The notes under the pieces are model-generated. The model did not search any database. It was not told the origin of the DNA and saw only the letters and a list, made by a program, of their open reading frames with translations. The translations under genes were made by a program, and so were the position numbers. From Candidatus Polarisedimenticolaceae bacterium (GTDB lineage: Bacteria; Acidobacteriota; Polarisedimenticolia; Polarisedimenticolales; DASRJG01), in assembly GCA_036275915.1 (NCBI GenBank), contig DASUCV010000011.1, forward strand, positions 124,001-188,000: a stretch of DNA of 64,000 nucleotides, given 5' to 3'. How positions within the stretch are numbered: the first letter of the stretch is position 1; each line of letters opens with the position of its first letter. This document shows, piece by piece, positions 1 to 64,000 of this stretch.

Positions 1-620
1 TCCGCGCACTCCAGGACGGCGAGATCGAGCCGGTCGGGGCCGCGAAGTCGTTCGTGGTCGACGTGCGCGTCATCGCCGCGACGAACAAGCACCTCCCCGA
101 CGAAATCGCCGGCGGACGCTTCCGAGAAGACCTCTTCTTCCGCCTGAACGTGGTGCCGATCCATCTGCCGCCGCTCAGAGATCGCCGCGACGACATTCCC
201 GCGCTCGTCGCGGAGTTCGCCGCCGCGTTCTGCGCGGAGAACGGGATGAGGCCCAAGACCTTCACGGAGGACGCGATCGCGGCGCTTGCCCGCCTGCCGT
301 GGCGCGGGAACGTGCGCGAGCTGCGCAACGCGGTCGAACGGCTCCTCATCATGACGCCGCGCCCGTCGATCCGCGCCGCCGACATTCCGCCGGGGCTGGG
401 CCTGGCGCCCGCCGCCGAGCCGGCGGCCGCAGGCGCGGGCGCCGTCTCCCAGGCGGCGACCCTCCAGGAGTTCAAGGACGCCACCGAGAAGGCGTTCATC
501 CTCGCGAAGCTCGAGGAGCACGACTGGAACGTCGCCGCGACCGCGAAGGCGATCGACACGCCGCGCTCGAACCTCTACAAGAAGCTCGAGACCTACGGTA
601 TACGTAGGGACGCCGAATGA
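1..620 (+). CDS. Sigma-54-dependent response regulator (NtrC family), C-terminal part
   Basis: The gene is cut by the left window edge; its codons run in frame from base 3. What remains is the second half of an AAA+ sigma-54 activator domain followed by a Fis-type helix-turn-helix. Visible motifs are VIAATN, the FREDLFFRLNVVPI block and LPPLRDR, then LPWRGNVRELRN (sensor II), and a C-terminal NVAATAKAID...SNLYKKLETYGI DNA-binding helix pair. Such proteins use ATP hydrolysis to open promoters bound by sigma-54 RNA polymerase. The receiver or sensory domain lies outside the window. The stop overlaps the thiolase start as ATGA, so it is co-transcribed with the beta-oxidation genes and may regulate them (inference). 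Confidence 0.93.
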   Translation, partial: RALQDGEIEPVGAAKSFVVDVRVIAATNKHLPDEIAGGRFREDLFFRLNVVPIHLPPLRDRRDDIPALVAEFAAAFCAENGMRPKTFTEDAIAALARLPWRGNVRELRNAVERLLIMTPRPSIRAADIPPGLGLAPAAEPAAAGAGAVSQAATLQEFKDATEKAFILAKLEEHDWNVAATAKAIDTPRSNLYKKLETYGIRRDAE

Positions 621-1912
621 TCGGCGACCGAGATGTCGTCGTCGTCGCCGGGGCGAGGACTCCCTTCGTCAAGGCGAACACGTCGCTGCGGCGCGTCGGC
701 GCCGTCGAGCTCGGGCGCATCGCCGTCCGAGAGGCGATCGAGCGGGCCGAGCTCGACCCGGAGGCGATCGACGAGGTCGTCGTCGGCAACATCGCAGGTC
801 CGGCCGACGCCGCGAACGTCGCGCGCGTGATCGCCCTCGAAGCGAAGATCCCGAAGAAGGTCCCCGCCGTCACGGTCAGCCGCAATTGCGCGTCGGGACT
901 GGAGAGCGTCGTCGACGCCTCCTATCGCATCCGCGCGGGTGATGCGGACCTCATCGTCGCGGGCGCCGTCGAGTCGATGTCGAGGATCCCTTTCCTCTTC
1001 TCCGACGAGGCGCAGGACATCTGGACGCAGGTCGCCCGCGCGCGCAGCTTTCCGGCGCGGATCGCCGCCTTCGCCCGTTTCCGGCCACGGCATTTCAAGC
1101 CGGTCGTCGCGCTCGAGCTCGGGCTCACCGACCCGGTCTCGGGGCTCAACATGGGCCAGACGGCCGAAGTGCTCGCGCGCGAATTCCGCATCCCGCGCGA
1201 GGACCAGGACGCTTTCGCCCTCAGAAGTCACAAGCTCGCCGCGGCGGCGTGGAACGAGGGCCGGATGCAGGGCGAGGTCGTGGCCGTCCCGGTGCCGCCC
1301 CGCTTCGAGGACGCTGTCGATCGAGACAACGGCTTCCGCGAGAACCAGACTCCCGAGGCGCTCGCGAAGCTCCGGCCGATCTTCGATCGCAAGTTCGGCA
1401 CGGTTACGGCGGGGAACTCCTCACAGATCACCGACGGCGCGGTCGCCCTCGTGCTCGCGTCGGCCGAGCGGGCCCGCGCGCTCGGCCTTCCGGTCATGGG
1501 GAAGATCCGGTCGTGGGCGTTCGCCGGCTGCGACCCCGAGCGCATGGGGCTCGGCCCCGTCGTCGCCTCTCCGATCGCGCTCCGCCGCGCGGGCGGTCTC
1601 TCGATGGCGCGCATGGACCGCGTCGAGATCAACGAAGCGTTCGCGGCACAGGTGCTCGCCTGCTTCAAGGCGTTCGACTCGAAGGCGTTCTGCGAAGCGA
1701 CGCTGGGAAGCGGCGCAGTCGGAGCGCCGCCGCTCGAAAAGGTCAACGTCAACGGCGGCGCGATCGCGCTCGGCCACCCGGTCGGCGCCTCCGGCGGCCG
1801 GCTCATCCTGAGTCTTCTCCGCGAGATGCAGCGGGCCGATGTCTCGCTGGGCCTCGCCACCCTGTGCATCGGCGGCGGGCAGGGCGGCGCCGTCGTGGTC
1901 GAGAGGAGCTAG
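617..1912 (+). CDS. fadI: Acetyl-CoA C-acyltransferase (thiolase), FadI-like
   Basis: This 431-residue thiolase catalyses the last, thiolytic step of fatty-acid beta-oxidation: 3-ketoacyl-CoA plus CoA gives acetyl-CoA and a shortened acyl-CoA. The nucleophilic Cys91 lies in SRNCASGLES. The GHPVGASGGR block carries His387, and CIGGGQGG carries the second catalytic Cys417. Length matches FadI (about 436 aa) better than FadA (about 390). It overlaps the regulator upstream by 4 bp and is followed directly by the multifunctional FadJ-like gene, the usual trifunctional pairing. The FadI rather than FadA assignment rests on length and on the FadJ-like partner. Confidence 0.93.
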   Translation: MIGDRDVVVVAGARTPFVKANTSLRRVGAVELGRIAVREAIERAELDPEAIDEVVVGNIAGPADAANVARVIALEAKIPKKVPAVTVSRNCASGLESVVDASYRIRAGDADLIVAGAVESMSRIPFLFSDEAQDIWTQVARARSFPARIAAFARFRPRHFKPVVALELGLTDPVSGLNMGQTAEVLAREFRIPREDQDAFALRSHKLAAAAWNEGRMQGEVVAVPVPPRFEDAVDRDNGFRENQTPEALAKLRPIFDRKFGTVTAGNSSQITDGAVALVLASAERARALGLPVMGKIRSWAFAGCDPERMGLGPVVASPIALRRAGGLSMARMDRVEINEAFAAQVLACFKAFDSKAFCEATLGSGAVGAPPLEKVNVNGGAIALGHPVGASGGRLILSLLREMQRADVSLGLATLCIGGGQGGAVVVERS

Positions 1913-4039
1913 GTGAGCGATCCGTCCGGAATGAACCACTGGATCGATCCGAACGGGATCGTCCACATCGTCTTCGACCGCCCGAACGACAAGGTCAACC
2001 TGCTCACGCCGGCGATTCTCGAGGACCTCGGGCAGCTCCTCGACTCCGTCCACGGCCGCGACGAGGTGCGAGGCCTGCTCTTCGCGAGCACCAAGCCGGA
2101 TTGCTTCATCGCCGGGATGGACGTCGAGGTCATCGCGTCCTTCACGGACGCCTTCAAGGCCGCCGAGGGCGCGCGCTTCGGCCAGATCGTCTTCCAGAAG
2201 ATCGCCGACCTGCCGGTTCCTTCCGCGGCCGCCATCGGGGGAACGTGCCTCGGCGGCGGCACCGAGCTCGCGCTCGCCTGCACCGTCCGCGTCGCCGCCG
2301 ACACGAAGGCGACGAAGATCGGCCTCCCCGAGACGCAGCTCGGCATCATCCCCGGCTTCGGCGGCACGCAGCGCTTGCCGCGGCTCGTCGGCCTCACGAC
2401 GGCCCTCGACCTCATCCTGACCGGCAAGCAGCTCGACGCGAAGCGCGCCCTCCGCGCCGGAGTCGTCGATCTCGTCGCCCCCGAGGAGTACCTCGAGCGC
2501 GAGACGATCAAGCTCATGCAGAAGGCGGCGTCCGGGTTGAAGCGCCGGCGCCCGCTCGTCCCCCGCCTCGTCGAGTCGATCGCCCCGGTACGCCGCTTCG
2601 TCCTGCAGAAGGCCGAGAAGGCGACCGCCGCGAAGGTGACCCCCGAGGCGTACCCGGCGCCGTTCCGCGCGATCGAGGCGATCGACGCCGCCTTCGCGCT
2701 CCCGCTCTCCCAAGGGCTCGACCTCGAGGCGCGGATCGTCGGCGAGCTCGTACCCACGCGCACCTCGAAGAACCTGATCTGGATCTTCAAGAGCCAATCG
2801 GCGCTCAAGAAAGACGCCGGCGGCATCGTCGCGCTGCCGCGCAAGGTGAGACGGGCCGCCGTCCTCGGCGCCGGGATCATGGGCGGCGGCATCGCGCAGC
2901 TCATCGCCGACAAGGGGATCCCGGTCCGCATGAAGGACGTGAGGGGCGAAGCCCTCCTCACGGCGCTCCGCCACGCCTCCGGCCTCTGGAAGGAGCAGGT
3001 CGTCAGGAAACGGCTCTCCCCCCGCGAGATGCGCCAGAAGCTCGGCTTCATCGCCCCGACCCTCGACGACACCGGCTTCGCCAAGGTCGACATCGTGCTC
3101 GAAGCGGTCGTCGAGAACCTCGAGGTCAAGCAGAAGGTGCTGGCCGCGATGGAGGAGAAGATCGGCGACCGCGCCGTCTTCGCGTCGAACACCTCGACCC
3201 TCCCCATCTCCGACATCGCCGCGCGTGCCGTGCGCCCCGAGCGGGTCGTCGGCCTCCACTTCTTCAACCCCGTGCACCGCATGCCGCTCGTCGAGGTCAT
3301 CGCCGGCGTGCGCAGCTCGCCCGAAGCGGTCGCCACCGTCCACGCCTTCGCACGCGAGCTCGGCAAGGTTCCCGTCGTCGTGCGCGACGCCCCCGGCTTC
3401 CTCGTGAACCGGATCCTCATGCTCTACTTCAACGAGGCGCTCCGCCTCCTCGCCGAGGGCGTGACGATCGACGCCGCCGACGCCGCGATGCGCGACTTCG
3501 GCATGCCGATGGGTCCGTTCGCGCTCCTGGACGAGATCGGCCTCGACACCGGCCAGCACGCCGCCGCGGTGCTCGAAGGCGCCTTCGGGAAGCGCATCGG
3601 CGCCGCGACGCCGATCCTGCAGGCGCAGGTCGCCGCCGGCCGCCTCGGCAAGAAGAACGGGAAGGGCTTCTACCACTACAAGAACGGCAAGCGCACCGGC
3701 TCCGACCCGGCAGCGTCCAAGCTCGCCTCCTCCGGCCCCGAGCTCTCGCTCCCCGTCGAGACCCTCCAAGAGCGCATGGTCCTGGCGATGGTCAACGAAG
3801 CCGCGGTTTGCCTCGAGGACGGCGTCGTCCGCGAGCCGCGCGACGTCGACATCGGCATGGTTTTCGGGACGGGTTTCCCTCCATTCCGCGGCGGTCTCCT
3901 CCGCTACGCCGACTCGATCGGCCTCGCCGTGCTCGTCGACCGGCTCGCGCGCCTCGCCGATTCCCAAGGCGAGAGGTTTCGCCCGGCTCCGCTCCTCCGC
4001 GATATGGTGCGCGAAGAGAGGCGTTTTTACCCGGCGTGA
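1913..4039 (+). CDS. fadJ: 3-hydroxyacyl-CoA dehydrogenase / enoyl-CoA hydratase fusion, FadJ-like
   Basis: This 708-residue multifunctional beta-oxidation subunit starts at GTG directly after the thiolase stop. The N-terminal crotonase domain (about 1-200) has the GGTCLGGGTELALAC oxyanion/Glu block and the second Glu in LPETQLGIIPGFGG. The NAD-binding 3-hydroxyacyl-CoA dehydrogenase domain begins near residue 318 with VLGAGIMGGGIAQ. It continues through SNTSTLPISDIA and GLHFFNPVHRMPLVEVI, which carries the catalytic His. A second C-terminal dehydrogenase helical domain follows. Size and order match FadJ (about 714 aa). It should form the trifunctional complex with the preceding thiolase. Confidence 0.94.
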   Translation: MSDPSGMNHWIDPNGIVHIVFDRPNDKVNLLTPAILEDLGQLLDSVHGRDEVRGLLFASTKPDCFIAGMDVEVIASFTDAFKAAEGARFGQIVFQKIADLPVPSAAAIGGTCLGGGTELALACTVRVAADTKATKIGLPETQLGIIPGFGGTQRLPRLVGLTTALDLILTGKQLDAKRALRAGVVDLVAPEEYLERETIKLMQKAASGLKRRRPLVPRLVESIAPVRRFVLQKAEKATAAKVTPEAYPAPFRAIEAIDAAFALPLSQGLDLEARIVGELVPTRTSKNLIWIFKSQSALKKDAGGIVALPRKVRRAAVLGAGIMGGGIAQLIADKGIPVRMKDVRGEALLTALRHASGLWKEQVVRKRLSPREMRQKLGFIAPTLDDTGFAKVDIVLEAVVENLEVKQKVLAAMEEKIGDRAVFASNTSTLPISDIAARAVRPERVVGLHFFNPVHRMPLVEVIAGVRSSPEAVATVHAFARELGKVPVVVRDAPGFLVNRILMLYFNEALRLLAEGVTIDAADAAMRDFGMPMGPFALLDEIGLDTGQHAAAVLEGAFGKRIGAATPILQAQVAAGRLGKKNGKGFYHYKNGKRTGSDPAASKLASSGPELSLPVETLQERMVLAMVNEAAVCLEDGVVREPRDVDIGMVFGTGFPPFRGGLLRYADSIGLAVLVDRLARLADSQGERFRPAPLLRDMVREERRFYPA

Positions 4040-4141
4040 AACCGGCTCTGTTCGGGACCGTTTGAACAACGACTTCGTTTGGAGCCGGGATTAGAATCCA
4101 AGCTTCACCGCGCTCTCAATCAGAGCGACGAGAGGATGGGC

Positions 4142-6946
4142 ATGCGGAACACGATGCGAGTTCAATGGGTCGTCGGTGCGCTCCTTGGAGCATGGGTCGG
4201 CAGCGCAACCGGCGCCCTCGCCGCGGCGGAGTCCCCTGCGGCCACCGTGCAGGAAGGGATCACGGTCGTTCTCCACGACAAGGTCTCGAAGCTCCTCGCA
4301 TCGCACGACAAGGACGGTAACCCCGACAAGAGAGGGACCTATTCTCAGACATACAAGAAGGTCGACGCCGGGACGTACCAAGCAACCTTCCACGTCGATA
4401 CGATCGAGCCGACGACGTTCCCGTTGACCCAGCAGCTCAAGACGGAGCGTTACTTGCTGACGCTCAAGGGCTCCGGCGGTAACTGGTCGATCGCGAACGA
4501 AGAGCTGAAGGACACCTACATCGGCCTCTTTCGAGGCGATTTTGCTCCCGACCTCTACAAGTTCGACAAGCTCACGTGGGACAAAGAGGGCTTGAAGCTC
4601 TCCGCGAGCAACGGCTATCTCTACACCTACGTCAGTCACGGTTCGACGGTCGCGTTTCGCGTGTTCGCGGACGACCTGACCTACGACTTCGTTCCGCCGT
4701 CCGACACCGGCTACTACGGCGCGATTCGCAACAAGATCTTCAAGGACCATCCCCAGGACATCGTCTTCAAGACGGATTGGGCCGACATCGCCTGCGATCC
4801 GGCGACGTGCAACGATTTCATGAAGAGCATCTTTTCCGGCCTGGACAAGACGACGAGCGGGACCGGCGGCGCGTGGAGCAATGCCAAGAGCGACTTGGCG
4901 TCGTCGCAGTCCGACATGGCGGCGACGAAGTCGAAGAACCCCTTCGGCGTCTTCACGCGCGAGCGCGAGATCGCTCGCAAATATTGGCGCGAGAATTCGT
5001 ACGGGGGGTTCGCGAGGGTTCCCGAAGCCGATCGGCGGTTCTGGCAGGTGGAGTTTCACACCAAGACCGCAGGCAAAGAGCGGTTCGTCGACATGCTCTG
5101 GGACAACTGGGCCCCGTGGCAGGTGACGATGTACGCCACCGACTACGGACGGCAGTTCGACATTCCGTTGTTCGGCTACTACGACGAGGCGACGCGCAAG
5201 GGCAGCACGCCCCCGTATCTTCTCGAGCAGCGCGACGACCTGGACGCGCGTGATTTCGATCTGGCAGGTCTCGACGCCAAGGTCGAGATCGGGCTCGACG
5301 AGCCCGACTCCCTCGTCGGCGACGTGACCTATCAGATCAACATGAAGCGCGACCTTCGCGAGCTTCCCTTCGCCATTCCGCGCAGCCACATCGCGGGTGC
5401 CACCGTGACGGATCCTCGGAGCCCCAAGCTGTTCGTGAACTCGGTCCAGGACGGCGACGGAAACGAGCTGACCTGGGTGAAAGAGGGCGCGCTCAGCGGG
5501 CTCATCATCTTCCCGAAGATGGTTCCCGCCGGAACGAAGCTGACACTGCGTCTTCAGTTCGAGAATCTCGATTCCATCTCGCGTCTCAACCCGTCGTATG
5601 CCTCCCTCGACCGTGAGGGCTGGCTTCCCCTGGTGCGCTTCGGGGATTTCATCGACACGTTCCACATGACGACACGCCTCCCGGCGAAGTACGAGATCCT
5701 GGGCATCGGCAAGAAGGTGTCCGAAAACGTGCAGAACGACGTCCGCACCACCGTCTGGGGATCGGACAGCCCCGTCACATTCCCGACCATCATTTTCGGG
5801 GAGTACATCAGCGACGACGCCGGCAAGTACGAGGCGAAGAAAAGCGATGGCACGGTCATCCCGGTGCGGGTCTACGTCGACAAGGTCAGCACGCAGGGAA
5901 TTTCGGACCAAGAAGGATTCAACGGTGGCGCACGAGACATCCGCGGCAAGCAGCTCGGGGCCATCGCTACGCAAGCCGCCGTCGCGCTCAATTACTACAA
6001 GGATCTCTACGGCGCGGACTACCCGTTCGCCAAGCTCGATCTCGTCGCCGACCCCAACGGTTTCCTCTACGGGCAGTCGCCCGCATCGATCGTGTACCTC
6101 GGATTCGGGGTCTTCCGCGGCGAAGGTACGATCATCAACGCCACGGACAGGAACGCTTCTCAGATCTCGAAATTCAACCGGGACGTCGTCGCGCACGAGG
6201 TCGGACATCAGTGGTGGGGCGGCCTGATCACGAACGCGAACCAACGCAATTACTGGTTCGTCGAGAGCATGGCCGAGCTGTCGGCTGCGTTGTACGTCGA
6301 GACCACGGCGGGGAAGAAGAAGTACCTCGACAAGGTCGCCGACTGGCGTCAAGTCATCCTCGGCAGTGAGCCGGATTCGAACGTCCAGTCGGGGTACACG
6401 ATGTGGGGCGGCTCGCTCAACGCGACCCAAGCGAACATTTACAACAAGGGTCCGTACGCGTTCCACATCTTCCGATCCACCTTCGGCGACGACAAGTTCT
6501 TCGCGCTCCTCAAGGAGATGACGAAAGAGCTCCAGCACAAGGAAATCGTCACGCGCGATATGCAGGACGTCATGGAGAAGGTCGTCGGCGGCAACATGGA
6601 CTGGTTCTTCGATCAATGGGTCCGCGGTGTCGGCCTCCCCCAGTACGCGATCAACTGGACGAAGCGGAAGAACGAGCAGGGAAAGTGGATCGTCGAGGGC
6701 ACGATCAAGCAGCGCGTCGTCTTCGGTAAGGACAAGGTCACCCTGAAGGACGTCTACTACCGCGGCGTGGCGCCTCTCTCGTTCGTCGATTTGAACGGAA
6801 AGGAGACGAAGTCGGCGAAGCCGCTCCTGGTGCAAGGCCCCGAGACGCCGTTCCGCGTCATCGTTCCAGACGAGCCGGAGAAGGTCTACTTCAACAAAGA
6901 CGGCGAGATCCTCGCAGAGGATCTCGTAGTCAACACGAGCTGGTAG
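4142..6946 (+). CDS. Secreted M1-family metallopeptidase
   Basis: This large exported zinc aminopeptidase-type protein has about 934 residues. The start at ATG 4142 is preferred because GAGAGG lies 7 bp upstream; ATG 4136 and a TTG at 4079 are in frame but poorer. A signal peptide (hydrophobic stretch ending GALAAAE) follows. The M1 zinc signature HEVGH sits near residue 685 and is followed, exactly 18 residues later, by the Glu of FVESMAE, fitting HEXXHX18E. The classical GxMEN substrate motif is not evident, as in many divergent bacterial M1 proteins. It probably degrades peptides in the periplasm. ftsE follows within 8 bp. Confidence 0.88.
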   Translation: MRNTMRVQWVVGALLGAWVGSATGALAAAESPAATVQEGITVVLHDKVSKLLASHDKDGNPDKRGTYSQTYKKVDAGTYQATFHVDTIEPTTFPLTQQLKTERYLLTLKGSGGNWSIANEELKDTYIGLFRGDFAPDLYKFDKLTWDKEGLKLSASNGYLYTYVSHGSTVAFRVFADDLTYDFVPPSDTGYYGAIRNKIFKDHPQDIVFKTDWADIACDPATCNDFMKSIFSGLDKTTSGTGGAWSNAKSDLASSQSDMAATKSKNPFGVFTREREIARKYWRENSYGGFARVPEADRRFWQVEFHTKTAGKERFVDMLWDNWAPWQVTMYATDYGRQFDIPLFGYYDEATRKGSTPPYLLEQRDDLDARDFDLAGLDAKVEIGLDEPDSLVGDVTYQINMKRDLRELPFAIPRSHIAGATVTDPRSPKLFVNSVQDGDGNELTWVKEGALSGLIIFPKMVPAGTKLTLRLQFENLDSISRLNPSYASLDREGWLPLVRFGDFIDTFHMTTRLPAKYEILGIGKKVSENVQNDVRTTVWGSDSPVTFPTIIFGEYISDDAGKYEAKKSDGTVIPVRVYVDKVSTQGISDQEGFNGGARDIRGKQLGAIATQAAVALNYYKDLYGADYPFAKLDLVADPNGFLYGQSPASIVYLGFGVFRGEGTIINATDRNASQISKFNRDVVAHEVGHQWWGGLITNANQRNYWFVESMAELSAALYVETTAGKKKYLDKVADWRQVILGSEPDSNVQSGYTMWGGSLNATQANIYNKGPYAFHIFRSTFGDDKFFALLKEMTKELQHKEIVTRDMQDVMEKVVGGNMDWFFDQWVRGVGLPQYAINWTKRKNEQGKWIVEGTIKQRVVFGKDKVTLKDVYYRGVAPLSFVDLNGKETKSAKPLLVQGPETPFRVIVPDEPEKVYFNKDGEILAEDLVVNTSW

Positions 6947-6953
6947 CGCGGCC

Positions 6954-7622
6954 CTGATCAAGATCGACGGACTGACGAAGAGCTACCCCGAGGGGGCGAT
7001 CGCCCTCAAGGACGTTTCCTTCGAAGTCGGCCGCGGTGAGTTCGTCTTCATCACGGGGCCGTCGGGCTCCGGGAAGTCGACGCTCCTGCGGCTCCTCATG
7101 CGCCACGAGAAACCGACCTGGGGGGGCATCTCCGTCCTCGGACGCGATCTCACGACCCTTCCCGCGCGGAAGGTTCCGGAGCTGCGCCGATCGATGGGGG
7201 TCGTCTTCCAAGACTTCAAGCTCATCAAGCGGAAGACGGCGCTCGAGAACGTGGCCTACGTGCTGAACGTCGCGGGAATCCCGCGAGCCGAGCAGAAGCG
7301 CCGCGCCTATCACGCGCTCAAAGGCGTCGGCCTGTCCCATCGGCTGGGCGTGACGCCCGAGGCGCTGTCGGGGGGCGAGCAGCAGCGCGTCGCGATCGCG
7401 CGGGCGGTCGTCAACGAGCCGGAGCTGCTCCTCGCCGACGAGCCGACGGGGAACCTGGATCCCGATCTTGCGGTCGAGATCATGCGCCTCTTCCGCGAGA
7501 TCAACGCGCGGGGCACGACGGTCGTCGTGGCGACGCACGATCGCGACCTCATCCGGCGAATGCAGCGCAGGACGATCGTGCTCCATCAGGGGCGCCTCGC
7601 CGAGGGCGCGGTGCTCGTATGA
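6954..7622 (+). CDS. ftsE: Cell-division ATP-binding protein FtsE (CTG start)
   Basis: This is the ABC ATPase partner of FtsX at the divisome. Walker A is GPSGSGKST, the signature is LSGGEQQRVAIARA, Walker B is LLLADEPTGNLD and the switch His is in VVVATHDRDL. No ATG, GTG or TTG occurs in frame between the upstream in-frame TAG (6927-6929) and Walker A. A CTG at 6954 gives MIKIDGLTKSYPEG, the usual FtsE N-terminus, and a 222-residue protein, the same length as E. coli FtsE. The next ATG in frame (7098) would delete Walker A. The gene begins 8 bp after the M1 peptidase stop, so translational coupling may help the weak start. Confidence 0.92.
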   Translation: MIKIDGLTKSYPEGAIALKDVSFEVGRGEFVFITGPSGSGKSTLLRLLMRHEKPTWGGISVLGRDLTTLPARKVPELRRSMGVVFQDFKLIKRKTALENVAYVLNVAGIPRAEQKRRAYHALKGVGLSHRLGVTPEALSGGEQQRVAIARAVVNEPELLLADEPTGNLDPDLAVEIMRLFREINARGTTVVVATHDRDLIRRMQRRTIVLHQGRLAEGAVLV

Positions 7623-8515
7623 CCGGCGCGCACCTCCGGTACTTCGTGACCGACGCGCTCGACGAGTGGCGGCACAGTCCCGGGCCGAACGTCCTCGCGG
7701 CCGCGACGTTGGCGGCGGTGCTCTTCGTCGCGGGTGTGAATCTTCTCCTGCTCACGAACCTCTCGGCGCGCGTCGCAGGGTGGAAGTCCGACCTTCGCTT
7801 GTCGATCTATCTCGCCGACGGCGCGTCCGCGTCCGACGTCGAGACGCTCCGCGCGAAGGTTCAGGGGGTCGCCGGCGTCGAGAAGATCGAGTACGTCGAC
7901 AAGGACGAGGCGCTCGCGCGCTTCCGGAAGTCGTTCAAGGACCTCGCCGACGTTCCCACCGAGCTGGGGACGAACCCGCTTCCCGCCTCGCTCGAGGTCT
8001 ACCTCGGCGGCGGGGCGCAGGCGAAGGTGACGGCGCAGAACATCGGATCGGCGGCGTCGGGGTCGAAGGCGGTCGAGGAGGTGCGCTACGACCAGGCGTT
8101 CCTCGACAAGGTCGATTCCCTCCTCGACGTCGCGCGGTGGGGCGGGTCGGCGCTCGGTCTCGTGATCCTCGCCGCCGTCGGCTTCGTCGTCGCGGGCGTG
8201 CTGCGGCTCACCGTGCACGCGCGCCGCGACGAGATCGAGATCATGCACCTCGTCGGCGCGCCGCCGATGCTCGTCCGCGGACCGTTCCTCGTGACCGGGC
8301 TCGTCCACGGGCTCGCCGGCGCAGCGCTCGCGATCTTCGCGGTCGAGGCGGCGCGGCGCGCCGCGACGCTCTACACGGCGGGCGACGGTCTCTTCGGGAT
8401 CGTGGCGGGCCGGCCGCTGGCTCTGGCGCCCGCCGCGCTGCTCGTCGGGACCGGCGCGCTCCTCGGTCTCGCCTCAGCGTGGCTCGCCTGCTCCTACCAG
8501 TCGAAGGCGATGTAG
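7619..8515 (+). CDS. ftsX: Cell-division protein FtsX (permease-like)
   Basis: This 298-residue membrane partner of FtsE overlaps it as ATGA. The short cytoplasmic N-terminus and TM1 (about residues 24-45) are followed by an extracytoplasmic FtsX domain (about 50-155: DLRLSIYLADGAS, then KVQGVAGVEKIEYVDKDEAL, then PTELGTNPLPASLEVYL). Three further TM segments complete the four-TM topology. FtsEX transmits ATP hydrolysis to periplasmic cell-wall hydrolases. The LysM-M23 protein at 24039-24860 is a conceivable target but is not adjacent. The 3' end overlaps by 22 bp with the convergent Omp85-fusion gene. Confidence 0.92.
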   Translation: MTGAHLRYFVTDALDEWRHSPGPNVLAAATLAAVLFVAGVNLLLLTNLSARVAGWKSDLRLSIYLADGASASDVETLRAKVQGVAGVEKIEYVDKDEALARFRKSFKDLADVPTELGTNPLPASLEVYLGGGAQAKVTAQNIGSAASGSKAVEEVRYDQAFLDKVDSLLDVARWGGSALGLVILAAVGFVVAGVLRLTVHARRDEIEIMHLVGAPPMLVRGPFLVTGLVHGLAGAALAIFAVEAARRAATLYTAGDGLFGIVAGRPLALAPAALLVGTGALLGLASAWLACSYQSKAM

Positions 8516-11496
8516 AACTCGCTGTCCCACGGCGGCAGCGCCGCCTTGACGGGGATCGGGTCGTACGTGAAGGGCGTCGACGGGTCGTCGATGTAGCGGG
8601 TGTAGGGGAGGCGCTTCGCCCAGGCCCAGTTGAACTGGAGCCCGCCGAGGAAGAAGAACTGGAAGCCGCCGCCGTACGAGCCGCGCAGGTCTTCCAGCCG
8701 GTTGTTCGTGGTATCGAACCACCTGAACTTGATGGGAACGAGCGGGGCTCCCGGACTGGCCTGCGTCGCGCGAATCTGGTGGGCGTCCGGGTCGTAGAAG
8801 AGGTCGCCCGGGAGCCACGCGGTACCCATGTCGAGGAAAAGGAATCCGCGGATGTTCCGGATCGGCCCGAGCGGGAACCGTAGCTCGTCGACGAACGGGA
8901 AGCGCAGCTCCATCTGCGCCCCCGCGATGTTCGAGCCGTAGAGCGTACGGAAACCGTAGCCGCGCAGCGTGTTGAGCCCGCCGACGCCGTAGAAGATTTG
9001 CCGGCCTCCGCGATTCAAGACCCCGACGAAACGCGTCGCCAGGAGCGAGCGTTTCGTGAGCTGCTTGTACATGCGAAAGTCGAGCGAGTACTGGAGGATG
9101 TTTCCCGGATAGGTGCTGCCGAGGTTGTAGCCGTAGAGGAAACCGACGTCGAGGCGCTTCCCCTGGAACGGCCCCCACGACTGGTAGCGCGTCGTGTCGC
9201 CGATGACGCTCGGCTGGAAGGTGAGGAACTTGTCGTTGACGCTCTGGAACTGCGCTTGGGCGAACCCGCCGACGTTCGCGTATCCGGTGAACACGTCCTG
9301 CGTGTTGTCCGCCGCGCCGACGGCGGTGTCGATCCGGTAGTAGCGGTTGAACGGGTACTGGACGAAGAACTGCGCGCCGGTGTTCCGCTGCACCTGCTGG
9401 CGGTTGAGGTTGTAACCGTTGCTCGACAGGTAGTAGTCGCGGAGGTCGAAGATCGTCGCGCCCCACCGGGTCCGGTTCTTGAGGTTCGTGTAGCTGACGA
9501 GGAAGTTCGAAAAATCAGCGACGCTGTAGAAGTTGACGAAGACGCGGTGGTCGCCCAGCAGATCCGCGACCTCGAGGGCGACGTTCGAGAGGAATGTGCC
9601 GTCGTCGGTGACGCCGACCGAGATTTGCGGCGCCTCGATGTCCCACTTCAGCTTGTACTTCTTCGCCGTCGCCGGGTCGGCCTTGAGCTGGAGAGGCGGA
9701 GTGAACGGCTCCGCCTCGGGCGCGCCGGGCACGGTCGTCTCGGCCGCGGTGTGAACTTCGGTCGGCTTCACCGGCATGCGGAAGAGGCGGAACGTCCCGT
9801 CTTGGTACGCGTCGTAGACGAGGTTCGTCTCGTTGCCGCGCGGCGCCATCTCGACCGGCGCGAAGCAGCCGCCCACGACGTCGGTGTACTGGCGCGTCTC
9901 GCCGGTCGCGATGTCGAGGGCGAAGATGTTGAAGACGCCGAAGCCGCCCCGGTCCGAGGAGAAGTAGACGGTCTTCCCGTCGCGCGAGTACGACGGTTGG
10001 ATGTCGAGCGACGGACCGAACGTGAGCTGCGTCTTCTTCGTGGGATCGGAGACGTCGACCGAGAAGATCTTCCACGACTCGCCGATCCGCCGGTTGTAGA
10101 GAACCGACGTGCCGTCCGGGGCGTACCACGGGTTCGCGTCGAAGTCGTCGTCCTGCGTCAAGTTGCGGACCTTGTGCGTCTTGAGATCGAGCTCGAAGAT
10201 GTCGACGACGCCGTCCTTGTTCCCCTCGAACGCGACCTTGGTGCCGTCGGGCGAGAACGCCGGGCTCGAGCACTGCGCGATGCCTTTCAACGGGATGATC
10301 TTCTGCAGCTTGCCGTGGAGCGAATCGAAGATCGCGAGCGGGCGCTCGTTCTCCTTCCTCACGAAGACGGCGATCTCGTCGCCGGCGGGCGACCACGAGA
10401 GGTCGCGCCGCCCCGAGAACGCCTCGGCGACGAGGTACCGGTACTTGTTCGTCCAACCCTTGGTCAGGTTGTGGACCTTCTTGCCATCCTCCGCCGAGAA
10501 GATGACGAGGTCGAGGTCCATCTGGGTCGGGGTCGAGAGCGCGGCGATCAGCTCGCCCGACGGCGAGAGTGTCGGCGAGAACGAGTAGATTCCCGGCTGG
10601 CGGATCCCGACCTCCTTCCCGTAGTCGTCGGGGCTCTTCTTCTCGAGGAGGACCGGGAAGTACTTCTGACGGAGATAGCGGTTGAAGTTCCGGTCGAACG
10701 CCTCGATCTCGATGCCGAACGCCTCCTTGATCGCCTTCGGGATGTTCCCCGTGAGGAGGACCTTGCGGTACTCGTAGATGAAGCTGCGGACGCCTTCCTT
10801 CCCGTACTCTTTCTCCATGTAATCGAAGACGGCGTGGCCGAAGCGGTAGTTCAAGTAGGAGAGCTGGTCGAGGTACTGCAGCGGCGGGATGTAGTTGTTG
10901 ACGACCGCGTCGCGGATCGCCATCCGGTCGAGGTTGTCCTCGTCCTGCCCGAAGTACGACGCCATCCCCTCGATGAGCCACGTCGGGATGCGCGCGCGCA
11001 GCGCCCGGCCGATGTACCCCTCGAAGAAGAGCGAGTACTGGAAGATGTGCGTCAGCTCGTGCGAGATGAGCTTGTACAGCTTGTCCGGAGGCTGATCGAT
11101 CGGAAGGACCATCCGGTTCTGGATCGGCTCGGCGAAGGCGCCCACCGCCTCGGGGAGCTCCTCGGACGAGACGTTCGTCTCCTCGAACTCGCCGTGGGTC
11201 TTGTAGATGATCATCGGGACCCGGAAGCGCAGCTCGTGATCGAGCTCCTTGCTGAGCCGCACGTAGGCGCTCTCGGCGTAGGAGACGACGTCGTCCAGGA
11301 ACGGCTCGGAGGCGGGGTAGTAGTAGATGTCGAAGTGCGGAGCCTTGTACACCTTCCACTTGTAGTTGTCGTAGGCGATCTTGTTCTGGCCGAAGTACGT
11401 GTAAGCCTGCGCGTTCACGTGGGACGGCAGCGCCGTGATCGCGGCGGCGGCCGCGAGCGCCAGGGCGAGGCCCGAGCGTGCCGGGGTGCGTCTCAT
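8494..11496 (-). CDS. Gluzincin peptidase / TolB-type propeller / Omp85 barrel fusion
   Basis: This 1000-residue outer-membrane protein has a signal peptide (cut near residue 29). A peptidase MA-like domain carries HELTH (146-150), and a downstream Glu176 in WLIEGMASYFG is a plausible third zinc ligand. At least five PD40/TolB propeller blades follow (SFSPTLSPSG, LSWSPAGDEIA, PAFSPDGTKVAF, WYAPDGTSVLY, PSYSRDGKTVYFSSD). The C-terminal 350 residues look like a surface-antigen (Omp85) barrel, with NTLRGYGFRTLYGSN and MELRFPF blocks and a terminal aromatic (YIAFDW). ATG 11496 overlaps the upstream TPR gene stop as ATGA. Each part is a known family; the function of the combination is unknown to me. 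Confidence 0.86.
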   Translation of the reverse strand: MRRTPARSGLALALAAAAAITALPSHVNAQAYTYFGQNKIAYDNYKWKVYKAPHFDIYYYPASEPFLDDVVSYAESAYVRLSKELDHELRFRVPMIIYKTHGEFEETNVSSEELPEAVGAFAEPIQNRMVLPIDQPPDKLYKLISHELTHIFQYSLFFEGYIGRALRARIPTWLIEGMASYFGQDEDNLDRMAIRDAVVNNYIPPLQYLDQLSYLNYRFGHAVFDYMEKEYGKEGVRSFIYEYRKVLLTGNIPKAIKEAFGIEIEAFDRNFNRYLRQKYFPVLLEKKSPDDYGKEVGIRQPGIYSFSPTLSPSGELIAALSTPTQMDLDLVIFSAEDGKKVHNLTKGWTNKYRYLVAEAFSGRRDLSWSPAGDEIAVFVRKENERPLAIFDSLHGKLQKIIPLKGIAQCSSPAFSPDGTKVAFEGNKDGVVDIFELDLKTHKVRNLTQDDDFDANPWYAPDGTSVLYNRRIGESWKIFSVDVSDPTKKTQLTFGPSLDIQPSYSRDGKTVYFSSDRGGFGVFNIFALDIATGETRQYTDVVGGCFAPVEMAPRGNETNLVYDAYQDGTFRLFRMPVKPTEVHTAAETTVPGAPEAEPFTPPLQLKADPATAKKYKLKWDIEAPQISVGVTDDGTFLSNVALEVADLLGDHRVFVNFYSVADFSNFLVSYTNLKNRTRWGATIFDLRDYYLSSNGYNLNRQQVQRNTGAQFFVQYPFNRYYRIDTAVGAADNTQDVFTGYANVGGFAQAQFQSVNDKFLTFQPSVIGDTTRYQSWGPFQGKRLDVGFLYGYNLGSTYPGNILQYSLDFRMYKQLTKRSLLATRFVGVLNRGGRQIFYGVGGLNTLRGYGFRTLYGSNIAGAQMELRFPFVDELRFPLGPIRNIRGFLFLDMGTAWLPGDLFYDPDAHQIRATQASPGAPLVPIKFRWFDTTNNRLEDLRGSYGGGFQFFFLGGLQFNWAWAKRLPYTRYIDDPSTPFTYDPIPVKAALPPWDSEFYIAFDW

Positions 11497-12503
11497 CCCT
11501 TGAAGAGCAAGCGCACGTCCGGCAGGTTGCGCGGGGCGAGGACGGCGAGCACGTCGGGTGAGGCGGCGTTCCCCAGCTCGTAGAAGGCGCTGATCGGGTC
11601 GTTCGCGGAGCCGCGGTAGACCGCCTGCCGCTGCGTCTTGTCGCGGAAGAGGAGCGAGCCGTCGGCGCCGCGGAAGTAGAGCGCCTCGAGCTCGAAGGTG
11701 AACTCCTCCTGCTCGACGAAGCGCGTCTGCCGGACCTTCTGACCGGTCGACTCGCTCACGATGTCGACGTCCTCGAACCCCGACGCGTCGCGCTTCGTGT
11801 AGTGGACCGCGCCCGAGACGACGATGTCGGCGCCGTGCTCGCGCCCCAGCCACTTGAAGAACTCTGCGTTCTTCGCCATGTCGTCCAGTGTCTGCTCCGG
11901 AACGGCCGGCGGCGGCGTGACGTCGAGAATCGCGAACGAGGTGTGCTTGCGCAGCTCGTTCCTCAAGAAGTGGACGATCTCCCGGTTGACGTCGACGAGG
12001 TCCGAGTCGTTGACGATGAATCCCGCGACGAGGAGGGTCTTCGCGCCGTCGACCTTGACGCGCGCCGGCATCGGCAGCGACACCGTGACCTCGACCATGT
12101 CGTGGCCCTTCTTCTTCGAGCCTTCGAGCGGAACGCCCGGCCCGGCCTTGCCGTCGTCGGACACCTTGCGCCAGAAGATCGCGGAGCGCGCGGCGTTGTC
12201 GCGGATGCGCGCGTCGCGCGGCGAGGCCGCGACCGCCTTCTCGAACAGAGAGCGCGCCGCGTCGGCATCGCCGAGCGCTTCCGACGCGACCGCGAGATTG
12301 TTGAGGAGGCGTGCGTCCGACGGGTCGTCGCGGAGGGCGCGCTCCCAGCGGTACTTCGCTTCGCGCCAGTTCCCTTCCTTCGCCATCTCGGTCCCATAGC
12401 GAAGAAGCTCGTCGGTCGGAGACTCGGCGGGAAGATTGGAGAAAGCGAAGAGGACGAGCGCGCCGGCGGCCGCGTTGAGGCGGACGTTCATCACCCAACG
12501 CAT
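11493..12503 (-). CDS. Secreted TPR-containing protein of unknown function
   Basis: This 336-residue protein has an N-terminal signal-like stretch (LNAAAGALVLFAFSNLPA). Two to three TPR-like helices follow at about 30-105 (GNWREAKYRWERALRDDP, then LLNNLAVASEALGDADAAR). A C-terminal alpha/beta region (about 130-336) contains LLVAGFIVNDSD and ADIVVSGAVHY segments; I cannot place it in a family. GGAG lies 6 bp before ATG 12503, supporting that start; ATG 12491 is an alternative. It is the first gene of a two-gene operon with the protease-propeller-barrel fusion, so it may be a periplasmic partner. It diverges from aroA with only 17 bp between starts. Confidence 0.75.
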   Translation of the reverse strand: MRWVMNVRLNAAAGALVLFAFSNLPAESPTDELLRYGTEMAKEGNWREAKYRWERALRDDPSDARLLNNLAVASEALGDADAARSLFEKAVAASPRDARIRDNAARSAIFWRKVSDDGKAGPGVPLEGSKKKGHDMVEVTVSLPMPARVKVDGAKTLLVAGFIVNDSDLVDVNREIVHFLRNELRKHTSFAILDVTPPPAVPEQTLDDMAKNAEFFKWLGREHGADIVVSGAVHYTKRDASGFEDVDIVSESTGQKVRQTRFVEQEEFTFELEALYFRGADGSLLFRDKTQRQAVYRGSANDPISAFYELGNAASPDVLAVLAPRNLPDVRLLFKG

Positions 12504-12520
12504 AATACACTCCGTTTCTC

Positions 12521-13798
12521 ATGCCGCCGCGCTGCATCGAACCCGCACGAGGCCGGTTGCGCGGCACTTTTCGCGCACCCTCGTCGAAGAGCGCGACACA
12601 TCGCGCGCTCCTCGCGGCGGCTCTCGCGTCCGGTCGCAGCACCGTTCGCCTGCCCCTCGACGCCGAGGACACACGGGTGACCCTGGACGGGCTCGCGGCG
12701 CTCGGGATACCGGTGTCGGATGAGGGGGACTGTTGGCACGTGACGGGCACGGGCGGCCCCGTCCCGGGCGGGGGCAACGTGGCCCTCGGCGCTTCCGGCT
12801 CATCGGCGAGATTCCTGACGGCGCTGGCAGCGCTCGGCCGCGCACCGTCGCGCCTGGACGGCACGCCCCGCCTGCGCGAGCGCCCGATGCACGAGCTGAT
12901 CGATGCGCTCGCGGCGGCCGGAGCGCACGTCGCACCGAGCGCGGGCGGAAGGTTTCCTCTCGCGGCGGGCGGAACCGCCGTCCGGGGCGGCCGCCTCGTC
13001 GTCGCCGGCAATCGCAGCAGCCAGTTCGCGAGCGCCCTGCTCCTGATCGGCTGCGCGTGCCGCGAGGGCATCGAGCTCGTCGTCCCGGAGCCGCGCGTCT
13101 CGTGGTCGTACGTCCGCATGACGATCGAGATGCTCGAAGCGTTCGGCGCGCGTGTCGTCGTGGCGGACGACGGCGGCCTCGCCGTGCCGCCGCAACGGCT
13201 CACGGCGACGACGGTGACGATCGAGGCCGATCACTCCTCGGCGTCGTACGCGTTCGCCGCCACGGTCGTGGTCGGCGGGCGGACGACGGCCGCCGGCTTG
13301 AGGAGCGCGAGCGCACAGCCCGACGCACGGTTCCTCCGCGACCTCGCCGGCCTCGGCGCTCGTGTCGTCGAGAGCGAAGGCGGGATCGTCGTCGACGCCG
13401 ACGGGGCGATCCCGGCGTTCGCATGGGATCTATCCGACGCGCCCGATCTCGCGCCCGGGGCGGCGGTGCTCGCGCTCTTCGCGGAGGGGCCGTCGAGCCT
13501 CTCGGGGCTCCATCACCTGCGTCTCAAGGAGTCCGATCGTGTCGAGGCGATCCGCCGCAACCTCGAGAGGATGGGCGCCGCCGTCTCGGTGTCGGACGGC
13601 ACGATCGGCATCACGCCGCCGGGCCCGGCGATCCACGGCGCGACGATCGAGACGATGGGCGACCACCGCATCGCGATGGCATTCGCCGTCGCGGGCCTCA
13701 GGGTGCCGGGGGTAACGATCGACGACGACCTCGTCGTCGCGAAGTCGTATCCGCAGTTCTGGCGAGATTTCGAAGAGTGGTCAAAAGTCGACAGATAA
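12521..13798 (+). CDS. aroA: 3-phosphoshikimate 1-carboxyvinyltransferase (EPSP synthase)
   Basis: This 425-residue EPSP synthase of the shikimate pathway joins phosphoenolpyruvate to shikimate-3-phosphate. Visible family blocks are SSKSATHRALLAAALASG near the N-terminus, LGASGSSARFLTAL (normally GNAGTA-type), RERPMHELIDAL, GNRSSQFASALLL, LRLKESDRVEAI and the near-C-terminal TMGDHRIAMAFAVAG. No clear Shine-Dalgarno precedes ATG 12521. The gene stands alone, without other aro genes. The Ala/Ser-rich GASGSSA loop differs from the canonical GNAGTAMR, as in some divergent AroA classes. Confidence 0.93.
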   Translation: MPPRCIEPARGRLRGTFRAPSSKSATHRALLAAALASGRSTVRLPLDAEDTRVTLDGLAALGIPVSDEGDCWHVTGTGGPVPGGGNVALGASGSSARFLTALAALGRAPSRLDGTPRLRERPMHELIDALAAAGAHVAPSAGGRFPLAAGGTAVRGGRLVVAGNRSSQFASALLLIGCACREGIELVVPEPRVSWSYVRMTIEMLEAFGARVVVADDGGLAVPPQRLTATTVTIEADHSSASYAFAATVVVGGRTTAAGLRSASAQPDARFLRDLAGLGARVVESEGGIVVDADGAIPAFAWDLSDAPDLAPGAAVLALFAEGPSSLSGLHHLRLKESDRVEAIRRNLERMGAAVSVSDGTIGITPPGPAIHGATIETMGDHRIAMAFAVAGLRVPGVTIDDDLVVAKSYPQFWRDFEEWSKVDR

Positions 13799-13814
13799 CC
13801 GCTCACAGTTCCGA

Positions 13815-13842
13815 ACTGTCGACTGTGAACTGTCGACTGTTG
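13815..13842. repeat. Short tandem heptamer repeat (ACTGTNN)
   Basis: Four tandem 7-bp units (ACTGTCG, ACTGTGA, ACTGTCG, ACTGTTG) fill the gap between the convergent aroA and porin-like genes. A partial fifth unit runs into the stop codon of the porin-like gene. The same core, in both orientations, makes the larger array at 45197-45278. Confidence 0.85.
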
Positions 13843-13843
13843 A

Positions 13844-15076
13844 CTAGAACTGGAAGCTCAACCCCACGTTGATCGTCGAGCGCACGATGTCACGCGAGAC
13901 GTAGGTTGCGACCGCGCCCAACGAAACCTGCGCGGCGTTCGCCGGCACCGAGAGCTTGTCGGGAAGAAGAACCGTGTCGAGGTAGCCGGTGGTGTTCCAG
14001 TCGATGATGACGTGGAAGCCGTCGAGCACCTTGATGCGCGCGCCCGCTTCCACCATCGTGTTCCAAGCGGTCTTGCCGACCGACTGCTGGAGGACGCCGT
14101 ACCCTGGAACGGCGACGGTCACGCCGCCGATCGACTGGAACGCGAAGTAGGTGAACGGTCCCGAGTCGACGTTGAGGTTCTCTTGGAGGAGCGCCGCCTG
14201 GCCTTGAATGTAGAGCGAGAGGCGCTGCCGGAAGAAGTTGAACTGCGCTTCACCCGAGCCGAGCGGCCCCCACCCCTTCGTCGACTCGCCCATGAGGAGC
14301 ATCTTCGTGGCGACGGTGTCGGTGAAGCCGAAGCCGACGACCTGCTTCGAGCCGATGACCCACGCCGGGCACGGGACGGCCCCCTGGTAGTCGAGATAGC
14401 GGATGCCCGCGGTCCAGGCGCCGTGAAACCGGAGGCCGCCCCAGTCGCGGCGGTAGTAGAGGTCGTAGGTCGAGAGGCGGTTGTTCAGGTCCTTGGGAAC
14501 GGTCGTCGAAAGGTCGACCGTGGTGGTCGGGTAGGTGAACTCGTTCGTGTCGGGGAGGCCGTTGCCATTGGTGTCGTGGGACGGGTCCCAGAACGGCGGG
14601 ATCTGCGTCACGTGCGAGTGGCCGCTGTCGATGTCGAGGTGCCACCACGGAAGCTGAGAGGGCAGGACCGTGCTGCCACCGCCGGGGAAGGCGCGCTCGT
14701 AGCCGGTCGCGTGAAGGTCGTACGACCCGTCATGCAGACCGTTGTAGGTGAACAGGTACTGGCCCCGGCCACGGGGCAGCGTCCAGCCGACCGTGAACAG
14801 CCCGGCTTGGCTCCCGTTGAGCTGGACTTTGCTCGACGTCGAGGCGTCGGGGCCGCTCGACACGGGGTTCTCCAGGTCGTGGATCGTCGCCGGTCCACCC
14901 CTGACCTCGAGGTAGAGCGCGAAGTGGTCGCCGAAGAACGGCTCCTTCTGTTTCGGCGGCTCCGCGGGCGGGGTCGCTTCCGTCTTCTTGGGGGCTGGGT
15001 CTTCTGCGGCCGCGGGGCTGAACGCCACCCCGAGCGCCACGACGCACACAGCCACCACCCTCCGATACCCGATCAT
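13844..15076 (-). CDS. Outer-membrane porin-like beta-barrel protein
   Basis: This 410-residue exported protein starts at ATG 15076 (MIGYRRVVAVCVVALGVAF) with a signal peptide ending near AAAED. A Pro/Lys/Glu-rich linker follows, then alternating strands with many Tyr, Trp and Gly and a terminal phenylalanine (NVGLSFQF), typical of outer-membrane barrels recognised by the BAM complex. Substrate unknown; no specific porin family was recognised. A good sigma-70 promoter lies about 80-110 bp upstream. Its 3' end touches the heptamer repeat separating it from aroA. Confidence 0.75.
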   Translation of the reverse strand: MIGYRRVVAVCVVALGVAFSPAAAEDPAPKKTEATPPAEPPKQKEPFFGDHFALYLEVRGGPATIHDLENPVSSGPDASTSSKVQLNGSQAGLFTVGWTLPRGRGQYLFTYNGLHDGSYDLHATGYERAFPGGGSTVLPSQLPWWHLDIDSGHSHVTQIPPFWDPSHDTNGNGLPDTNEFTYPTTTVDLSTTVPKDLNNRLSTYDLYYRRDWGGLRFHGAWTAGIRYLDYQGAVPCPAWVIGSKQVVGFGFTDTVATKMLLMGESTKGWGPLGSGEAQFNFFRQRLSLYIQGQAALLQENLNVDSGPFTYFAFQSIGGVTVAVPGYGVLQQSVGKTAWNTMVEAGARIKVLDGFHVIIDWNTTGYLDTVLLPDKLSVPANAAQVSLGAVATYVSRDIVRSTINVGLSFQF

Positions 15077-15156
15077 GCAACGCCCCCTGCGCTTCGCCCC
15101 GCACCACGGCTTCTCGAAGCCACTCGTCGGCCACACTACTGATACGAAAGTCTGCC

Positions 15157-15185
15157 TATATAGAGAAAAGACAGACGCCCGTCAA
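15157..15185 (-). promoter_or_regulatory. Sigma-70-type promoter for the porin-like gene
   Basis: Read on the minus strand, TTGACG (-35, 15180-15185) is separated by exactly 17 bp from TATATA (-10, 15157-15162) within an AT-rich patch of otherwise GC-rich DNA. It points at ATG 15076, predicting a 5' leader of roughly 70-75 nt. A GTCTG/CAGAC dyad flanks the -10 region. Confidence 0.55.
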
Positions 15186-15239
15186 GCACGGCTCGGGTGT
15201 TCGGTGGTCTCGAGGCCGATTCGCGCTGCATGTGTGCAG

Positions 15240-15248
15240 TGTTATGAT
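15240..15248 (+). promoter_or_regulatory. Possible extended -10 element upstream of the FadL-like gene
   Basis: TGTTATGAT fits an extended -10 (TGnTATAAT with one mismatch), 95 bp upstream of ATG 15343. No convincing -35 is visible, so this is a weak call. Confidence 0.28.
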
Positions 15249-15342
15249 CCGCCCGCTTTGGGGACAGCCGCTCCATGCGCCGGCCGGACGTCCGAGCGAT
15301 TTTCACGTCGCAGCGCGCTCCACACGCAGAAATGAGGGGGAG

Positions 15343-16536
15343 ATGGACAAGCGTCTCGCGTTCGTCGTGGCCACCGCGGCGGCCCTAGCCGTCGGTCCGG
15401 CGTTCGGGTCGGGGTTCGCGTTCTACGAGCAGGGGGCGAAGGCCTCCGGCCAGGCCGGCGCCTGGGTCGCCCGTGCCGACGATGCGTCGGCCAATTGGTA
15501 CAACCCTGCCGCCCTCGCGTTCATGAGCGGCCGCGAGCTTCAGTTCGGTGTGAACTACCTCGACGTCGGCTCCGACACGAAGCTCGTCACCGGCATCGGT
15601 ACCTTCGACGCCATCAGCAACGTCGAGACGCCCGCGCAGATCTATTTCTCCCAGAAGATCAACGACCGCGTGGCGTGGGGGGTCGGGGTCAATAACCCGT
15701 TCGGCCTGGCGACCGAGTGGCCGTCGCCCGTATCGCAGTTCAGCAAGCGCGCGGAGTTGGTCACCTACCTGATCAACCCCAACATTGCTTTCAAGCTCCA
15801 CGAGTACTGGTCGCTCGGAATCGGGCTCGACTACCTGACGGCCGAGGTCCATGAATTCTCGCGGGACATCGCCGTTCCGCCAACGACGAGCAACCTGACC
15901 GGCGAGGGCGATGCGATCGGCTACAACGCCGCGCTCGCCTTCCGGCATGCCGGGTTCTCGATCGCGGGGACGTACCGGTCGGGGTTCACGCCGAAGATCA
16001 ACGGTCAGATCCGCTTCAGCGGCGCGGCGGGGAACCTCTTCAACTCCTCCGCGACGGCGGCAATCGACCTTCCCTCCGAGGCCACCATCGCGGTTGCCTG
16101 GTCGACCAAGCGGTTCGACGTCGAGACCGATGCCTATCACACGGCGTGGAACTCGTTCCAGAGCCTCATCATCCAAACGCCGAGCCCGCTGACGTCGGTG
16201 TCGCTCGTCGAGAACTGGAAGGCGGTGTGGGCCTACCGGCTCGGCCTCGCGTTCCGGATCGACCAAGAAGGCCACCACGAGATCCGCGCCGGCGCCTACG
16301 TCGACCAGTCGCCGGTCCCCACCCAATACCTCCGTCCCTCGATTCCCGACTCCGACCGGACCGGCTACAGCCTGGGCTATGGATGGCAGGGGAAAAAGTT
16401 CGGCATCGATGTCTATGCGATGCGCCTCGACTTCGACGACGTGACGGCGACCGGCACGCCGGCCGACGGCGTTCTCCCAGGCACCTACCAAACGTCGATC
16501 AACCTGTTCGGCGGCACCTTCAAGTACCGATTCTGA
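15343..16536 (+). CDS. FadL/OmpP1/TodX-family outer-membrane transporter
   Basis: This 397-residue outer-membrane protein is of the long-chain fatty-acid and hydrocarbon uptake family. After the signal peptide comes the family hallmark GSGFAFYEQGAKASGQAGAW, followed by ARADDASANWYNPAAL (the hatch region). A 14-strand-type barrel ends in KYRF. The start at ATG 15343 is supported by AGGGGGA just upstream. With FadI/FadJ elsewhere in the window it suggests use of exogenous fatty acids or hydrophobic compounds. The next gene, 7 bp downstream, is a degenerate acyl-CoA-synthetase-like protein. Confidence 0.92.
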   Translation: MDKRLAFVVATAAALAVGPAFGSGFAFYEQGAKASGQAGAWVARADDASANWYNPAALAFMSGRELQFGVNYLDVGSDTKLVTGIGTFDAISNVETPAQIYFSQKINDRVAWGVGVNNPFGLATEWPSPVSQFSKRAELVTYLINPNIAFKLHEYWSLGIGLDYLTAEVHEFSRDIAVPPTTSNLTGEGDAIGYNAALAFRHAGFSIAGTYRSGFTPKINGQIRFSGAAGNLFNSSATAAIDLPSEATIAVAWSTKRFDVETDAYHTAWNSFQSLIIQTPSPLTSVSLVENWKAVWAYRLGLAFRIDQEGHHEIRAGAYVDQSPVPTQYLRPSIPDSDRTGYSLGYGWQGKKFGIDVYAMRLDFDDVTATGTPADGVLPGTYQTSINLFGGTFKYRF

Positions 16537-16543
16537 CCTTGCA

Positions 16544-17653
16544 GTGGCGGCGTCGGTCCCATCCTCGATCTTCGACGGACTGACGTCGACCGCCCGGCCG
16601 GAGGTGCGCGTGCGCACCTCGTCCGGATGGGACGACGGGGGTGCCGCCTTCGGCTCCGACGTCCGCGCGCTCGCCGCGGCGATGATCGGCTACGGCCTCG
16701 CCCCCGCCGGACGGGTGGCTGTCCTTGGACAGGCGGGAGCCGACGCCCTCCGAGCCGAGCTGGCGGTTCTCGTCGCCGGCGGTTGCCTCGTCTCGCCGGA
16801 TCCCGCTCTCGGTGAGCGCGGCCTCGCGCACGCCCTCGCCGCATCCGAGGTCGTACAGGCGATCGCCTGCGACGAGCGCCATCTCGCGTTCCTGCTCGCC
16901 CTGAGGCCCGAGCTGCCCAGCCTCGAGCTCATCCTGCTCATGCGGGCGCAGCCGTCCGAGAGGAGACCGGCGGCGTTGCTCGTCTCTTCCGCCGTCGCGG
17001 CCGGCCACGCACACCTCGAGCGAGAGCCCGAGATGCTCCGCGCGGCGCTCGCGTCGGCGAAGCCGTCGGATCCGGCGGTCCTGTACTGGCGAGTCGCCGG
17101 CGCATCCGAGGCGCTGTCTCGGTCAGGCCTGGCGACGCTCACGGAGAGGATCGTCTCCGCGGTCGAGCCTGGGCGCGGACGGCCTGTCCTCGTCGCTGTC
17201 GAGGCCGGAAGCCCTGTGCGTCTCGCCGCCGCGGTGGCGATCGGCGATCGCGACGGGTCGCTCCTCCTCGCGGACGCGCTCGAGCGCCCCGACACCGGCC
17301 TCGACGAGAGGCCCGTACGGTCTGCGCTCCTCTCGACTCACGCCCTTTCTCGTCTGGCCCAGGCTTGGCAGGACGACATCGCCCGCCGCGGCTGGCCGTC
17401 CCGGGCCGTCGCGCGCTGGTCGCTGCGACAGCAGGGGGACGGCTGGAAGCGCCGCCTGGCCGAACTCCTGACGCTACGAACTTTGCGCTCGCGGCTCGGA
17501 AACGAGATCGGCCATCTCGACGTGGTACGCCAAAAGCCCGCGCGACTCGATCCGAGCACGGATTCGTTTTTCGAAGTCGTCGGCCTTCCGGTGCGGGAGT
17601 TGGCGGGCGACGTCCCGCTGCTGCCTGGCCCGGCGATTGCACCGTCGGCATGA
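16544..17653 (+). CDS. Degenerate acyl-CoA synthetase-like protein (probable pseudoenzyme)
   Basis: This 369-residue protein starts at GTG 16544, 7 bp after the FadL-like stop, with no Shine-Dalgarno (probably translationally coupled). Its layout follows long-chain acyl-CoA synthetases: MIGYGLAPAGRVAVLGQAG, then LRAELAVLVAGGCLV, then near the end LRSRLGNEIGHLDVV and STDSFFEVVGLPVRE, which parallel the LGGRLRxxxSGGAPL and FFxAxGLPIxEGYG blocks. The AMP-binding P-loop (TSGTTGxPKG) is absent where expected (DPAVLYWRVAGASE). The adenylate motif YGxTE and the whole C-terminal lid are missing, so activation activity is unlikely. It may be a decayed enzyme or a regulatory partner. The family assignment is my alignment by eye. 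Confidence 0.6.
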   Translation: MAASVPSSIFDGLTSTARPEVRVRTSSGWDDGGAAFGSDVRALAAAMIGYGLAPAGRVAVLGQAGADALRAELAVLVAGGCLVSPDPALGERGLAHALAASEVVQAIACDERHLAFLLALRPELPSLELILLMRAQPSERRPAALLVSSAVAAGHAHLEREPEMLRAALASAKPSDPAVLYWRVAGASEALSRSGLATLTERIVSAVEPGRGRPVLVAVEAGSPVRLAAAVAIGDRDGSLLLADALERPDTGLDERPVRSALLSTHALSRLAQAWQDDIARRGWPSRAVARWSLRQQGDGWKRRLAELLTLRTLRSRLGNEIGHLDVVRQKPARLDPSTDSFFEVVGLPVRELAGDVPLLPGPAIAPSA

Positions 17654-17669
17654 CCGGAGAGTGCCCAAC

Positions 17670-18689
17670 ATGCGCCGGACACAAGGTATTTTTGTCGCGT
17701 CGCTCGCCATCCTCATGGCGGGTCTGCCTGCCGGGGCCGACGGGCCCGCCGCGGATCCGGCGCTGACCGCCGCGGCGCAACCCACGCCGCCCGTCCCAGG
17801 CAAGAAGCTCGACGACGCGACGATCGAGCGCATCCTCAAGCTCCAGGATCAGGAAGAGGTCGCGGTGCGTGTCGTCCTGATTCCGGCGAGCGTCGAGGAC
17901 AAGCACGGCCGCGTCGTCACGGGTCTCAAGGCGAACGATTTCCAGCTCTCCGACGAGAAGGTCCCCCAGCAGATCAAGTACTTCTCGATCGAGAACGACG
18001 CTCCGGTCGCGATCGCGTTCGTGCTCGACGTTTCCGGCAGCATGCGCCAGAGCGGCAAGCTGGACGCCGCAAAAGAAGCGATCCGCTTCTTCGTCGATCA
18101 GCTCCGCCCGCAGGACCGTTTCGCGCTGATCTGTTTCGCCGACGAGCAGGTGTCGTGGGTCACGCAGTTCACCTCCGATCGCACCGTGTTCCTGGAGCGT
18201 TTGGCGGTGCAGGAGGGGTACGGACAGACCGCGCTCAACGACGCGGTCGCCGCCACGCCGAAGCTCGTCGACGAGGCGTCGACCGGCCGGAAGGCGATCG
18301 TCCTCATCACCGATGGCGTCGACAACGCGAGCAAGCTGACGGTCTACGATGCGGTCAAGACCGCGCGCCACGTCGAGGTGCCGATCTACTCGATCGGCTT
18401 CTCGACCCTCCCCTGGGAGACCAACAGGAAGCCCACGGATCTGACCACGAACATGGGCGTGCTCAAGATGTTCGCGGATGAAACCGGGGGCGACACTTTC
18501 GTGGTCCAGGATCCCGACGAGATGAAGGAGGCGGTCGACAAGATCTCGACCAGCCTGCGTTACCAATACCTGATCGGGTACTCGCCCGGCCTGCAGCGGT
18601 GGGATGGCCACTTCCGCTCGATCCAGCTCCAGGCCAGGAACGGCCGTTACGTCGTCAAGACCCGCAAGGGGTACTACGCGAACCCGTGA
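17670..18689 (+). CDS. Secreted VWFA-related domain protein
   Basis: This 339-residue exported protein has a signal peptide (MRRTQGIFVASLAILMAG) and a short Pro/Ala linker. A strand-rich N-domain (about 60-110) is followed by a von Willebrand A domain with an intact MIDAS (VLDVSGSMRQSG, then a Thr in the GYGQTALNDAV loop, then LITDGVDNAS). It matches the VWFA-related proteins abundant in Acidobacteriota, usually thought to mediate metal-dependent protein contacts in the periplasm or at the surface. ATG 17670 is chosen because GGAGAG precedes it and the signal peptide follows directly. Confidence 0.88.
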   Translation: MRRTQGIFVASLAILMAGLPAGADGPAADPALTAAAQPTPPVPGKKLDDATIERILKLQDQEEVAVRVVLIPASVEDKHGRVVTGLKANDFQLSDEKVPQQIKYFSIENDAPVAIAFVLDVSGSMRQSGKLDAAKEAIRFFVDQLRPQDRFALICFADEQVSWVTQFTSDRTVFLERLAVQEGYGQTALNDAVAATPKLVDEASTGRKAIVLITDGVDNASKLTVYDAVKTARHVEVPIYSIGFSTLPWETNRKPTDLTTNMGVLKMFADETGGDTFVVQDPDEMKEAVDKISTSLRYQYLIGYSPGLQRWDGHFRSIQLQARNGRYVVKTRKGYYANP

Positions 18690-19002
18690 CGGGTTAAGTT
18701 CCCGCCCCACGTAAATCTGACACTCCCGCCGCGCCGCAGAGGCGTCACTCGGGCCTTCTAACCCCGGGAAATCCCACGAATTTGTAAGTAGGACGACGCT
18801 TTCGTGATGGCACGTCCCTTGAGAATAGTCCGGATGCGGTCCGGAACTGGACGGGATGCCATTGCGAGAAATCGAGCAAATTTGTAAAGTTGGAGCGCGA
18901 TTCCAAGCCGTGGAGCCGTTCGGAGCGGCGCGCAACACGTTTCACCGTCACGCGACGACGCCTGGTGGCGTCGGCGACGGTCAAGTCGAAGGAGCGAAAA
19001 AT
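18690..19002. other. 313-bp intergenic region upstream of the OmpA-like lipoprotein gene
   Basis: No ORF here looks coding. The region holds a weak sigma-54-like element (18808-18822), two copies of the palindrome TCCGGA 11 bp apart (18829 and 18840), a TTGC/GCAA dyad at 18862-18879 and two similar AATTTGTAA motifs (about 18778 and 18880). It probably contains the promoter and leader of the downstream lipoprotein gene; GAAGGAG lies just before that ATG. Confidence 0.5.
18808..18822 (+). promoter_or_regulatory. Weak sigma-54-like promoter motif
   Basis: TGGCACGTCCCTTGA matches the -24 half perfectly (TGGCACG) with correct spacing, but the -12 GC is GA here. The missing invariant C makes function doubtful. 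It lies 180 bp upstream of the OmpA-like gene. Confidence 0.22.
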
Positions 19003-19647
19003 ATGCACAAGAGGTTGGGTTGGGCAGTCGCGGGCGTGGCGGTGGTTTCGCTGATCTCGGCGAACGGCTGCGTCACGAAGAAGGTCTGGAGACAGAACGT
19101 CGAGGCGACCGACACCCGGATCAAGGGCGTCGAGAGCGGGCTCGAGACTCAGGAGAAGCGGACGTCGGATCTCGCCAAGGACACGGACACCAAGATCACC
19201 GAGGTCAAGGCCACGGCGGACAAGGGCGTCGAGATCGGCAACCAGGCGATGAGCACGGCGCAGGACGCTCAGAAGCTCGCCCGCGGGAAGATCCTCTGGA
19301 CGACGACCCTGTCGGACGACAGCGTCAAGTTCAAGTTCGACGGCGACAAGATCCCCGACGACGCCCAGGCGATCCTCAACGACCTCGCCTCGAAGGTGAA
19401 GGGCCTCGACAAGACGGTCTACCTCGAGATCGAGGGCCACACCGACAACATCGGCAGCGACACCTACAACGAGAAGCTCGGTGAGATGCGCGCCGAGGCG
19501 GTGCGGAACTACCTGGCCGAGACCGGCGGGATTCCGCTCCACGCGATGAACGTTATCTCGTACGGCGAGACCAAGCCGGTGGCGGCGAACAACACCGCCG
19601 ACGGCCGCGCGAAGAACCGCCGCGTCGTCATCCGCGTCCTCGAGTAG
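19003..19647 (+). CDS. OmpA-family peptidoglycan-binding lipoprotein-like protein
   Basis: This 214-residue protein starts at ATG 19003 after GAAGGAGCG. The N-terminus is hydrophobic and ends ISANGC, a possible but imperfect lipobox. A coiled-coil-like region (about 25-90: TDTRIKGVESG, then KDTDTKITEVKATADKG) leads to a C-terminal OmpA domain (about 105-214) with EIEGHTDNIGSDTYNEKLGEM and YGETKPVAANNTADGRAKNRR. These are the peptidoglycan-binding residues. It probably tethers the outer membrane to the cell wall, like Pal. A GC-rich hairpin follows the stop. Confidence 0.88.
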   Translation: MHKRLGWAVAGVAVVSLISANGCVTKKVWRQNVEATDTRIKGVESGLETQEKRTSDLAKDTDTKITEVKATADKGVEIGNQAMSTAQDAQKLARGKILWTTTLSDDSVKFKFDGDKIPDDAQAILNDLASKVKGLDKTVYLEIEGHTDNIGSDTYNEKLGEMRAEAVRNYLAETGGIPLHAMNVISYGETKPVAANNTADGRAKNRRVVIRVLE

Positions 19648-19663
19648 ACACGATCGGATCCTC

Positions 19664-19703
19664 AAGGGCCGGCTCCGTGGCTATGTCACACGGGCCGGCC
19701 CTT
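19664..19703 (+). terminator. Hairpin after the OmpA-like gene, possible terminator
   Basis: Perfect 10-bp arms AAGGGCCGGC and GCCGGCCCTT enclose a 20-nt loop, 16 bp after the stop codon. Only a short T run follows, so it may act as an inefficient or bidirectional terminator. Confidence 0.45.
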
Positions 19704-19732
19704 CGTGTGTCCGGCGCTGGTAAATTGCAGAC

Positions 19733-21607
19733 ATGAAACGCGATTTCGTCGATCGACTCTCCGAGAGGATCATCCTCTTCGACGGCGCCATGGGAACGCG
19801 TCTCTACGATCTCGGCGTGTTCCTGAACAAATGCTTCGACGAGCTGAACCTCTCGAACGCAGGCCTCGTCGAGACGGTGCACCGTTCCTATGTCGCGGCG
19901 GGCGCCGACGTCATCGAGACGAACACCTTCGGCGCCAACCGTCTCAAGCTCGACAAGCACGGGCTCGGCGACCAGGTCGCCGCGATCAACGCGCAGGGCG
20001 CGCGACTCGCGCGCAAGGCGGCGGGTGAAGACGCCCTCGTCGCGGGTGCGATCGGCCCGCTCGGCGTCCGTATCGAGCCGTGGGGACCGACCTCGGTCGA
20101 CGAGGCGATCGCCATCTTCAGCGAGCAGGCCGCCGGTCTCGCCGAAGGCGGGATCGATCTCTTCTCCGTCGAGACGTTCTACGACCTGGCCGAGGTCGAG
20201 GCCGCGGTCCTCGGGATCCGCCGTGTCTCATCCCTTCCGATCGTGGCCCACATGACCCTCGAGGACGACGGAAGCAGCCTCGAGGGGGTTGCGCCGGAAG
20301 TGTTCGGACCGCGTCTCGCCGCCCTTCCGGTCCAGGCGGTCGGCGTGAACTGCTCCGTCGGCCCCGCCGCGATGCTCGACGCCGTCGAGCGGATGGCGAC
20401 CGCGGTGAGCCTCCCGATCGCGGCGCAGCCGAACGCCGGCAAGCCTCGCGCGGTCGACAACCGGAACCTCTACCTCTGCAGCCCCGAGTACATGGCGGTC
20501 TACGCCAAGCGCTTCATCGAAGCCGGCGTGCGAATCCTGGGGGGCTGCTGCGGCACGACACCCGACCACATCAAGGCGATCCGTGGTGCGGTGCGCGCCG
20601 TGTCACCCGCGCGTCGCACGTTTGCCGTCGTCGCGCCGTCGGCCGGCGCGCAGGCGAGCGTCCCGCCGGTCCCGGTCGCCGAGCGATCGCGCCTCGCGGC
20701 GTCGATCGCCGCGGGGAAGTTCGTCGTCAGCGTCGAGATGCTGCCGCCGAGGGGCCACGATCTCTCGAAGAACCTCGCGGGAGCGGTCGCGCTCCAAGCC
20801 GCCGGCGTCGACGCGATCAACATCCCGGACGGGCCGCGCGCTTCCGCCAGGATGAGCCCGATGGCGATGGCGGTGAGCCTCGAGCGCCAGGTCGGGATCG
20901 AGACGATCATCCACTACTGCTGCCGGGACCGGAACCTCCTCGGCATGCAGTCCGATCTGCTCGGCGCGCACGCCCTCGGGCTTCGCAACGTGCTCATCAT
21001 CACCGGCGATCCGCCGAAGCTCGGCGACTACCCCGACGCCACCGCCGTTTTCGACGTCGACAGCATCGGCCTCACGAATATGGTCACGCGCCTGAACGGC
21101 GGGCACGACGTCGGCGGCAACGCGATCGGCGATCCGACTTCGTTCTTCGTCGGCTGCGGCGTGAATCCGGGCTCGCCCGACCTCGATCGCGAGATCGCGC
21201 GATTCGAGTGGAAGGTCGATGCCGGCGCGCAATTCTGCATCACCCAACCGGTCTTCGACGTCGAGGCGCTCCTCAGGTTCCTCGAGCGGATCGGCCCCGC
21301 GAAGATCCCGATCATCGCGGGCGTGTGGCCGCTCGCCTCGTTCCGCAACGCGGAGTTCATGAACAACGAAGTCCCCGGCGTCAGCGTGCCCGACGCAGTG
21401 CTCGAGCGGATGCGCCGCGCCGACACGAAGGAAAAGGCCCGCATCGAAGGGATCGCGATCGCGCGCGAGACGCTCGCCGCGTTGCTCTCCATCGTGCAAG
21501 GCACGCAGATTTCCGCGCCGTTCGGGCGCTACCAGACCGCGCTCGATGTGGCCGAAGCGATCCCCGCGGAGAAGCGCACTGGAATTTCGCCCGCGCGGAC
21601 CGAATGA
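19733..21607 (+). CDS. Bifunctional homocysteine S-methyltransferase / methylenetetrahydrofolate reductase
   Basis: This 624-residue fusion resembles Bacillus YitJ. The N-terminal half (about 1-290) is a zinc-dependent homocysteine methyltransferase: ILFDGAMGTRLYD, the ligand Cys in GVNCSVGP, and the double Cys in GGCCGTTPDH. The C-terminal half (about 320-610) is an FAD-dependent methylenetetrahydrofolate reductase barrel: VSVEMLPPRGHDLSKN, VLIITGDPPKLGDYPDA, CITQPVFDVE and IIAGVWPLAS. It could reduce methylene-THF and pass the methyl group to homocysteine to make methionine. No other methionine genes are near. A lipoprotein gene follows 29 bp downstream. Confidence 0.92.
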   Translation: MKRDFVDRLSERIILFDGAMGTRLYDLGVFLNKCFDELNLSNAGLVETVHRSYVAAGADVIETNTFGANRLKLDKHGLGDQVAAINAQGARLARKAAGEDALVAGAIGPLGVRIEPWGPTSVDEAIAIFSEQAAGLAEGGIDLFSVETFYDLAEVEAAVLGIRRVSSLPIVAHMTLEDDGSSLEGVAPEVFGPRLAALPVQAVGVNCSVGPAAMLDAVERMATAVSLPIAAQPNAGKPRAVDNRNLYLCSPEYMAVYAKRFIEAGVRILGGCCGTTPDHIKAIRGAVRAVSPARRTFAVVAPSAGAQASVPPVPVAERSRLAASIAAGKFVVSVEMLPPRGHDLSKNLAGAVALQAAGVDAINIPDGPRASARMSPMAMAVSLERQVGIETIIHYCCRDRNLLGMQSDLLGAHALGLRNVLIITGDPPKLGDYPDATAVFDVDSIGLTNMVTRLNGGHDVGGNAIGDPTSFFVGCGVNPGSPDLDREIARFEWKVDAGAQFCITQPVFDVEALLRFLERIGPAKIPIIAGVWPLASFRNAEFMNNEVPGVSVPDAVLERMRRADTKEKARIEGIAIARETLAALLSIVQGTQISAPFGRYQTALDVAEAIPAEKRTGISPARTE

Positions 21608-21636
21608 TTGACCACACCACCAAGGAGGAACGCACC

Positions 21637-22467
21637 ATGACTGCACGAAGGGCCCAGGTCGTCGCCGCCTCGCTCGTCGCGCTGGCGGCGCTGGCCTCTG
21701 CCGGCTGCGGCCACCACGACGATGCGCCGGCGCCCGATGCCGCCGCCCAGACGGCGACACCGCCGGCGGCGCAGCCGCCCGCAGAGGCAGCTCCGGCAAC
21801 GCCGCAACCCGCACCCGCACCTCAGACGCAAGCACAAGCACCCGCCCCCAAGCACGAGAAGCACGAGACCACGGCCGCCCCGACGGCCGCTCCGGCGGCC
21901 GTCGCGGAAGCGTCGAAGCCGGCGCCGCCGCCCGAGCCGATCGTCAAGACTCTTCCGGCCGGGACCGGTCTCAACATCCAGCTCGTCAGCGCGGCGTCCA
22001 GCAAGACCAGCCAGATCGGTGACGCGATCCGCGCCAAGCTCACGCAGGCGATCGAGCTCGATGGCATGACGGTCGTCCCTGCCGGCGCGACGATCAGCGG
22101 CACGATCACCGAGGCGCACGCCCTGAGCAAGATCGGAGGCCAGGCGCTCCTCGGCGTGAAGTTCGACACGCTCGAGCTCGCCGAGGGTCACAGCGTGCCG
22201 ATCGTCGCGAGCATCGAGCAGAAGGGGAAGAGCGAGACCGGCAAGGACGCCGGAACGATTGCCGGCGCCACCGCCGGCGGTGCTCTTCTCGGGAGGCTCC
22301 TGAGCAAGCACGACAAGACCAAAGGCACGCTCATCGGCGCCGCCGTCGGCGCCGCGGCGGGTACCGGCGCCGCCGCCGCGACCAAGGGCCAGGAGGTCGA
22401 ATGGCCCGCCGGATCGACCCTGGCGCTCAAGCTCGAGGAGAACGCCACGGTGACCGTGCAGCGGTAA
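21637..22467 (+). CDS. Glycine-zipper lipoprotein
   Basis: This 276-residue protein starts at ATG 21637 behind a perfect AAGGAGG. The signal peptide ends in a clear lipobox (LASAGC). A Pro/Ala/Gln-rich, probably disordered linker (about 25-105) follows. A beta-rich middle domain comes next (TGLNIQLVSAASSKTSQIGD, then VPAGATISGTITEAHAL, then LELAEGHSVPIVASIEQKG). A glycine-zipper membrane-associated segment is at about 200-245 (GATAGGALLGRLL, GAAVGAAAGTGAAAA). It ends in a short strand (STLALKLEENATVTVQR). The linker may span the periplasm. Specific function unknown. A strong terminator follows. Confidence 0.8.
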   Translation: MTARRAQVVAASLVALAALASAGCGHHDDAPAPDAAAQTATPPAAQPPAEAAPATPQPAPAPQTQAQAPAPKHEKHETTAAPTAAPAAVAEASKPAPPPEPIVKTLPAGTGLNIQLVSAASSKTSQIGDAIRAKLTQAIELDGMTVVPAGATISGTITEAHALSKIGGQALLGVKFDTLELAEGHSVPIVASIEQKGKSETGKDAGTIAGATAGGALLGRLLSKHDKTKGTLIGAAVGAAAGTGAAAATKGQEVEWPAGSTLALKLEENATVTVQR

Positions 22468-22522
22468 CCCTGTCACGCTCGGAGGTCTCGCACGTCCCAC
22501 CCCGGGGACAGCGGGAGGGAAA

Positions 22523-22547
22523 GGGCCGGGAAATCCCGGCCCTTTTT
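22523..22547 (+). terminator. Rho-independent terminator
   Basis: A 9-bp stem, GGGCCGGGA and TCCCGGCCC, with a 2-nt AA loop is followed immediately by TTTTT. It ends the glycine-zipper lipoprotein transcript. Confidence 0.78.
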
Positions 22548-22559
22548 CCTTGGTGGCGC

Positions 22560-22576
22560 TTGGCCTGCCCGTTGCA
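22560..22576 (+). promoter_or_regulatory. Sigma-54-type promoter candidate
   Basis: TTGGCCTG-CCCG-TTGCA has GG and GC elements with the canonical spacing of the -24/-12 promoter. It lies between the terminator and the small barrel gene (ATG 22622), giving a leader of about 35 nt. Confidence 0.45.
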
Positions 22577-22621
22577 CCCTCAATGACTTCGAGCGCCGCG
22601 CGCGCGATCGGAGGACGAGCG

Positions 22622-23356
22622 ATGAGACGAAGCCTCGTGTTCGCCGCATGCATCACCGCCGCATGTCTGACCGCCGGTTCGGCGTCGGCGGCGCCTGCCG
22701 GGTCGTCCGGGGCGTTCACCTTCCGTCTCGGCGGGTTCTTTCCGAGCGGCGACAGCGATTTCTGGAGGGCGAACGAGGCGGCGTTCACGCTCGACCACAG
22801 CGATTTCGACGGGATCATCGGCGGCGTCGGCTACACCGGCGCCGTGAACAACTACTTCGAAGTCGGCGGCAACATCGACTTCTACAACGAGGTCGTCCGC
22901 TCCGCCGATCGGAATTTCAGCGATTCCATCGGCAACCCGATCTTCCACGACACGCGCCTCTACGAGGTGCCGCTCACGCTCGATCTCAAGTTCCTTCCCA
23001 CGGGGCGCTACGCGCGCCGCGGTACGGGCGGCAATCATTACGTGCGCCATCCGGTGCCGTACATCGGCGGCGGGATCGGCGCGGTGTACTGGCAGTACGA
23101 GGAGCAGGGCGACTTCGTCGCCACGGATCTCTCGATCGTCTACTCGCGATTCGTCGACTCGGGGGTCGAGTTCGAGCAGCACGCGTTCGCGGGGCTCGAG
23201 TTCCCGGTCTCTCCGAACTGGGGGATCACGCTCGAAGGGCGCTACGCGTGGTGCGACACCGCGGTGGGCGGTAGCTTCTCGACGCTGTCGCCTCCACCCG
23301 GGCGGCTCGAGCTGGGCGGCTTCTCGTTCTTCGTCGGAGGCGCGCTGCGCTTCTAG
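22622..23356 (+). CDS. Small outer-membrane beta-barrel protein
   Basis: This 244-residue exported barrel starts at ATG 22622 behind GGAGGACGAGCG. The signal peptide (MRRSLVFAACITAACLTAG) ends near SASAAP. The mature part begins FTFRLGGFFPSGDSDFW and shows alternating strands with aromatic girdle residues. It ends FFVGGALRF with a terminal Phe. It resembles OmpW or OprF-type eight-stranded barrels, but I cannot assign a family. Its TAG stop shares the palindrome CTAG with the stop of the convergent response-regulator gene. Confidence 0.75.
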   Translation: MRRSLVFAACITAACLTAGSASAAPAGSSGAFTFRLGGFFPSGDSDFWRANEAAFTLDHSDFDGIIGGVGYTGAVNNYFEVGGNIDFYNEVVRSADRNFSDSIGNPIFHDTRLYEVPLTLDLKFLPTGRYARRGTGGNHYVRHPVPYIGGGIGAVYWQYEEQGDFVATDLSIVYSRFVDSGVEFEQHAFAGLEFPVSPNWGITLEGRYAWCDTAVGGSFSTLSPPPGRLELGGFSFFVGGALRF

Positions 23357-24042
23357 CGCTGTAGGGTGTCTTGAGGCAGCGTCTCGCCGAGGAGGGCGGC
23401 CACCTTCTTTACGAGCGACTCGCCCATGTTCATCCCCTTGATGACGGCGTCGTCGATCCCCATCGCCTGGAGCTTCTTCCAGCCTTCGCCGTACATCTCG
23501 GATTCGTCCTGGGCGGTGAACACGAGCACGGGGCAAACCTTCCCCGGCAACTCGCGGAGGAGCCGGAGCCCGTCCTGGCCCCCCTCGAGCGTCAGGTCGA
23601 GGAGGAGCAGGTGGATCCCGCCCTGGGCGAGGAAGCTCTTCGCCTCGGCGACGGTCTTCGCGTGCTTCACCTCATACCGTTCCGCGAGCGCGTCGCGGGC
23701 GATCTGGGCGAAGTACTCCATGTCCTCGACGATGAGCACCGTCGGGCGCGCGCCCGTCTCGCGCCGCGTTTCGGCCGACGGCGTGAAGTGGAGGCCGCAG
23801 CGCGGGCAGCACACCTCTCCCACGGGAGCCGCGATCGCAGCCGGCGCGGGAGCCGGCGCGGGAGCTGGCGCCGGAGGGGCGGCGGGAACCGCATCCGCGG
23901 CTTCCGCCGCGATCGGCCGCGGATGGAGGACGATCGTCGCGCCGCAGGCCTGGCAGGCGACGAACCCGCCTTCGAGCGGCAGCTTCGCCTCGTCGACCAG
24001 ATAGCCCTTCCCGCAGCCCGCGCAGCGGATCTCGACCTTCAC
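23353..24042 (-). CDS. Response regulator with N-terminal zinc-ribbon segments
   Basis: This 229-residue protein combines an MJ0042-type zinc ribbon (CAGCGKGYLVDEAKLP, then CQACG; about 7-36) with an Ala/Pro-rich linker. A second Cys pair (CCPRCGLHF) follows near residue 79. A CheY-like receiver (about 98-215) has VLIVEDMEYF, the phosphoacceptor Asp in LLLLDLTLEGGQDG, and Thr and Lys at VFTAQD and VIKGMN. There is no output domain, so it probably acts through protein contacts. GTG 24042 overlaps the stop of the LysM-M23 gene upstream (GTGA), so the two are co-translated. Confidence 0.85.
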   Translation of the reverse strand: MKVEIRCAGCGKGYLVDEAKLPLEGGFVACQACGATIVLHPRPIAAEAADAVPAAPPAPAPAPAPAPAAIAAPVGEVCCPRCGLHFTPSAETRRETGARPTVLIVEDMEYFAQIARDALAERYEVKHAKTVAEAKSFLAQGGIHLLLLDLTLEGGQDGLRLLRELPGKVCPVLVFTAQDESEMYGEGWKKLQAMGIDDAVIKGMNMGESLVKKVAALLGETLPQDTLQR

Positions 24043-24860
24043 CGGCGGACCTGCGCGACCGACTGGAAGTACGGCATCGGATCGACCGGGTGGTTCTCGA
24101 GGCGCAGCTCGAAGTGGCAGTGCTCGGTCGTCGCGTTTCCGGTGCGGCCGACGTGCGCGATCGGCTCACCCTTCGTGACCGAGTCGCCGGTGTGGACGAT
24201 GAGCGAGATCGCGTGCGCGTAAAGCGACTGTACGCCGTCGCCATGGTCGAGGATCACCATGTTGCCGTAGCCGCTCGCGGTGTGCCCGGCGAAGGCGACG
24301 ACGCCGTCGCGCGTGGCGAGGATGTCCTGGCCCTTGAGGCCGCGGATGTCGACGCCTGCATGGATGTGATGCCGCCGCGGCTCGCCGAACGGGCGCATGA
24401 ACTCGCCGCCCTCGACCGGCCACATGTACGACCCGGCGGTCGTGATCGGAAGCGTCGCGGGCGGACGCGAGCCGGGGAGCGGTGCCGGGAACGGCGCGAC
24501 GTCGATCGTCGCGCGGGCACCCGGAATGAAGATCGGGGTCCCGACGTCGACGCGCGTGGGATCGGCGATGTTGTTCACGCGGGCGATCGTCTCGAGCGGC
24601 ACGTCGTAGGCGCGCGCGATACGCCAGAGCGTTTGCCCCGGCTGCACGACGTGCATGACGCCGTCCTCGGACTCACCCGCCTCCGTAGGGGCCGCCTCGC
24701 TCGAGGGAGCGGCCGGAGCCGTCACCGCGGCGATCGAAGCCGCCTCCGGTACCTTCGGCGCGACCTCTTGCACGGGAACGTTCGCGGAAGCTCGATGGGT
24801 GGTGCCGGCGCAACCGCTCACGGCCAAAGCCGCCGCCGCCAGAAGGCACCTCGCGCGCAT
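24039..24860 (-). CDS. LysM / M23 peptidase lipoprotein
   Basis: This 273-residue envelope protein has a lipobox at VSGCAG. A Pro/Ala linker leads to a LysM domain (about 66-112: HVVQPGQTLWRIARAYDVPL, then VDVGTPIFIPG). A C-terminal M23 (LytM) endopeptidase domain has HIHAGVDIRG and HCHFELRLENHP, retaining the zinc-binding His, Asp and HxH residues. It resembles NlpD/EnvC-class factors acting in septal cell-wall cleavage, though here the site looks catalytically intact. It is the first gene of a pair with the zinc-ribbon response regulator. Confidence 0.9.
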   Translation of the reverse strand: MRARCLLAAAALAVSGCAGTTHRASANVPVQEVAPKVPEAASIAAVTAPAAPSSEAAPTEAGESEDGVMHVVQPGQTLWRIARAYDVPLETIARVNNIADPTRVDVGTPIFIPGARATIDVAPFPAPLPGSRPPATLPITTAGSYMWPVEGGEFMRPFGEPRRHHIHAGVDIRGLKGQDILATRDGVVAFAGHTASGYGNMVILDHGDGVQSLYAHAISLIVHTGDSVTKGEPIAHVGRTGNATTEHCHFELRLENHPVDPMPYFQSVAQVRR

Positions 24861-25102
24861 CGGCGGGAAGTCTAGGTCCCGGCTGCCGCCGAGACAATCC
24901 TTAAACGCTGTGCGTGCGGGATCCGTTCGGCATCAGCCCGACAGACTCCAGCACCTCTGCATTCGAATTACGGAGTTGCGACAGGGAGCGACGAAAAACG
25001 CGCACCGAGTTCTATTCCCGCTCGAGCCGCCCCGCCGGCGCTCCCGGTCTGCGGCCCCGCCCCGCCTGGGCTACAATCCGTGGTTCCGTGGAGGTGGTTT
25101 CG

Positions 25103-26212
25103 ATGAACCGACCGAAGACGCTCGCAGCGGTCACCCTTTCGGCGGCGCTCCTCGCCGCCGTGGCGGCCAGCCGGGCCCAGACGCTGACCCAGGCTCCGGC
25201 CGCCGCACCGCCCGCCGCGCCCGGCCTCGCCGCCGTAGCCGTGGTCCAATTCGGTGAAGCCCTCCCGGCCGCGAAGTTCGCGAACATGAACTCAGCCCCC
25301 GGCCAACCGGCAAGCGTCGATCTCGCCACCTATCTCGGCAAGAAGCCGATGGTCTTCATCTACTGGATGGCCAACAATCCGCGCTCCGAGAAGATCCTCC
25401 AAGAGACGCAGGCCGTGTGTGACGCCGCCGGCGAGAAGGTCGTCTGCCTCTCGTTTGCCGCTCCGCCGTACGGCTCGTCCGACACCACGCCTCTCAAGAC
25501 CCGCGTCGGCGAGCTGAAGCTCAAGACGCCGGTCCTCTACGACGAAGGCTTCCGCGTTCTCCAGGAGCTGGCCGTCCACTCGGTCCCCAACATCGCGATC
25601 GTCGACATCGAAGGGAAGCTGCGTCTCTCCAACGGCGGCAGCCTCAAGCAGACCCTCGAATACAAGCTCGACGTCGAGGGCGCGATCAAGCGCGTCGCCT
25701 CGACCGGCAAGCTCGGCACCTACGGCCTCCTTCAGCAGTACTACCCGGTCACCGAGCTCGTCGGCAAGAAGTGCCCCGACTTCGACGCCCCGCTTCTGAG
25801 TGACGGGGTCTCGCGCAGCTTCAACTCCATGCTCTCCACGACGAAGCTCAACGTCCTCGTCTTCTGGTCGGTCGATTGCCCCCACTGCAAGGCGAGCCTT
25901 CCCAAGCTCAACGACTGGCTCAAGGGCCATCAAGACGGGATGAACGTCATCGGCGCCGCGCGCGTCACCGACGACGCCACGAAGACCCGCACCGCCGAGT
26001 ACTGCCGCATCAGCGGCTTCGTCTTCCCCACCTTCGTCGACAAGGACATGGTGATCGGCGGCCAGTACCAGGTGATCTCGACACCCACCATCGTCGTCAT
26101 CCGCCCCGACGGCGTCGTCGACTCCGTCCTCCTCTCCGGCGAAACCGACCTCGGCCAAGCCCTCGAAGCGAAGAAGCGCGAGCTGCTCAAGACGCCGGGG
26201 CCGAAGGGCTAG
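25103..26212 (+). CDS. Secreted protein with two thioredoxin-fold domains (TlpA-like C-domain)
   Basis: This 369-residue exported protein starts at ATG 25103 behind GGAGGTGG. The signal peptide and an Ala/Pro-rich stretch (to about 45) are followed by a peroxiredoxin/TlpA-like domain without a CxxC (VFIYWMANNPRSEKIL). A second thioredoxin domain (about 220-360) has the active site FWSVDCPHCKASLPKL and the cis-Pro loop STPTIVVI. The CPHC site suggests a periplasmic disulfide reductase or isomerase, possibly for cytochrome or envelope maturation. The first domain seems to be a degenerate copy. A hydrolase frame begins right after the stop. Confidence 0.82.
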   Translation: MNRPKTLAAVTLSAALLAAVAASRAQTLTQAPAAAPPAAPGLAAVAVVQFGEALPAAKFANMNSAPGQPASVDLATYLGKKPMVFIYWMANNPRSEKILQETQAVCDAAGEKVVCLSFAAPPYGSSDTTPLKTRVGELKLKTPVLYDEGFRVLQELAVHSVPNIAIVDIEGKLRLSNGGSLKQTLEYKLDVEGAIKRVASTGKLGTYGLLQQYYPVTELVGKKCPDFDAPLLSDGVSRSFNSMLSTTKLNVLVFWSVDCPHCKASLPKLNDWLKGHQDGMNVIGAARVTDDATKTRTAEYCRISGFVFPTFVDKDMVIGGQYQVISTPTIVVIRPDGVVDSVLLSGETDLGQALEAKKRELLKTPGPKG

Positions 26213-26220
26213 GCTCGCCG

Positions 26221-26913
26221 ACACGCTTCGTTCTCGTCCACGGCTCGGGTCAGAACGCTGACTCCTGGTCACGAGTCGCCCGTGTGTTGACGGCGCGAGG
26301 CCACGCGGTCGATGCCCCTGACCTGCCGAAGCGCGCTCCGGAGTGGAAGCTCGTCGACTACGCCGCGGAGATCGCCCGGGCGGCCTCCGAGCCGGGCAGT
26401 GTGGTCGTTGCCCACTCGTTCAGCGGCGTGTTCCTCCCGCTGTTGCCCGAGCTGTGCGAAAGCCCTCGTCTGGTGTTTCTGGCCGCGGTGATCCCCGAGC
26501 CCGGTAAGAGCGTTCGCGAGCAGTTCGCAGAGGATGCGGGCATGTTCGCGCCCGGCTGGATCGAGGCGGGATCGCGATGGTTCGACACGTCGCAACAGGC
26601 GGGCCTCGCCCGCGAGTTCCTCTTCCACGACTGCGACGACGCGACGCTCGCCTGGGCGCTCGAGACGGTTGAGCTCTTCGACACGCGGCACCTCGTGACG
26701 GAGCCGGCCTCGTTCGCCGAGTGGCGGCGTGTGCGCACGGCATCGATCGTGGCAACGGACGATCGAACCCTCACGGCGGACTGGGGCCGACGCGCGACCC
26801 GCCGCCTGCTCGGCCAACCACCGATCGAGATCCAGGCAGGGCATTGCCCGCACGTGTCGCGCGCGCGGGAGATCGCGGACATTCTCGAGCGGTTCGCGTC
26901 GCAGGCGGAGTAG
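26221..26913 (+). CDS. Alpha/beta hydrolase (EstC/salicylate-esterase-like), start codon not found
   Basis: About 230 residues of an alpha/beta hydrolase are clear: TRFVLVHGSGQNADSW (oxyanion loop), VVVAHSFSGVFLP (nucleophile Ser), and AGHCPHVSRAREIADIL with the catalytic His near the end. No ATG, GTG, TTG or CTG occurs in this frame between 26041 and the conserved N-terminus. The first in-frame candidate is GTG 26284, which would remove the HGSG strand. The coordinate given is where homology begins. The true start may be non-standard, or the sequence may have an indel, or the product may be made by frameshifting from the thioredoxin-fold gene that ends at 26212. Confidence 0.72.
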   Translation, partial: TRFVLVHGSGQNADSWSRVARVLTARGHAVDAPDLPKRAPEWKLVDYAAEIARAASEPGSVVVAHSFSGVFLPLLPELCESPRLVFLAAVIPEPGKSVREQFAEDAGMFAPGWIEAGSRWFDTSQQAGLAREFLFHDCDDATLAWALETVELFDTRHLVTEPASFAEWRRVRTASIVATDDRTLTADWGRRATRRLLGQPPIEIQAGHCPHVSRAREIADILERFASQAE

Positions 26914-26925
26914 TCTGGCCACACC

Positions 26926-27870
26926 GTGAACGGGATGAAACGACGCCATCTGAGGCATCTGTCGATCGTCATCATCGTCTGTTGCATTCAGGCGACCGCA
27001 TCCGCGGCCCGCGCCGAAGAGGTCACCGTCGTCGCCAATGTGCTCGGCCCGGAAGGGCCGCTCTTCGTCAACGGCAACCTCTATTACGTCGCATGGACGT
27101 CGAGCACGCTGTCGAAATGGGACGGCAAGACGGCGACCGTCCTCAACAACCTGAGAGGCTGCAGCCACAACGGGCTGGCCCTCACCAAGCAGAAAACCTT
27201 CCTCGTGGCCTGCACCGACGAGAAGGGCGCGATCCTCGAGCTCGACATGGCCGGAAGGCAGCTCCGGCGATGGGACGCGGATGACAAGGGCCGCAAATTC
27301 ATCGGCGGCATCAACGACATCGTCGTCGCGCGCGACGGCGGCGCCTACGCCACGGTGTTCGGCCACTACGAGGCCACACCGACCGGGGTGACGGGCAAGA
27401 TCCTTCACCTCGCAGCAGGCGGTACCAAGTGGGTCGAGGTGGCGAACGATCTCAACTACGCCAACGGCGTCGGTATCTCGCCCGATCAGCGGACGCTCTA
27501 CGTCAGCGAGACGGTGGGGAACGGCATCCTCAAGTTCCACGTCAACGCCGACGGCTCGCTAAGCGACCGCTCGAACTTCGCTCTGCTGAACCTGCTGGTG
27601 CCGAACAAGAACGAGAGCTGGTGGCTCGGGCCCGACAGCATGAAGATCGACGGCAAGGGGAACCTCTACGTCGCGCAGTGGTTCGGTGGGAAGATCCTGA
27701 AGATCTCCCCCCAGGGCAAGCTGCTGCACGTGTTCCCGATCGCCGCCGGCGACGGCACGACCAACGTCGCGTTCGGTCCCGGCGACAAGGAGCTCTACGT
27801 CACCGTCGTCGAGGATCCGAACGATGCGCAGGCCAATGGCCGCATCGTTAAGATTCCCAATGTCGACTGA
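26926..27870 (+). CDS. Secreted SMP-30/gluconolactonase-like beta-propeller protein
   Basis: This 314-residue protein has a signal peptide (HLSIVIIVCCIQATASAARA) and a six-bladed propeller of SMP-30/gluconolaconase/LRE type: VLGPEGPLFVNGNLYYV, GCSHNGLALTKQ, GGINDIVVARDGGAYATVFG, LNYANGVGISPDQRTLYVSET and LYVAQWFGGKILK. The metal-binding Glu and Asn/Asp positions appear kept (GPEGP, INDI, NGVGISPD). Enzyme activity (lactonase) is not certain. GTG 26926 is used here; ATG 26935 is an alternative. It lies 12 bp after the hydrolase stop and overlaps the next gene by 11 bp. Confidence 0.8.
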   Translation: MNGMKRRHLRHLSIVIIVCCIQATASAARAEEVTVVANVLGPEGPLFVNGNLYYVAWTSSTLSKWDGKTATVLNNLRGCSHNGLALTKQKTFLVACTDEKGAILELDMAGRQLRRWDADDKGRKFIGGINDIVVARDGGAYATVFGHYEATPTGVTGKILHLAAGGTKWVEVANDLNYANGVGISPDQRTLYVSETVGNGILKFHVNADGSLSDRSNFALLNLLVPNKNESWWLGPDSMKIDGKGNLYVAQWFGGKILKISPQGKLLHVFPIAAGDGTTNVAFGPGDKELYVTVVEDPNDAQANGRIVKIPNVD

Positions 27871-28417
27871 CATCCCTCGGCTCGAGACGCCGCGCCTCAT
27901 GCTTCGGCCGTTCGAAGCGGCTGACGGTCCCGAAGTCGAGCACCTCGCGGGCGCTCGTGAGATCGCCGATACGACGCTGACCGTTCCGCATCCGTATCCC
28001 GTCGGCGGAGGAGCGCAGTGGATCGCCACTCACTCCATGGCGTGGGAGCGCCGCCATGGACTCGCTCTCGCGGTTTGCGACCGATCAGCCGACGGTGTGC
28101 TGATCGGGACAGTCAGCCTCGCCATGTTGATGGCACACCGGCACGGCGAGCTCGGCTACTGGATCGGCGTCCCGCACTGGGGCAAGGGATACGCGACCGA
28201 AGCCGCGCGCGCGGTCACGGCGTTCGCATTCGAGAAGCTCGGCCTCGAGCGCGTACAAGGCCGCCATTTCACCCGCAACGTGGCATCGGGGCGCGTCCTG
28301 CAGAAGTTGGGGATGCGCCTCGAGGGTGTTCATCGGAGTGCGTACGTACGATTCGGCCGCTTCGAGGACGTCGCCGTATACGCCGTTCTCGCGTCCGAGT
28401 GGAGCAAGACGTCGTGA
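27860..28417 (+). CDS. GNAT-family N-acetyltransferase (RimJ/RimL type)
   Basis: This 185-residue acetyltransferase starts at ATG 27860, inside the end of the SMP-30 gene. It has the RimJ/RimL-type N-terminus (RLETPRLMLRPFEAADGPEV), the acetyl-CoA-binding loop GYWIGVPHWGKGYATEA, and the closing block NVASGRVLQKLGMRLEG. Such enzymes transfer acetyl from acetyl-CoA to an amine, either a protein N-terminus or a small molecule. The substrate cannot be told from sequence. Confidence 0.9.
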   Translation: MSTDIPRLETPRLMLRPFEAADGPEVEHLAGAREIADTTLTVPHPYPVGGGAQWIATHSMAWERRHGLALAVCDRSADGVLIGTVSLAMLMAHRHGELGYWIGVPHWGKGYATEAARAVTAFAFEKLGLERVQGRHFTRNVASGRVLQKLGMRLEGVHRSAYVRFGRFEDVAVYAVLASEWSKTS

Positions 28418-28433
28418 CGACGATCTTCACTCA

Positions 28434-28970
28434 ATGACACGCACGCGGCCCGCGATCGCTGAATTCGACGGTCTCGCGCTGTTCCGCGCCATGGACGCGA
28501 AGCGCTCGAAGGAAGAGCTTTCATGGCCACAGGTCGCAAGGGAAATCTGGGCGCAGTCCGCCGCATTGAACGCGAAGCGCGCCGACCATCCCATCAGTCC
28601 GGCGACGCTCACGGGGCTGGGGCGTCGCGGCGACTGCACGTGTCAGCACGCTCTCTTCATGCTGAGGTGGCTAGGCGAGCCGCCGGAGCGATTCGTCCCG
28701 GGCTCGAAGCAGACGCGCGTACGACCGCCGGCAGTCGGTCCTCACCGCCGGCTTCGGTGGGATCTCAAGGCGCTCGCCGCCGCGCTCGACTCGGAGCGGA
28801 GGGCTCGGGAGCTCACGTGGGCCGCGGCCGCCGTCGAGCTGCGATGCACGTCTAGTCAGCTCACGGGGATCCGAATCGCCCGTTACGCGATCGGAATGCG
28901 CCTGGCCATGCGCATCGTGGCGTGGCTCGACCGGCCGGCGAGCGATTTCATCGTGGCCGCGAGGTGGTAG
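28434..28970 (+). CDS. Small protein with two tandem HTH-like repeats
   Basis: This 178-residue protein starts at ATG 28434, 16 bp after the GNAT gene. Two halves repeat the same pattern. Residues about 11-85 (FDGLALFRAMDAKRSKEELS, then PATLTGLGRRG, then MLRWLGEPPERFV) align with about 107-175 (WDLKALAAALDSERRARELT, then SSQLTGIRIARY, then IVAWLDRPASDFI). Each half looks like an XRE-type helix-turn-helix of about 65 residues. It is probably DNA-binding, with both domains on one chain. I recognise no named family. Confidence 0.7.
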   Translation: MTRTRPAIAEFDGLALFRAMDAKRSKEELSWPQVAREIWAQSAALNAKRADHPISPATLTGLGRRGDCTCQHALFMLRWLGEPPERFVPGSKQTRVRPPAVGPHRRLRWDLKALAAALDSERRARELTWAAAAVELRCTSSQLTGIRIARYAIGMRLAMRIVAWLDRPASDFIVAARW

Positions 28971-29009
28971 CGAGCGTTGTAGGATCCTTGGAGCCTCGGA
29001 GGAGATCCC

Positions 29010-29459
29010 ATGAAGGAGCGGTTCCGCACGTTGTTGCTCGCGACCCTCGTCATCGTCACCGGAGGGCTCGTCTTCGCTGCCGACGCGCCGAAGCAAAAGG
29101 TTGTCGGCATCGGTGGTCTGTTCTTCAAGGCGGAGCATCCGAAGGAGCTCGCGGCCTGGTACGAGACGAACTTGGGGATCTCGCTCACGCCGACGGCCAT
29201 GGGGCAGGAGCCCTGGCATCAGGAAGCGGGGCCGACCGTCTTCGCGCCGTTCAAGAAGGAAACAAAGTACTTCGGCAAGCCGGAGCAGATGTGGATGGTC
29301 AACTTCCGTGTCGCCGATCTCAAGGCGATGATGGCGCAGCTCCGAGCGGCGGGGATCAAGGTCGAAGAAGAGGGGAGCGACCCCTCCGGAGACTTCGCCC
29401 GGCTCGAGGATCCGGAAGGCAACCCGATCCAGCTCTGGCAGCCGGCGAAGGCCAAGTGA
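29010..29459 (+). CDS. Exported VOC-family (glyoxalase-like) protein
   Basis: This 149-residue protein has a signal peptide (RTLLLATLVIVTGGLVFAADA) followed by one VOC domain: KVVGIGGLFFKAEHPKELA, WYETNLGISLTP, WMVNFRVADLKAMMAQLRAAG and LEDPEGNPIQLWQP. The final Glu/Gln and an early His/Glu could bind a metal. Most VOC proteins are cytoplasmic, so export is unusual. Strong Shine-Dalgarno (GGAGGAG, about 28997-29003). Reaction unknown. Confidence 0.82.
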   Translation: MKERFRTLLLATLVIVTGGLVFAADAPKQKVVGIGGLFFKAEHPKELAAWYETNLGISLTPTAMGQEPWHQEAGPTVFAPFKKETKYFGKPEQMWMVNFRVADLKAMMAQLRAAGIKVEEEGSDPSGDFARLEDPEGNPIQLWQPAKAK

Positions 29460-29460
29460 C

Positions 29461-30234
29461 TCACTCGGCCGCGCGGCTCTGCTCGCTCCATTCGTGCTCG
29501 TCGACACCGCGGATGAGGAGCCAGAAGTAGAGGGATGCCTCGGCGACGAACGCGGTGCCGAACGGCACGATCGGTCGTAGGCGCAGGGCGAGCGCCGGTA
29601 CGAGCAAGGTGGCGAAGCCGCTCACGAGGATGCCCAGTCCATCGAGCGGGTAGATCCAACCGATGAGGCGCGGCAGGAACCGTGCGCGCCGCACCAGCAG
29701 AGCGAGACAGAGCGATCCGAAACCCATGAAGATCAGCGCGACGGTGTACACGAAGGAGTGCATTCTCAGGCACGTGTACGCCAGCGCTTGCGCAGACGCG
29801 ACCGGGAGGGCGGCGAGATCGGGCCCACCCTTCACGAAGATCAGCGCGGCGACGTCGGTGAGCACGTCTGCGGCTTGGATCGTGGCGCCCATCAGCGTCA
29901 GAGCCACGAAGGCCCGCGCGCAGCGGTCGCCTACCGGTCTGAAGAGCGCGTAGACCAAGAGCATGGCGCTCGCGAATGCTCCGAGCGCGCAAAGCTCCGC
30001 CGCCATGCCGAAGCGAAACTTCGATTCGAAGCGCAGGAGGTTGGCCGCGGTGTGAGCGACGTCGTCTCGAACGATTATCTTCGAGAGGGCGGAGACCGAG
30101 AAGCCGGCCCCGACGCCGCTCGCGATGTTGAGGATCGCGGCGGCGCGCGCCACCTGCGCGGGAGTCCACCTCGGGCGGCCGGCCCTGGTACCCTCTCCTT
30201 CCGGATGAACCTGCTCGCCGAAGCTCGTTGCCAT
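29461..30234 (-). CDS. DUF4386-like multi-pass membrane protein
   Basis: This 257-residue membrane protein starts at ATG 30234 (MATSFGEQVHPEGEG). A polar N-terminal 45 residues with a Trp-Thr-Pro motif leads into about six TM segments: AAAILNIASGVGAGFSVSAL, AAELCALGAFASAMLLVYAL, FVALTLMGATIQAADVLT, SFVYTVALIFMGFGSL, RLIGWIYPLDGLGILVSGF and AFVAEASLYFWLLI. This topology and the FRPVGDRCA / GWIYPLDGLG blocks suggest DUF4386. Function unknown. It converges on the exported VOC gene with 1 bp between stops. Confidence 0.7.
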   Translation of the reverse strand: MATSFGEQVHPEGEGTRAGRPRWTPAQVARAAAILNIASGVGAGFSVSALSKIIVRDDVAHTAANLLRFESKFRFGMAAELCALGAFASAMLLVYALFRPVGDRCARAFVALTLMGATIQAADVLTDVAALIFVKGGPDLAALPVASAQALAYTCLRMHSFVYTVALIFMGFGSLCLALLVRRARFLPRLIGWIYPLDGLGILVSGFATLLVPALALRLRPIVPFGTAFVAEASLYFWLLIRGVDEHEWSEQSRAAE

Positions 30235-30319
30235 GCGCCGAGACGCTACGCCTGCGGCCCGCAACCGACCATGATCTCGCGCGTCAAAGACGTGTCCGTC
30301 CGCTTCACCGTGCCGCGTC

Positions 30320-31348
30320 ATGCGTGAGCCGACCGTGATCGCGAGCGCGCCCAAGGCGTTTCTCGAGTTCGCCGTGGCGCGGGGCGCGGATCGTCGAACG
30401 GTCTTGCGCCGCGCCGGCGTCGAGCCGGCGGATCTGGCGGATGCCGATGCGAGGGTTCCCGTCGTGCGCTACGTCGCCATGATGGAAGCGGCGATCGACC
30501 TTTGTCGCGAGCCCGCGCTCGCGCTGCTCTATGGGGACGAGGTGCCGGCGGAAGATCTGACGATCCTGCCTCTGGTCGCGATCAGCGGCCGCGACGCGGA
30601 GGACGCGCGCGAGAAGACGAACCGCTATGCGCCGCTCGCGCTCGACGACGGCGAAGATCGAGAGAGCCTGGAGCTCGTCCGGCTCGGCGGTAAGGTCGGC
30701 CTGAAGCTCGCCAGCCCGCTTTACGCACGGTATCGGGTGCTCACCGAGTCGGGCGTCGCGCGCTCGGTCTCCGGCGCCCGCCGCATGATGAAGGCCCTCG
30801 GCGGCCGCGCGGCCGACGTCGCGTTCCCCGACGCGATCCATTTCACCTACGCCGAACCCGCTCATCGAGACGCGTACGACCGGGTGTTCGGCGTCGCGCT
30901 GACTTTCGAGAGCGACATGAACGCGATCGTCGTGGACCCGGCGTTCCTTTCACTGTCGATGCCCAAGCCGTTCCCTGCCGCGGCGGCAACGTTGACCGAA
31001 CGAGCTGAGCAACTTCTCGCTCGATTGAGGGGACCGGCGTCGACGCAAGCGGCCGTCGAGGACGCCCTGCTCCGGGGCCTCGAGCATGGCCGAGTCGGGA
31101 TGGAGGAGATCGCCCGTCAGCTCGGTCTCAGTCGAGCGACACTTCTCCGGCGGCTCAAAGCCGAAGGCGTGACTTTCGGCGCAGTGCTGGAAAGGCTTCG
31201 TCGCGCACGCGCCGTGCGGTACCTCACCGAAGAAAAACTCACCGTGCGCCAGACGGCGCAGCTCGTGGGCTTCTCGGACGCGGCCGCCTTCTCGCGGGCC
31301 TTCAAGCGTTGGACGGGGAAGAGCCCTAAACGAGCGGAGCGCGACTAG
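30320..31348 (+). CDS. AraC-family regulator with arabinose-binding-like N-domain (OruR/ArgR type)
   Basis: This 342-residue regulator has an N-terminal ligand-type domain (about 20-205, PF12625-like: FAVARGADRRTVLRRAGV, then EDLTILPLVAISGRDAED, then PDAIHFTYAEPAHRDAYDRVFG). A C-terminal AraC double helix-turn-helix (about 235-340) has MEEIARQLGLSRATLLRRLK and QLVGFSDAAAFSRAFKRWTG. It probably activates genes in response to a small ligand. Its end lies 2 bp from the convergent GlxA-type regulator, so neither gene's target is obvious from position. Confidence 0.9.
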   Translation: MREPTVIASAPKAFLEFAVARGADRRTVLRRAGVEPADLADADARVPVVRYVAMMEAAIDLCREPALALLYGDEVPAEDLTILPLVAISGRDAEDAREKTNRYAPLALDDGEDRESLELVRLGGKVGLKLASPLYARYRVLTESGVARSVSGARRMMKALGGRAADVAFPDAIHFTYAEPAHRDAYDRVFGVALTFESDMNAIVVDPAFLSLSMPKPFPAAAATLTERAEQLLARLRGPASTQAAVEDALLRGLEHGRVGMEEIARQLGLSRATLLRRLKAEGVTFGAVLERLRRARAVRYLTEEKLTVRQTAQLVGFSDAAAFSRAFKRWTGKSPKRAERD

Positions 31349-31350
31349 GA

Positions 31351-32316
31351 TCAGCCGCCGCCTCCGAGCCGAATCTCCCTCACGCCCCGGTGCAGCTGCC
31401 GCCGCAGCAACGCGCGCAGCGTGACACCGTCGGCGTAGCCGACGCGCGCGGCGATCTCGTCGACGCTCGCTGGCGTCGTCTTCAAGAGATGGACGGCGCG
31501 CTCGACCCGCACGCTCTGGAAGTATTCGAGCGGTGACTTGCCGAGGACGGCTTGAAGCTTCCGAGCGAGCGTGCGCTTGCTCGATCCGACCGCCCTGGCG
31601 GCGCGGTCGAGCGAGAATCCTCGCGCGACGCTCGCTCTCGCCCATGACTCGAACTTCTGCACGAGCGGGTCGGAGTGCACGAGATGGTCGGTCAGCGCGT
31701 ACGCGGACTGTGACGGCCGCGAATCGACGATGAGGTATTGCGCCGTCAACGCCGCCAGCTGCGGGCTGACACGCCTCACGAGCCACAGCGCCAGATCCAT
31801 GTGGCCGAGCGCGGCGCCGGCGGTCACAAAACGGCCCGACTCGACGATCATGCTCGAGTCCTCGAGCGCGACGTCGGGGTAGCGGCGGCGGAAGAGCGGC
31901 GCGAGCCACCAGGTGGTCGTCGCGCGCTGGCCGTTCAGGAGGCCGGACTCCGCCATGAGGAAAGTGCCGATGCACGCGGCGGTCATCGTCGCACCGCGCT
32001 TGGCGTAGTCCCGGAGAAGCTCGGCCGCGTCGTGCACGTCGGGCCGCGCCAACGCCTTCTCGAGCGGCGCCGGCATCTTCGTTCCGATCGCCGGGACGAC
32101 GACGCAATCGGGCGTGCGCCGGTCGGGGGAGTGGACGGGAACGGAGAGGCCTTGAGCCGTCGTGACGCGGCGCCGCACGCCGACGGTCTTCACCTGGAAC
32201 GGCTCGACGTCGAGCCCCGTCGCTTCGAGGAGCTCATTCGCCGTCTGGAACGCATCGAGCACGGACGCGAGCCCGAGGTCGAAAACGCCATCGACGGCCA
32301 GCACATGGACCCTCAT
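31351..32316 (-). CDS. GlxA-type AraC regulator (DJ-1/PfpI N-domain)
   Basis: This 321-residue regulator has an N-terminal DJ-1/PfpI-like domain (about 1-190: VHVLAVDGVFDLGLASVLDAF, then the nucleophile-elbow region MTAACIGTFLMAESGLLNG). A C-terminal AraC HTH (about 220-318) has SLDRAARAVGSSKRTLARKL and RVGYADGVTLRALLRRQLHRG. Cys in AACIGTF matches the DJ-1 position, although such regulators are usually not enzymes. It diverges from the small monooxygenase gene across a 109-bp region with TGGCAA repeats, its probable autoregulatory operator. Confidence 0.9.
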   Translation of the reverse strand: MRVHVLAVDGVFDLGLASVLDAFQTANELLEATGLDVEPFQVKTVGVRRRVTTAQGLSVPVHSPDRRTPDCVVVPAIGTKMPAPLEKALARPDVHDAAELLRDYAKRGATMTAACIGTFLMAESGLLNGQRATTTWWLAPLFRRRYPDVALEDSSMIVESGRFVTAGAALGHMDLALWLVRRVSPQLAALTAQYLIVDSRPSQSAYALTDHLVHSDPLVQKFESWARASVARGFSLDRAARAVGSSKRTLARKLQAVLGKSPLEYFQSVRVERAVHLLKTTPASVDEIAARVGYADGVTLRALLRRQLHRGVREIRLGGGG

Positions 32317-32350
32317 GGCAATAACAATATCATAGATGGCAATCTTGCCA
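32316..32350. promoter_or_regulatory. TGGCAA repeat operator candidate
   Basis: Three TGGCAA half-sites lie between the divergent regulator and monooxygenase genes: 32316-32321 (overlapping the regulator start), 32337-32342 and, inverted, 32345-32350. The last two form the dyad TGGCAA-TC-TTGCCA. This fits a binding site for the adjacent regulator. Confidence 0.42.
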
Positions 32351-32388
32351 ATGGTGGAACCCGAGGCCGCGTCCTAACGTGACACGCA

Positions 32389-32409
32389 GCTTCGGCGTAT
32401 TGCCGAAGC
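32389..32409 (+). promoter_or_regulatory. Hairpin in the leader of the monooxygenase gene
   Basis: A perfect 8-bp stem, GCTTCGGC and GCCGAAGC, with loop GTATT ends just before the AAAGGAGA ribosome-binding site of ATG 32426. It may stabilise the leader or control translation. Confidence 0.38.
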
Positions 32410-32425
32410 GGAAAGGAGAACGACA

Positions 32426-32734
32426 ATGCCGATGCTCAGCTTGTTCGTGCGCATGGAAGCGAAACCGGGGATGGAGAACGAGGTGCAGGAGTTCCTCGCG
32501 CAGGGTCTTCAGCTCGCGCGCCAGGAGGGGACGACGGCGGTCTGGTTCGCGCTGCGTCTCGGCCCGTCGACGTTCGGCGTCTTCGACGCGTTCGCCGACG
32601 AGGCCGGGCGTCAGGCCCACCTCAACGGACCGATCGCCCAGGCTCTGATGGCGAAGGCGCCGGAGATGCTCTCGTCGCCGCCGGTCATCGAGCGCATCGA
32701 AGTGCTCGGCGCCAAGCTCCCGAAGGCCGCGTGA
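32426..32734 (+). CDS. Putative quinol monooxygenase / ABM-fold protein
   Basis: This 102-residue ferredoxin-like protein is of the antibiotic-biosynthesis-monooxygenase (YgiN-like) group: LFVRMEAKPGMENEVQEFL, TAVWFALRLGPSTFGVFDAF and the terminal SSPPVIERIEVLGAKLP. Such proteins act as dimers on quinols or related aromatics. ATG 32426 follows a strong AAAGGAGA. Its divergent neighbour is a GlxA-type regulator, so it is likely the regulated gene. Activity on quinols is inferred from family only. Confidence 0.82.
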   Translation: MPMLSLFVRMEAKPGMENEVQEFLAQGLQLARQEGTTAVWFALRLGPSTFGVFDAFADEAGRQAHLNGPIAQALMAKAPEMLSSPPVIERIEVLGAKLPKAA

Positions 32735-32780
32735 TCCTGTCCCTTACGCGGGCCCGCATCCATTGCCCTAAGATGGCGCA

Positions 32781-33596
32781 ATGGACGCGGGCCCCGTCTC
32801 TCCACGATTCTCGAGCGACCGGTTTCCACGCTCGTCCCGGTACCACCCCGAGTGGGTCGCCGCCGGCGTCAGCGGGGGAGCCAACGCGCTCTGGCTCACC
32901 GAGTGGCTGACCGAGGCGATCGCGCTCAAGCCGGGAATGCGCGTGCTCGATCTGGGATGCGGGAAGGCGTCGTCCTCGATCTTCTTGCGCCGCGAGTTCG
33001 ACGTCCAGGTGTGGGCGGCCGACCTTTGGTTCGCCGCCGAAGCGAATGCGCAACGCGTCGTCGACGCCGGCATCGACGGTGTCTTCGCGGTCCATGCGGA
33101 AGCGCGGTCGCTTCCGTTCGAGAGGGGCTTCTTCGATACGATCCTATCGATCGATTCGTTCATGTACTACGGCACCGACGATCTCTACCTGAACTATCTC
33201 GCGCGGTTCCTGAAGCCGGGAGGCATCGTTGGAATCGCGCAAACCGGCCTCATGCACGAGATCGAAGGCGACGTCCCGGAGCATCTTCGCGCGTGGTGGG
33301 AGCCGAGCCTTTGCTGTCTCCATTCGGCCGCGTGGTGGCGCCGCCACTGGGAACGCACGGGCATCGTGTCCGTCGACACGGCGGACGAGCTCACCGACGG
33401 TTGGCGCTTCTGGCTCGACTGGCAGCGCGAGATCGCGCCCGACAATGGCGTCGAGATTGCCGCCGTCGAGGCGGATCAGGGCCGCACGCTCGGTTACGTT
33501 CGCGCCGTCGGCCGGCTCCGCGATGACACCCGCCTGGACGAGCCGATCGTGTCGATTCCGGCCGAATACACGAAGCAGCCGTTGCTCAGGGACTGA
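32781..33596 (+). CDS. Class I SAM-dependent methyltransferase
   Basis: This 271-residue methyltransferase has motif I at RVLDLGCGKASSSIFL (about residue 55) and an acidic strand end at VWAADLWFAAEAN. A post-motif region GVFAVHAEARSLPFE precedes motif IV-like ILSIDSFMYYGTDD, and FLKPGGIVGIAQTGLMHE follows. The C-terminal 90 residues include a Trp-rich patch (AWWEPSLCC, HSAAWWRRHWER) that may line the substrate pocket. Resembles small-molecule methyltransferases; substrate unknown. Confidence 0.88.
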   Translation: MDAGPVSPRFSSDRFPRSSRYHPEWVAAGVSGGANALWLTEWLTEAIALKPGMRVLDLGCGKASSSIFLRREFDVQVWAADLWFAAEANAQRVVDAGIDGVFAVHAEARSLPFERGFFDTILSIDSFMYYGTDDLYLNYLARFLKPGGIVGIAQTGLMHEIEGDVPEHLRAWWEPSLCCLHSAAWWRRHWERTGIVSVDTADELTDGWRFWLDWQREIAPDNGVEIAAVEADQGRTLGYVRAVGRLRDDTRLDEPIVSIPAEYTKQPLLRD

Positions 33597-33602
33597 TCTT
33601 CG

Positions 33603-34496
33603 TCAGACCTGGCCGGCCGCCGGATGGATCTGCATCCCGATCGGGAGCGTCGCCGCGAGCGCGATGACGAGCACGGCGTACGCGAGACCGATGGCCAACC
33701 GCTTCCCGCGCGGGATCTCGTCGTAACCGGGGATCGGGTTCTTCCAGCGCTGCCAGAGCGTGAACAAGCCCACGACGAGGATGATGAGCAGAATCGGCGA
33801 GCGGGTTAGGACGAGCGCGACGACGCCGAGCGCGTAGCCGCCGATCCAGAAGGCGCGCGTGAAGGCGCCCGCGATCCGGCCACCGTCGAGAGGCGACACC
33901 GGGACGAGGTTGAACAGGTTGAGCAGGATGCCGGCGTGGCCGAGCGTCACGAGGAGCCCCTTGTCGAGGACGAGGCCGGCGACGAGGGTGATCCACGCCG
34001 CGATCGAGCCGGCGATCGGACCGCCGATCCCGACCTTCGCCTCGACGTAGGCGTCGCGCGGCCGCCCCTGCATGGCGATGAACGCACCGACGAACGGGAT
34101 GAAGACCGGCGCCGTCGCGGGAATTCCCTCTTGCCTCAAGACCGCCACGTGACCGAGCTCGTGAATCAGGATGAGCACGACGAATCCGGTCGCGAACGGG
34201 AGCCCCCACTGCGTGCCGTAGATCGCGATGCTGATCAGCATGCTCGCGAGCGTCTTGAGTTTCAGCGCGCCCGCGAGGACGCCCAAGAACTTGAACTTGC
34301 CGAGGAGCATCGCGATCGTCGCGCCGATGCCGCCGAGGGCGGTCTTCCAGGTTCGCGGCGAGCGAGGCGCGTCCGGCGTTTCGGTCGGCGCAGGCGCGAC
34401 GGTCGGTGCGGGCTTCGGAGGAGGCGGCCCGGCGAGAACGGCGCGGAGGTTCTCGATCCGCCGCCGCTCGGCGTCGGGGCCCTGCGGCTCGCTCAC
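33603..34496 (-). CDS. Site-2 protease-like M50 metallopeptidase
   Basis: This 297-residue membrane protease starts at GTG 34496, which overlaps the upstream stop (GTGA). A Pro-rich cytoplasmic N-terminus (about 20-65) leads to TM segments containing LILIHELGHVAVLRQEG (HELGH zinc motif, near residue 118) and NLFNLVPVSPLDGGRIAGAF (the third-ligand Asp). A loop with PFVGAFIAMQGRPRDAYVEAKV follows the first motif, as in M50 family proteins without a PDZ domain. Probably cleaves membrane proteins within the bilayer. Its operon partner is a zinc-ribbon membrane protein. Confidence 0.88.
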   Translation of the reverse strand: MSEPQGPDAERRRIENLRAVLAGPPPPKPAPTVAPAPTETPDAPRSPRTWKTALGGIGATIAMLLGKFKFLGVLAGALKLKTLASMLISIAIYGTQWGLPFATGFVVLILIHELGHVAVLRQEGIPATAPVFIPFVGAFIAMQGRPRDAYVEAKVGIGGPIAGSIAAWITLVAGLVLDKGLLVTLGHAGILLNLFNLVPVSPLDGGRIAGAFTRAFWIGGYALGVVALVLTRSPILLIILVVGLFTLWQRWKNPIPGYDEIPRGKRLAIGLAYAVLVIALAATLPIGMQIHPAAGQV

Positions 34497-35089
34497 GCGG
34501 GTGCCCGGGGGAGCTTGACGGGACGCGGGATCTTCCACGCTTCGTAGATCGCGATCGCGAGGAAGACGAGGTCCATGACGCCGAAGCCGGCCGAGATCAC
34601 GCGGAGGAACATATCAGGCGACGTCGGCGGGAAGGGGACGTGACCTGGTGTGCCCTTCTCGGCGAGCATTTTGTTGATGAGCGTCATGTTCACGAGGTAG
34701 GTCGCGAAGAAGAAGCTCAACACCGCGACGGCCACCGACAGTCCTTGGAGCCCGGCGGAACGCTTGCCCCCCGAGAATCGGACGACACCCTGGCCGGTGA
34801 GGAAGCCGATCGCCACCGCGATGAGTCCCAGGGCGACGTGCGTGATCACGGTGAACCCCCACCACGCCAGCGCACCTGCGGCGCCGCCCAGCACGGCGCC
34901 GGCCGCCGCCTTGGCCCAGGGGATGTCCGTCGACATCGAGCCGACGGCGTGCTCGAGCTCGGCGCGCAGCGACGCATAGCACGAACCGCAGAACACCTTG
35001 TCGCCGCTGGCGACACGATCGCCCGTCGAGAGAGTCTTGCCGCACTGTGCGCAGGTCTCGGCGACGACGCTCGAACCGATTTCGGTCAT
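34493..35089 (-). CDS. Zinc-ribbon membrane protein of unknown function
   Basis: This 198-residue protein starts at ATG 35089 behind AGGGGGAG. The N-terminus carries a treble-clef-like zinc site (CAQCGKTLSTGDRV, then CGSCYASL; about 13-42). About four TM helices follow (AAAGAVLGGAAGALAWWGF, VALGLIAVAIGFLTGQG, GLSVAVAVLSFFFATYLVNM, VISAGFGVMDLVFLAIAIY). It overlaps the M50 protease gene, so it may be a regulator or partner of intramembrane proteolysis. No named family recognised. Confidence 0.75.
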   Translation of the reverse strand: MTEIGSSVVAETCAQCGKTLSTGDRVASGDKVFCGSCYASLRAELEHAVGSMSTDIPWAKAAAGAVLGGAAGALAWWGFTVITHVALGLIAVAIGFLTGQGVVRFSGGKRSAGLQGLSVAVAVLSFFFATYLVNMTLINKMLAEKGTPGHVPFPPTSPDMFLRVISAGFGVMDLVFLAIAIYEAWKIPRPVKLPRAPA

Positions 35090-35195
35090 GGGCTCCCCCT
35101 GGAGACGAAGATAGGCGCGAGCATACACAAGACAATCCCGATCTTGGAGGGGCGGCGCCATCGTCGTACGATGCGTGCAGAAACAGGGGGATGTC

Positions 35196-36134
35196 ATGTG
35201 CACGTGGTGCTTGCGGAAGGTTGCGATTCTTTTCTGCCTCCTTGCCGTGACCGGCGTCCTCGCCGAGGAGCCGAAAGGCGTCCAGATGACGGCCGAGGAG
35301 TTCGAGGCCAAGCTCGGCTATCAGACCGGGACGGTTCAGCTCCCAGGCGGCATCGCGACCATTCGGCTGCCGGAGTCGTTCAGGTTCATCGGCGCCGAGG
35401 GCAGCCGCCGGTTGCTCACCGAGGGATGGGGCAATCCGCCGGTAGCGACCGAAGGCGTGCTGGGCATGTTGATCCCCACCGCCACGAGTCCGCTTTCGAA
35501 AGAAGGCTGGGGCGTCGTCATCACCTTCGACGAGGACGGTTTCGTCAATGACGACGACGCCGCGAAGATCGATTACGACAAGATGCTGTCGGAGATGCAG
35601 AAGGGGATGGCCGAAGCGAATGCCGAGCGGAAGAAGCAAGGCTACGAGGCGGTCACGCTCATCGGGTGGGCCGAGCGGCCGTCCTACGATGCAGCGGCGC
35701 ACAAAATTTACTGGGCCAAGGAGCTGGCGTTCGAGGGCAAGGGGAAGCACACGCTCAACTACAACATTCGCATCCTCGGCCGGCGCGGGGTTCTCGTCCT
35801 GAACGCGGTCTCGGGCATCGACCAGCTCCCCGCGATCCGTCAGGAGACGCAGTCGCTCCTGTCCGCGGTAGAGTTCAACGAGGGCCACCGCTACGCGGAT
35901 TACCTTCCCGGGAAAGACAAGGTCGCGAAGTACGGCATCGCGGGCCTCATCGTCGGCGGTGTGGCGACCGTCGCCGCGAAGGCCGGCCTGTTCAAGATGC
36001 TGTGGGTCGGGCTGCTGGCGGCCAAGAAGTTCATCTTCGTCGGCATCGTCGCGCTGTTCGCCTGGCTGAAGAAGCTGTTCACGAAGTCCAACGAGGACAC
36101 GACGCCCGATCCGTCGGCACCGAGCGGAAGCTGA
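35196..36134 (+). CDS. DUF2167-family membrane-anchored protein
   Basis: This 312-residue exported protein has a signal peptide (VAILFCLLAVTGVLAEE) and a soluble domain (about 30-235): YQTGTVQLPGGIATIRLPE, LLTEGWGNPP, SKEGWGVVITFDEDGFVNDDD and LAFEGKGKHTLNYNIRILGRRGV. A C-terminal pair of TM segments (GIAGLIVGGVATVAAKAGLF, FIFVGIVALFAWLKKLF) ends in a short cytoplasmic tail. The LPGGxAxxxLP, GWGV and DxDGFVxDDDA blocks are typical of DUF2167. Function unknown. ATG 35191 is out of frame; ATG 35196 is used. Confidence 0.85.
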   Translation: MCTWCLRKVAILFCLLAVTGVLAEEPKGVQMTAEEFEAKLGYQTGTVQLPGGIATIRLPESFRFIGAEGSRRLLTEGWGNPPVATEGVLGMLIPTATSPLSKEGWGVVITFDEDGFVNDDDAAKIDYDKMLSEMQKGMAEANAERKKQGYEAVTLIGWAERPSYDAAAHKIYWAKELAFEGKGKHTLNYNIRILGRRGVLVLNAVSGIDQLPAIRQETQSLLSAVEFNEGHRYADYLPGKDKVAKYGIAGLIVGGVATVAAKAGLFKMLWVGLLAAKKFIFVGIVALFAWLKKLFTKSNEDTTPDPSAPSGS

Positions 36135-36141
36135 GGTCGAG

Positions 36142-36486
36142 ATGAGGGTCCATTACCTGGAGATCGTGACTCCCGATGTGGATGCCGTGTGTGCCGCCTA
36201 CACTGCGGCGCTCGGGGCGCCTTTCGGTCAGCCCGACGCCGGGCTCGGGAACGCGAGGACGGTGTCGTTGCCGGGAGGCGGTCTGCTCGGCGTGCGCGCG
36301 CCTCTGCACCCGACGGAGCAACCGGTCGTGCGGCCCTATTGGCTCGTGACGGACATCGAAGGCGCGCTCGCGGCGGCGGTCGAAGCCGGCGCGCAGGTCG
36401 CGCACCCGCCGCTCGAGATCCCGGGCCACGGTACGTTCGCCATTTACATCCAGGGCGGCGTGCATCACGGCCTGTGGAAGCTCTGA
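36142..36486 (+). CDS. VOC-family protein (glyoxalase/bleomycin-resistance fold)
   Basis: This 114-residue cytoplasmic VOC protein starts with the VHYLEIVTPDVDAVCAAYTA block. Then come ALGAPFGQPDAGLG, PYWLVTDIEGALAAAVEAGA and HGTFAIYIQGGVHHGLW. It lies 7 bp after the DUF2167 gene and is probably co-transcribed. It is not obviously a paralogue of the exported VOC protein at 29010-29459. The substrate is unknown. Confidence 0.85.
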   Translation: MRVHYLEIVTPDVDAVCAAYTAALGAPFGQPDAGLGNARTVSLPGGGLLGVRAPLHPTEQPVVRPYWLVTDIEGALAAAVEAGAQVAHPPLEIPGHGTFAIYIQGGVHHGLWKL

Positions 36487-36489
36487 GGC

Positions 36490-37152
36490 TTACTTCAGCC
36501 CGACGTAGACCAGCAGGCGATGCCAGAATTGCCGCACCCGCTCGGAGGACCAGATCAAGTAGTGAAGGCCGATGACGACGGCCACCCAGATCACGAGGTG
36601 GATCGGGTTCATCAGGTACGAGATCATCGCGCCTGGGCTGGTCATGACCGCCAGGATGTAGCGCGTCGAGGTCGTCGGCGCGGTGGCTCCCGTCGAGAGC
36701 TGAATGATCGGAATGGCCCATAGGGCGAGGAGCGCCATCCGCACGACGTGGCGCATCCGCCGGAACGCCGGCTGCTCCGCAAGCCGCAGCTCGAAGCGGT
36801 AGACGAAGAACGCGACCACGGCACCGGCGCCGAAGCCGAGCACGACCGCCGATTCCCGGAAGTCCGGCGGAAACACGTGAGCGAGCACGGAGAACAGCAC
36901 GAAGCCGGTCGTGAGCGCCGCCAGCCCCGTCAACGGGTAGAGGCAGAGCATCGGGATCCAGAGCAACGCGACCATCACCAGACCGACGACGATCTTCGCG
37001 AAGAGCCCGCCTCCACCGCCACCCCCGGTGACGAAGGTGCCTTGGTCGCCGCCGCCGCCGATGTTCATCGGCGTGTCGGCGGCAGTGGGGTTCGGCGTGG
37101 TGGTGTTCGCAGGGACTCTAGGGCCGTGCGGTCCCCAAGGTGTCTCGCTCAT
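36490..37152 (-). CDS. Multi-pass membrane protein with Gly-rich N-terminus
   Basis: This 220-residue protein starts at ATG 37152 (MSETPWGPHGPRV). A disordered Pro/Thr/Gly-rich N-terminus (to about 50, with two Gly runs) precedes about five TM segments: AKIVVGLVMVALLWIPML, LAALTTGFVLFSVLAHVF, SAVVLGFGAGAVVAFFVYRF, VVRMALLALWAIPIIQL and HLVIWVAVVIGLHYLIW. No family recognised. It converges with the VOC gene (stops 3 bp apart) and diverges from the small membrane gene at 37233. Confidence 0.65.
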   Translation of the reverse strand: MSETPWGPHGPRVPANTTTPNPTAADTPMNIGGGGDQGTFVTGGGGGGGLFAKIVVGLVMVALLWIPMLCLYPLTGLAALTTGFVLFSVLAHVFPPDFRESAVVLGFGAGAVVAFFVYRFELRLAEQPAFRRMRHVVRMALLALWAIPIIQLSTGATAPTTSTRYILAVMTSPGAMISYLMNPIHLVIWVAVVIGLHYLIWSSERVRQFWHRLLVYVGLK

Positions 37153-37232
37153 CGCGGCGGATTCATACGCGGAATGTGCGTGGCGCGCAACTTCCTCTTG
37201 TCGCCGCACCCGCTCTCTGCGAAGGTTTGCCC

Positions 37233-37526
37233 GTGAAGCCGCGCGACGTCGTGCCCATCGTCTTCGCGATTGCGGCGATCGCCGCGTTCATCGTCTTTCT
37301 CTATTCCGCCCATGCGCCGGGCGTCGGCGATCTCGCACAAGCCCAGGCCAACTCCATGCGCGCCGGGATCGCGATCGCGTCGGCGGTCTCGCTCTGGCTC
37401 GGCTGCATCACGGCGGCGTTCACCGCGTCGAAGCCGGTGCGCAAGCGTCTCCTCATCTGGTCGGGTCTCGTCGCCCCGCTCGTCGGCGCTGCGACGTACG
37501 TCGTTCTGCTGATGCTGTCAGCGTGA
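37233..37526 (+). CDS. Small three-TM membrane protein
   Basis: This 97-residue protein starts at GTG 37233 behind GAAGG. It has three predicted TM helices: VVPIVFAIAAIAAFIVFLYS, GIAIASAVSLWLGCITAAF and LIWSGLVAPLVGAATYVVLL. They are joined by short charged loops (SKPVRKR on the cytoplasmic side). No family recognised. Its 3' end overlaps the convergent HAD hydrolase gene by 9 bp. Confidence 0.6.
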   Translation: MKPRDVVPIVFAIAAIAAFIVFLYSAHAPGVGDLAQAQANSMRAGIAIASAVSLWLGCITAAFTASKPVRKRLLIWSGLVAPLVGAATYVVLLMLSA

Positions 37527-38228
37527 CCCGACAATAGTCGGCAGCGTCGAGAGATCGCTCAGTGCCCGGTGGCTGCTCGGCAGCTTTCCTATTCGATCCA
37601 CGAGCACGCTCGCGATTCCCGCGGCCGTAGCGCCCGCTTCGTCGAGCTCGGGGACGTCGCCGACGTGGAGCGTGCGCTCGGGCGTTCCTCCGAGGCGTTC
37701 GACCGCGCGGAGGAAAAGCCGTGGATCCGGCTTCTCGATGCCCTCCTCGCAGGAGACGACGATCGTGTCGAACCATCGTGTCAGGCCAAGGGAGTCCAAG
37801 AGGGGCCGCAGCCTCGAGTCCCAGTTAGAGACGACACCGAGCTTCACGTTCATCTCACTCAGTGCGCGCAGCGTGGGCACCGTGTCGTCGAAGACCAGCC
37901 AGGCAGCGGGATCGCGAAAGGCGTCGCGAAGCGGCGTGACGGCGCGCGCGGCGAGGGCCGGATCACCGAGCGTCCCCTCGACGAAGCGGCGCCAGTATTC
38001 CTCCTCGCCACCGGGATAGAGCCCGTACCGGTCTACCCCGGGCGTGAGCGCGGCGTTGATCCGGCCCCAGTGCGCACGGAGCGCCTTCTCGATCTCCTCC
38101 GCGGAGCGATGGATCCCGAGGGAGCCGAGGACGCGCGCGTAGACGGCGCCGAACGACGCGCGCGGGCCGATCAGCGTATCGCCGACGTCGAAGAGGACGA
38201 ACCCGTAGCGGAGAGGAGGCGCGCTCAC
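37518..38228 (-). CDS. HAD-superfamily hydrolase (HDHD3/REG-2-like)
   Basis: This 236-residue phosphatase-type protein starts at GTG 38228; an in-frame ATG at 38258 would overlap the divergent phzF-like start as CATG. Motif I is FVLFDVGDTLIG, with the nucleophile Asp and the spaced second Asp of the HDHD3-like group. The cap domain is at about 30-100. Motif II is LGVVSNWDSRL, motif III is around EEGIEKPDPRLFL and motif IV is HVGDVPELD. A small phosphorylated substrate is likely but not identifiable. Confidence 0.85.
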   Translation of the reverse strand: MSAPPLRYGFVLFDVGDTLIGPRASFGAVYARVLGSLGIHRSAEEIEKALRAHWGRINAALTPGVDRYGLYPGGEEEYWRRFVEGTLGDPALAARAVTPLRDAFRDPAAWLVFDDTVPTLRALSEMNVKLGVVSNWDSRLRPLLDSLGLTRWFDTIVVSCEEGIEKPDPRLFLRAVERLGGTPERTLHVGDVPELDEAGATAAGIASVLVDRIGKLPSSHRALSDLSTLPTIVGSR

Positions 38229-38256
38229 GCCGTCATCGTGCGCTATCCTCGTCGTC

Positions 38257-39048
38257 ATGTCGTGGAAGATATTTCAGGTCGACGCGTTCGCCGATCGTCC
38301 GTTCGCCGGCAATCCCGCCGGGGTGTGCCTGCTCGAGCGTGAAGCGCCGGAGAAGTGGATGCAGGCGGTGGCGGCCGAGATGAACGTCGCCGAGACGGCG
38401 TTCCTCGTGCGGCGTGCCGACGGGGCCTACGACTTGCGGTGGTTCACGCCCACGGTCGAGGTCGATCTCTGCGGCCACGCGACCCTGGGCTCGGCGCACG
38501 TCCTCTGGGAGATCGGCGCGCTGTCGTCATCGGAGCGCGCGGTCTTCCATACGAAGAGCGGCATGCTTTCGGCGTGGCGCGAGGACGGGATGATCCGCAT
38601 GGACTTCCCCGCCGAGCACGCCTCCGAAGCGCCGGCGCCTCCCGGCCTGCTCTCGGGCTTGGGCGTGAAGCCGGTTTTTGCCGGCAAGAATCGGTTCGAT
38701 TGGCTCATCGAGGTCGAGAGCGAGGCGGCGGTACGCGCCGTGGTGCCGGCGCTGCCGGCGATCGCGGCCGTGGGAGGGCGCGGCGTCATCGTCACCGCCA
38801 GGGCTTCGTCGAGCGGAGTCGATTTCGTCTCGCGATTCTTCGCGCCGGCGGCCGGGGTCGACGAAGATCCGGTCACCGGGTCGGCACACTGCGCGCTCGC
38901 GCCGTACTGGGCGGCGAAGCTCGGGAAGCTGGCGCTCGCCGGCTACCAGGCGAGCCGGCGCGGCGGCACCGTGCACTGCCGGGCCCTGGGCGACCGGGTC
39001 GTGCTGGGCGGTACCGCCGTCACCGTGCTGCGCGCCGAGCTGCTCTAG
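38257..39048 (+). CDS. PhzF-family isomerase-like protein
   Basis: This 263-residue PhzF-fold protein (diaminopimelate-epimerase-like fold) opens with FQVDAFADRPFAGNPAGVC. The conserved catalytic Glu is in NVAETAFLVRR. The two glycine loops are LCGHATLGSAHVLWE and EDPVTGSAHCALAPYW. Family members isomerise small molecules, as in phenazine synthesis, but most are uncharacterised. No phenazine genes are nearby, so that role should not be assumed. Confidence 0.9.
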   Translation: MSWKIFQVDAFADRPFAGNPAGVCLLEREAPEKWMQAVAAEMNVAETAFLVRRADGAYDLRWFTPTVEVDLCGHATLGSAHVLWEIGALSSSERAVFHTKSGMLSAWREDGMIRMDFPAEHASEAPAPPGLLSGLGVKPVFAGKNRFDWLIEVESEAAVRAVVPALPAIAAVGGRGVIVTARASSSGVDFVSRFFAPAAGVDEDPVTGSAHCALAPYWAAKLGKLALAGYQASRRGGTVHCRALGDRVVLGGTAVTVLRAELL

Positions 39049-39052
39049 GCTC

Positions 39053-40486
39053 CTACGCTCCCGGCTTCTTCGGGATCGTGATGTCGAGCTTCGTGACGTT
39101 GCCGAGCGTGTCGAGCGGCTTCGGGAAGTCCGCCGCGCGGCCCACGATCAGGAGCGACAGGTCGTCGACGTGGACGTACGCCTTCGCGACGCGGAGGACG
39201 TCGTCCTTCGATACCTTCTCGATGTTGGAGCGGTACATCTCGAGGTAGTTCGCCGGGAGTCCGTGGTACGCGTAGTTCATCTGCTGCGCGAGGATCCCCG
39301 ACCGCGAGTCGTAGTTGAAGATGAAGGAGTTCAGGATCGCCTCCTTCGCCTGCGTCATCTCGAGATCGGTGGGAGGCGCCACCGTCAAAGCGCGCACCTC
39401 GTCCTTGAGCGCCGCGATCGCGTCGTAGACCGACGCCGACTTGGTCTGCATCCCGAGGCGCATGAGGCCCGGGCGATCGAACGCCGCGCCGAGGCCCCCG
39501 CTCACGCCGTAGGCGAGCCCCTTCTTCGTGCGGATGTTGTTCATGAGGCGGCCCGAGAAGCCGCCGCTCAGGATCTCGTTCATGACCTGCGCGGCGAAGT
39601 AGTCGGGGTTCGTCTGCTCGATCCCGAGGTGCGCCATCGCGATGTTGGCCTGCGTGACGTCCGGCTTCTCGATGAAGTAGACGCCCGGCTTGTTCTTCGC
39701 CTGGTAGGCGATCTTGCCGAGCGCCGGCGACGTGCCCTTCGGCCAGCCGCCGAAGGCCGCCTCGATCGACTTCTTCATCGTCTTCGAATCGAAGTCGCCG
39801 GAGACCCCGATCATGATGTTGTTCGGGACGTAGTACGCCTTGTGCCAGGCGACGAGATCGTCGCGCGTGATCGCGGCGATCGTCCCGTACTCCTCGAGGC
39901 TGACGAGCGGCGAGGCGGCCCCGTAGACGAGCCGCCCGATCTCGCGATTCGTGATGCCGCCGACGTTGTCGTTGCGTCGCGCGATCGCGGAGTTCGCCCC
40001 CACCTTCGCGAGATCGAGCTTGTCCTGCGCGAACGCCGGGTTCCGGAGGACGTCGACGAAGACCTTGAAGACGTCGTCGAAGTCCTGCTTGAGGACGTTC
40101 ATCGTCGCGAACGACTGGTCGCCGCCCGCGCCGGTCTCGACGAACGCGGCGCGCGCCTCGAGATAGTCGTCCATCTGATCGCCGGTCATCGTCTTGGTGC
40201 CGCCGCTTCGCTGCACGACGCCCATCAACCGAGCGAGCCCGACCTTGTTCTGCGGCTCCCAGTACGATCCGGTCCGGATGATCGCCCGCACCGCGACGAT
40301 GGGAAGCTCGTGGTCTTCCATGAGAAAGACGCGCATCCCGTTCTTGAGCGTGTAGGTCTCCGGCTGCGGGACCTTGAACTGGGGGAGGGGCGTGGACTTG
40401 ATCTCGGTGTAGCGCTTCACCTGCGCCGCCGCCGGCAGCGCCGCGAGAAGGCCGGCCAGGAGGCCCGTCGTGATGATCCTCTTCAT
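39053..40486 (-). CDS. M16 peptidase-family protein, non-catalytic partner
   Basis: This 477-residue exported M16 protein (signal peptide MKRIITTGLLAGLLAALPAAA) lacks the zinc motif HxxEH; the aligned region reads VGLARLMGVVQRSGGT. It keeps the substrate-binding Arg/Tyr-type block near RTKKGLAYGVSGGLG. This is typical of the non-catalytic subunit of bacterial M16B heterodimers. It follows the active subunit gene by 14 bp, and its Shine-Dalgarno (AGGGGG) overlaps that gene's stop. The pair probably forms one clam-shell peptidase in the periplasm. Confidence 0.9.
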   Translation of the reverse strand: MKRIITTGLLAGLLAALPAAAQVKRYTEIKSTPLPQFKVPQPETYTLKNGMRVFLMEDHELPIVAVRAIIRTGSYWEPQNKVGLARLMGVVQRSGGTKTMTGDQMDDYLEARAAFVETGAGGDQSFATMNVLKQDFDDVFKVFVDVLRNPAFAQDKLDLAKVGANSAIARRNDNVGGITNREIGRLVYGAASPLVSLEEYGTIAAITRDDLVAWHKAYYVPNNIMIGVSGDFDSKTMKKSIEAAFGGWPKGTSPALGKIAYQAKNKPGVYFIEKPDVTQANIAMAHLGIEQTNPDYFAAQVMNEILSGGFSGRLMNNIRTKKGLAYGVSGGLGAAFDRPGLMRLGMQTKSASVYDAIAALKDEVRALTVAPPTDLEMTQAKEAILNSFIFNYDSRSGILAQQMNYAYHGLPANYLEMYRSNIEKVSKDDVLRVAKAYVHVDDLSLLIVGRAADFPKPLDTLGNVTKLDITIPKKPGA

Positions 40487-40500
40487 GTCTCTCGCCCCCT

Positions 40501-42012
40501 TCACTTCGCGGCCATCGCGGCGTCCGCGCTCTCGATCATCCCGACCGTCCGGTTCGTCGGCACGAAGGTCGCCTTCGCGACCCGCATGACGTCTTCCTTT
40601 GTCACCTTGTCCAGCTTGTCCACGCTCTTGAACATCTCGTGCCAGTCGCCGTAGCGCGCCTGGCAGAAGGCGAGCTGCTGGGCGATGCCCTCGTTGTCGT
40701 CGAGGCTGCGGATCAAGGCGGCGCGCGTGCGAGTCTTGACCGACTTCAGCTCGTCGTCCGAGATCGGCTCGTTCTGGAGGCGCGTGAGCTGCTCGCGGAT
40801 CGCCGCCTGGACCTCTTGGTTCGTGTGGCCGGGCGTCGGCACCGCGCGCATGACGATGAGGGTCGGGTACTTCGTCCCCGGCAGGCCGTTGAACGCGGCC
40901 GCTCCCGCGGCGATCTTCTTGTCGCGCACGAGGCTGCGGTAGAGCCGCGACGTGCGGCCCGACGAGAGCACGCCCGCGATGACGTCGTAGACCGGATCGT
41001 CGGCGTGCGTGTCTTCCGGCCGGTGGTAGGCCTCCATGTAGACCGGCTGCGATGGATCCACGAGCGTGACCGACTTCTCCGCCGTCTGCTTCGGCTCGAC
41101 GGTGCGGAGCGTGTCGGGCTTCGGCCCGGCCGGGATTCGCCCGAAGTACGTGTCGACGAGAGGGATGACCTCCTCCGCTTTCACGTCGCCGACGATCGCG
41201 ATCGTGAGATCGGCCGGGACGTAGTACTTCTTGAAGAAGGCGACGGCGTCCTCGCGCGAGAACGACTGGAGATCGCTCATGTAGCCGACGACCGGCTGCT
41301 TGTAGGGGTGGGCGAGGTACGCGGTCGCGTCGAACTGCTCGATGAGGCGGCCGCCCGGCGTGCTCTCCGTGCGAAGGCGCCGCTCCTCCATGACGACGTC
41401 GCGCTCCTTGTAGAACTCGCGGAACACCGGGTCGTAGAAGCGCGACGACTCGAGGTACGCCCACAGCTCGACCTTGTTCGCCGGAAGCGAGTAGAAGTAG
41501 ACCGTCTGGTCGGAGTTCGTCGACGCGTTCATCCCGACGCCGCCCGCGCGGTCGACGATCGTCGAGAACTCGTTCTTCTCGATGTAGTTGTCCGCCGCGT
41601 CTTGCGCATCCTTGAACGCCTTCTTGAGCGAGTCGAGCTTCGCGGCATCCGGGCTCGCGCTCCGGCGCTCGGCGTCGTACGCGTGATACGCCGCGTCGAC
41701 CTTGTCGAGCGCGACTTTCTCCCCGGCGAAGTCCTTCGTGCCGATCACGCTCGTCCCTTTGAACGCCATGTGCTCGAACATGTGCGCAAGGCCCGTGATC
41801 CCCGGGACCTCCTGCGCCGCGCCGACGTCGGCGAAGGTGAAGAACGAGAAGACCGGCGCGACCGGCCGCCGGTAGATGAGGACCGTCAGGCCGTTCGGCA
41901 GCTTGTGGACGGTGAGGTTCTGCTCGAAGGCCTTCACGTCCTGCGCGCGGATCCCGCGCGCGGCCAGGACGGCCACGGCCGTCATCACGATGAGCGCTCG
42001 CAGTCGATGCAT
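40501..42012 (-). CDS. M16 zinc peptidase, catalytic subunit
   Basis: This 503-residue exported peptidase (signal peptide MHRLRALIVMTAVAVLAA) has the inverted zinc motif HMFEH in LAHMFEHMAFKGT near residue 78, and a downstream Glu ligand candidate in the VMEERRLRTES region. The C-terminal M16 domain follows. The start has GAGGAG upstream. It pairs with the non-catalytic subunit downstream. Probable job: degradation of peptides in the periplasm. Confidence 0.92.
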   Translation of the reverse strand: MHRLRALIVMTAVAVLAARGIRAQDVKAFEQNLTVHKLPNGLTVLIYRRPVAPVFSFFTFADVGAAQEVPGITGLAHMFEHMAFKGTSVIGTKDFAGEKVALDKVDAAYHAYDAERRSASPDAAKLDSLKKAFKDAQDAADNYIEKNEFSTIVDRAGGVGMNASTNSDQTVYFYSLPANKVELWAYLESSRFYDPVFREFYKERDVVMEERRLRTESTPGGRLIEQFDATAYLAHPYKQPVVGYMSDLQSFSREDAVAFFKKYYVPADLTIAIVGDVKAEEVIPLVDTYFGRIPAGPKPDTLRTVEPKQTAEKSVTLVDPSQPVYMEAYHRPEDTHADDPVYDVIAGVLSSGRTSRLYRSLVRDKKIAAGAAAFNGLPGTKYPTLIVMRAVPTPGHTNQEVQAAIREQLTRLQNEPISDDELKSVKTRTRAALIRSLDDNEGIAQQLAFCQARYGDWHEMFKSVDKLDKVTKEDVMRVAKATFVPTNRTVGMIESADAAMAAK

Positions 42013-42102
42013 GCTGTCACTCCTCAAGGAAACGCCTCGGCGTTCGCCGCCTACGTTAACCCAACTGGCGCCCACGGGAGCGAGGTGCCGTACGATCGGT
42101 CC

Positions 42103-42759
42103 ATGCTCCTGCGGCCGCCGCCCCGATTTCCCGGTTTTCCGCGGGACGGATTCGACGTTTTCTCCCTGAGAAATCGAGACGAAAGGCGTCACGCGATCAT
42201 GGAAGCCTTTCACCCGGCCCTGCGCCTCCTCGCCGAGGACGTGCTGCCGCTCGTCGACACCGATCCCGCCGGGAGGTTCCACGCGCACCTGCCGCGCCTC
42301 GACTGGCCGAAGGGCTACGACCCGTTCTGCACGTGGCTCGCCCTCTCGCGCCTGCCGCACGGCTACCAGGCGGGGCCGCAGCTCAACGTCGGGGTCCACG
42401 CCGATTACATCGCCGCGCGTCTCGCGTGGGATACCGGCGCGGACGCCTTCGGCCGCTTCGAGTTCCGTTGCCGGCTCAGCGGCCTGGGGACGCTCCTCGC
42501 CGAGACCGCCGCCGCGTCCCAGCTCACCTTCCGCGTCTACGCCGCCGCACCGTGGCCCGCGGGGTCACACTGCGTCTTCGAGACCGGCACTGACTGGGAT
42601 CAGGCGTTCGTCGAGGTCGCGCGGCGCGGCGTCTGGTGGGAGCTCGGGAGGGTGTGGAAGCTCCCCGAGTCGATCGACGTGGTGACCACTCCGGCGCTCA
42701 GCGGACTGGTCGGAGATGTGTTCGAAGCGCTGGCGCCGGTGTATCGCAAGATCGACTGA
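42103..42759 (+). CDS. DUF1054 (YktB)-like protein
   Basis: This 218-residue cytoplasmic protein resembles YktB of Firmicutes: FPGFPRDGFDVFSLRNRDERR, AIMEAFHPALRLLAEDVL, RFHAHLPRLDWPKGYDPFCTW and LPHGYQAGPQLNVGVHADYI. The function of that family is not established. It sits alone between divergent M16 genes and a convergent ALDH-like gene. The match is by eye, so moderate confidence. A short GTTACTGTCCC motif, shared with the GGGGACA hairpin family, follows the stop. Confidence 0.65.
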   Translation: MLLRPPPRFPGFPRDGFDVFSLRNRDERRHAIMEAFHPALRLLAEDVLPLVDTDPAGRFHAHLPRLDWPKGYDPFCTWLALSRLPHGYQAGPQLNVGVHADYIAARLAWDTGADAFGRFEFRCRLSGLGTLLAETAAASQLTFRVYAAAPWPAGSHCVFETGTDWDQAFVEVARRGVWWELGRVWKLPESIDVVTTPALSGLVGDVFEALAPVYRKID

Positions 42760-42787
42760 GAAAAACCTGGTTACTGTCCCGGGCTTC

Positions 42788-44479
42788 CTATCCCACGCGC
42801 TTGCGGGCGAAGAGGAACGAGCCCCACGGAACACGCGCGCGGAATCGTTTGCGGCGCATCAGCTTGCCGAGCGCGTAGGTGCGCGAGAACCAGCCGGGGC
42901 CGTGGAGCGCCTTCAGCGTCGACTCGGCGATGGCGTTGGCCTCGTCGCCGTAGGGGAACGCGAACGCGGACGCCTCGAGCGACGTGCCGTCGAACGAGAC
43001 GAAGCGGCGGCGGCTCATCTCCTTGAGGCTCGCGAGTCCATGGCTGGCGCCGAGGCCGCTCTGCTTGAAGCCGGACCAGGTCGCCGCCGGCTCGCCGTAA
43101 GCGTAGAGGACGTCGTTGATCGTGACGACGCCCGCCTGGAGCCCGATCATGAGGCGCTCTCCGGTCTCGTCGGAAACGGTCCATCCCGAGGCGGTCAGCG
43201 CGAACGGGCTGTCGTTCGCCTTCTCGATCGCGCGCTCCACGTTCTCGACGGTCATGATCGGGATGACGGGACCGAGCGTCTCTTCCTGGAGCAGGCGGCA
43301 TCCTTCGGGCGGATCGAGGAGGACGGTGGGCGGGTAGAAGTAGCCCGGTCCGTCGGGCAGGGTGCCGCCGCGGAGCAAGCGCGCGCCGAAGAGCACCGCC
43401 TCGGACACCTGCTCGTGGACCGTCTGGCGCCGCTCCTCCGAGATGAGAGGCCCGACGTCGACTCCGGCCTCGAGCGGATCGCCGACGCGCAGCTTGTCGA
43501 CCTCGGCGAGGAGCGCCTCGACGAATCGTGCGGCGACGCGCTCTTCGACGTAGACGCGCTCGATGGCGCCAAAGTTCTGTCCTGCGTTCGCGCAGGCGCC
43601 CCAGACGATGCCCTTCGCGGCTCGCGCGACGTCCGCGTCGGCGGCGACGATCGATGGGTGCTTGCCGCCGAGGCTCAGGACGACGGGACGCGGCGCCGCC
43701 GCGGCAATCGCCATCATCGCTTGGCCGGCCTGCACGGTTCCGGTGACGAACACCTTGTCGATCTTGTCGTGGCTGACCAAGCGCAGCGTCTCGTCCGGGG
43801 GCGCGGGAACGACGTTGACGAGCCCCGCCGGGAAGCCGGCCTGCACGCACAGCTCGCCGACGCGGAGCGCGGTGAGCGGCGTGCGCGAAGACGGCTTCAG
43901 GATCACCGCGTTCCCCATCGCCAGGGCCGACGCCGTCTGGATGAGCGGTTGCGCGAACGGTAGCGACGACGACGTCACGAGGAGCACGACGCCCATCGGG
44001 TCGTAGAGGTAGAGCGCCCGCTTGTGCGCCCAGAGGGGGTGCCGCGGCTCGATCGCCTCGCCCTGCGTCAGCTCGCGCGCGTGACGCGAGAGGAACCGCA
44101 GGTGGTCGAGCGCGGGCAGAATCTCGAGCGCCAGCGCCTCGGCGTACGGCTTCCCCTGCTCGAGCGCGATGAGGCCGGCGATCGACTCGGCCTCCTCACG
44201 CAGGCGTTCGGCGAGACGGGTCAGCCGCCGCGCGCGCTCGTCGAACGGCGCACCGCGCCAGAGCTTCGCGGCGAACGTCGCGGCGTCGACCGCTTGCTCG
44301 ACCTCCGCCGGGTCGGCACACGCCACCCTTGCGAACGGCTCCCCGGTCGAGGGATTGACGTCCGCAATCAGGGGACCCGCACCGGTCCCCGGCTCCCCGT
44401 TGATCAGGGGAAGCAGGGGAAGCGGGCCCCCACCGGCTCCCGCTCTCTCTGAAGACTCCACGCTCACGAATATAGGCAC
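42788..44479 (-). CDS. Aldehyde dehydrogenase-fold pseudoenzyme
   Basis: This 563-residue ALDH-superfamily protein keeps the fold blocks (GNAVILKPSSRTPL, VFVTGTVQAGQAM, ETLGPVIPIMTVENVE, WSGFKQSGLGASHGL) but lacks the catalytic residues. The nucleophile Cys is Phe (NAGQNFGAIERVYV instead of GQxC). The general-base Glu is Ser (LSLGGKHPSIV instead of ELGGK). The oxyanion Asn of the PWNYP motif is missing (TSSSLPFAQPL). A 60-residue basic C-terminal tail follows the ALDH domain. No frameshift or stop interrupts the gene, so selection on a non-enzymatic role is likely. Any call as succinate-semialdehyde dehydrogenase would be wrong. Confidence 0.85.
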   Translation of the reverse strand: MPIFVSVESSERAGAGGGPLPLLPLINGEPGTGAGPLIADVNPSTGEPFARVACADPAEVEQAVDAATFAAKLWRGAPFDERARRLTRLAERLREEAESIAGLIALEQGKPYAEALALEILPALDHLRFLSRHARELTQGEAIEPRHPLWAHKRALYLYDPMGVVLLVTSSSLPFAQPLIQTASALAMGNAVILKPSSRTPLTALRVGELCVQAGFPAGLVNVVPAPPDETLRLVSHDKIDKVFVTGTVQAGQAMMAIAAAAPRPVVLSLGGKHPSIVAADADVARAAKGIVWGACANAGQNFGAIERVYVEERVAARFVEALLAEVDKLRVGDPLEAGVDVGPLISEERRQTVHEQVSEAVLFGARLLRGGTLPDGPGYFYPPTVLLDPPEGCRLLQEETLGPVIPIMTVENVERAIEKANDSPFALTASGWTVSDETGERLMIGLQAGVVTINDVLYAYGEPAATWSGFKQSGLGASHGLASLKEMSRRRFVSFDGTSLEASAFAFPYGDEANAIAESTLKALHGPGWFSRTYALGKLMRRKRFRARVPWGSFLFARKRVG

Positions 44480-44529
44480 CGAATCCGGAAAATCCCGTCA
44501 AGCGCCCCGGACGCGATTACGATCACGGA

Positions 44530-45189
44530 ATGCCGACCCGGTTATTCCTCGTCCGCCACGGCGCCACGACCCTCTCCGCCGAGGACCGCTTCGCCGGCTC
44601 GGCCGACGTCCCACTCTCGGACGAAGGCCGCGAACAGGCGCGCGCCCTGGGCCGCCGTCTCGACGGGGTCCCGATCGCCGCCGCGTACGTCAGCCCGATG
44701 GCGCGTACCCGGGAGACCCTTCGTCTCATCTTGGGGGATCGAAACGTCGAGGTGGTGCCCCGCCCGGAGCTGCGCGAGACCGATCACGGGCATTGGGAGA
44801 CGAAGACGCGGGAGGACGTGCGCACGGAGTTCCCCGCGGAATACGCGCGGTGGGAGCGTGACCCGTTCACCTTCGCTCCCTCGGGCGGCGAGACCGGTCT
44901 CCAGGTGCTCGCGCGCGCACTCCCGGTGGTGCTCGACATCGCCGGCCGGCACGAGGGCGCCGCGGCGCTCATCGTCTCGCACAAGGCGACGCTTCGCCTC
45001 GCGATCGGATCGCTCCTCGGCGTCGACCTCCCGGGGTACCGGGACAAGCTCGACATGAGCCCGTGCGGCTTGAGCGTGGTCGATGTGAAGTCGGGCGCCG
45101 AGGCGCGCCTCGTCCTCTACAACGACGTCTCGCACTACGCCACGCTGCCGGGACCGACCGGCAAGCGGTTGTCGCCGTGGTGGGCGTGA
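44530..45189 (+). CDS. Histidine phosphatase-family protein (phosphoglycerate-mutase-like)
   Basis: This 219-residue branch-1 histidine phosphatase starts MPTRLFLVRHGATTLS, with the RHG nucleophile. PLSDEGREQARALGRRL, SPMARTRETLRLIL, the Glu in RETDHGHWE and the second His in AALIVSHKATLRLAIG follow. The group includes CobC-like and sugar-phosphate phosphatases, so the substrate is open. It diverges from the ALDH-like gene and is followed by a large heptamer repeat array. Confidence 0.92.
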   Translation: MPTRLFLVRHGATTLSAEDRFAGSADVPLSDEGREQARALGRRLDGVPIAAAYVSPMARTRETLRLILGDRNVEVVPRPELRETDHGHWETKTREDVRTEFPAEYARWERDPFTFAPSGGETGLQVLARALPVVLDIAGRHEGAAALIVSHKATLRLAIGSLLGVDLPGYRDKLDMSPCGLSVVDVKSGAEARLVLYNDVSHYATLPGPTGKRLSPWWA

Positions 45190-45196
45190 GGGAAGT

Positions 45197-45278
45197 CGAC
45201 AGTCAACAGTCAACAGTCGACAGTTAACAGTCAACAGTCAACAGTAATGTCAACTGTGAACTGTCAACTGTGAACTGT
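45197..45278. repeat. Inverted heptamer array (NNACAGT x7, then NAACTGT x4)
   Basis: Seven tandem units with core ACAGT (45197-45245: CGACAGT, CAACAGT twice, CGACAGT, TAACAGT, CAACAGT twice) are followed by a 5-bp spacer AATGT. Four units in the opposite sense (45251-45278: CAACTGT, GAACTGT, CAACTGT, GAACTGT) follow. The halves can pair imperfectly. It fills the gap between convergent genes. The same heptamer family occurs at 13815-13842. Confidence 0.9.
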
Positions 45279-45282
45279 TCTC

Positions 45283-45858
45283 TCAGTGGTGCGCCACTCC
45301 CTGCACATCCACCTCCGGATCGAACACGAAGCTGCCTCCGATCACCTTGAACGACGTGTCGCAGCGGAGCTGGAGCGTGATCTCGGTGACCTGGCCGGCG
45401 ACGACGCTGAAGTCGACGGGGATCCGCACGACCCAGCCGCCCGACGGCGGTGTGATCGATACCTGCGTCCCGTCGGTCAGCGTGAGATCGGCCTTCGTGA
45501 TCGTGACCTGCAGACCGTCGTATGCGCCCTCGGGGATCGCGTCGGCCGGCAGCGAGATCGGATTGCCGCCGTTCAGGATCGCCAGCAGATCGACGGTCGC
45601 CGGAAGCCCGGCATCGACGACCACCCAGGTCCCGCTCGTCTGGTGCGCCTCGACCGCCGAGACGGTGATCATCGCCGCTTGGAGCTGCGAGATCGGGTCG
45701 GCGGCGGAGACGGTCCGGGAAGCTGCGGCGGTGCCGAGCGACGCTCCCATCGCCACGCTGAGCGAGCCGTGGGATTCGTTGTTCCCGGATGAACAACCTG
45801 CGACGACGGTCAGAAGCATCGCGGTCAAACCGGCGAGCGCCGGGGTGGATCGCCTCAT
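45283..45858 (-). CDS. DUF4382-like lipoprotein
   Basis: This 191-residue lipoprotein starts at ATG 45858 behind AAGGAGG. The signal peptide ends in VVAGC (lipobox). The mature domain shows the DUF4382 pattern: QLQAAMITVSAVEAHQT, GTWVVVDAGLPATVDLLAIL, IPEGAYDGLQVTITKADLTL, and late strands ending VFDPEVDVQGVAHH. Such proteins are envelope-located with unknown role. The stop codon touches the heptamer array. Confidence 0.78.
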   Translation of the reverse strand: MRRSTPALAGLTAMLLTVVAGCSSGNNESHGSLSVAMGASLGTAAASRTVSAADPISQLQAAMITVSAVEAHQTSGTWVVVDAGLPATVDLLAILNGGNPISLPADAIPEGAYDGLQVTITKADLTLTDGTQVSITPPSGGWVVRIPVDFSVVAGQVTEITLQLRCDTSFKVIGGSFVFDPEVDVQGVAHH

Positions 45859-46014
45859 GACGTCCTCCTTCCTGACTGACTTACTGACCGGATATCCCCA
45901 GCAAGCGGCGTGCCCCGGTTTCCGATGCACGTTCCGGATTGTCCGCCCGCGCCGGAGTGGCCGCAAACGGCGCCGGAACCCATATTCGCCGCCGTTCCGA
46001 CCATGGGGGTGGTC

Positions 46015-46419
46015 ATGACCGAGTCGAGGGCTGCGGCGCCGTATCGGAATCGGCGCCTTCAAAGGCGTTACAACCTGGCGCCCGATGCGGGCGCGACGCT
46101 CCGATTTCGTTATCCGGCGCCCGCGGGGGTGCCGTACGACCTCCCGCTCCGCGACATCAGCCTTTCCGGCCTTTCGCTGGTTCTTCCCAACGATTTCCCC
46201 GAGCTTCAGGCCGGGGACATGATCAAGGGGATCGAGGTTCGCGTCTCGCGCAAGGTCTTCCACGGCGACCTGCTCGTCATGCACGTGACCCCACTCCACC
46301 AAGTCGGCGGGGTTTGCGGCGGCCTCTTCTATCCCGAGGGCGACGAGGACCTCATCACAGTCCGCCTCGTCATCAAGGCGCTCGACGCCGCCAACCCCGG
46401 CGAAGGGGGGACGCGATAG
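46015..46419 (+). CDS. PilZ-domain protein
   Basis: This 134-residue protein is a single PilZ domain: the RxxxR motif in NRRLQRRYNLAP and the DxSxxG motif in LRDISLSGLSLVL. These are the residues that bind cyclic di-GMP. ATG 46015 is used; ATG 46003 is in frame. It likely senses c-di-GMP and signals to an unknown partner. Its TAG stop lies in the left arm of a hairpin of the GGGGACA family. Confidence 0.85.
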   Translation: MTESRAAAPYRNRRLQRRYNLAPDAGATLRFRYPAPAGVPYDLPLRDISLSGLSLVLPNDFPELQAGDMIKGIEVRVSRKVFHGDLLVMHVTPLHQVGGVCGGLFYPEGDEDLITVRLVIKALDAANPGEGGTR

Positions 46420-46445
46420 AAGGGACTGATTACTGTCCCCTTCTA
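46417..46445. repeat. REP-like inverted repeat overlapping the PilZ stop
   Basis: Arms TAGAAGGGAC and GTCCCCTTCTA are complementary apart from one extra C, separated by 8 nt. The left arm includes the PilZ stop codon. A related half (GGTGCCTGTCCCC) follows at about 46453. Part of a dispersed family with core GGGGACA. Confidence 0.6.
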
Positions 46446-46551
46446 TTAAATCGGTGCCTGTCCCCTCATTCCTGAAACCGCGGCCCCACCGCAACCGTTC
46501 TCTTGGGCGCCGCCGGGGGAGGTTCCCCGGCGTTCCGATCCGGAGGACCTC

Positions 46552-47526
46552 ATGAACCGCTCCTTCCCTCGCCTCGCGATGGCGGCCGCCGTGGTCGCCG
46601 TGCTGGCCTCCGTTCCCGCGCTGGCCGACACCCGCATCGAGAAGAACCTGAAGCTGGATTCCGGCGGCAAGCTGACGATCGTCGCCGACGCGGGAAGCGT
46701 CCAGGTGACCGGCGGCAATGCGTCCGGCGCGCACATCCTTCTGACGTCGTCCCGGGACGACCTCGAGCAGCGCTTCGATCTCAAGTTCGAGGAGCTGCCG
46801 GGCGAGGTCAAGATCACCATGAAGAAGAAGGAGTCGCTCAACTTCTGGTCGAACTGGTTCAACAACTCGAAGATCTCCTTCGAGATCCAGGTGCCGACCA
46901 AGACGCGGACCGACCTCACGACCGGCGGCGGTTACCTCTCGATCGCGTCGCTCACGGGTGACAGCAAGCTCGAGACGTCGGGCGGCCACATCGAGGTCGA
47001 GAACCTCACCGGCAACCTCAACGGCGAGACCTCCGGCGGCCACATCGCGCTCCACTCGATCTCCGGCGATGCCAAGATCGAGACCTCCGGCGGCCACATC
47101 GAGGTCGACGGGGTGACGGGAATGCTTCACGGCGAGACCTCGGGCGGCCACATCGAGGTTGCGAACGTCGGGAAGGACATCCACGTCGAGACCTCCGGTG
47201 GGCGCATCGAGATCAAGGGTGCGCACGGGCGCGTCGAGGCCGATACGTCGGGCGGCGGCGTCGAGGTGAGCTTCGCGAAGGGCAACTCGGCCGGCGGCAA
47301 GATCGAGAGCTCGGGCGGCGGGATCCGCGTCAGCCTCGACCCGAACGCGAACCTCAACATCGACGCTTCGACCTCCGGCGGCTCGGTGCGCAGCGACGTC
47401 CCGGTGAAGGTCGTCGGCAAGATCTCGGGATCGAGCATCAAGGGGTCGCTCGGGAGCGGCGGCGAGCTGCTCTACGTCCACACGTCCGGCGGCTCGGTGA
47501 CGATCTCGGCGGGCGGAGAGATCTGA
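46552..47526 (+). CDS. DUF4097-family secreted beta-helix-like protein
   Basis: This 324-residue protein starts at ATG 46552 behind GGAGGACC, with a signal peptide (MAAAVVAVLASVPALADT). The body is a series of about 18-residue repeats with a TSGGHIEV core (at least five close copies at about 140-230), building a right-handed beta-solenoid as in DUF4097 adhesin-like proteins. The repeats are also visible at DNA level, about 54 bp apart (46970-47200). Probably surface or periplasmic; function unknown. Confidence 0.85.
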   Translation: MNRSFPRLAMAAAVVAVLASVPALADTRIEKNLKLDSGGKLTIVADAGSVQVTGGNASGAHILLTSSRDDLEQRFDLKFEELPGEVKITMKKKESLNFWSNWFNNSKISFEIQVPTKTRTDLTTGGGYLSIASLTGDSKLETSGGHIEVENLTGNLNGETSGGHIALHSISGDAKIETSGGHIEVDGVTGMLHGETSGGHIEVANVGKDIHVETSGGRIEIKGAHGRVEADTSGGGVEVSFAKGNSAGGKIESSGGGIRVSLDPNANLNIDASTSGGSVRSDVPVKVVGKISGSSIKGSLGSGGELLYVHTSGGSVTISAGGEI

Positions 47527-48468
<942 letters not shown>

Positions 48469-48472
48469 GAGT

Positions 48473-48529
48473 GAAGAGGGGACAGTTTCCGAAACTCGCA
48501 GTTCGAGTTTCGGAAACTGTCCCCTCTTC
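48473..48529. repeat. Perfect 26-bp inverted repeat between convergent genes
   Basis: Arms at 48473-48498 and 48504-48529 are exact reverse complements of 26 bp, with a 5-nt loop (CAGTT). The arms begin GAAGAGGGGACAG. It fills the gap between hemF and the convergent ABM gene, so transcripts from both sides would carry the hairpin. No T tract; a REP/RAYT-type element or bidirectional terminator. Confidence 0.85.
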
Positions 48530-48530
48530 C

Positions 48531-48854
48531 TCAGGAGGTCGGCGGGCCGGTGACCGCCATCAAGACGTCGTAGTGGGTGGTCGTCGGCTCGCGCTCGAGC
48601 AGGTACTCGTCGTCCTGCGCGTAATAGCGCGCACGGTTCGGGTCACCGCCGGCGAAACTGCGGATCGCGTCCATCGACGACCACAACGTCATGACGTGGA
48701 AGTGCGTGATCCCTCCGTCGTCGCGGCGAAGGACGTAAACGCCCATGTTCCCCGGGCTGGCGCGGAACTCGTTCAGACCGGTGCGCTTCAGGTGGGCGAG
48801 GTAGGCGTCCGCCTTCTCGGTGACCACACGGCCGTGCCAGGTGCGGGCGATCAT
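48531..48854 (-). CDS. ABM-fold small protein
   Basis: This 107-residue protein has a dimeric alpha/beta-barrel-like pattern: MIARTWHGRVVTEKADAYL, FRASPGNMGVYVLRRDDGG, THFHVMTLWSSMDAIRSFAG. The closing region is rich in Tyr, Glu and Asp (ARYYAQDDEYLLE). It resembles the antibiotic-biosynthesis-monooxygenase group, but it is not similar enough to the protein at 32426 to call a paralogue. Substrate and activity unknown. Confidence 0.75.
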   Translation of the reverse strand: MIARTWHGRVVTEKADAYLAHLKRTGLNEFRASPGNMGVYVLRRDDGGITHFHVMTLWSSMDAIRSFAGGDPNRARYYAQDDEYLLEREPTTTHYDVLMAVTGPPTS

Positions 48855-48935
48855 CGGGACTCCCTTCGTCTCGCGCCGTCTCGCGTGCGTTGACCGAACA
48901 TTCTGACCCAGGAAGCGGAGCCTGTCAGCCGATTT

Positions 48936-49343
48936 TCACGGCTTCGGCTTGGAGTCCGGGTTCTCGAGCGGGTCGGGGAGGATGCCCTTCTGCACCCACC
49001 ACGGGTGCATCGTCACCTTGAGGCGACCGGCCTTCACGGCGGGGTCGTCGTTGGCGAGCGTCTGCGCCTCCTCGATCGTCCTGGTGCGATAGATCAGGAC
49101 GCCGCGCCAGTCTCCCGCGTCGCCGAGCGGTCCTGCGAGGACCAGCTTGCCCGCCTTCCACATCGCGGTGAGGTGCGCCAAGTGACCTTCCTGGATCTTC
49201 TGGAGCTCGGGGGTATCTCCCGGAGTCCACCTGTCGCCCTTCTCCAGGATCCCGAAGTAGTAGGTCGTCATGTTCGACGGCATGTCGGCGGCGAGCGCGG
49301 ACAGTCCGCACAAGAGCGCGAGCGTCGCGAGGATCGTTCTCAT
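48936..49343 (-). CDS. Exported YCII-domain protein
   Basis: This 135-residue protein has a signal peptide (MRTILATLALLCGLSALAADM) and a YciI-like domain: YYFGILEKGDRWTP, EGHLAHLTAMWKAGKLVLAGPL, GVLIYRTRTIEEAQTLANDDPAVKAGRLKVTMHPW. The conserved His and Asp positions of the YCII pocket are present (HLAHL, NDDP). YciI-type domains are usually cytoplasmic, so export is uncommon. The start overlaps the CPBP protease stop as ATGA; last gene of a three-gene operon. Confidence 0.82.
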   Translation of the reverse strand: MRTILATLALLCGLSALAADMPSNMTTYYFGILEKGDRWTPGDTPELQKIQEGHLAHLTAMWKAGKLVLAGPLGDAGDWRGVLIYRTRTIEEAQTLANDDPAVKAGRLKVTMHPWWVQKGILPDPLENPDSKPKP

Positions 49344-50023
49344 GGCGTCCTCCCATACAGAGCAAAGGCCACGGCGATTCCCATCAGGTCGAAGAGGGCG
49401 TGAACGGTCATGGCATCGACCACCCGGCGCCTCCACAGGAAGATGAACGCCAGAATCACGCCGGTGAGGCCGGCCGAGATCGCGCTCGCCGTTCCCTGGT
49501 AGAGGTGGCCGAGCCCGAAGACGGCGGTGTCGACGACGAGCGCCACCACGAGCCCGGCCCGGCCGAACGCCTTCTCGAAACGGGTGAGCACGAATGCGCG
49601 GCCCAGCTCCTCGGAGAATCCTCCGCCGACGACGGCGCTCACGATCCACAGCGGGGCCGAGCGCGGATCGTGGAACAGCTCGGCGACCGGCGGCGCTCCC
49701 GAACGGCCGACCAGCTTCGTGAGCACGCCGTTCACGACGACGTTCGTCACGAGGAAGAGCGCGACCGCCAGCCCGAGCGTGCGCAGCGCGAAGGGAACCG
49801 GGGAGCCCGGGTCGAATCCGAGCGAACGGAGGCTCTCGCCGCCGGCACGCAGGAGTGCCCACACGAGGACGAGCGTGATCGCGGCACGAAGGCACGCGCC
49901 GATGACGATCGCCTCCGGCGTCGGCAGCACGGCGGGGTCGCGCAGGATCTGGCGCACGACGAGAAACGCCCACGCCGCGATGACGACCGCGACCGACAGG
50001 CGGGCCGCGCCGCGCTCGGTCAC
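49340..50023 (-). CDS. CPBP-family intramembrane metalloprotease
   Basis: This 227-residue multi-pass protein of the CPBP (CAAX protease and bacteriocin-processing) group has the motifs EELGRAFVL (EExxxR), FGLGHLYQG (FxxxH) and HALFDLMG (HxxxD). Six to eight TM helices are visible. GTG 50023 overlaps the upstream stop (GTGA). Roles in other bacteria include prenylated-protein cleavage or bacteriocin self-immunity; the target here is unknown. Confidence 0.88.
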   Translation of the reverse strand: MTERGAARLSVAVVIAAWAFLVVRQILRDPAVLPTPEAIVIGACLRAAITLVLVWALLRAGGESLRSLGFDPGSPVPFALRTLGLAVALFLVTNVVVNGVLTKLVGRSGAPPVAELFHDPRSAPLWIVSAVVGGGFSEELGRAFVLTRFEKAFGRAGLVVALVVDTAVFGLGHLYQGTASAISAGLTGVILAFIFLWRRRVVDAMTVHALFDLMGIAVAFALYGRTP

Positions 50024-50682
50024 TCGGGGCGCATGAGGACGATCCCAGCCCACACGAGCCAGATCGTCTGGAGCAGGATGACGAGACCGTAGCCGTGAAC
50101 GTCCAAGCGGAAATGGCCAGCCAGGAGGGCGACCAAGACGACGGCCCCGACGACGGCGCCGAGAATTCCGAGCGCGCGCGGCATGAGCCGGGTCTTCAGG
50201 ATCGCGATCGAGAAGAGGAGCATCCCGACCGACGTCGCCCCTACGTTGACCCTGGCGTAGCCCTGATTGAGAGCGTGCGTGTACTCGAGGAGCACGTCGT
50301 ACGTGTCGTGCGCGGCGCCCGACGCATCGAGCATGCGTTCGACGACCTCGGTCGCGACGAAGCCGCTGGCGATCGCCGCCGACGCGACCGCGATGAGCCC
50401 GAAGCCGAACACGACGAGACCGGCGATCGCGCAGTCGCTCCAAGCGAGGCGCCGCGCCACCGCGAGCAGCCCGAGAAAGATGACCGGCAACGACGCGATG
50501 GCGAGACCGTGCGCCCACACGTTGACGTGCGCCGTATGCCCGAACGCTCCCGGCTGCATCATCGCGTGCCCGGTGGGATGCACCGCCATCACGAGCACGC
50601 CCGCGAGCGCGCTGAGGACGAGCAGGATTCCGGCCTTGCGATCGCGATTCAAGTTGCGCTCCCCCCGGTCCGGGTGGACCAT
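50020..50682 (-). CDS. Multi-pass membrane protein of unknown function
   Basis: This 220-residue protein starts at ATG 50682 (MVHPDRGERNLNRDRKAG). About six TM segments are visible: ILLVLSALAGVLVMAV, LAIASLPVIFLGLLAVA, AIAGLVVFGFGLIAVASAA, TSVGMLLFSIAILKTR, ILGAVVGAVVLVALLAG and LVILLQTIWLVWAGIV. Several His residues cluster between TM1 and TM2 (HPTGHAMMQ, FGHTAHVNVWAHG). It is loosely DUF4386-like but not firmly. First gene of the operon with the CPBP protease and the YCII protein. Confidence 0.65.
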   Translation of the reverse strand: MVHPDRGERNLNRDRKAGILLVLSALAGVLVMAVHPTGHAMMQPGAFGHTAHVNVWAHGLAIASLPVIFLGLLAVARRLAWSDCAIAGLVVFGFGLIAVASAAIASGFVATEVVERMLDASGAAHDTYDVLLEYTHALNQGYARVNVGATSVGMLLFSIAILKTRLMPRALGILGAVVGAVVLVALLAGHFRLDVHGYGLVILLQTIWLVWAGIVLMRPE

Positions 50683-50709
50683 GAAGCCGGAGTCTAACCG
50701 AGGACGCGC

Positions 50710-51093
50710 GTGGGCTTTTTCCTTGTCTCGCTCCTGTTCTCCGTCTGCACCGCGATCGCCGGTCTCGACGGAGTCCCGCAGGCGAGCCCGGCGCCGGCGG
50801 CCCCTGCGGCTGCGACGGCGCCCGCGAACCCGTGGGTCGAGCCGGCGCGCGACGTGCTCGCGCAGGCGTCGTGCGGCGGGTGCCATCGTCCCGGACTGCC
50901 GACGACGAATGCGCGCGCGCTCAAGATCTTCAACCTGCACGATCCGGTCTGGTACGGGACGATGACCGACGGCCAGCTCCTCTCGCTCCGCGACCGCGTG
51001 CAAGGCTCCTCCAAGATCGAGGAAGGCGATCGGAACGTCGTGATCGCTTTCGTCAACTGCAAGCTGGCCGGCGCGTGCACACCGCCGCAATAA
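50710..51093 (+). CDS. Small exported cytochrome c-like protein
   Basis: This 127-residue protein starts at GTG 50710 behind GAGGA. A signal peptide (GFFLVSLLFSVCTAIAG) and an Ala/Pro linker lead to a single haem-binding motif CGGCH in ASCGGCHRPGLP (near residue 57). The Met of GTMTDGQ is a possible axial ligand. The C-terminus has a Cys pair (NCKLAGACTPPQ) that may form a disulfide. It may carry electrons in the periplasm, but no oxidase or reductase lies nearby. Confidence 0.75.
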   Translation: MGFFLVSLLFSVCTAIAGLDGVPQASPAPAAPAAATAPANPWVEPARDVLAQASCGGCHRPGLPTTNARALKIFNLHDPVWYGTMTDGQLLSLRDRVQGSSKIEEGDRNVVIAFVNCKLAGACTPPQ

Positions 51094-51141
51094 GGGGACA
51101 GACACCGAATCCCGGCGCGATGCCGGAGGGAGAGGCACTCG

Positions 51142-51510
51142 ATGAGCGACGTTACCGTGAAAGCGTTCAAAGATCTCGACGGCCACCAGGAGACCCCGAA
51201 GTCTCCGAAGCGTTTCCTCTATGCCGGCAAGAGCCTCGGCGTGAAGTCGTGGGGGATGAACATCCTTAACCTCCCCGCAGGCTGGAAGGACTACCCCGAT
51301 CACGATCACTCCAAAGACGGCCAGGAAGAGGTCTACACGGTGCTCAAGGGCACGGCGCGCATGAAGGTCGAAGGCAAGACGATCGCGATGAAGCCCGGAA
51401 TGCTCATCCGCGTCGGGCCCACGGTGAAGCGCAAGATCACCCCCGGTTCGAAGGGTGTGACGATCCTCGCGATGGGCGGCACGCCGGGCGAGGCCTACAA
51501 GCCGAGATAA
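51142..51510 (+). CDS. Cupin-domain protein
   Basis: This 122-residue single-domain cupin has motif 1 at WKDYPDHDHSKDGQEEVYTVLKG, with His, His and Glu ligands, and motif 2 at MKPGMLIRVGPTVKRKIT, where the usual His is replaced. A metal site would thus be incomplete. AGGGAGAGG precedes ATG 51142. Likely a small-molecule isomerase, dioxygenase or binding protein; not assignable. It follows the cytochrome-like gene by 48 bp. Confidence 0.82.
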   Translation: MSDVTVKAFKDLDGHQETPKSPKRFLYAGKSLGVKSWGMNILNLPAGWKDYPDHDHSKDGQEEVYTVLKGTARMKVEGKTIAMKPGMLIRVGPTVKRKITPGSKGVTILAMGGTPGEAYKPR

Positions 51511-51584
51511 GGGGGGAGCAGATTGCCAAGCCGGTCGACACGCCAGGCGGCGGGCGACCCTTCGTGGTAAGAAGGTAGGAGCGC

Positions 51585-52445
51585 ATGAGGCAAGCTCTTC
51601 GCCTTGCGATCCGCCTCACCGCGGTACTCGGGCTGTACGGTGCCGCGGCCGCGCAAGTCTGCGATCCTCCAGGCCCGGCTCCGCGCTTCGGATGCGTATG
51701 GTCCACTGAGACTTGCCAGTGGATCTGCGCGGTCTGCGATCCGTTGGGTGTCGCGCCACGCTCCGATTGCACCTGGGATCAAAACGTCTGCAACTGGATC
51801 TGCCCTGGGTACACGGGCGTCGACGTCACGGTGCACACGACGCATGCGCCCATGCGGGACGCCACCGTCTACGTGAAGCTGTCATCGCTCTGCCGGCAGA
51901 CGGGAGCGTCCGCGACCTGCGGGGGCAGCTTCCCCGTGAGCGCCGCGCTCTCGATCGCGCAGAAGTGCGAGGCTATCGTGCAAACGGTGACGGACAACTG
52001 TGCGCCGGCCGGATACGAAGTCACCGCCGACGACTGCGCCGCGAGCGGAGGCTTCACAGCCAGCAACGTCGGTTGTCCCGGCACCCAGTTCGCGCTCGGC
52101 CTCTCGAACGACCCGAACGTTTTCGATCAGTCGGATCAGCCGGCGCTCCCCGACGGCGAATCGGAGCTCACGCAAGGTTGGTGCGATCCCATGCCGGGCA
52201 CGGTCGCCGGTCTGCACGTCGACAAGGCGAGCGGCGGCTCGAACATCCACCTGACGTGGAGCCCCGATTCGAACGCCGAGAACTACACCGCGTTCGACGA
52301 CTCGGCGTCGAGCGGCAGCTTCGACGTGACGGTCGGCACGGCGACGGACCCGGCCACCGGCCTGACGGTCGCAATGCCGCAGGGCACCGAGTTCTACCTC
52401 GTGTCCGGGAGCAACCCGACCTGCGGGTCGGGGCCGAAGGACTGA
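51585..52445 (+). CDS. Cys-rich secreted protein with tandem CxWIC units
   Basis: This 286-residue exported protein starts at ATG 51585 behind TAGGAGCGC. After the signal peptide (LRLAIRLTAVLGLYGAAAA) two tandem units of about 24 residues follow pattern CDPxGxAPRxxCxW, then four to five residues, then CxWIC. A carboxypeptidase-like beta domain comes next (VDVTVHTTHAPMRDATVYVKL) with further Cys residues. The C-terminus resembles an Fn3-type strand set (VDKASGGSNIHLTWSPDSNAEN). I recognise no family. It may be a surface protein with two disulfide-knotted modules. Confidence 0.72.
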   Translation: MRQALRLAIRLTAVLGLYGAAAAQVCDPPGPAPRFGCVWSTETCQWICAVCDPLGVAPRSDCTWDQNVCNWICPGYTGVDVTVHTTHAPMRDATVYVKLSSLCRQTGASATCGGSFPVSAALSIAQKCEAIVQTVTDNCAPAGYEVTADDCAASGGFTASNVGCPGTQFALGLSNDPNVFDQSDQPALPDGESELTQGWCDPMPGTVAGLHVDKASGGSNIHLTWSPDSNAENYTAFDDSASSGSFDVTVGTATDPATGLTVAMPQGTEFYLVSGSNPTCGSGPKD

Positions 52446-52455
52446 ACGTCGAGCG

Positions 52456-52995
52456 CTACGGACACGGAGACGGGTTCGGACGCTCGACGCCGCTCGTGCG
52501 GAGTCCCTTCGTCCCTTCCTCGCCGAGGCGGTTCCGGGCGGTGACGAGATAGAAGTAGCCCTGGCCCGCGGCCGGCGTCGCCGCATCGGTCGCGCTTTCG
52601 GCGGTCAGCCCCGATGAGAAGCAGGTGCCGCCGCCCAAGAAGCCGCTGAGCGCGTCGCGGTAGACCTCGTACTGTCCGACCGATCGCTCGGGATTCCACA
52701 CCATCGAGGTCTTGCTCGTGAAGAGCTGCTGCTGCACTTCACCGGGAGGCGGGTAGACATCGACGAAGCCGCCGTCCATGTGGAAGCTGGCGCTTGCGAG
52801 GCCGACGCCGAGGAACCCGTCGCCGAGGGCGTCGAGCTTGATCCGATGGCTGGCGGAGGCGCCGGAGGCGCCGTTCACCGGGTCGCCCCCGTTGTTCACG
52901 ATCGATTCGGTGAGCTTGTAGCTCGCGCTCGTCTGCGCGAGCGCCGGCGCCGCGGCTGCGGCCGCGATGGCGAGCACGACGATGCGCGTGTGCAT
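52456..52995 (-). CDS. Small exported Fn3-like protein
   Basis: This 179-residue protein starts behind GGAGG with a signal peptide (MHTRIVVLAIAAAAAAPALA). It continues through a beta-rich N-domain (SASYKLTESIVNNGGD, GFLGVGLASASFHMDGGFVD). Its C-terminus is an Fn3-like set: SKTSMVWNPERSVGQYEVYRD then GYFYLVTARNRLGEEGTKG. It is the last gene of the long minus-strand run and is 13 bp downstream of the tail-fibre-like gene. It converges on the Cys-rich secreted gene. Confidence 0.72.
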   Translation of the reverse strand: MHTRIVVLAIAAAAAAPALAQTSASYKLTESIVNNGGDPVNGASGASASHRIKLDALGDGFLGVGLASASFHMDGGFVDVYPPPGEVQQQLFTSKTSMVWNPERSVGQYEVYRDALSGFLGGGTCFSSGLTAESATDAATPAAGQGYFYLVTARNRLGEEGTKGLRTSGVERPNPSPCP

Positions 52996-53008
52996 GTTCG
53001 CCTCCGGC

Positions 53009-55360
53009 TCAGCGCGTCATGACGAGGACCCGGATGAGCCCCGTTCCGGAGGGCAGCGGCTCGAGCGCCTTACCGACGACGGTGCCCTGGGACGGGTTCT
53101 CTCCGGCGCGCATCGCATACCCCGGCGTCGCCGAGGCCACGAGCAGATCGTTCATGGCGATCGCGCCGTAGCTCGCGTCCACGCGGCACGCGACGATCGT
53201 CCCCGGCAAGGCGAGAGGAGCCGTCTCGGTCCAGACCACCGACGCGGCGCCGGCGACGATCCCGACGACACCGGGATCGGCGGCGCGCACGGCACGCCGC
53301 AGATCGCCGGGACGAGCGCCGTCGCTCGCGATCACGTCGCCGGCGGCGACCGTCTCCTCCACCGCGACCGGCGTGGTGTTCGGCGGGAAAGTCTCTACGA
53401 GTGCGCTCGACCCTCCTTCGTGAATGCCGATGTCGGGCGCGATGGCACCCATCCGCGTCGTCTCCACGACCGGCTGCGGCGTCGCTATTCGCGCCGGCGG
53501 CGGAGGCGTTGCCACGGGAGCCTTCGGCTCCGGCGCGTTCTTGTGCGGACCGACGGCGTCGGTCGCGGGATCGTAGACGTGGATCGCGGCCTCGAGCGCC
53601 TTCGACGCGGTGAGGTCGGGAGCCTCGGCGCGTCCCGTCAGCGCCTGGTGCATGCGGGTGAATCGCGAGAGCGCGCTGTAGCTCCGGAGCTCCGGCGCCT
53701 TGTCGTACTCGTCTTCCTCGACGCGGTGCGACGGGATCGAAGCGTCGTGCCTTCGCACCTGTACGACGGCGCGATCTTCGAAGCCGATGCGCAGGCCCCA
53801 GACCATGTAGTCGAATTCGGCGTCCGAATCCGCGGGGCCGCGCACGACGATCACGTGGGTGCTCTTCTCGACGATCGCGAGCGGCACCGCGTCGCCGATC
53901 GGCGTCACGGTCCCGGTGAGCCCGATGTCCGGGTTCGCGACGAGCGCGAACGTCTCGCCGAGCGTGACGCGCGCCTCGCCGTGGACGAGCCGCCCCGATC
54001 CCCGCGTGTAGACGGCGACCTCGTCTCCTTCGGGCGCGGTATAGACGATCGTCCGCGACGGATCGGTCGGGTGGTTCTGGATGAAGCTGACGCCGCCCGT
54101 CCCGGTGATCTTGCTCCCCGCGCTGCCGACCCAGGCGTAGTTGCCGTAGTAGTCGTCGCGGAAGAAACCCGGAAAGCCGCCCGGCTCGTTGCTGTAGCCG
54201 TAGATCGCAGTTGGATTCCCGAAATAGTCCGAGCTCCCCAGGTAGGCGTTGACGTTGTGGTAGGCGCGCGTGAAAAAGCCGCCCGCATAGTTGCCGATGC
54301 CGTAGATCCCCTCGTCGCCGAACCCGATCCACGACTTCCCGCTGTAGGTCGAGTCGGCGAAGTAACCGCCTGCGCCCGGATAGGCTCCGTACCCCATCGC
54401 TCCGAAGTCGCCGCTCCCCAGGTCGATCGTTCCGAACCCGGACCTCGAGACGAAGCGCGCGCCCGGGGCTCCCGAGGCGTAGGCGCCGATCGACCCCGTG
54501 GCCAAGTTGATCGACACCTGAGTGTTTTCGAAGTAGCCGCCGGTCGCGGTCCCGTGCCCGTAGACGCCGTACCCGCCGGAGCCGACGTCCGCGTAGTCCC
54601 CAGAGTTGTCGTAGAGGTATCCGCCCCCTGAGCTGCCGTGCGCGGACACGCCGATGTGGTTGTAACCGAGCCACGCCTCGTCGACCGTGTTGTTGTTGCG
54701 GAACCACCCGCCGGCGTCGTCGCCCTGCGCGCGGATGCCGGTCTTGATGACGCCGGTGTCGGCGACGTAGGCGAAGGCGCCGTTGGCGCCGAACGCGCCG
54801 CCAGTCTGAGTGCCGGTCGCGTTGAGCGCGATGCCGGAGGCGACCGACGTCTCGAGCCCGCCGTTGACGACGAGGTGGCCGGCCTTGGTCTGCGTGGACG
54901 CGGAGGTATCGACGAAGCCCGACGCAGGCTTCCCCTGGAGGTTGCTCGCGTTCAGCGCATACGCCGACGACTGGACCCTTAGGCGCGGGCTCAACACCTC
55001 GCCGCCGACCGTGATCTGGAGATACGTGGCGCCGAAGTCGCGGAACACCTGGTCGAGCGAGGTGTACGCCCCCGCGCCCGAGCCGTCGGTGACGGTTCCT
55101 CCACCGAGCTGCACGTCGAATAGCCCCCCGGTCACCGCGACGGCGTTCCCGCCGCCTCCGGTGTGGGAGTCGACGAGGATCTCGTTCCCCGCTGTCGCCG
55201 CGTCGAAGAAGCGGAAGACCATGTCGAACGTGCCGTTCCTCGGCTTGTCCGACGCGTCCCTCAGGACGCCCTGGTAGTTGACGAGCGTGGGCGGATCGGC
55301 CGCAAGCGCCGCGGCGGCGAGCAGCAACGAAGAGATCGCGATGACGGTCCGGTTCTTCAT
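53009..55360 (-). CDS. Large tail-fibre-like or adhesin-like repeat protein
   Basis: This 783-residue exported protein has GAGGTG before ATG 55360 and a signal peptide (MKNRTVIAISSLLLAAAALA). An N-domain follows, of the type LVNYQGVLRDASDKPRNGTF (about 25-155). The long central part (about 165-425) consists of Gly/Tyr-rich units (GYGVYGHGTATGGYF, GDFGAMGYGAYPGAGGYF, EGIYGIGNYAGGFF) suggesting a beta-helical shaft. A C-terminal domain (about 630-783) has DLRRAVRAADPGVVGIVAGA and DASYGAIAMNDLLVASATPGYAM, as in many phage-tail or trimeric surface proteins. No chaperone or tail sheath genes are seen, so a cell-surface role is more likely than a phage. Confidence 0.78.
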   Translation of the reverse strand: MKNRTVIAISSLLLAAAALAADPPTLVNYQGVLRDASDKPRNGTFDMVFRFFDAATAGNEILVDSHTGGGGNAVAVTGGLFDVQLGGGTVTDGSGAGAYTSLDQVFRDFGATYLQITVGGEVLSPRLRVQSSAYALNASNLQGKPASGFVDTSASTQTKAGHLVVNGGLETSVASGIALNATGTQTGGAFGANGAFAYVADTGVIKTGIRAQGDDAGGWFRNNNTVDEAWLGYNHIGVSAHGSSGGGYLYDNSGDYADVGSGGYGVYGHGTATGGYFENTQVSINLATGSIGAYASGAPGARFVSRSGFGTIDLGSGDFGAMGYGAYPGAGGYFADSTYSGKSWIGFGDEGIYGIGNYAGGFFTRAYHNVNAYLGSSDYFGNPTAIYGYSNEPGGFPGFFRDDYYGNYAWVGSAGSKITGTGGVSFIQNHPTDPSRTIVYTAPEGDEVAVYTRGSGRLVHGEARVTLGETFALVANPDIGLTGTVTPIGDAVPLAIVEKSTHVIVVRGPADSDAEFDYMVWGLRIGFEDRAVVQVRRHDASIPSHRVEEDEYDKAPELRSYSALSRFTRMHQALTGRAEAPDLTASKALEAAIHVYDPATDAVGPHKNAPEPKAPVATPPPPARIATPQPVVETTRMGAIAPDIGIHEGGSSALVETFPPNTTPVAVEETVAAGDVIASDGARPGDLRRAVRAADPGVVGIVAGAASVVWTETAPLALPGTIVACRVDASYGAIAMNDLLVASATPGYAMRAGENPSQGTVVGKALEPLPSGTGLIRVLVMTR

Positions 55361-55437
55361 GGGTCGCACCTCGCGCCCGAACGTACCGGCCGATCGCACT
55401 TGCGGGAACTGTGTGATCACACAGAAAAGAGGGAACG

Positions 55438-56085
55438 CTACTCGATCAACCCCTCGCGGAGGGCCTTCGCGACCGCCTCCGATTTCGTCTGCACCTGGAG
55501 CTTCCGGTAGATCTGCTGGAGGTGGAACGACACCGTGCTCGCCGTGACGCCGAGGCGCTCGCCCGCCGTCCGGTAGTGAAGCCCCTCCGCCATCAGCCGC
55601 AGGAGGCGCGTCTCGTGCGGCGTCAGGTGGTAATCGGGCGGCGACTTCGGCGCCAGCTCGCGGAAGAGCCCGATCACCCGGCGGGCGATCTGCGGGGACA
55701 TCGGCGAGCCTCCCGCGACCGCTTGGCGCAGCGCGTCGATCAGCTCGTCCGGCGGGGTGTTCTTGACGAGATAGCCCGTCGCCCCCGCGCACAGCGCGTC
55801 GAAGATTCTCTGGTCCTCGGCGTAGATCGAGAGCACGAGGAGGATCAGCGCCGGGTGGCGCCGCGCGAGGATGCGGATCCCCTCGATCCCCGACATCCCG
55901 GGAAGTCCGATGTCGACCAGCACGACGTCCGGCAGCGGCGGCGCGATCCGCGGGAGCGCCTCCTCCATCGATCCCCACGCCCCCGCGAAGGCGAGGCCTT
56001 CGGTCTCGTCGAGCAAGAGCTCGAGCGCCTCCCGGATGTCGGGCCGATCTTCGATGACCGCCACCCGGATGACCCGGTCCGTCAC
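55438..56085 (-). CDS. LuxR/NarL-type response regulator
   Basis: This 215-residue regulator has a receiver domain (about 5-125: VAVIEDRPDIREALEL, phosphoacceptor Asp in VVLVDIGLPGMSGIEG, LSIYAEDQ, LVKNTPPDEL). A C-terminal LuxR helix-turn-helix follows (LTPHETRLLRLMAEGL, then LGVTASTVSFHLQQIYRKL). GTG 56085 is chosen because GAGGAGG precedes it. It is the cognate partner of the propeller kinase 55 bp upstream. It probably controls genes in the same minus-strand run. Confidence 0.93.
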   Translation of the reverse strand: MTDRVIRVAVIEDRPDIREALELLLDETEGLAFAGAWGSMEEALPRIAPPLPDVVLVDIGLPGMSGIEGIRILARRHPALILLVLSIYAEDQRIFDALCAGATGYLVKNTPPDELIDALRQAVAGGSPMSPQIARRVIGLFRELAPKSPPDYHLTPHETRLLRLMAEGLHYRTAGERLGVTASTVSFHLQQIYRKLQVQTKSEAVAKALREGLIE

Positions 56086-56140
56086 GAGCGCCTCCTCACG
56101 AAGACCTTACCGTCATCGCGGACGATCCGGCACTGTGCGA

Positions 56141-59029
56141 TCAGACAGGGTTCGCGTCCCTGTGTTGCCGGAGCGGCGCGTGGACCGCGACGGTCGTCCC
56201 CGCCGCCGGGTTCGACGAGATCTCGCATGCGCCCCCGAGGGCGGCCGAGCGCTGCCGCAGGCTCGCGAGGCCGGTCCCCGCGGGGGTCGCCGCGACGTCG
56301 AAGCCGCGTCCGTCGTCGGTCACGACGAGGTCCAGCGCGCCGCCCTCGACCCGCAGGTCCACCGTCAGCGTCCTGCATGCGGCGTGCTTCGCCGCGTTGT
56401 TGACGCTCTCCTTGAAGAGGAGGAACGTCTGGCGCCTCAGGCGCGGGTCGAGCCGCCCGCCGTCCGGCGCCTGCGCCGAGAAGACGAGCGCGATCCCCTG
56501 CGCGGCGCACGTGTCCTCGGCGTAGCGGCGCATGCGAAGGGCGAGGTCTTCGGCGCGATCGTGGCGCGGGTCGACCGCCCACACGACGTCGCTCATCGAT
56601 CCGACCACGCGCCGCGCTTCACGGGCCACCGTCTCGAGGAGCGGCGCCACCTCGCCGGCGCCGCGCGCCAGCCGCTTGCGCGCGACCTCGCTCAGGATCG
56701 CGATCTGCGACAGCGTCGCCCCAATGTCGTCGTGAAGATCGGTCGCGATATGCGCGCGCACGCGCTCGATGCGGATGAGCTGCGCCACGCGGTAGCGGTA
56801 GAGCGCCAACGCCGACAAGGCGGCCGCGAGGGCGGCGAGCGAGACGAACCACCATGTGCGCCAGAACGGGGGAAGCACGTCGAACGCGACGCTCGCGGGC
56901 GCCGCCGACCAGTGCGCTCCGTCGAGCGACCCGCGCACCTCGGCGTGATAGCGGCCCGGCGGCAGGTTCACGAACTGGAACGACGGCCGGCTCGACGCGT
57001 CGAGCCAGGGGGCATCCGGTCCGAGCCGCACCTGGTAGCGCAGCCGCGACGGGTCCCGGTACGAGAGCGCCGCGAACCGGAGCTCGATCGTGTTGTGGCG
57101 ATAGGGGAGGCCGATGCGCCCCTCGCGCGGGAGCGGCCGTCCCTCGACGAGCGACTCCTCGAGCTCGACGGGCGGGACCGGAGCCGGCGCGCGCCGAACC
57201 TGAAACGGGATGCGCACCAGCCCCGCGAGCGTCGCGATCCAGAGATCGCCCGAAGCGTCTTCGACGAGATCCTCGGCGTCGCTGATCATCAGGCCGTGCC
57301 ACGGCGACGGGCGCTCGACGATCTCCCATCCCGCTTCGGTTCCCGGACGCGCGACCGCACGGACGATCGTTCCGAAGCTCACGATCCAGGCGCCGCCGGA
57401 AGGGGAGGCGCGAAGCCTGCGCACCAGAGGCGTCGGCAGCGCGCTCGAGCCGGCGATCCGCTCGAAGCGGTCCGTTCCCGCGCTGCGGTAGACGCCCGCG
57501 AGGAGCGTGCCCGCCCAGATCTCTCCCGGCGCGATCTCGGCGAGAGAGGTGACCTCTCCGGCGCCCTCGATCCGGGAGCAGCCCCAGCTCGCCTCGCTCC
57601 CGCCCGCGACCGCACCGGCGTCGGCGTGGCAGACATCTTCACCCGCGCTCGCCCAGAGACGCCCGTCACGATCCTCGAGCAGCGCCACCGGCGACGCGCC
57701 GTGGAACGCCGTGGGCCCAACACGCGGTGATGGCGTCTCTCCGCTCGACACCATCAACCCGAGATTCGTGGAGAGCCACATCCGGCCGGAGGCACCCGGC
57801 GTGCACGCACCGACGTTCGTCAATCCCGGCTGCGGCAACGAGACGAAACCGACACGACGGTGCGAGACGAACCGACCCGCCGCCCCGGCCCACATCGTGC
57901 CGTCGCTCGCCATGCACACCGCGCTCGTTCCGGTGTCCGGGACACGCTCCGGACGCCATGAAGCACCTTCGCCACGGAGCAGCGTCAGCCCGCCCCACGA
58001 ATCGACCCACACCCCTTCGTCCGCGAGCGCCAGCCGCCGCACGCTCGGCGACGCCATCCCGTCCGCCGAAGACCACGCGACGGTGTCGGGCGCCGGGTAC
58101 TGAAGGAGCCCGCGATAGCTCGCGAGCCAGAGGCTCCCCTCGCGATCGACGAGGAGCGGCCCACCGCTCGGCACCCCCTCGCGCGGACCGAGGATCTCAG
58201 GCGGCGACCCGGGGCGCAGGGCAACGAGCGAAGAGTCGTACGCGACCCACAGCGTGCCGCTCCGCTCGACCATGTCGATCGGTCGCGCCGCCATGCGGAA
58301 CAGCTCGCGCGTCTCGGCACCGCGGATCGACACCACGCGCCCACCGCCCCCAGGCGGGACGTGGAGCACGACGAGCGAGCCGTCCGCTCGCACCGACGCG
58401 CGTTGCACCCCCTCGATCGCGGCGAGGCGTCCCGGCGCGCCGCCGGCGTCGAGGCGGGAGATCGCCGACCGCGTGACGAGGATCGGCGCGCCGTCCTCCG
58501 ACACTTCGAGGAGCGTCGGCCTGCCCGAATTCGCCGCCGAGGACTCCGTCCATGCGCCGCCCGCGGGCTTCGACCAGATGCGATCCTCGCCGATCGCCCA
58601 GATCCTCGAAGTCCGGTCCCAGATCGGCTTCCCCACGATGACGACCGGCGCACCGTCCCGCCCCACGACCGGCCGGATCGCATCGCCGACCACCTCGTCG
58701 AGCCTCCCGACGTCGCCCGGGCCCTCGCGCACGAGGACCTCTCCCGAGGGCCCCGTGGCGACCACTTTGACGTAGCGGCGCTCCAGCTCCCTCGCCCACG
58801 GTCGGACCTCCACGCCGTCGTATCGAAACAAAGCCCCGCCTGCCGTGATCCACAGGTACCCGCGGCTGTCCTGTGCGATCGAGTTGATCTCCGAGAACGG
58901 AAGCCCGCGCTCGAGATCGAACCTCCGTTGCAGCCGCTCGAGGCCGAGCGCGTCCCGAACGACCGCGCATGACGCGACGACGACCGCCGCGTGGGCCAGG
59001 GCCCGGCGTCCGGGGACGACGAGACGCAT
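56141..59029 (-). CDS. Propeller-type sensor histidine kinase (Reg_prop, Y_Y_Y, HisKA_3)
   Basis: This 962-residue kinase starts at ATG 59029 with a signal-like N-terminus. Two-component-propeller repeats make up about 40-600 (INSIAQDSRGYLWITAGGAL, SLVALRPGSPPEILG, EDRDGRLWASAGEDVCH). A Y_Y_Y domain (about 660-720: YRDPSRLRYQVRLG, FVNLPPGRYHAEVRGSLDG) leads to one TM segment (WWFVSLAALAAALSALALY). HisKA_3 (TDLHDDIGATLSQIAILSEV) and HATPase (DDGRGFDVAATPAGTGLASL) domains close the protein. The periplasmic propeller likely senses a polymer or large ligand. It lies between the membrane-HHH gene upstream (25 bp) and its regulator. Confidence 0.93.
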   Translation of the reverse strand: MRLVVPGRRALAHAAVVVASCAVVRDALGLERLQRRFDLERGLPFSEINSIAQDSRGYLWITAGGALFRYDGVEVRPWARELERRYVKVVATGPSGEVLVREGPGDVGRLDEVVGDAIRPVVGRDGAPVVIVGKPIWDRTSRIWAIGEDRIWSKPAGGAWTESSAANSGRPTLLEVSEDGAPILVTRSAISRLDAGGAPGRLAAIEGVQRASVRADGSLVVLHVPPGGGGRVVSIRGAETRELFRMAARPIDMVERSGTLWVAYDSSLVALRPGSPPEILGPREGVPSGGPLLVDREGSLWLASYRGLLQYPAPDTVAWSSADGMASPSVRRLALADEGVWVDSWGGLTLLRGEGASWRPERVPDTGTSAVCMASDGTMWAGAAGRFVSHRRVGFVSLPQPGLTNVGACTPGASGRMWLSTNLGLMVSSGETPSPRVGPTAFHGASPVALLEDRDGRLWASAGEDVCHADAGAVAGGSEASWGCSRIEGAGEVTSLAEIAPGEIWAGTLLAGVYRSAGTDRFERIAGSSALPTPLVRRLRASPSGGAWIVSFGTIVRAVARPGTEAGWEIVERPSPWHGLMISDAEDLVEDASGDLWIATLAGLVRIPFQVRRAPAPVPPVELEESLVEGRPLPREGRIGLPYRHNTIELRFAALSYRDPSRLRYQVRLGPDAPWLDASSRPSFQFVNLPPGRYHAEVRGSLDGAHWSAAPASVAFDVLPPFWRTWWFVSLAALAAALSALALYRYRVAQLIRIERVRAHIATDLHDDIGATLSQIAILSEVARKRLARGAGEVAPLLETVAREARRVVGSMSDVVWAVDPRHDRAEDLALRMRRYAEDTCAAQGIALVFSAQAPDGGRLDPRLRRQTFLLFKESVNNAAKHAACRTLTVDLRVEGGALDLVVTDDGRGFDVAATPAGTGLASLRQRSAALGGACEISSNPAAGTTVAVHAPLRQHRDANPV

Positions 59030-59054
59030 GGGGGCATTGTCGCTCAGCCGTGTC

Positions 59055-60116
59055 CTAGGACCCGTTCTGCTGCCACACCGCCCGGATGAATAGCGTGTAA
59101 GGATCGCCCGCGATCTCGCGTAGCGTGCGTTCGAGCACCGCTTCATCGAGCGCGATGCACTTCGCGCCGGCCGTCAACGTCGCCCTCGCCGCGGCGCTCG
59201 CGGCGGCATTGCCGCCGTCCAGGTCGTCGATGAGCGTGCCGATCTCCATCGCCCCACGCATCGAGTAGCGCGTCAGGTTCGGCAGGTCCTTCGGGAAGTA
59301 GATCCATGCCAGCGCCTGGCTCATGCAGTCGACGATGTAGCTGAAGCTGAAGCTCGAGCAGCGGTGCATGAGATCGAGCGGGTCGCCGTAGGCGAGCTGA
59401 ACGATCGTCGTCACCCCTTCGTCGGCCAGCTTCTCCGCAGCGCGCGTGTTGATCCCTTGCAGCTTCTCGAGCTCGCTCTCGACGAACGGGCCGTCTTCCC
59501 CGAGATCGAGCTTCTTGGACGACACGCGGCGCGCGATCCCCATCAAGGTCTTCGTCGGGAACGCGCCGAGCATGAACGCGAGCGGCCCGCGGATCTCCTG
59601 GATGGACAGAGCGGACAGCGCATACCCCATCGGCAACCCGATGGCGAGCCTCAGGCATGCGCCGATGAGGTCCGACGGTGCCATGTCGTGGGCCCGCCAT
59701 CGGGTGATCAGCTCGCTCACCACCCACATGTACGCGCCCGCGAGGGCAAGGACCGCGAGCATGATCTTCTCGCTGGGTGCGACGTCGTGCCGCAGCGATT
59801 CCGAGAGGTTGCTCATGCTCCAGTACACGACGAACGCCGACATCGCCGCGAGCAGCAGCAGCGGAAGGTAGTACCTGCGCCTGCTGAACTGCTCGTCGAA
59901 GAACCGCGCGATCCGCTCGCGTCCGTCCCGGACGTCGGGGACCTCCGCCGGGTAGTAGGTCTCGAAGTAGAGCGCGATCGCCTCGTTCGACAGCAGCGCC
60001 AGGACCTCACGCCGCCGGCGGGGCCAGACGCGCGTCAGATAGAAGACCGGCGGGGCCATCATGAGCGCCCACAGCAGCACCATGCTCGCGTAGAGCGGAG
60101 GCCCGGCCATCGTCAC
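59055..60116 (-). CDS. Membrane protein with helix-hairpin-helix C-domain
   Basis: This 353-residue protein starts at GTG 60116, overlapping the upstream stop (GTGA). TM segments lie near residues 8-28 and 83-103, and a TM cluster follows at about 115-195 (IMLAVLALAGAYMWVVSEL, GACLRLAIGLPMGYALSAL, PLAFMLGAFPTKTLMGIA). The cytoplasmic part holds a helix-hairpin-helix unit (LEKLQGINTRAAEKLADEGV) resembling DUF4332-type ssDNA- or protein-binding HHH motifs. Its tail reads IAGDPYTLFIRAVWQQ. A membrane-tethered HHH is unusual. No family recognised. Confidence 0.7.
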   Translation of the reverse strand: MTMAGPPLYASMVLLWALMMAPPVFYLTRVWPRRRREVLALLSNEAIALYFETYYPAEVPDVRDGRERIARFFDEQFSRRRYYLPLLLLAAMSAFVVYWSMSNLSESLRHDVAPSEKIMLAVLALAGAYMWVVSELITRWRAHDMAPSDLIGACLRLAIGLPMGYALSALSIQEIRGPLAFMLGAFPTKTLMGIARRVSSKKLDLGEDGPFVESELEKLQGINTRAAEKLADEGVTTIVQLAYGDPLDLMHRCSSFSFSYIVDCMSQALAWIYFPKDLPNLTRYSMRGAMEIGTLIDDLDGGNAAASAAARATLTAGAKCIALDEAVLERTLREIAGDPYTLFIRAVWQQNGS

Positions 60117-60325
60117 GCGTCCGGGAAATCGCTCTTCTTGAATCGCTTGAAGTCGACGGAGCTCGATACATTCGCCGACGTGCGGTGCGGCACGACGGTG
60201 AACGTACCGTTGTCGTCCTCGTGGGCCTCGACCAGGCTCACGCTGTCGTCGGAGTCGAGCATGTCCTGGACGACGCCGCCGACTCTCGCGCGCGGGACAT
60301 TGGTAATCGGACTGGGGAATGCCAT
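60113..60325 (-). CDS. Small 70-residue protein
   Basis: This 70-residue acidic/polar protein has no signal peptide or TM segment (PSPITNVPRARVGGVVQDML, then SVSLVEAHEDDNGTFTVVPH, then SVDFKRFKKSDFPDA). AAGGAG lies 6 bp before ATG 60325, a strong site, and the gene lies between a lipoprotein gene (16 bp) and the membrane-HHH gene (overlap). Its conserved position would support it as a real operon member. Function unknown. Confidence 0.6.
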   Translation of the reverse strand: MAFPSPITNVPRARVGGVVQDMLDSDDSVSLVEAHEDDNGTFTVVPHRTSANVSSSVDFKRFKKSDFPDA

Positions 60326-60341
60326 CCGTGGCTCCTTTCCG

Positions 60342-61874
60342 TCATTGCTTCACGAGGTCTTTCACCGCCGCCTGGCGTTCGGCTCGATACTCGACGGCGT
60401 TCTTGAAGTCCGACAGCGGGATCGCCGAGAGCCGGTGGAGCGCGAGCCAGTCGTCGAGGGCTTGGCGGTGCTGCGCGTTCACGGCATCGTCGTTGTGACG
60501 CAGCCAGTCATTCAGCGCGGTGACCGAGGCGTCCTGGGCGTCGTACGTGACGGGCGGGTTCTCTTCGATGGTCGGACGGTTGAGCAAGTTGTCGAGCGTC
60601 GACACGAATCGCCCGAGCTTGCCGTCCCGCTCGATCGTGACATCGAACCCCAGGTAGCCGATTACGAGCGGCCGGGGGAATGTCTCGTCCATCGAGATCG
60701 TCCGGCTCGACGCGGAGGCGACCTGGATTGATCCGCCCGGCGCCAGCGACTTCGTGACGGCCGCCGCACCCGCGACCACCGGCGCACCCGTCGATGCCGG
60801 CGGCGTGGCGGTGCCCGTCGTCGCGGCTGCCGTCGCCGCCGGTGCGGCCGGCGCCGTGTCGCCGGTCTCGTTCTTGGTTTCCGTGGTGCCCGTCTGCGTC
60901 GTTCCATCCGCGGGAGCCGGCGTCGTCGAGCCGGTGACCGCTTTGATCCCGCTGGTGGGCGCCTCGCCACGGAGAACGCGGTTCACGTTCTCGAGGTTGC
61001 TCAGCGCATCCGAGTCCTTCCCGATCGTCAACGCATCGACCGGCCGCGGCTCGCCGGCGGAGAGGTTGCCGCCACCGGACTTGCCGGCGAAGAGCGAAAC
61101 GTTGACGCGCCCTGTGAGGTAGACGCGCGTGACCACGCGCAGGAGCGCGTAGTCCCAGATCCGCCGGCCCTTGGCATCCCGCCGGCCGGTGTCACTCGGG
61201 GGAAACGCCTTGAGGAAGTCCTTCGCGGGCTGTGTGTCCGCCCAGCCGGTCAGCAGCGTCTTCATCCGCTCGATGTCGACGCCGTAGGTGTAAGCATCGG
61301 CGATCGTGACCGATCCCGTAGCCGTGCTCGACCCGAGGAGGTTCAAACCCACCGGCACGCCCTGCACCGGGATTCCCACGTTCATCCCGCCCGACCGGCT
61401 CACCGAGAAGCTGTAGCTCGGGAACGCCGCCCGCGGCGCCAGCGTCCAGCCTGTTTCCCCGTCATGACCGTCCGCAGGGAATTGCCATTGCGCCGGCGGA
61501 TGCACGGTGTAGTTGATGCCGTAGCGATCGACGCCGTAGAAGGCCGGGTAGAGGGAGGCCACCGGGGGTGTCTCCGTGTGGCCGTCGTAGATGATGCGCT
61601 TGATGTGGTAGTCGAGCTGGAGGTAGCCCTTCTCGGCGTACTCGCGCTGCTGATCCTGGATCGGCGTCCGGACCAGGAACACATCACCCGGCTGGAGGTC
61701 TTCCGACAGCGGATAAATCGGCAAGACCTGGCTCGCGCGGATCGTCTGGCACCAATCTTTGGCGACGCGCTGGAGCTGCTGCTCCACCGTCATCGAGCAT
61801 CCCGTCACCCCGAGCGCCAGCGCCATGACGAGAGGGGACAGCTTCCGGCAAGCGGTCGAACCGTGAGCGCCCAT
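60342..61874 (-). CDS. Large lipoprotein of unknown function
   Basis: This 510-residue protein starts at ATG 61874 (stop of the Lgt-like gene TGA-G-ATG). The lipobox is GVTGCS near residue 27. A long beta-rich domain (about 40-340) contains PLSEDLQPGDVFLVRTPIQD, YHIKRIIYDGHTETPP and YALLRVVTRVYLTGRVNVS. A Thr/Ala/Pro-rich linker (about 345-400) and a smaller C-terminal helical domain (about 440-510: RHNDDAVNAQHRQALDDWL) follow. No family recognised. An Lgt-like enzyme gene immediately upstream suggests this protein could be its substrate. Confidence 0.72.
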   Translation of the reverse strand: MGAHGSTACRKLSPLVMALALGVTGCSMTVEQQLQRVAKDWCQTIRASQVLPIYPLSEDLQPGDVFLVRTPIQDQQREYAEKGYLQLDYHIKRIIYDGHTETPPVASLYPAFYGVDRYGINYTVHPPAQWQFPADGHDGETGWTLAPRAAFPSYSFSVSRSGGMNVGIPVQGVPVGLNLLGSSTATGSVTIADAYTYGVDIERMKTLLTGWADTQPAKDFLKAFPPSDTGRRDAKGRRIWDYALLRVVTRVYLTGRVNVSLFAGKSGGGNLSAGEPRPVDALTIGKDSDALSNLENVNRVLRGEAPTSGIKAVTGSTTPAPADGTTQTGTTETKNETGDTAPAAPAATAAATTGTATPPASTGAPVVAGAAAVTKSLAPGGSIQVASASSRTISMDETFPRPLVIGYLGFDVTIERDGKLGRFVSTLDNLLNRPTIEENPPVTYDAQDASVTALNDWLRHNDDAVNAQHRQALDDWLALHRLSAIPLSDFKNAVEYRAERQAAVKDLVKQ

Positions 61875-61875
61875 C

Positions 61876-63051
61876 TCACAGTCCATGGATGCGCACGAGC
61901 TCGGTGACGTGCGGCGCAAGCCCGCGATGCGTCCGGCTCGTTGGCTCGGCTGCACGCGCGGGTTCGACCGGAACGGGCCGTCCGTCGCGCAAGGGAAGGA
62001 TGACCAGCACGCGCATCGCGGTGTACGCAGCCCAGGCCGCGCCGAGCAGCCAGCCTGCCGGTGCGATCGCACGAGTGACCGAGAGCGAAGCCAACGCGAT
62101 CAACAAGCACCCGGCGGACTCGAGCAGCTGAGTCGGAATCCGTCGTGCCGCGATCCGGCCATCGGAAGACCAGAGACCCCATCGGGAGTTCGTCGAACCG
62201 CCAGCGCAGCATCCCGAAAGGAAGCATCCGACCCTGCCGAGCCCGAGGCCCACGAACAGGCCCGGGGTCGAAAGGCCCAGGAGTGCGCCGATCGGCAAGC
62301 CCGCAACCCAAGCTCCCAGCAACATCGTGACGGTGGCCGCCAGGAGGTACCCCTGGACCGAGACCCCCGCCGTCCCGAACTGACGCCAAGATCTGCGCGT
62401 CTCCACGACGAACCACGCCTTGGCCCCGACGTAACCGGCGGCCACCGCGCTGAGCAGCACTAGCGTCGCGGCGACACCGCCGATGGAACTGCGCCCGACA
62501 GCGGCCAGTTGCATCGTCAGCCCCGCAACGACAGCCGTCCCCACGGCCACCAACCACGCAGGCTTGATCACGCCGGGACCTCGTCCGCGCCCGACTTGGG
62601 CGAGCCAGGGCGTCGGTTCGCCGGCGTCGTTCATCGCGACCCTGGTCTCCTGGGTGACCTCACCGGACCAGAACGAACCGTCGGTCCCTTCCGACGACAG
62701 CACGGAGATCGACCACCGCCCTTGCGAGACATGGGGGATTCGCGCCGTCACGCAGACCGGACCGGTCCCGGGGACGAGCCCTTCCACGATCTCCTCGCGA
62801 TCGAAGCTGTCGCCGGGTCGGGGATCACGATCGAGATCGATCCGCCGCCCGGCGAAGCGCACCGTCAGCGGCGTTGCCGCCCGTAGCATGTGCGAGCCCA
62901 ACCAGAACGAGAGGAAGAGAACGCCCGCCGTGGGATCGGTGGGGGACTGATTGCAATCGCCACAGTTGCCCTTCGAGCAACTGTCGACAGCGTTGCAAAG
63001 GTCTTGCATCGTGCAGCTGAATCCGGCTCCGTTGGGATCTATGCCGCTCAT
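61876..63051 (-). CDS. Lgt-like membrane protein with Cys-rich N-terminal extension
   Basis: This 391-residue protein starts at ATG 63051 behind GAGGGGG. Residues 1-165 are soluble: a Cys-rich head (CTMQDLCNAVDSCSKGNCGDC, six Cys counting Cys 13; about 13-33) and a beta-rich domain. The rest has seven or eight TM segments and closely follows the prolipoprotein diacylglyceryl transferase pattern: GLFVGLGLGRVGCFLSGCC, then RIPTQLLESAGCLL. The GRxxCFLxGCC variant is seen in Lgt-family paralogues. Whether the catalytic Arg/Asn set is intact I cannot tell. No N-terminal signal is visible, so the extension is likely cytoplasmic unless exported otherwise. It may lipidate the adjacent lipoprotein. 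Confidence 0.72.
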   Translation of the reverse strand: MSGIDPNGAGFSCTMQDLCNAVDSCSKGNCGDCNQSPTDPTAGVLFLSFWLGSHMLRAATPLTVRFAGRRIDLDRDPRPGDSFDREEIVEGLVPGTGPVCVTARIPHVSQGRWSISVLSSEGTDGSFWSGEVTQETRVAMNDAGEPTPWLAQVGRGRGPGVIKPAWLVAVGTAVVAGLTMQLAAVGRSSIGGVAATLVLLSAVAAGYVGAKAWFVVETRRSWRQFGTAGVSVQGYLLAATVTMLLGAWVAGLPIGALLGLSTPGLFVGLGLGRVGCFLSGCCAGGSTNSRWGLWSSDGRIAARRIPTQLLESAGCLLIALASLSVTRAIAPAGWLLGAAWAAYTAMRVLVILPLRDGRPVPVEPARAAEPTSRTHRGLAPHVTELVRIHGL

Positions 63052-63061
63052 CGTGTCCCCC

Positions 63062-64000
63062 TCATGGAAGAATCCGATTCCAGGACAATTCCCGCGAATC
63101 GATGGACTGACGCCGTCGCATTGCGGAGAGCTGCGGACCGAAGCGGTTGGCGAACAGCGCGCGGTAGAACGACGTGCCGTGCGCGAGCCGCGCGAAGACC
63201 AAGAACTGTTCCGCCGCAGGGCCGCCGACCGCTGCGACCGCAGTGATCAGCTTTGTCAGGACGTCCGGGGCTGGGTAGTTCACCGGGACCCACGGAGGAA
63301 CCCTGATCGGTCTCGGAGTGACTGCCGCTTTGATCTCGTCCATGAGCTTGCGGAGGCAGTACTGCAGCCGCTCCAGATACCCGCCGCCGATGTCGACCTC
63401 ATCGCCCTTGATCGGTGTCGACGCGAGGGCCTCAGCAGTTCGTCCGACCGGATCGGTCACGAGAAGATCGATACCAATCCAGAATGTGCCTTCGCCCGGG
63501 TGGTTTCTCAGTGTGAGCGTGTCGGGACCGAGCGAATAGTCGAGGTGGACCGGTTGAGTCACGGGAATCGTCGACAGGTCGTAGAGCGTATCGACATCGG
63601 GAATCTCGAGAGTGCCGCTGCCGGGGGCCAGCAGGACCGTGGTCGCGCCGGCGCTCACTCGCCATTCGAATTGGAGCGGCTGCCCCAACAGTGTTGGCAC
63701 CGCCTGGTAGGTCGCGACGATCTGCTGCGAGTACTCCGTGAACGGATAGTCCCCAGCCATGCAGCCGGCGGGAATGCTCAGCGTCCCTTGAATGTTCCCG
63801 TCGGGCTGCGGGACCGCCGTCTGGGAGACCGGCACTGCCGATCCGACGAGGGCAAGGCCTTCCCTCTTGCCCGCTGGCAATGCGACCGTGCCTGTCGCCC
63901 CGAACGTGAGATCCTCCGGAGTGACGACCACGTCGTTGACGGTCGCTTGCGGGAGCTTGAACAGACCACCCGTCGCTCCGAAGTCCGCAAACGACTTGAC
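63062..64000 (-). CDS. Beta-rich protein of unknown function, cut by the window edge
   Basis: The frame is open to the right edge, so the start lies outside; 312 residues are visible. It contains two similar beta units: FADFGATGGLFKLPQATVND and TPEDLTFGATGTVALPAG, each with a FGATG turn and an LP strand. These suggest tandem repeats extending beyond the window. A middle immunoglobulin-like region (FEWRVSAGATTVLLAPGSG, TFWIGIDLLVTDPVGR) leads to a C-terminal helical segment with a Pro-rich stretch (TPRPIRVPPWVPVNYPAPD). No family recognised. It ends 10 bp before the Lgt-like gene, at the head of the visible minus-strand run. Confidence 0.65.
   Translation of the reverse strand, partial: VKSFADFGATGGLFKLPQATVNDVVVTPEDLTFGATGTVALPAGKREGLALVGSAVPVSQTAVPQPDGNIQGTLSIPAGCMAGDYPFTEYSQQIVATYQAVPTLLGQPLQFEWRVSAGATTVLLAPGSGTLEIPDVDTLYDLSTIPVTQPVHLDYSLGPDTLTLRNHPGEGTFWIGIDLLVTDPVGRTAEALASTPIKGDEVDIGGGYLERLQYCLRKLMDEIKAAVTPRPIRVPPWVPVNYPAPDVLTKLITAVAAVGGPAAEQFLVFARLAHGTSFYRALFANRFGPQLSAMRRRQSIDSRELSWNRILP

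Follow-up and report, generated by a model that had tools for sequence, protein, structure and literature searches.

An aldehyde dehydrogenase-fold protein lacking all three catalytic residues: a probable bacterial pseudoenzyme among Cys-retaining orthologues

We found that the window (the whole stretch of 64,000 nucleotides analysed here) encodes a protein of the aldehyde dehydrogenase (ALDH) superfamily which has none of the three residues needed for catalysis. The explanation that we favour, with a probability of about 0.6, is that it is a maintained pseudoenzyme with the ALDH fold, formerly active and now probably working by the binding of a ligand or a partner. The earlier note on this DNA had proposed that the protein is probably not an aldehyde dehydrogenase and may have a binding or structural role, and on comparison with its relatives this is the best-supported reading. 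Its two parts differ in strength: the sequence argues strongly that the protein has no ALDH activity, and more weakly that it may bind a dinucleotide or a partner.

The gene occupies positions 42788..44479 of the window (minus strand, as are all features of the protein given below). Its reading frame of 563 codons starts with GTG and has no internal stop, which bears out the intact frame described in the earlier note, and its GC3 is 0.90. Membership of the ALDH superfamily is evident from both sequence and predicted fold (PF00171; VIA). The Pfam profile Aldedh (PF00171) matches the 563-aa product with an E-value of 1.6e-123 (413 bits, the cut-off being 23), and the alignment with solved ALDHs spans the whole domain except the tail. 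An AlphaFold2 model, built from an alignment of the window protein with the collected loci, has a pLDDT of 91.1 and a pTM of 0.89, and both Foldseek and VIA match it to many solved ALDHs (the best VIA match has Z 54 and covers 482 residues at 1.9 A). By this prediction, the fold has survived the loss of the catalytic residues. None of the 25 best NCBIfam ALDH equivalog models shown passed its curated cut-off with the window protein (the best reached 324 where 521 was required), and NCBIfam gave no specific family for the clade formed by the protein and its orthologues in the order, or for their triad-bearing relatives.

Reference positions are numbered here as in human ALDH2. Of the three catalytic residues of an active ALDH (EC 1.2.1), namely Cys302, Glu268 and Asn169, none is present. 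Alignment with about 150 ALDHs places Ser172 at the position of the oxyanion Asn169, Ser269 at that of the general base Glu268 and Phe303 at that of the nucleophile Cys302, in agreement with the earlier claim that Cys had become Phe, Glu had become Ser and the Asn motif was gone. The oxyanion motif (residues 170-172; 43964..43972) reads SSS in place of the PWN of the subfamily. The position of the general base (43673..43675) is occupied by Ser, Ala or Arg in the order clade and by Glu in the 24 rows of the tailed outgroup. Phe303 (43571..43573; codon TTT) stands where seven of seven orthologues and all the other aligned proteins carry Cys. This loss does not reflect degradation throughout the genome, since six other ALDH-like proteins encoded there all retain Asn, Glu and Cys.

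The cofactor pocket has also been altered. In ALDH2 numbering, nicotinamide is contacted by Gln349, Glu399 and Phe401, and the adenine ribose by Lys192 and Glu195, the general base being Glu268 (PMC8160307). In the window protein, Gln349 is replaced by Arg350 (43430..43432), a contact lost in 7/8 members of the clade, and Phe401 by Leu402 (43274..43276), where all eight members have Leu or Cys and the outgroup Phe. Of the residues that bind NAD(P), Lys192 and Glu399 are kept as Lys195 (43895..43897) and Glu400 (43280..43282), and both positions are retained in 8/8 clade members, Glu399 being invariant in the outgroup as well. Glu195 is Glu in 7/8 members and Ser in the window protein (E198S), in a column that also varies in the outgroup.

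These changes belong to a wider remodelling. We considered columns in which at least 95% of the 24 rows of the tailed outgroup share one residue, and counted a change as clade-wide when it occurred in at least six of the eight clade members. By this measure 15 of 95 subfamily-conserved columns have changed, among them Trp168, Asn169, Phe243, Glu268, Gln349 and Phe401; Asn169 and Glu268, present in the 24 outgroup rows used, are lost in all eight members. Catalytic and nicotinamide contacts (Glu268, Cys302, Gln349, Glu399 and Phe401, a set that follows PMC8160307) are enriched among the changed columns (Fisher p 0.027). A wider set gave p 0.0004, which is optimistic, as four positions were added from general knowledge after the list had been seen. 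This pattern suggests that the nicotinamide and catalytic half of the site has been dismantled and part of the adenosine half kept.

The gene is present in 8/10 genomes of the order (the window and seven others), without frame breaks. The seven orthologues are 52-65% identical to the window protein, carry the tail and contain no stops; in the eight proteins together the Asn column holds Ser, Pro or Ala and the Glu column Ser, Ala or Arg. The earlier note had asked whether homologues share the Phe and Ser substitutions, and had taken a return of Cys and Glu in them as a sign of sequence errors. The losses of Glu and Asn are common to all seven orthologues and Glu is restored in none, but Cys is present in all seven and its replacement by Phe is private to the window. 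The two remaining genomes (G002 and G005) have no copy at E 1e-90 and encode only other ALDHs with 25-34% identity, so that the gene has either been lost there or was never gained.

With further relatives from the class, from the phylum and from named genomes, the alignment grew to 159 rows, of which one duplicates the window protein and one could not be usably aligned. Departures from Asn, Glu and Cys occur in it only in the order clade and in L098 (G042:C40:19310-20788) and L163 (G070:C113:419-1939). These two are related tailed ALDHs of one family, which have Thr or Ala at Glu268 and keep Asn and Cys, and in them the general base may have been lost independently, which recalls CoA-acylating ALDHs. 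Within the same phylum, triad-bearing ALDHs with the tail (L102, L103 and L095 among them) reach 46-47% identity to the window protein in the closest cases. They share its C-terminal tail and, by the tree, its subfamily, but they retain Asn, Glu, Cys, Trp168, Gln349 and Phe401. In the contigs of the named genomes the window protein found only ALDHs of about 30-36% identity, and the clade alignment matched nothing in the viral contigs that were scanned. In three other tailed ALDHs (L119, L142 and L148, from G282, G063 and G382), the search match is interrupted by one or two in-frame stops.

The basic C-terminal tail of the window protein (residues 498-563; 42791..42988) comprises about 65 amino acids after about residue 498, and AlphaFold2 predicts it to be helical (helices 512-526 and 530-541). 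The earlier note was right in describing a basic tail, but not in calling it extra, as it is common to the whole subfamily. Measured past a reference point, tails reach about 72-76 residues in the closest subfamily members, 43-62 in other tailed relatives and 6-22 in ordinary ALDHs. The tail is ancestral to the subfamily, predating the catalytic loss, and not linked to it. It is of a WWYPY type, in which respect only the protein may resemble the ALDH22/MSC7-type or the diapolycopene-dialdehyde dehydrogenase-type tailed subfamily.

In the tree, the window protein and its seven orthologues form a single clade (support 100/100) nested in the C-terminally tailed subfamily, whose other sampled members have the full triad, except for two that lack Glu only. 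The order clade has a long stem, with 0.79 changes per column, and the loss of Asn and Glu coincides with this burst of change. The triad was lost in two steps, from intact, through Cys only in the whole order, to none in the window. The tip of the window protein measures 0.31 and that of its sister L088 0.39, which indicates no acceleration after the loss of Cys. At ten sites the window protein departs from a residue on which all the other clade members agree; each of these members has 8-29 such departures of its own. Between the window gene and that of its nearest relative (G001), whose products are 65% identical, dS is close to saturation, and selection on the window branch was therefore judged from tip length and the intact frame only. 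The close pair G006/G008 (dN 0.046, dS 0.505) shows purifying selection.

The surroundings of the gene are not conserved. No gene accompanies the orthologues across the order, either as part of an operon or as a likely binding partner, and gene context therefore gives no function. The neighbours in the window are a DUF1054 gene, two M16 peptidase genes and, on the opposite strand, a histidine phosphatase gene; only the window and G001 have the M16 neighbours in common. The peptidase genes stand in tandem (39053-42399, minus strand), and G001 has ORFs of the same family downstream of its orthologue. A 935-aa ORF (45283-48090, minus strand) matches DUF4382 at its C-terminal end only and is crossed in the middle by a DUF4097 ORF (46552-47526, plus strand); most of it is probably non-coding. 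The window genome showed no tailed paralogue with the triad, and the gene thus seems to be a direct descendant of the active ancestor, with no surviving active duplicate.

The following course of events would account for these data. An active ALDH of the C-terminally tailed bacterial subfamily would have lost Glu, Asn and several contacts of the nicotinamide pocket before the radiation of the order, with rapid change on the stem of the clade. The former enzyme would then have been retained under constraint, as the sole gene of the subfamily in the genome, and the window lineage would later have lost the catalytic Cys too. As the nucleophile and the base are gone and the nicotinamide pocket is remodelled, the ALDH reaction should be impossible for the window protein. 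Lys192 and Glu399, which it retains, might instead let it bind a dinucleotide-like ligand, although E198S removes an adenine-ribose contact present in its relatives, or the fold and the helical tail might serve to bind partner subunits or proteins. The features typical of ALDH pseudoenzymes in general, i.e. the (predicted) ALDH fold, the loss of catalytic residues and a conserved gene, all seem to be present.

The retention of Cys in 7/8 clade members speaks against a pseudoenzyme, as it fits a surviving Cys-dependent chemistry, but the argument is weak because 162/552 columns are invariant among the seven orthologues anyway. One alternative is that the clade consists of still-catalytic, Cys-only enzymes. 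As these lack the Glu needed for hydrolysis, a different nucleophile, or a reaction running reductively, would form or resolve the acyl-enzyme, and the window copy would be an inactivated derivative. Apart from Cys302 in 7/7 orthologues, this possibility is favoured by human ALDH18A1, which has Cys alone, and by ALDH6A1, in which Glu is replaced and a CoA ester is formed (PMC10650815). ALDH6, however, keeps the Asn that the clade has lost, and the replacement of Gln349, Phe401, Trp168 and mostly Phe243 argues against normal nicotinamide chemistry. As the clade is, moreover, nested in an ordinary triad-bearing subfamily and no pathway genes travel with the gene, we regard this alternative as rather unlikely, though deserving attention. 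Decay of a functionless gene on its way to loss might be suspected from the disappearance of all catalytic residues and the absence of the gene from 2/10 genomes of the order. It is hard to reconcile with the intact 563-codon frame, the GC3 of 0.90, the confidently predicted fold, the lack of acceleration at the tip and the purifying selection in G006/G008, and we consider it improbable.

Two further alternatives concern Phe303 itself. The segment WGACANAGQNF of the window protein and WGAFANAGQNC of the nearest relative (G001) differ by an exact reciprocal exchange of Phe and Cys, as if Cys had moved from 303 to 296 and Phe in the reverse direction, Cys296 (43592..43594; seven residues before Phe303) now being the nucleophile. 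Various hydrophobic residues occupy column 296 in the clade, however (C/F/L/I/M), which makes a change there unremarkable, and Glu and Asn are missing as well; a relocated nucleophile is therefore highly improbable. We give the same very low credence to the combined proposal that the order clade converted an ALDH to a different, Cys-only chemistry and that the window lineage then relocated its nucleophile by this exchange. The remaining alternative is that Phe303 arose by an error in sequencing or assembly and that the true residue is Cys, as in the relatives. Phe303 is private to one assembly, and its codon is the sole TTT among the 22 Phe codons of the gene, one wrong base from a TGT ancestor. 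G001 and G009 have TGC at this codon, however, which is two changes away, and the difference from G001 at position 296, together with the private C261A and E198S, shows that the pocket has truly diverged. An error is thus unlikely, and we allow it only a very slight chance. Cys261 is invariant in the seven orthologues (L088-L094) and was lost in the window along with Cys303. A disulphide or metal pair of Cys261 and Cys303 in the clade was considered and set aside, as a single co-loss proves little.

The pseudoenzyme that we propose has several partial parallels. In mammals, ALDH16A1 also combines the ALDH fold with the absence of the triad, and the name pseudoenzyme has been applied to it (PMC10650815, PMC8160307). 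Descriptions of ALDH16 include a further, large C-terminal domain for cofactor binding that is non-functional, whereas the window protein is bacterial, of separate origin, with a single ALDH domain and a short basic tail, and reached this state by two steps of loss. We rejected its membership of ALDH16, since it contains one Aldedh stretch only and a tail of about 65 residues; it is comparable to ALDH16A1 by its active site, but is not a member of that family. Bacterial ALDH homologues with the catalytic Cys replaced by Ser or Pro are encoded as second AldDHs in GRM1 microcompartment loci, where they are proposed to be scaffolds or regulators (PMC4207490). Those loci contain another AldDH, whereas the window gene has none beside it and its product has also lost Asn and Glu. 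ALDH18A1 (gamma-glutamyl phosphate reductase) resembles the seven orthologues in keeping Cys without Glu and Asn (PMC10650815). It is, however, the most distant human member of the superfamily, while the order clade arises inside ordinary ALDHs and includes, in the window, a protein without Cys at that position.

To conclude, dead ALDHs are already known, but as scattered cases. Here the successive stages are found around one bacterial order, with the full triad outside it, Cys only in the seven orthologues and none of the three residues in the window protein. Annotation pipelines probably label the whole clade as aldehyde dehydrogenases. As triad-bearing members of the subfamily persist in related genomes, a test of what outlasts catalysis in these proteins becomes practical.
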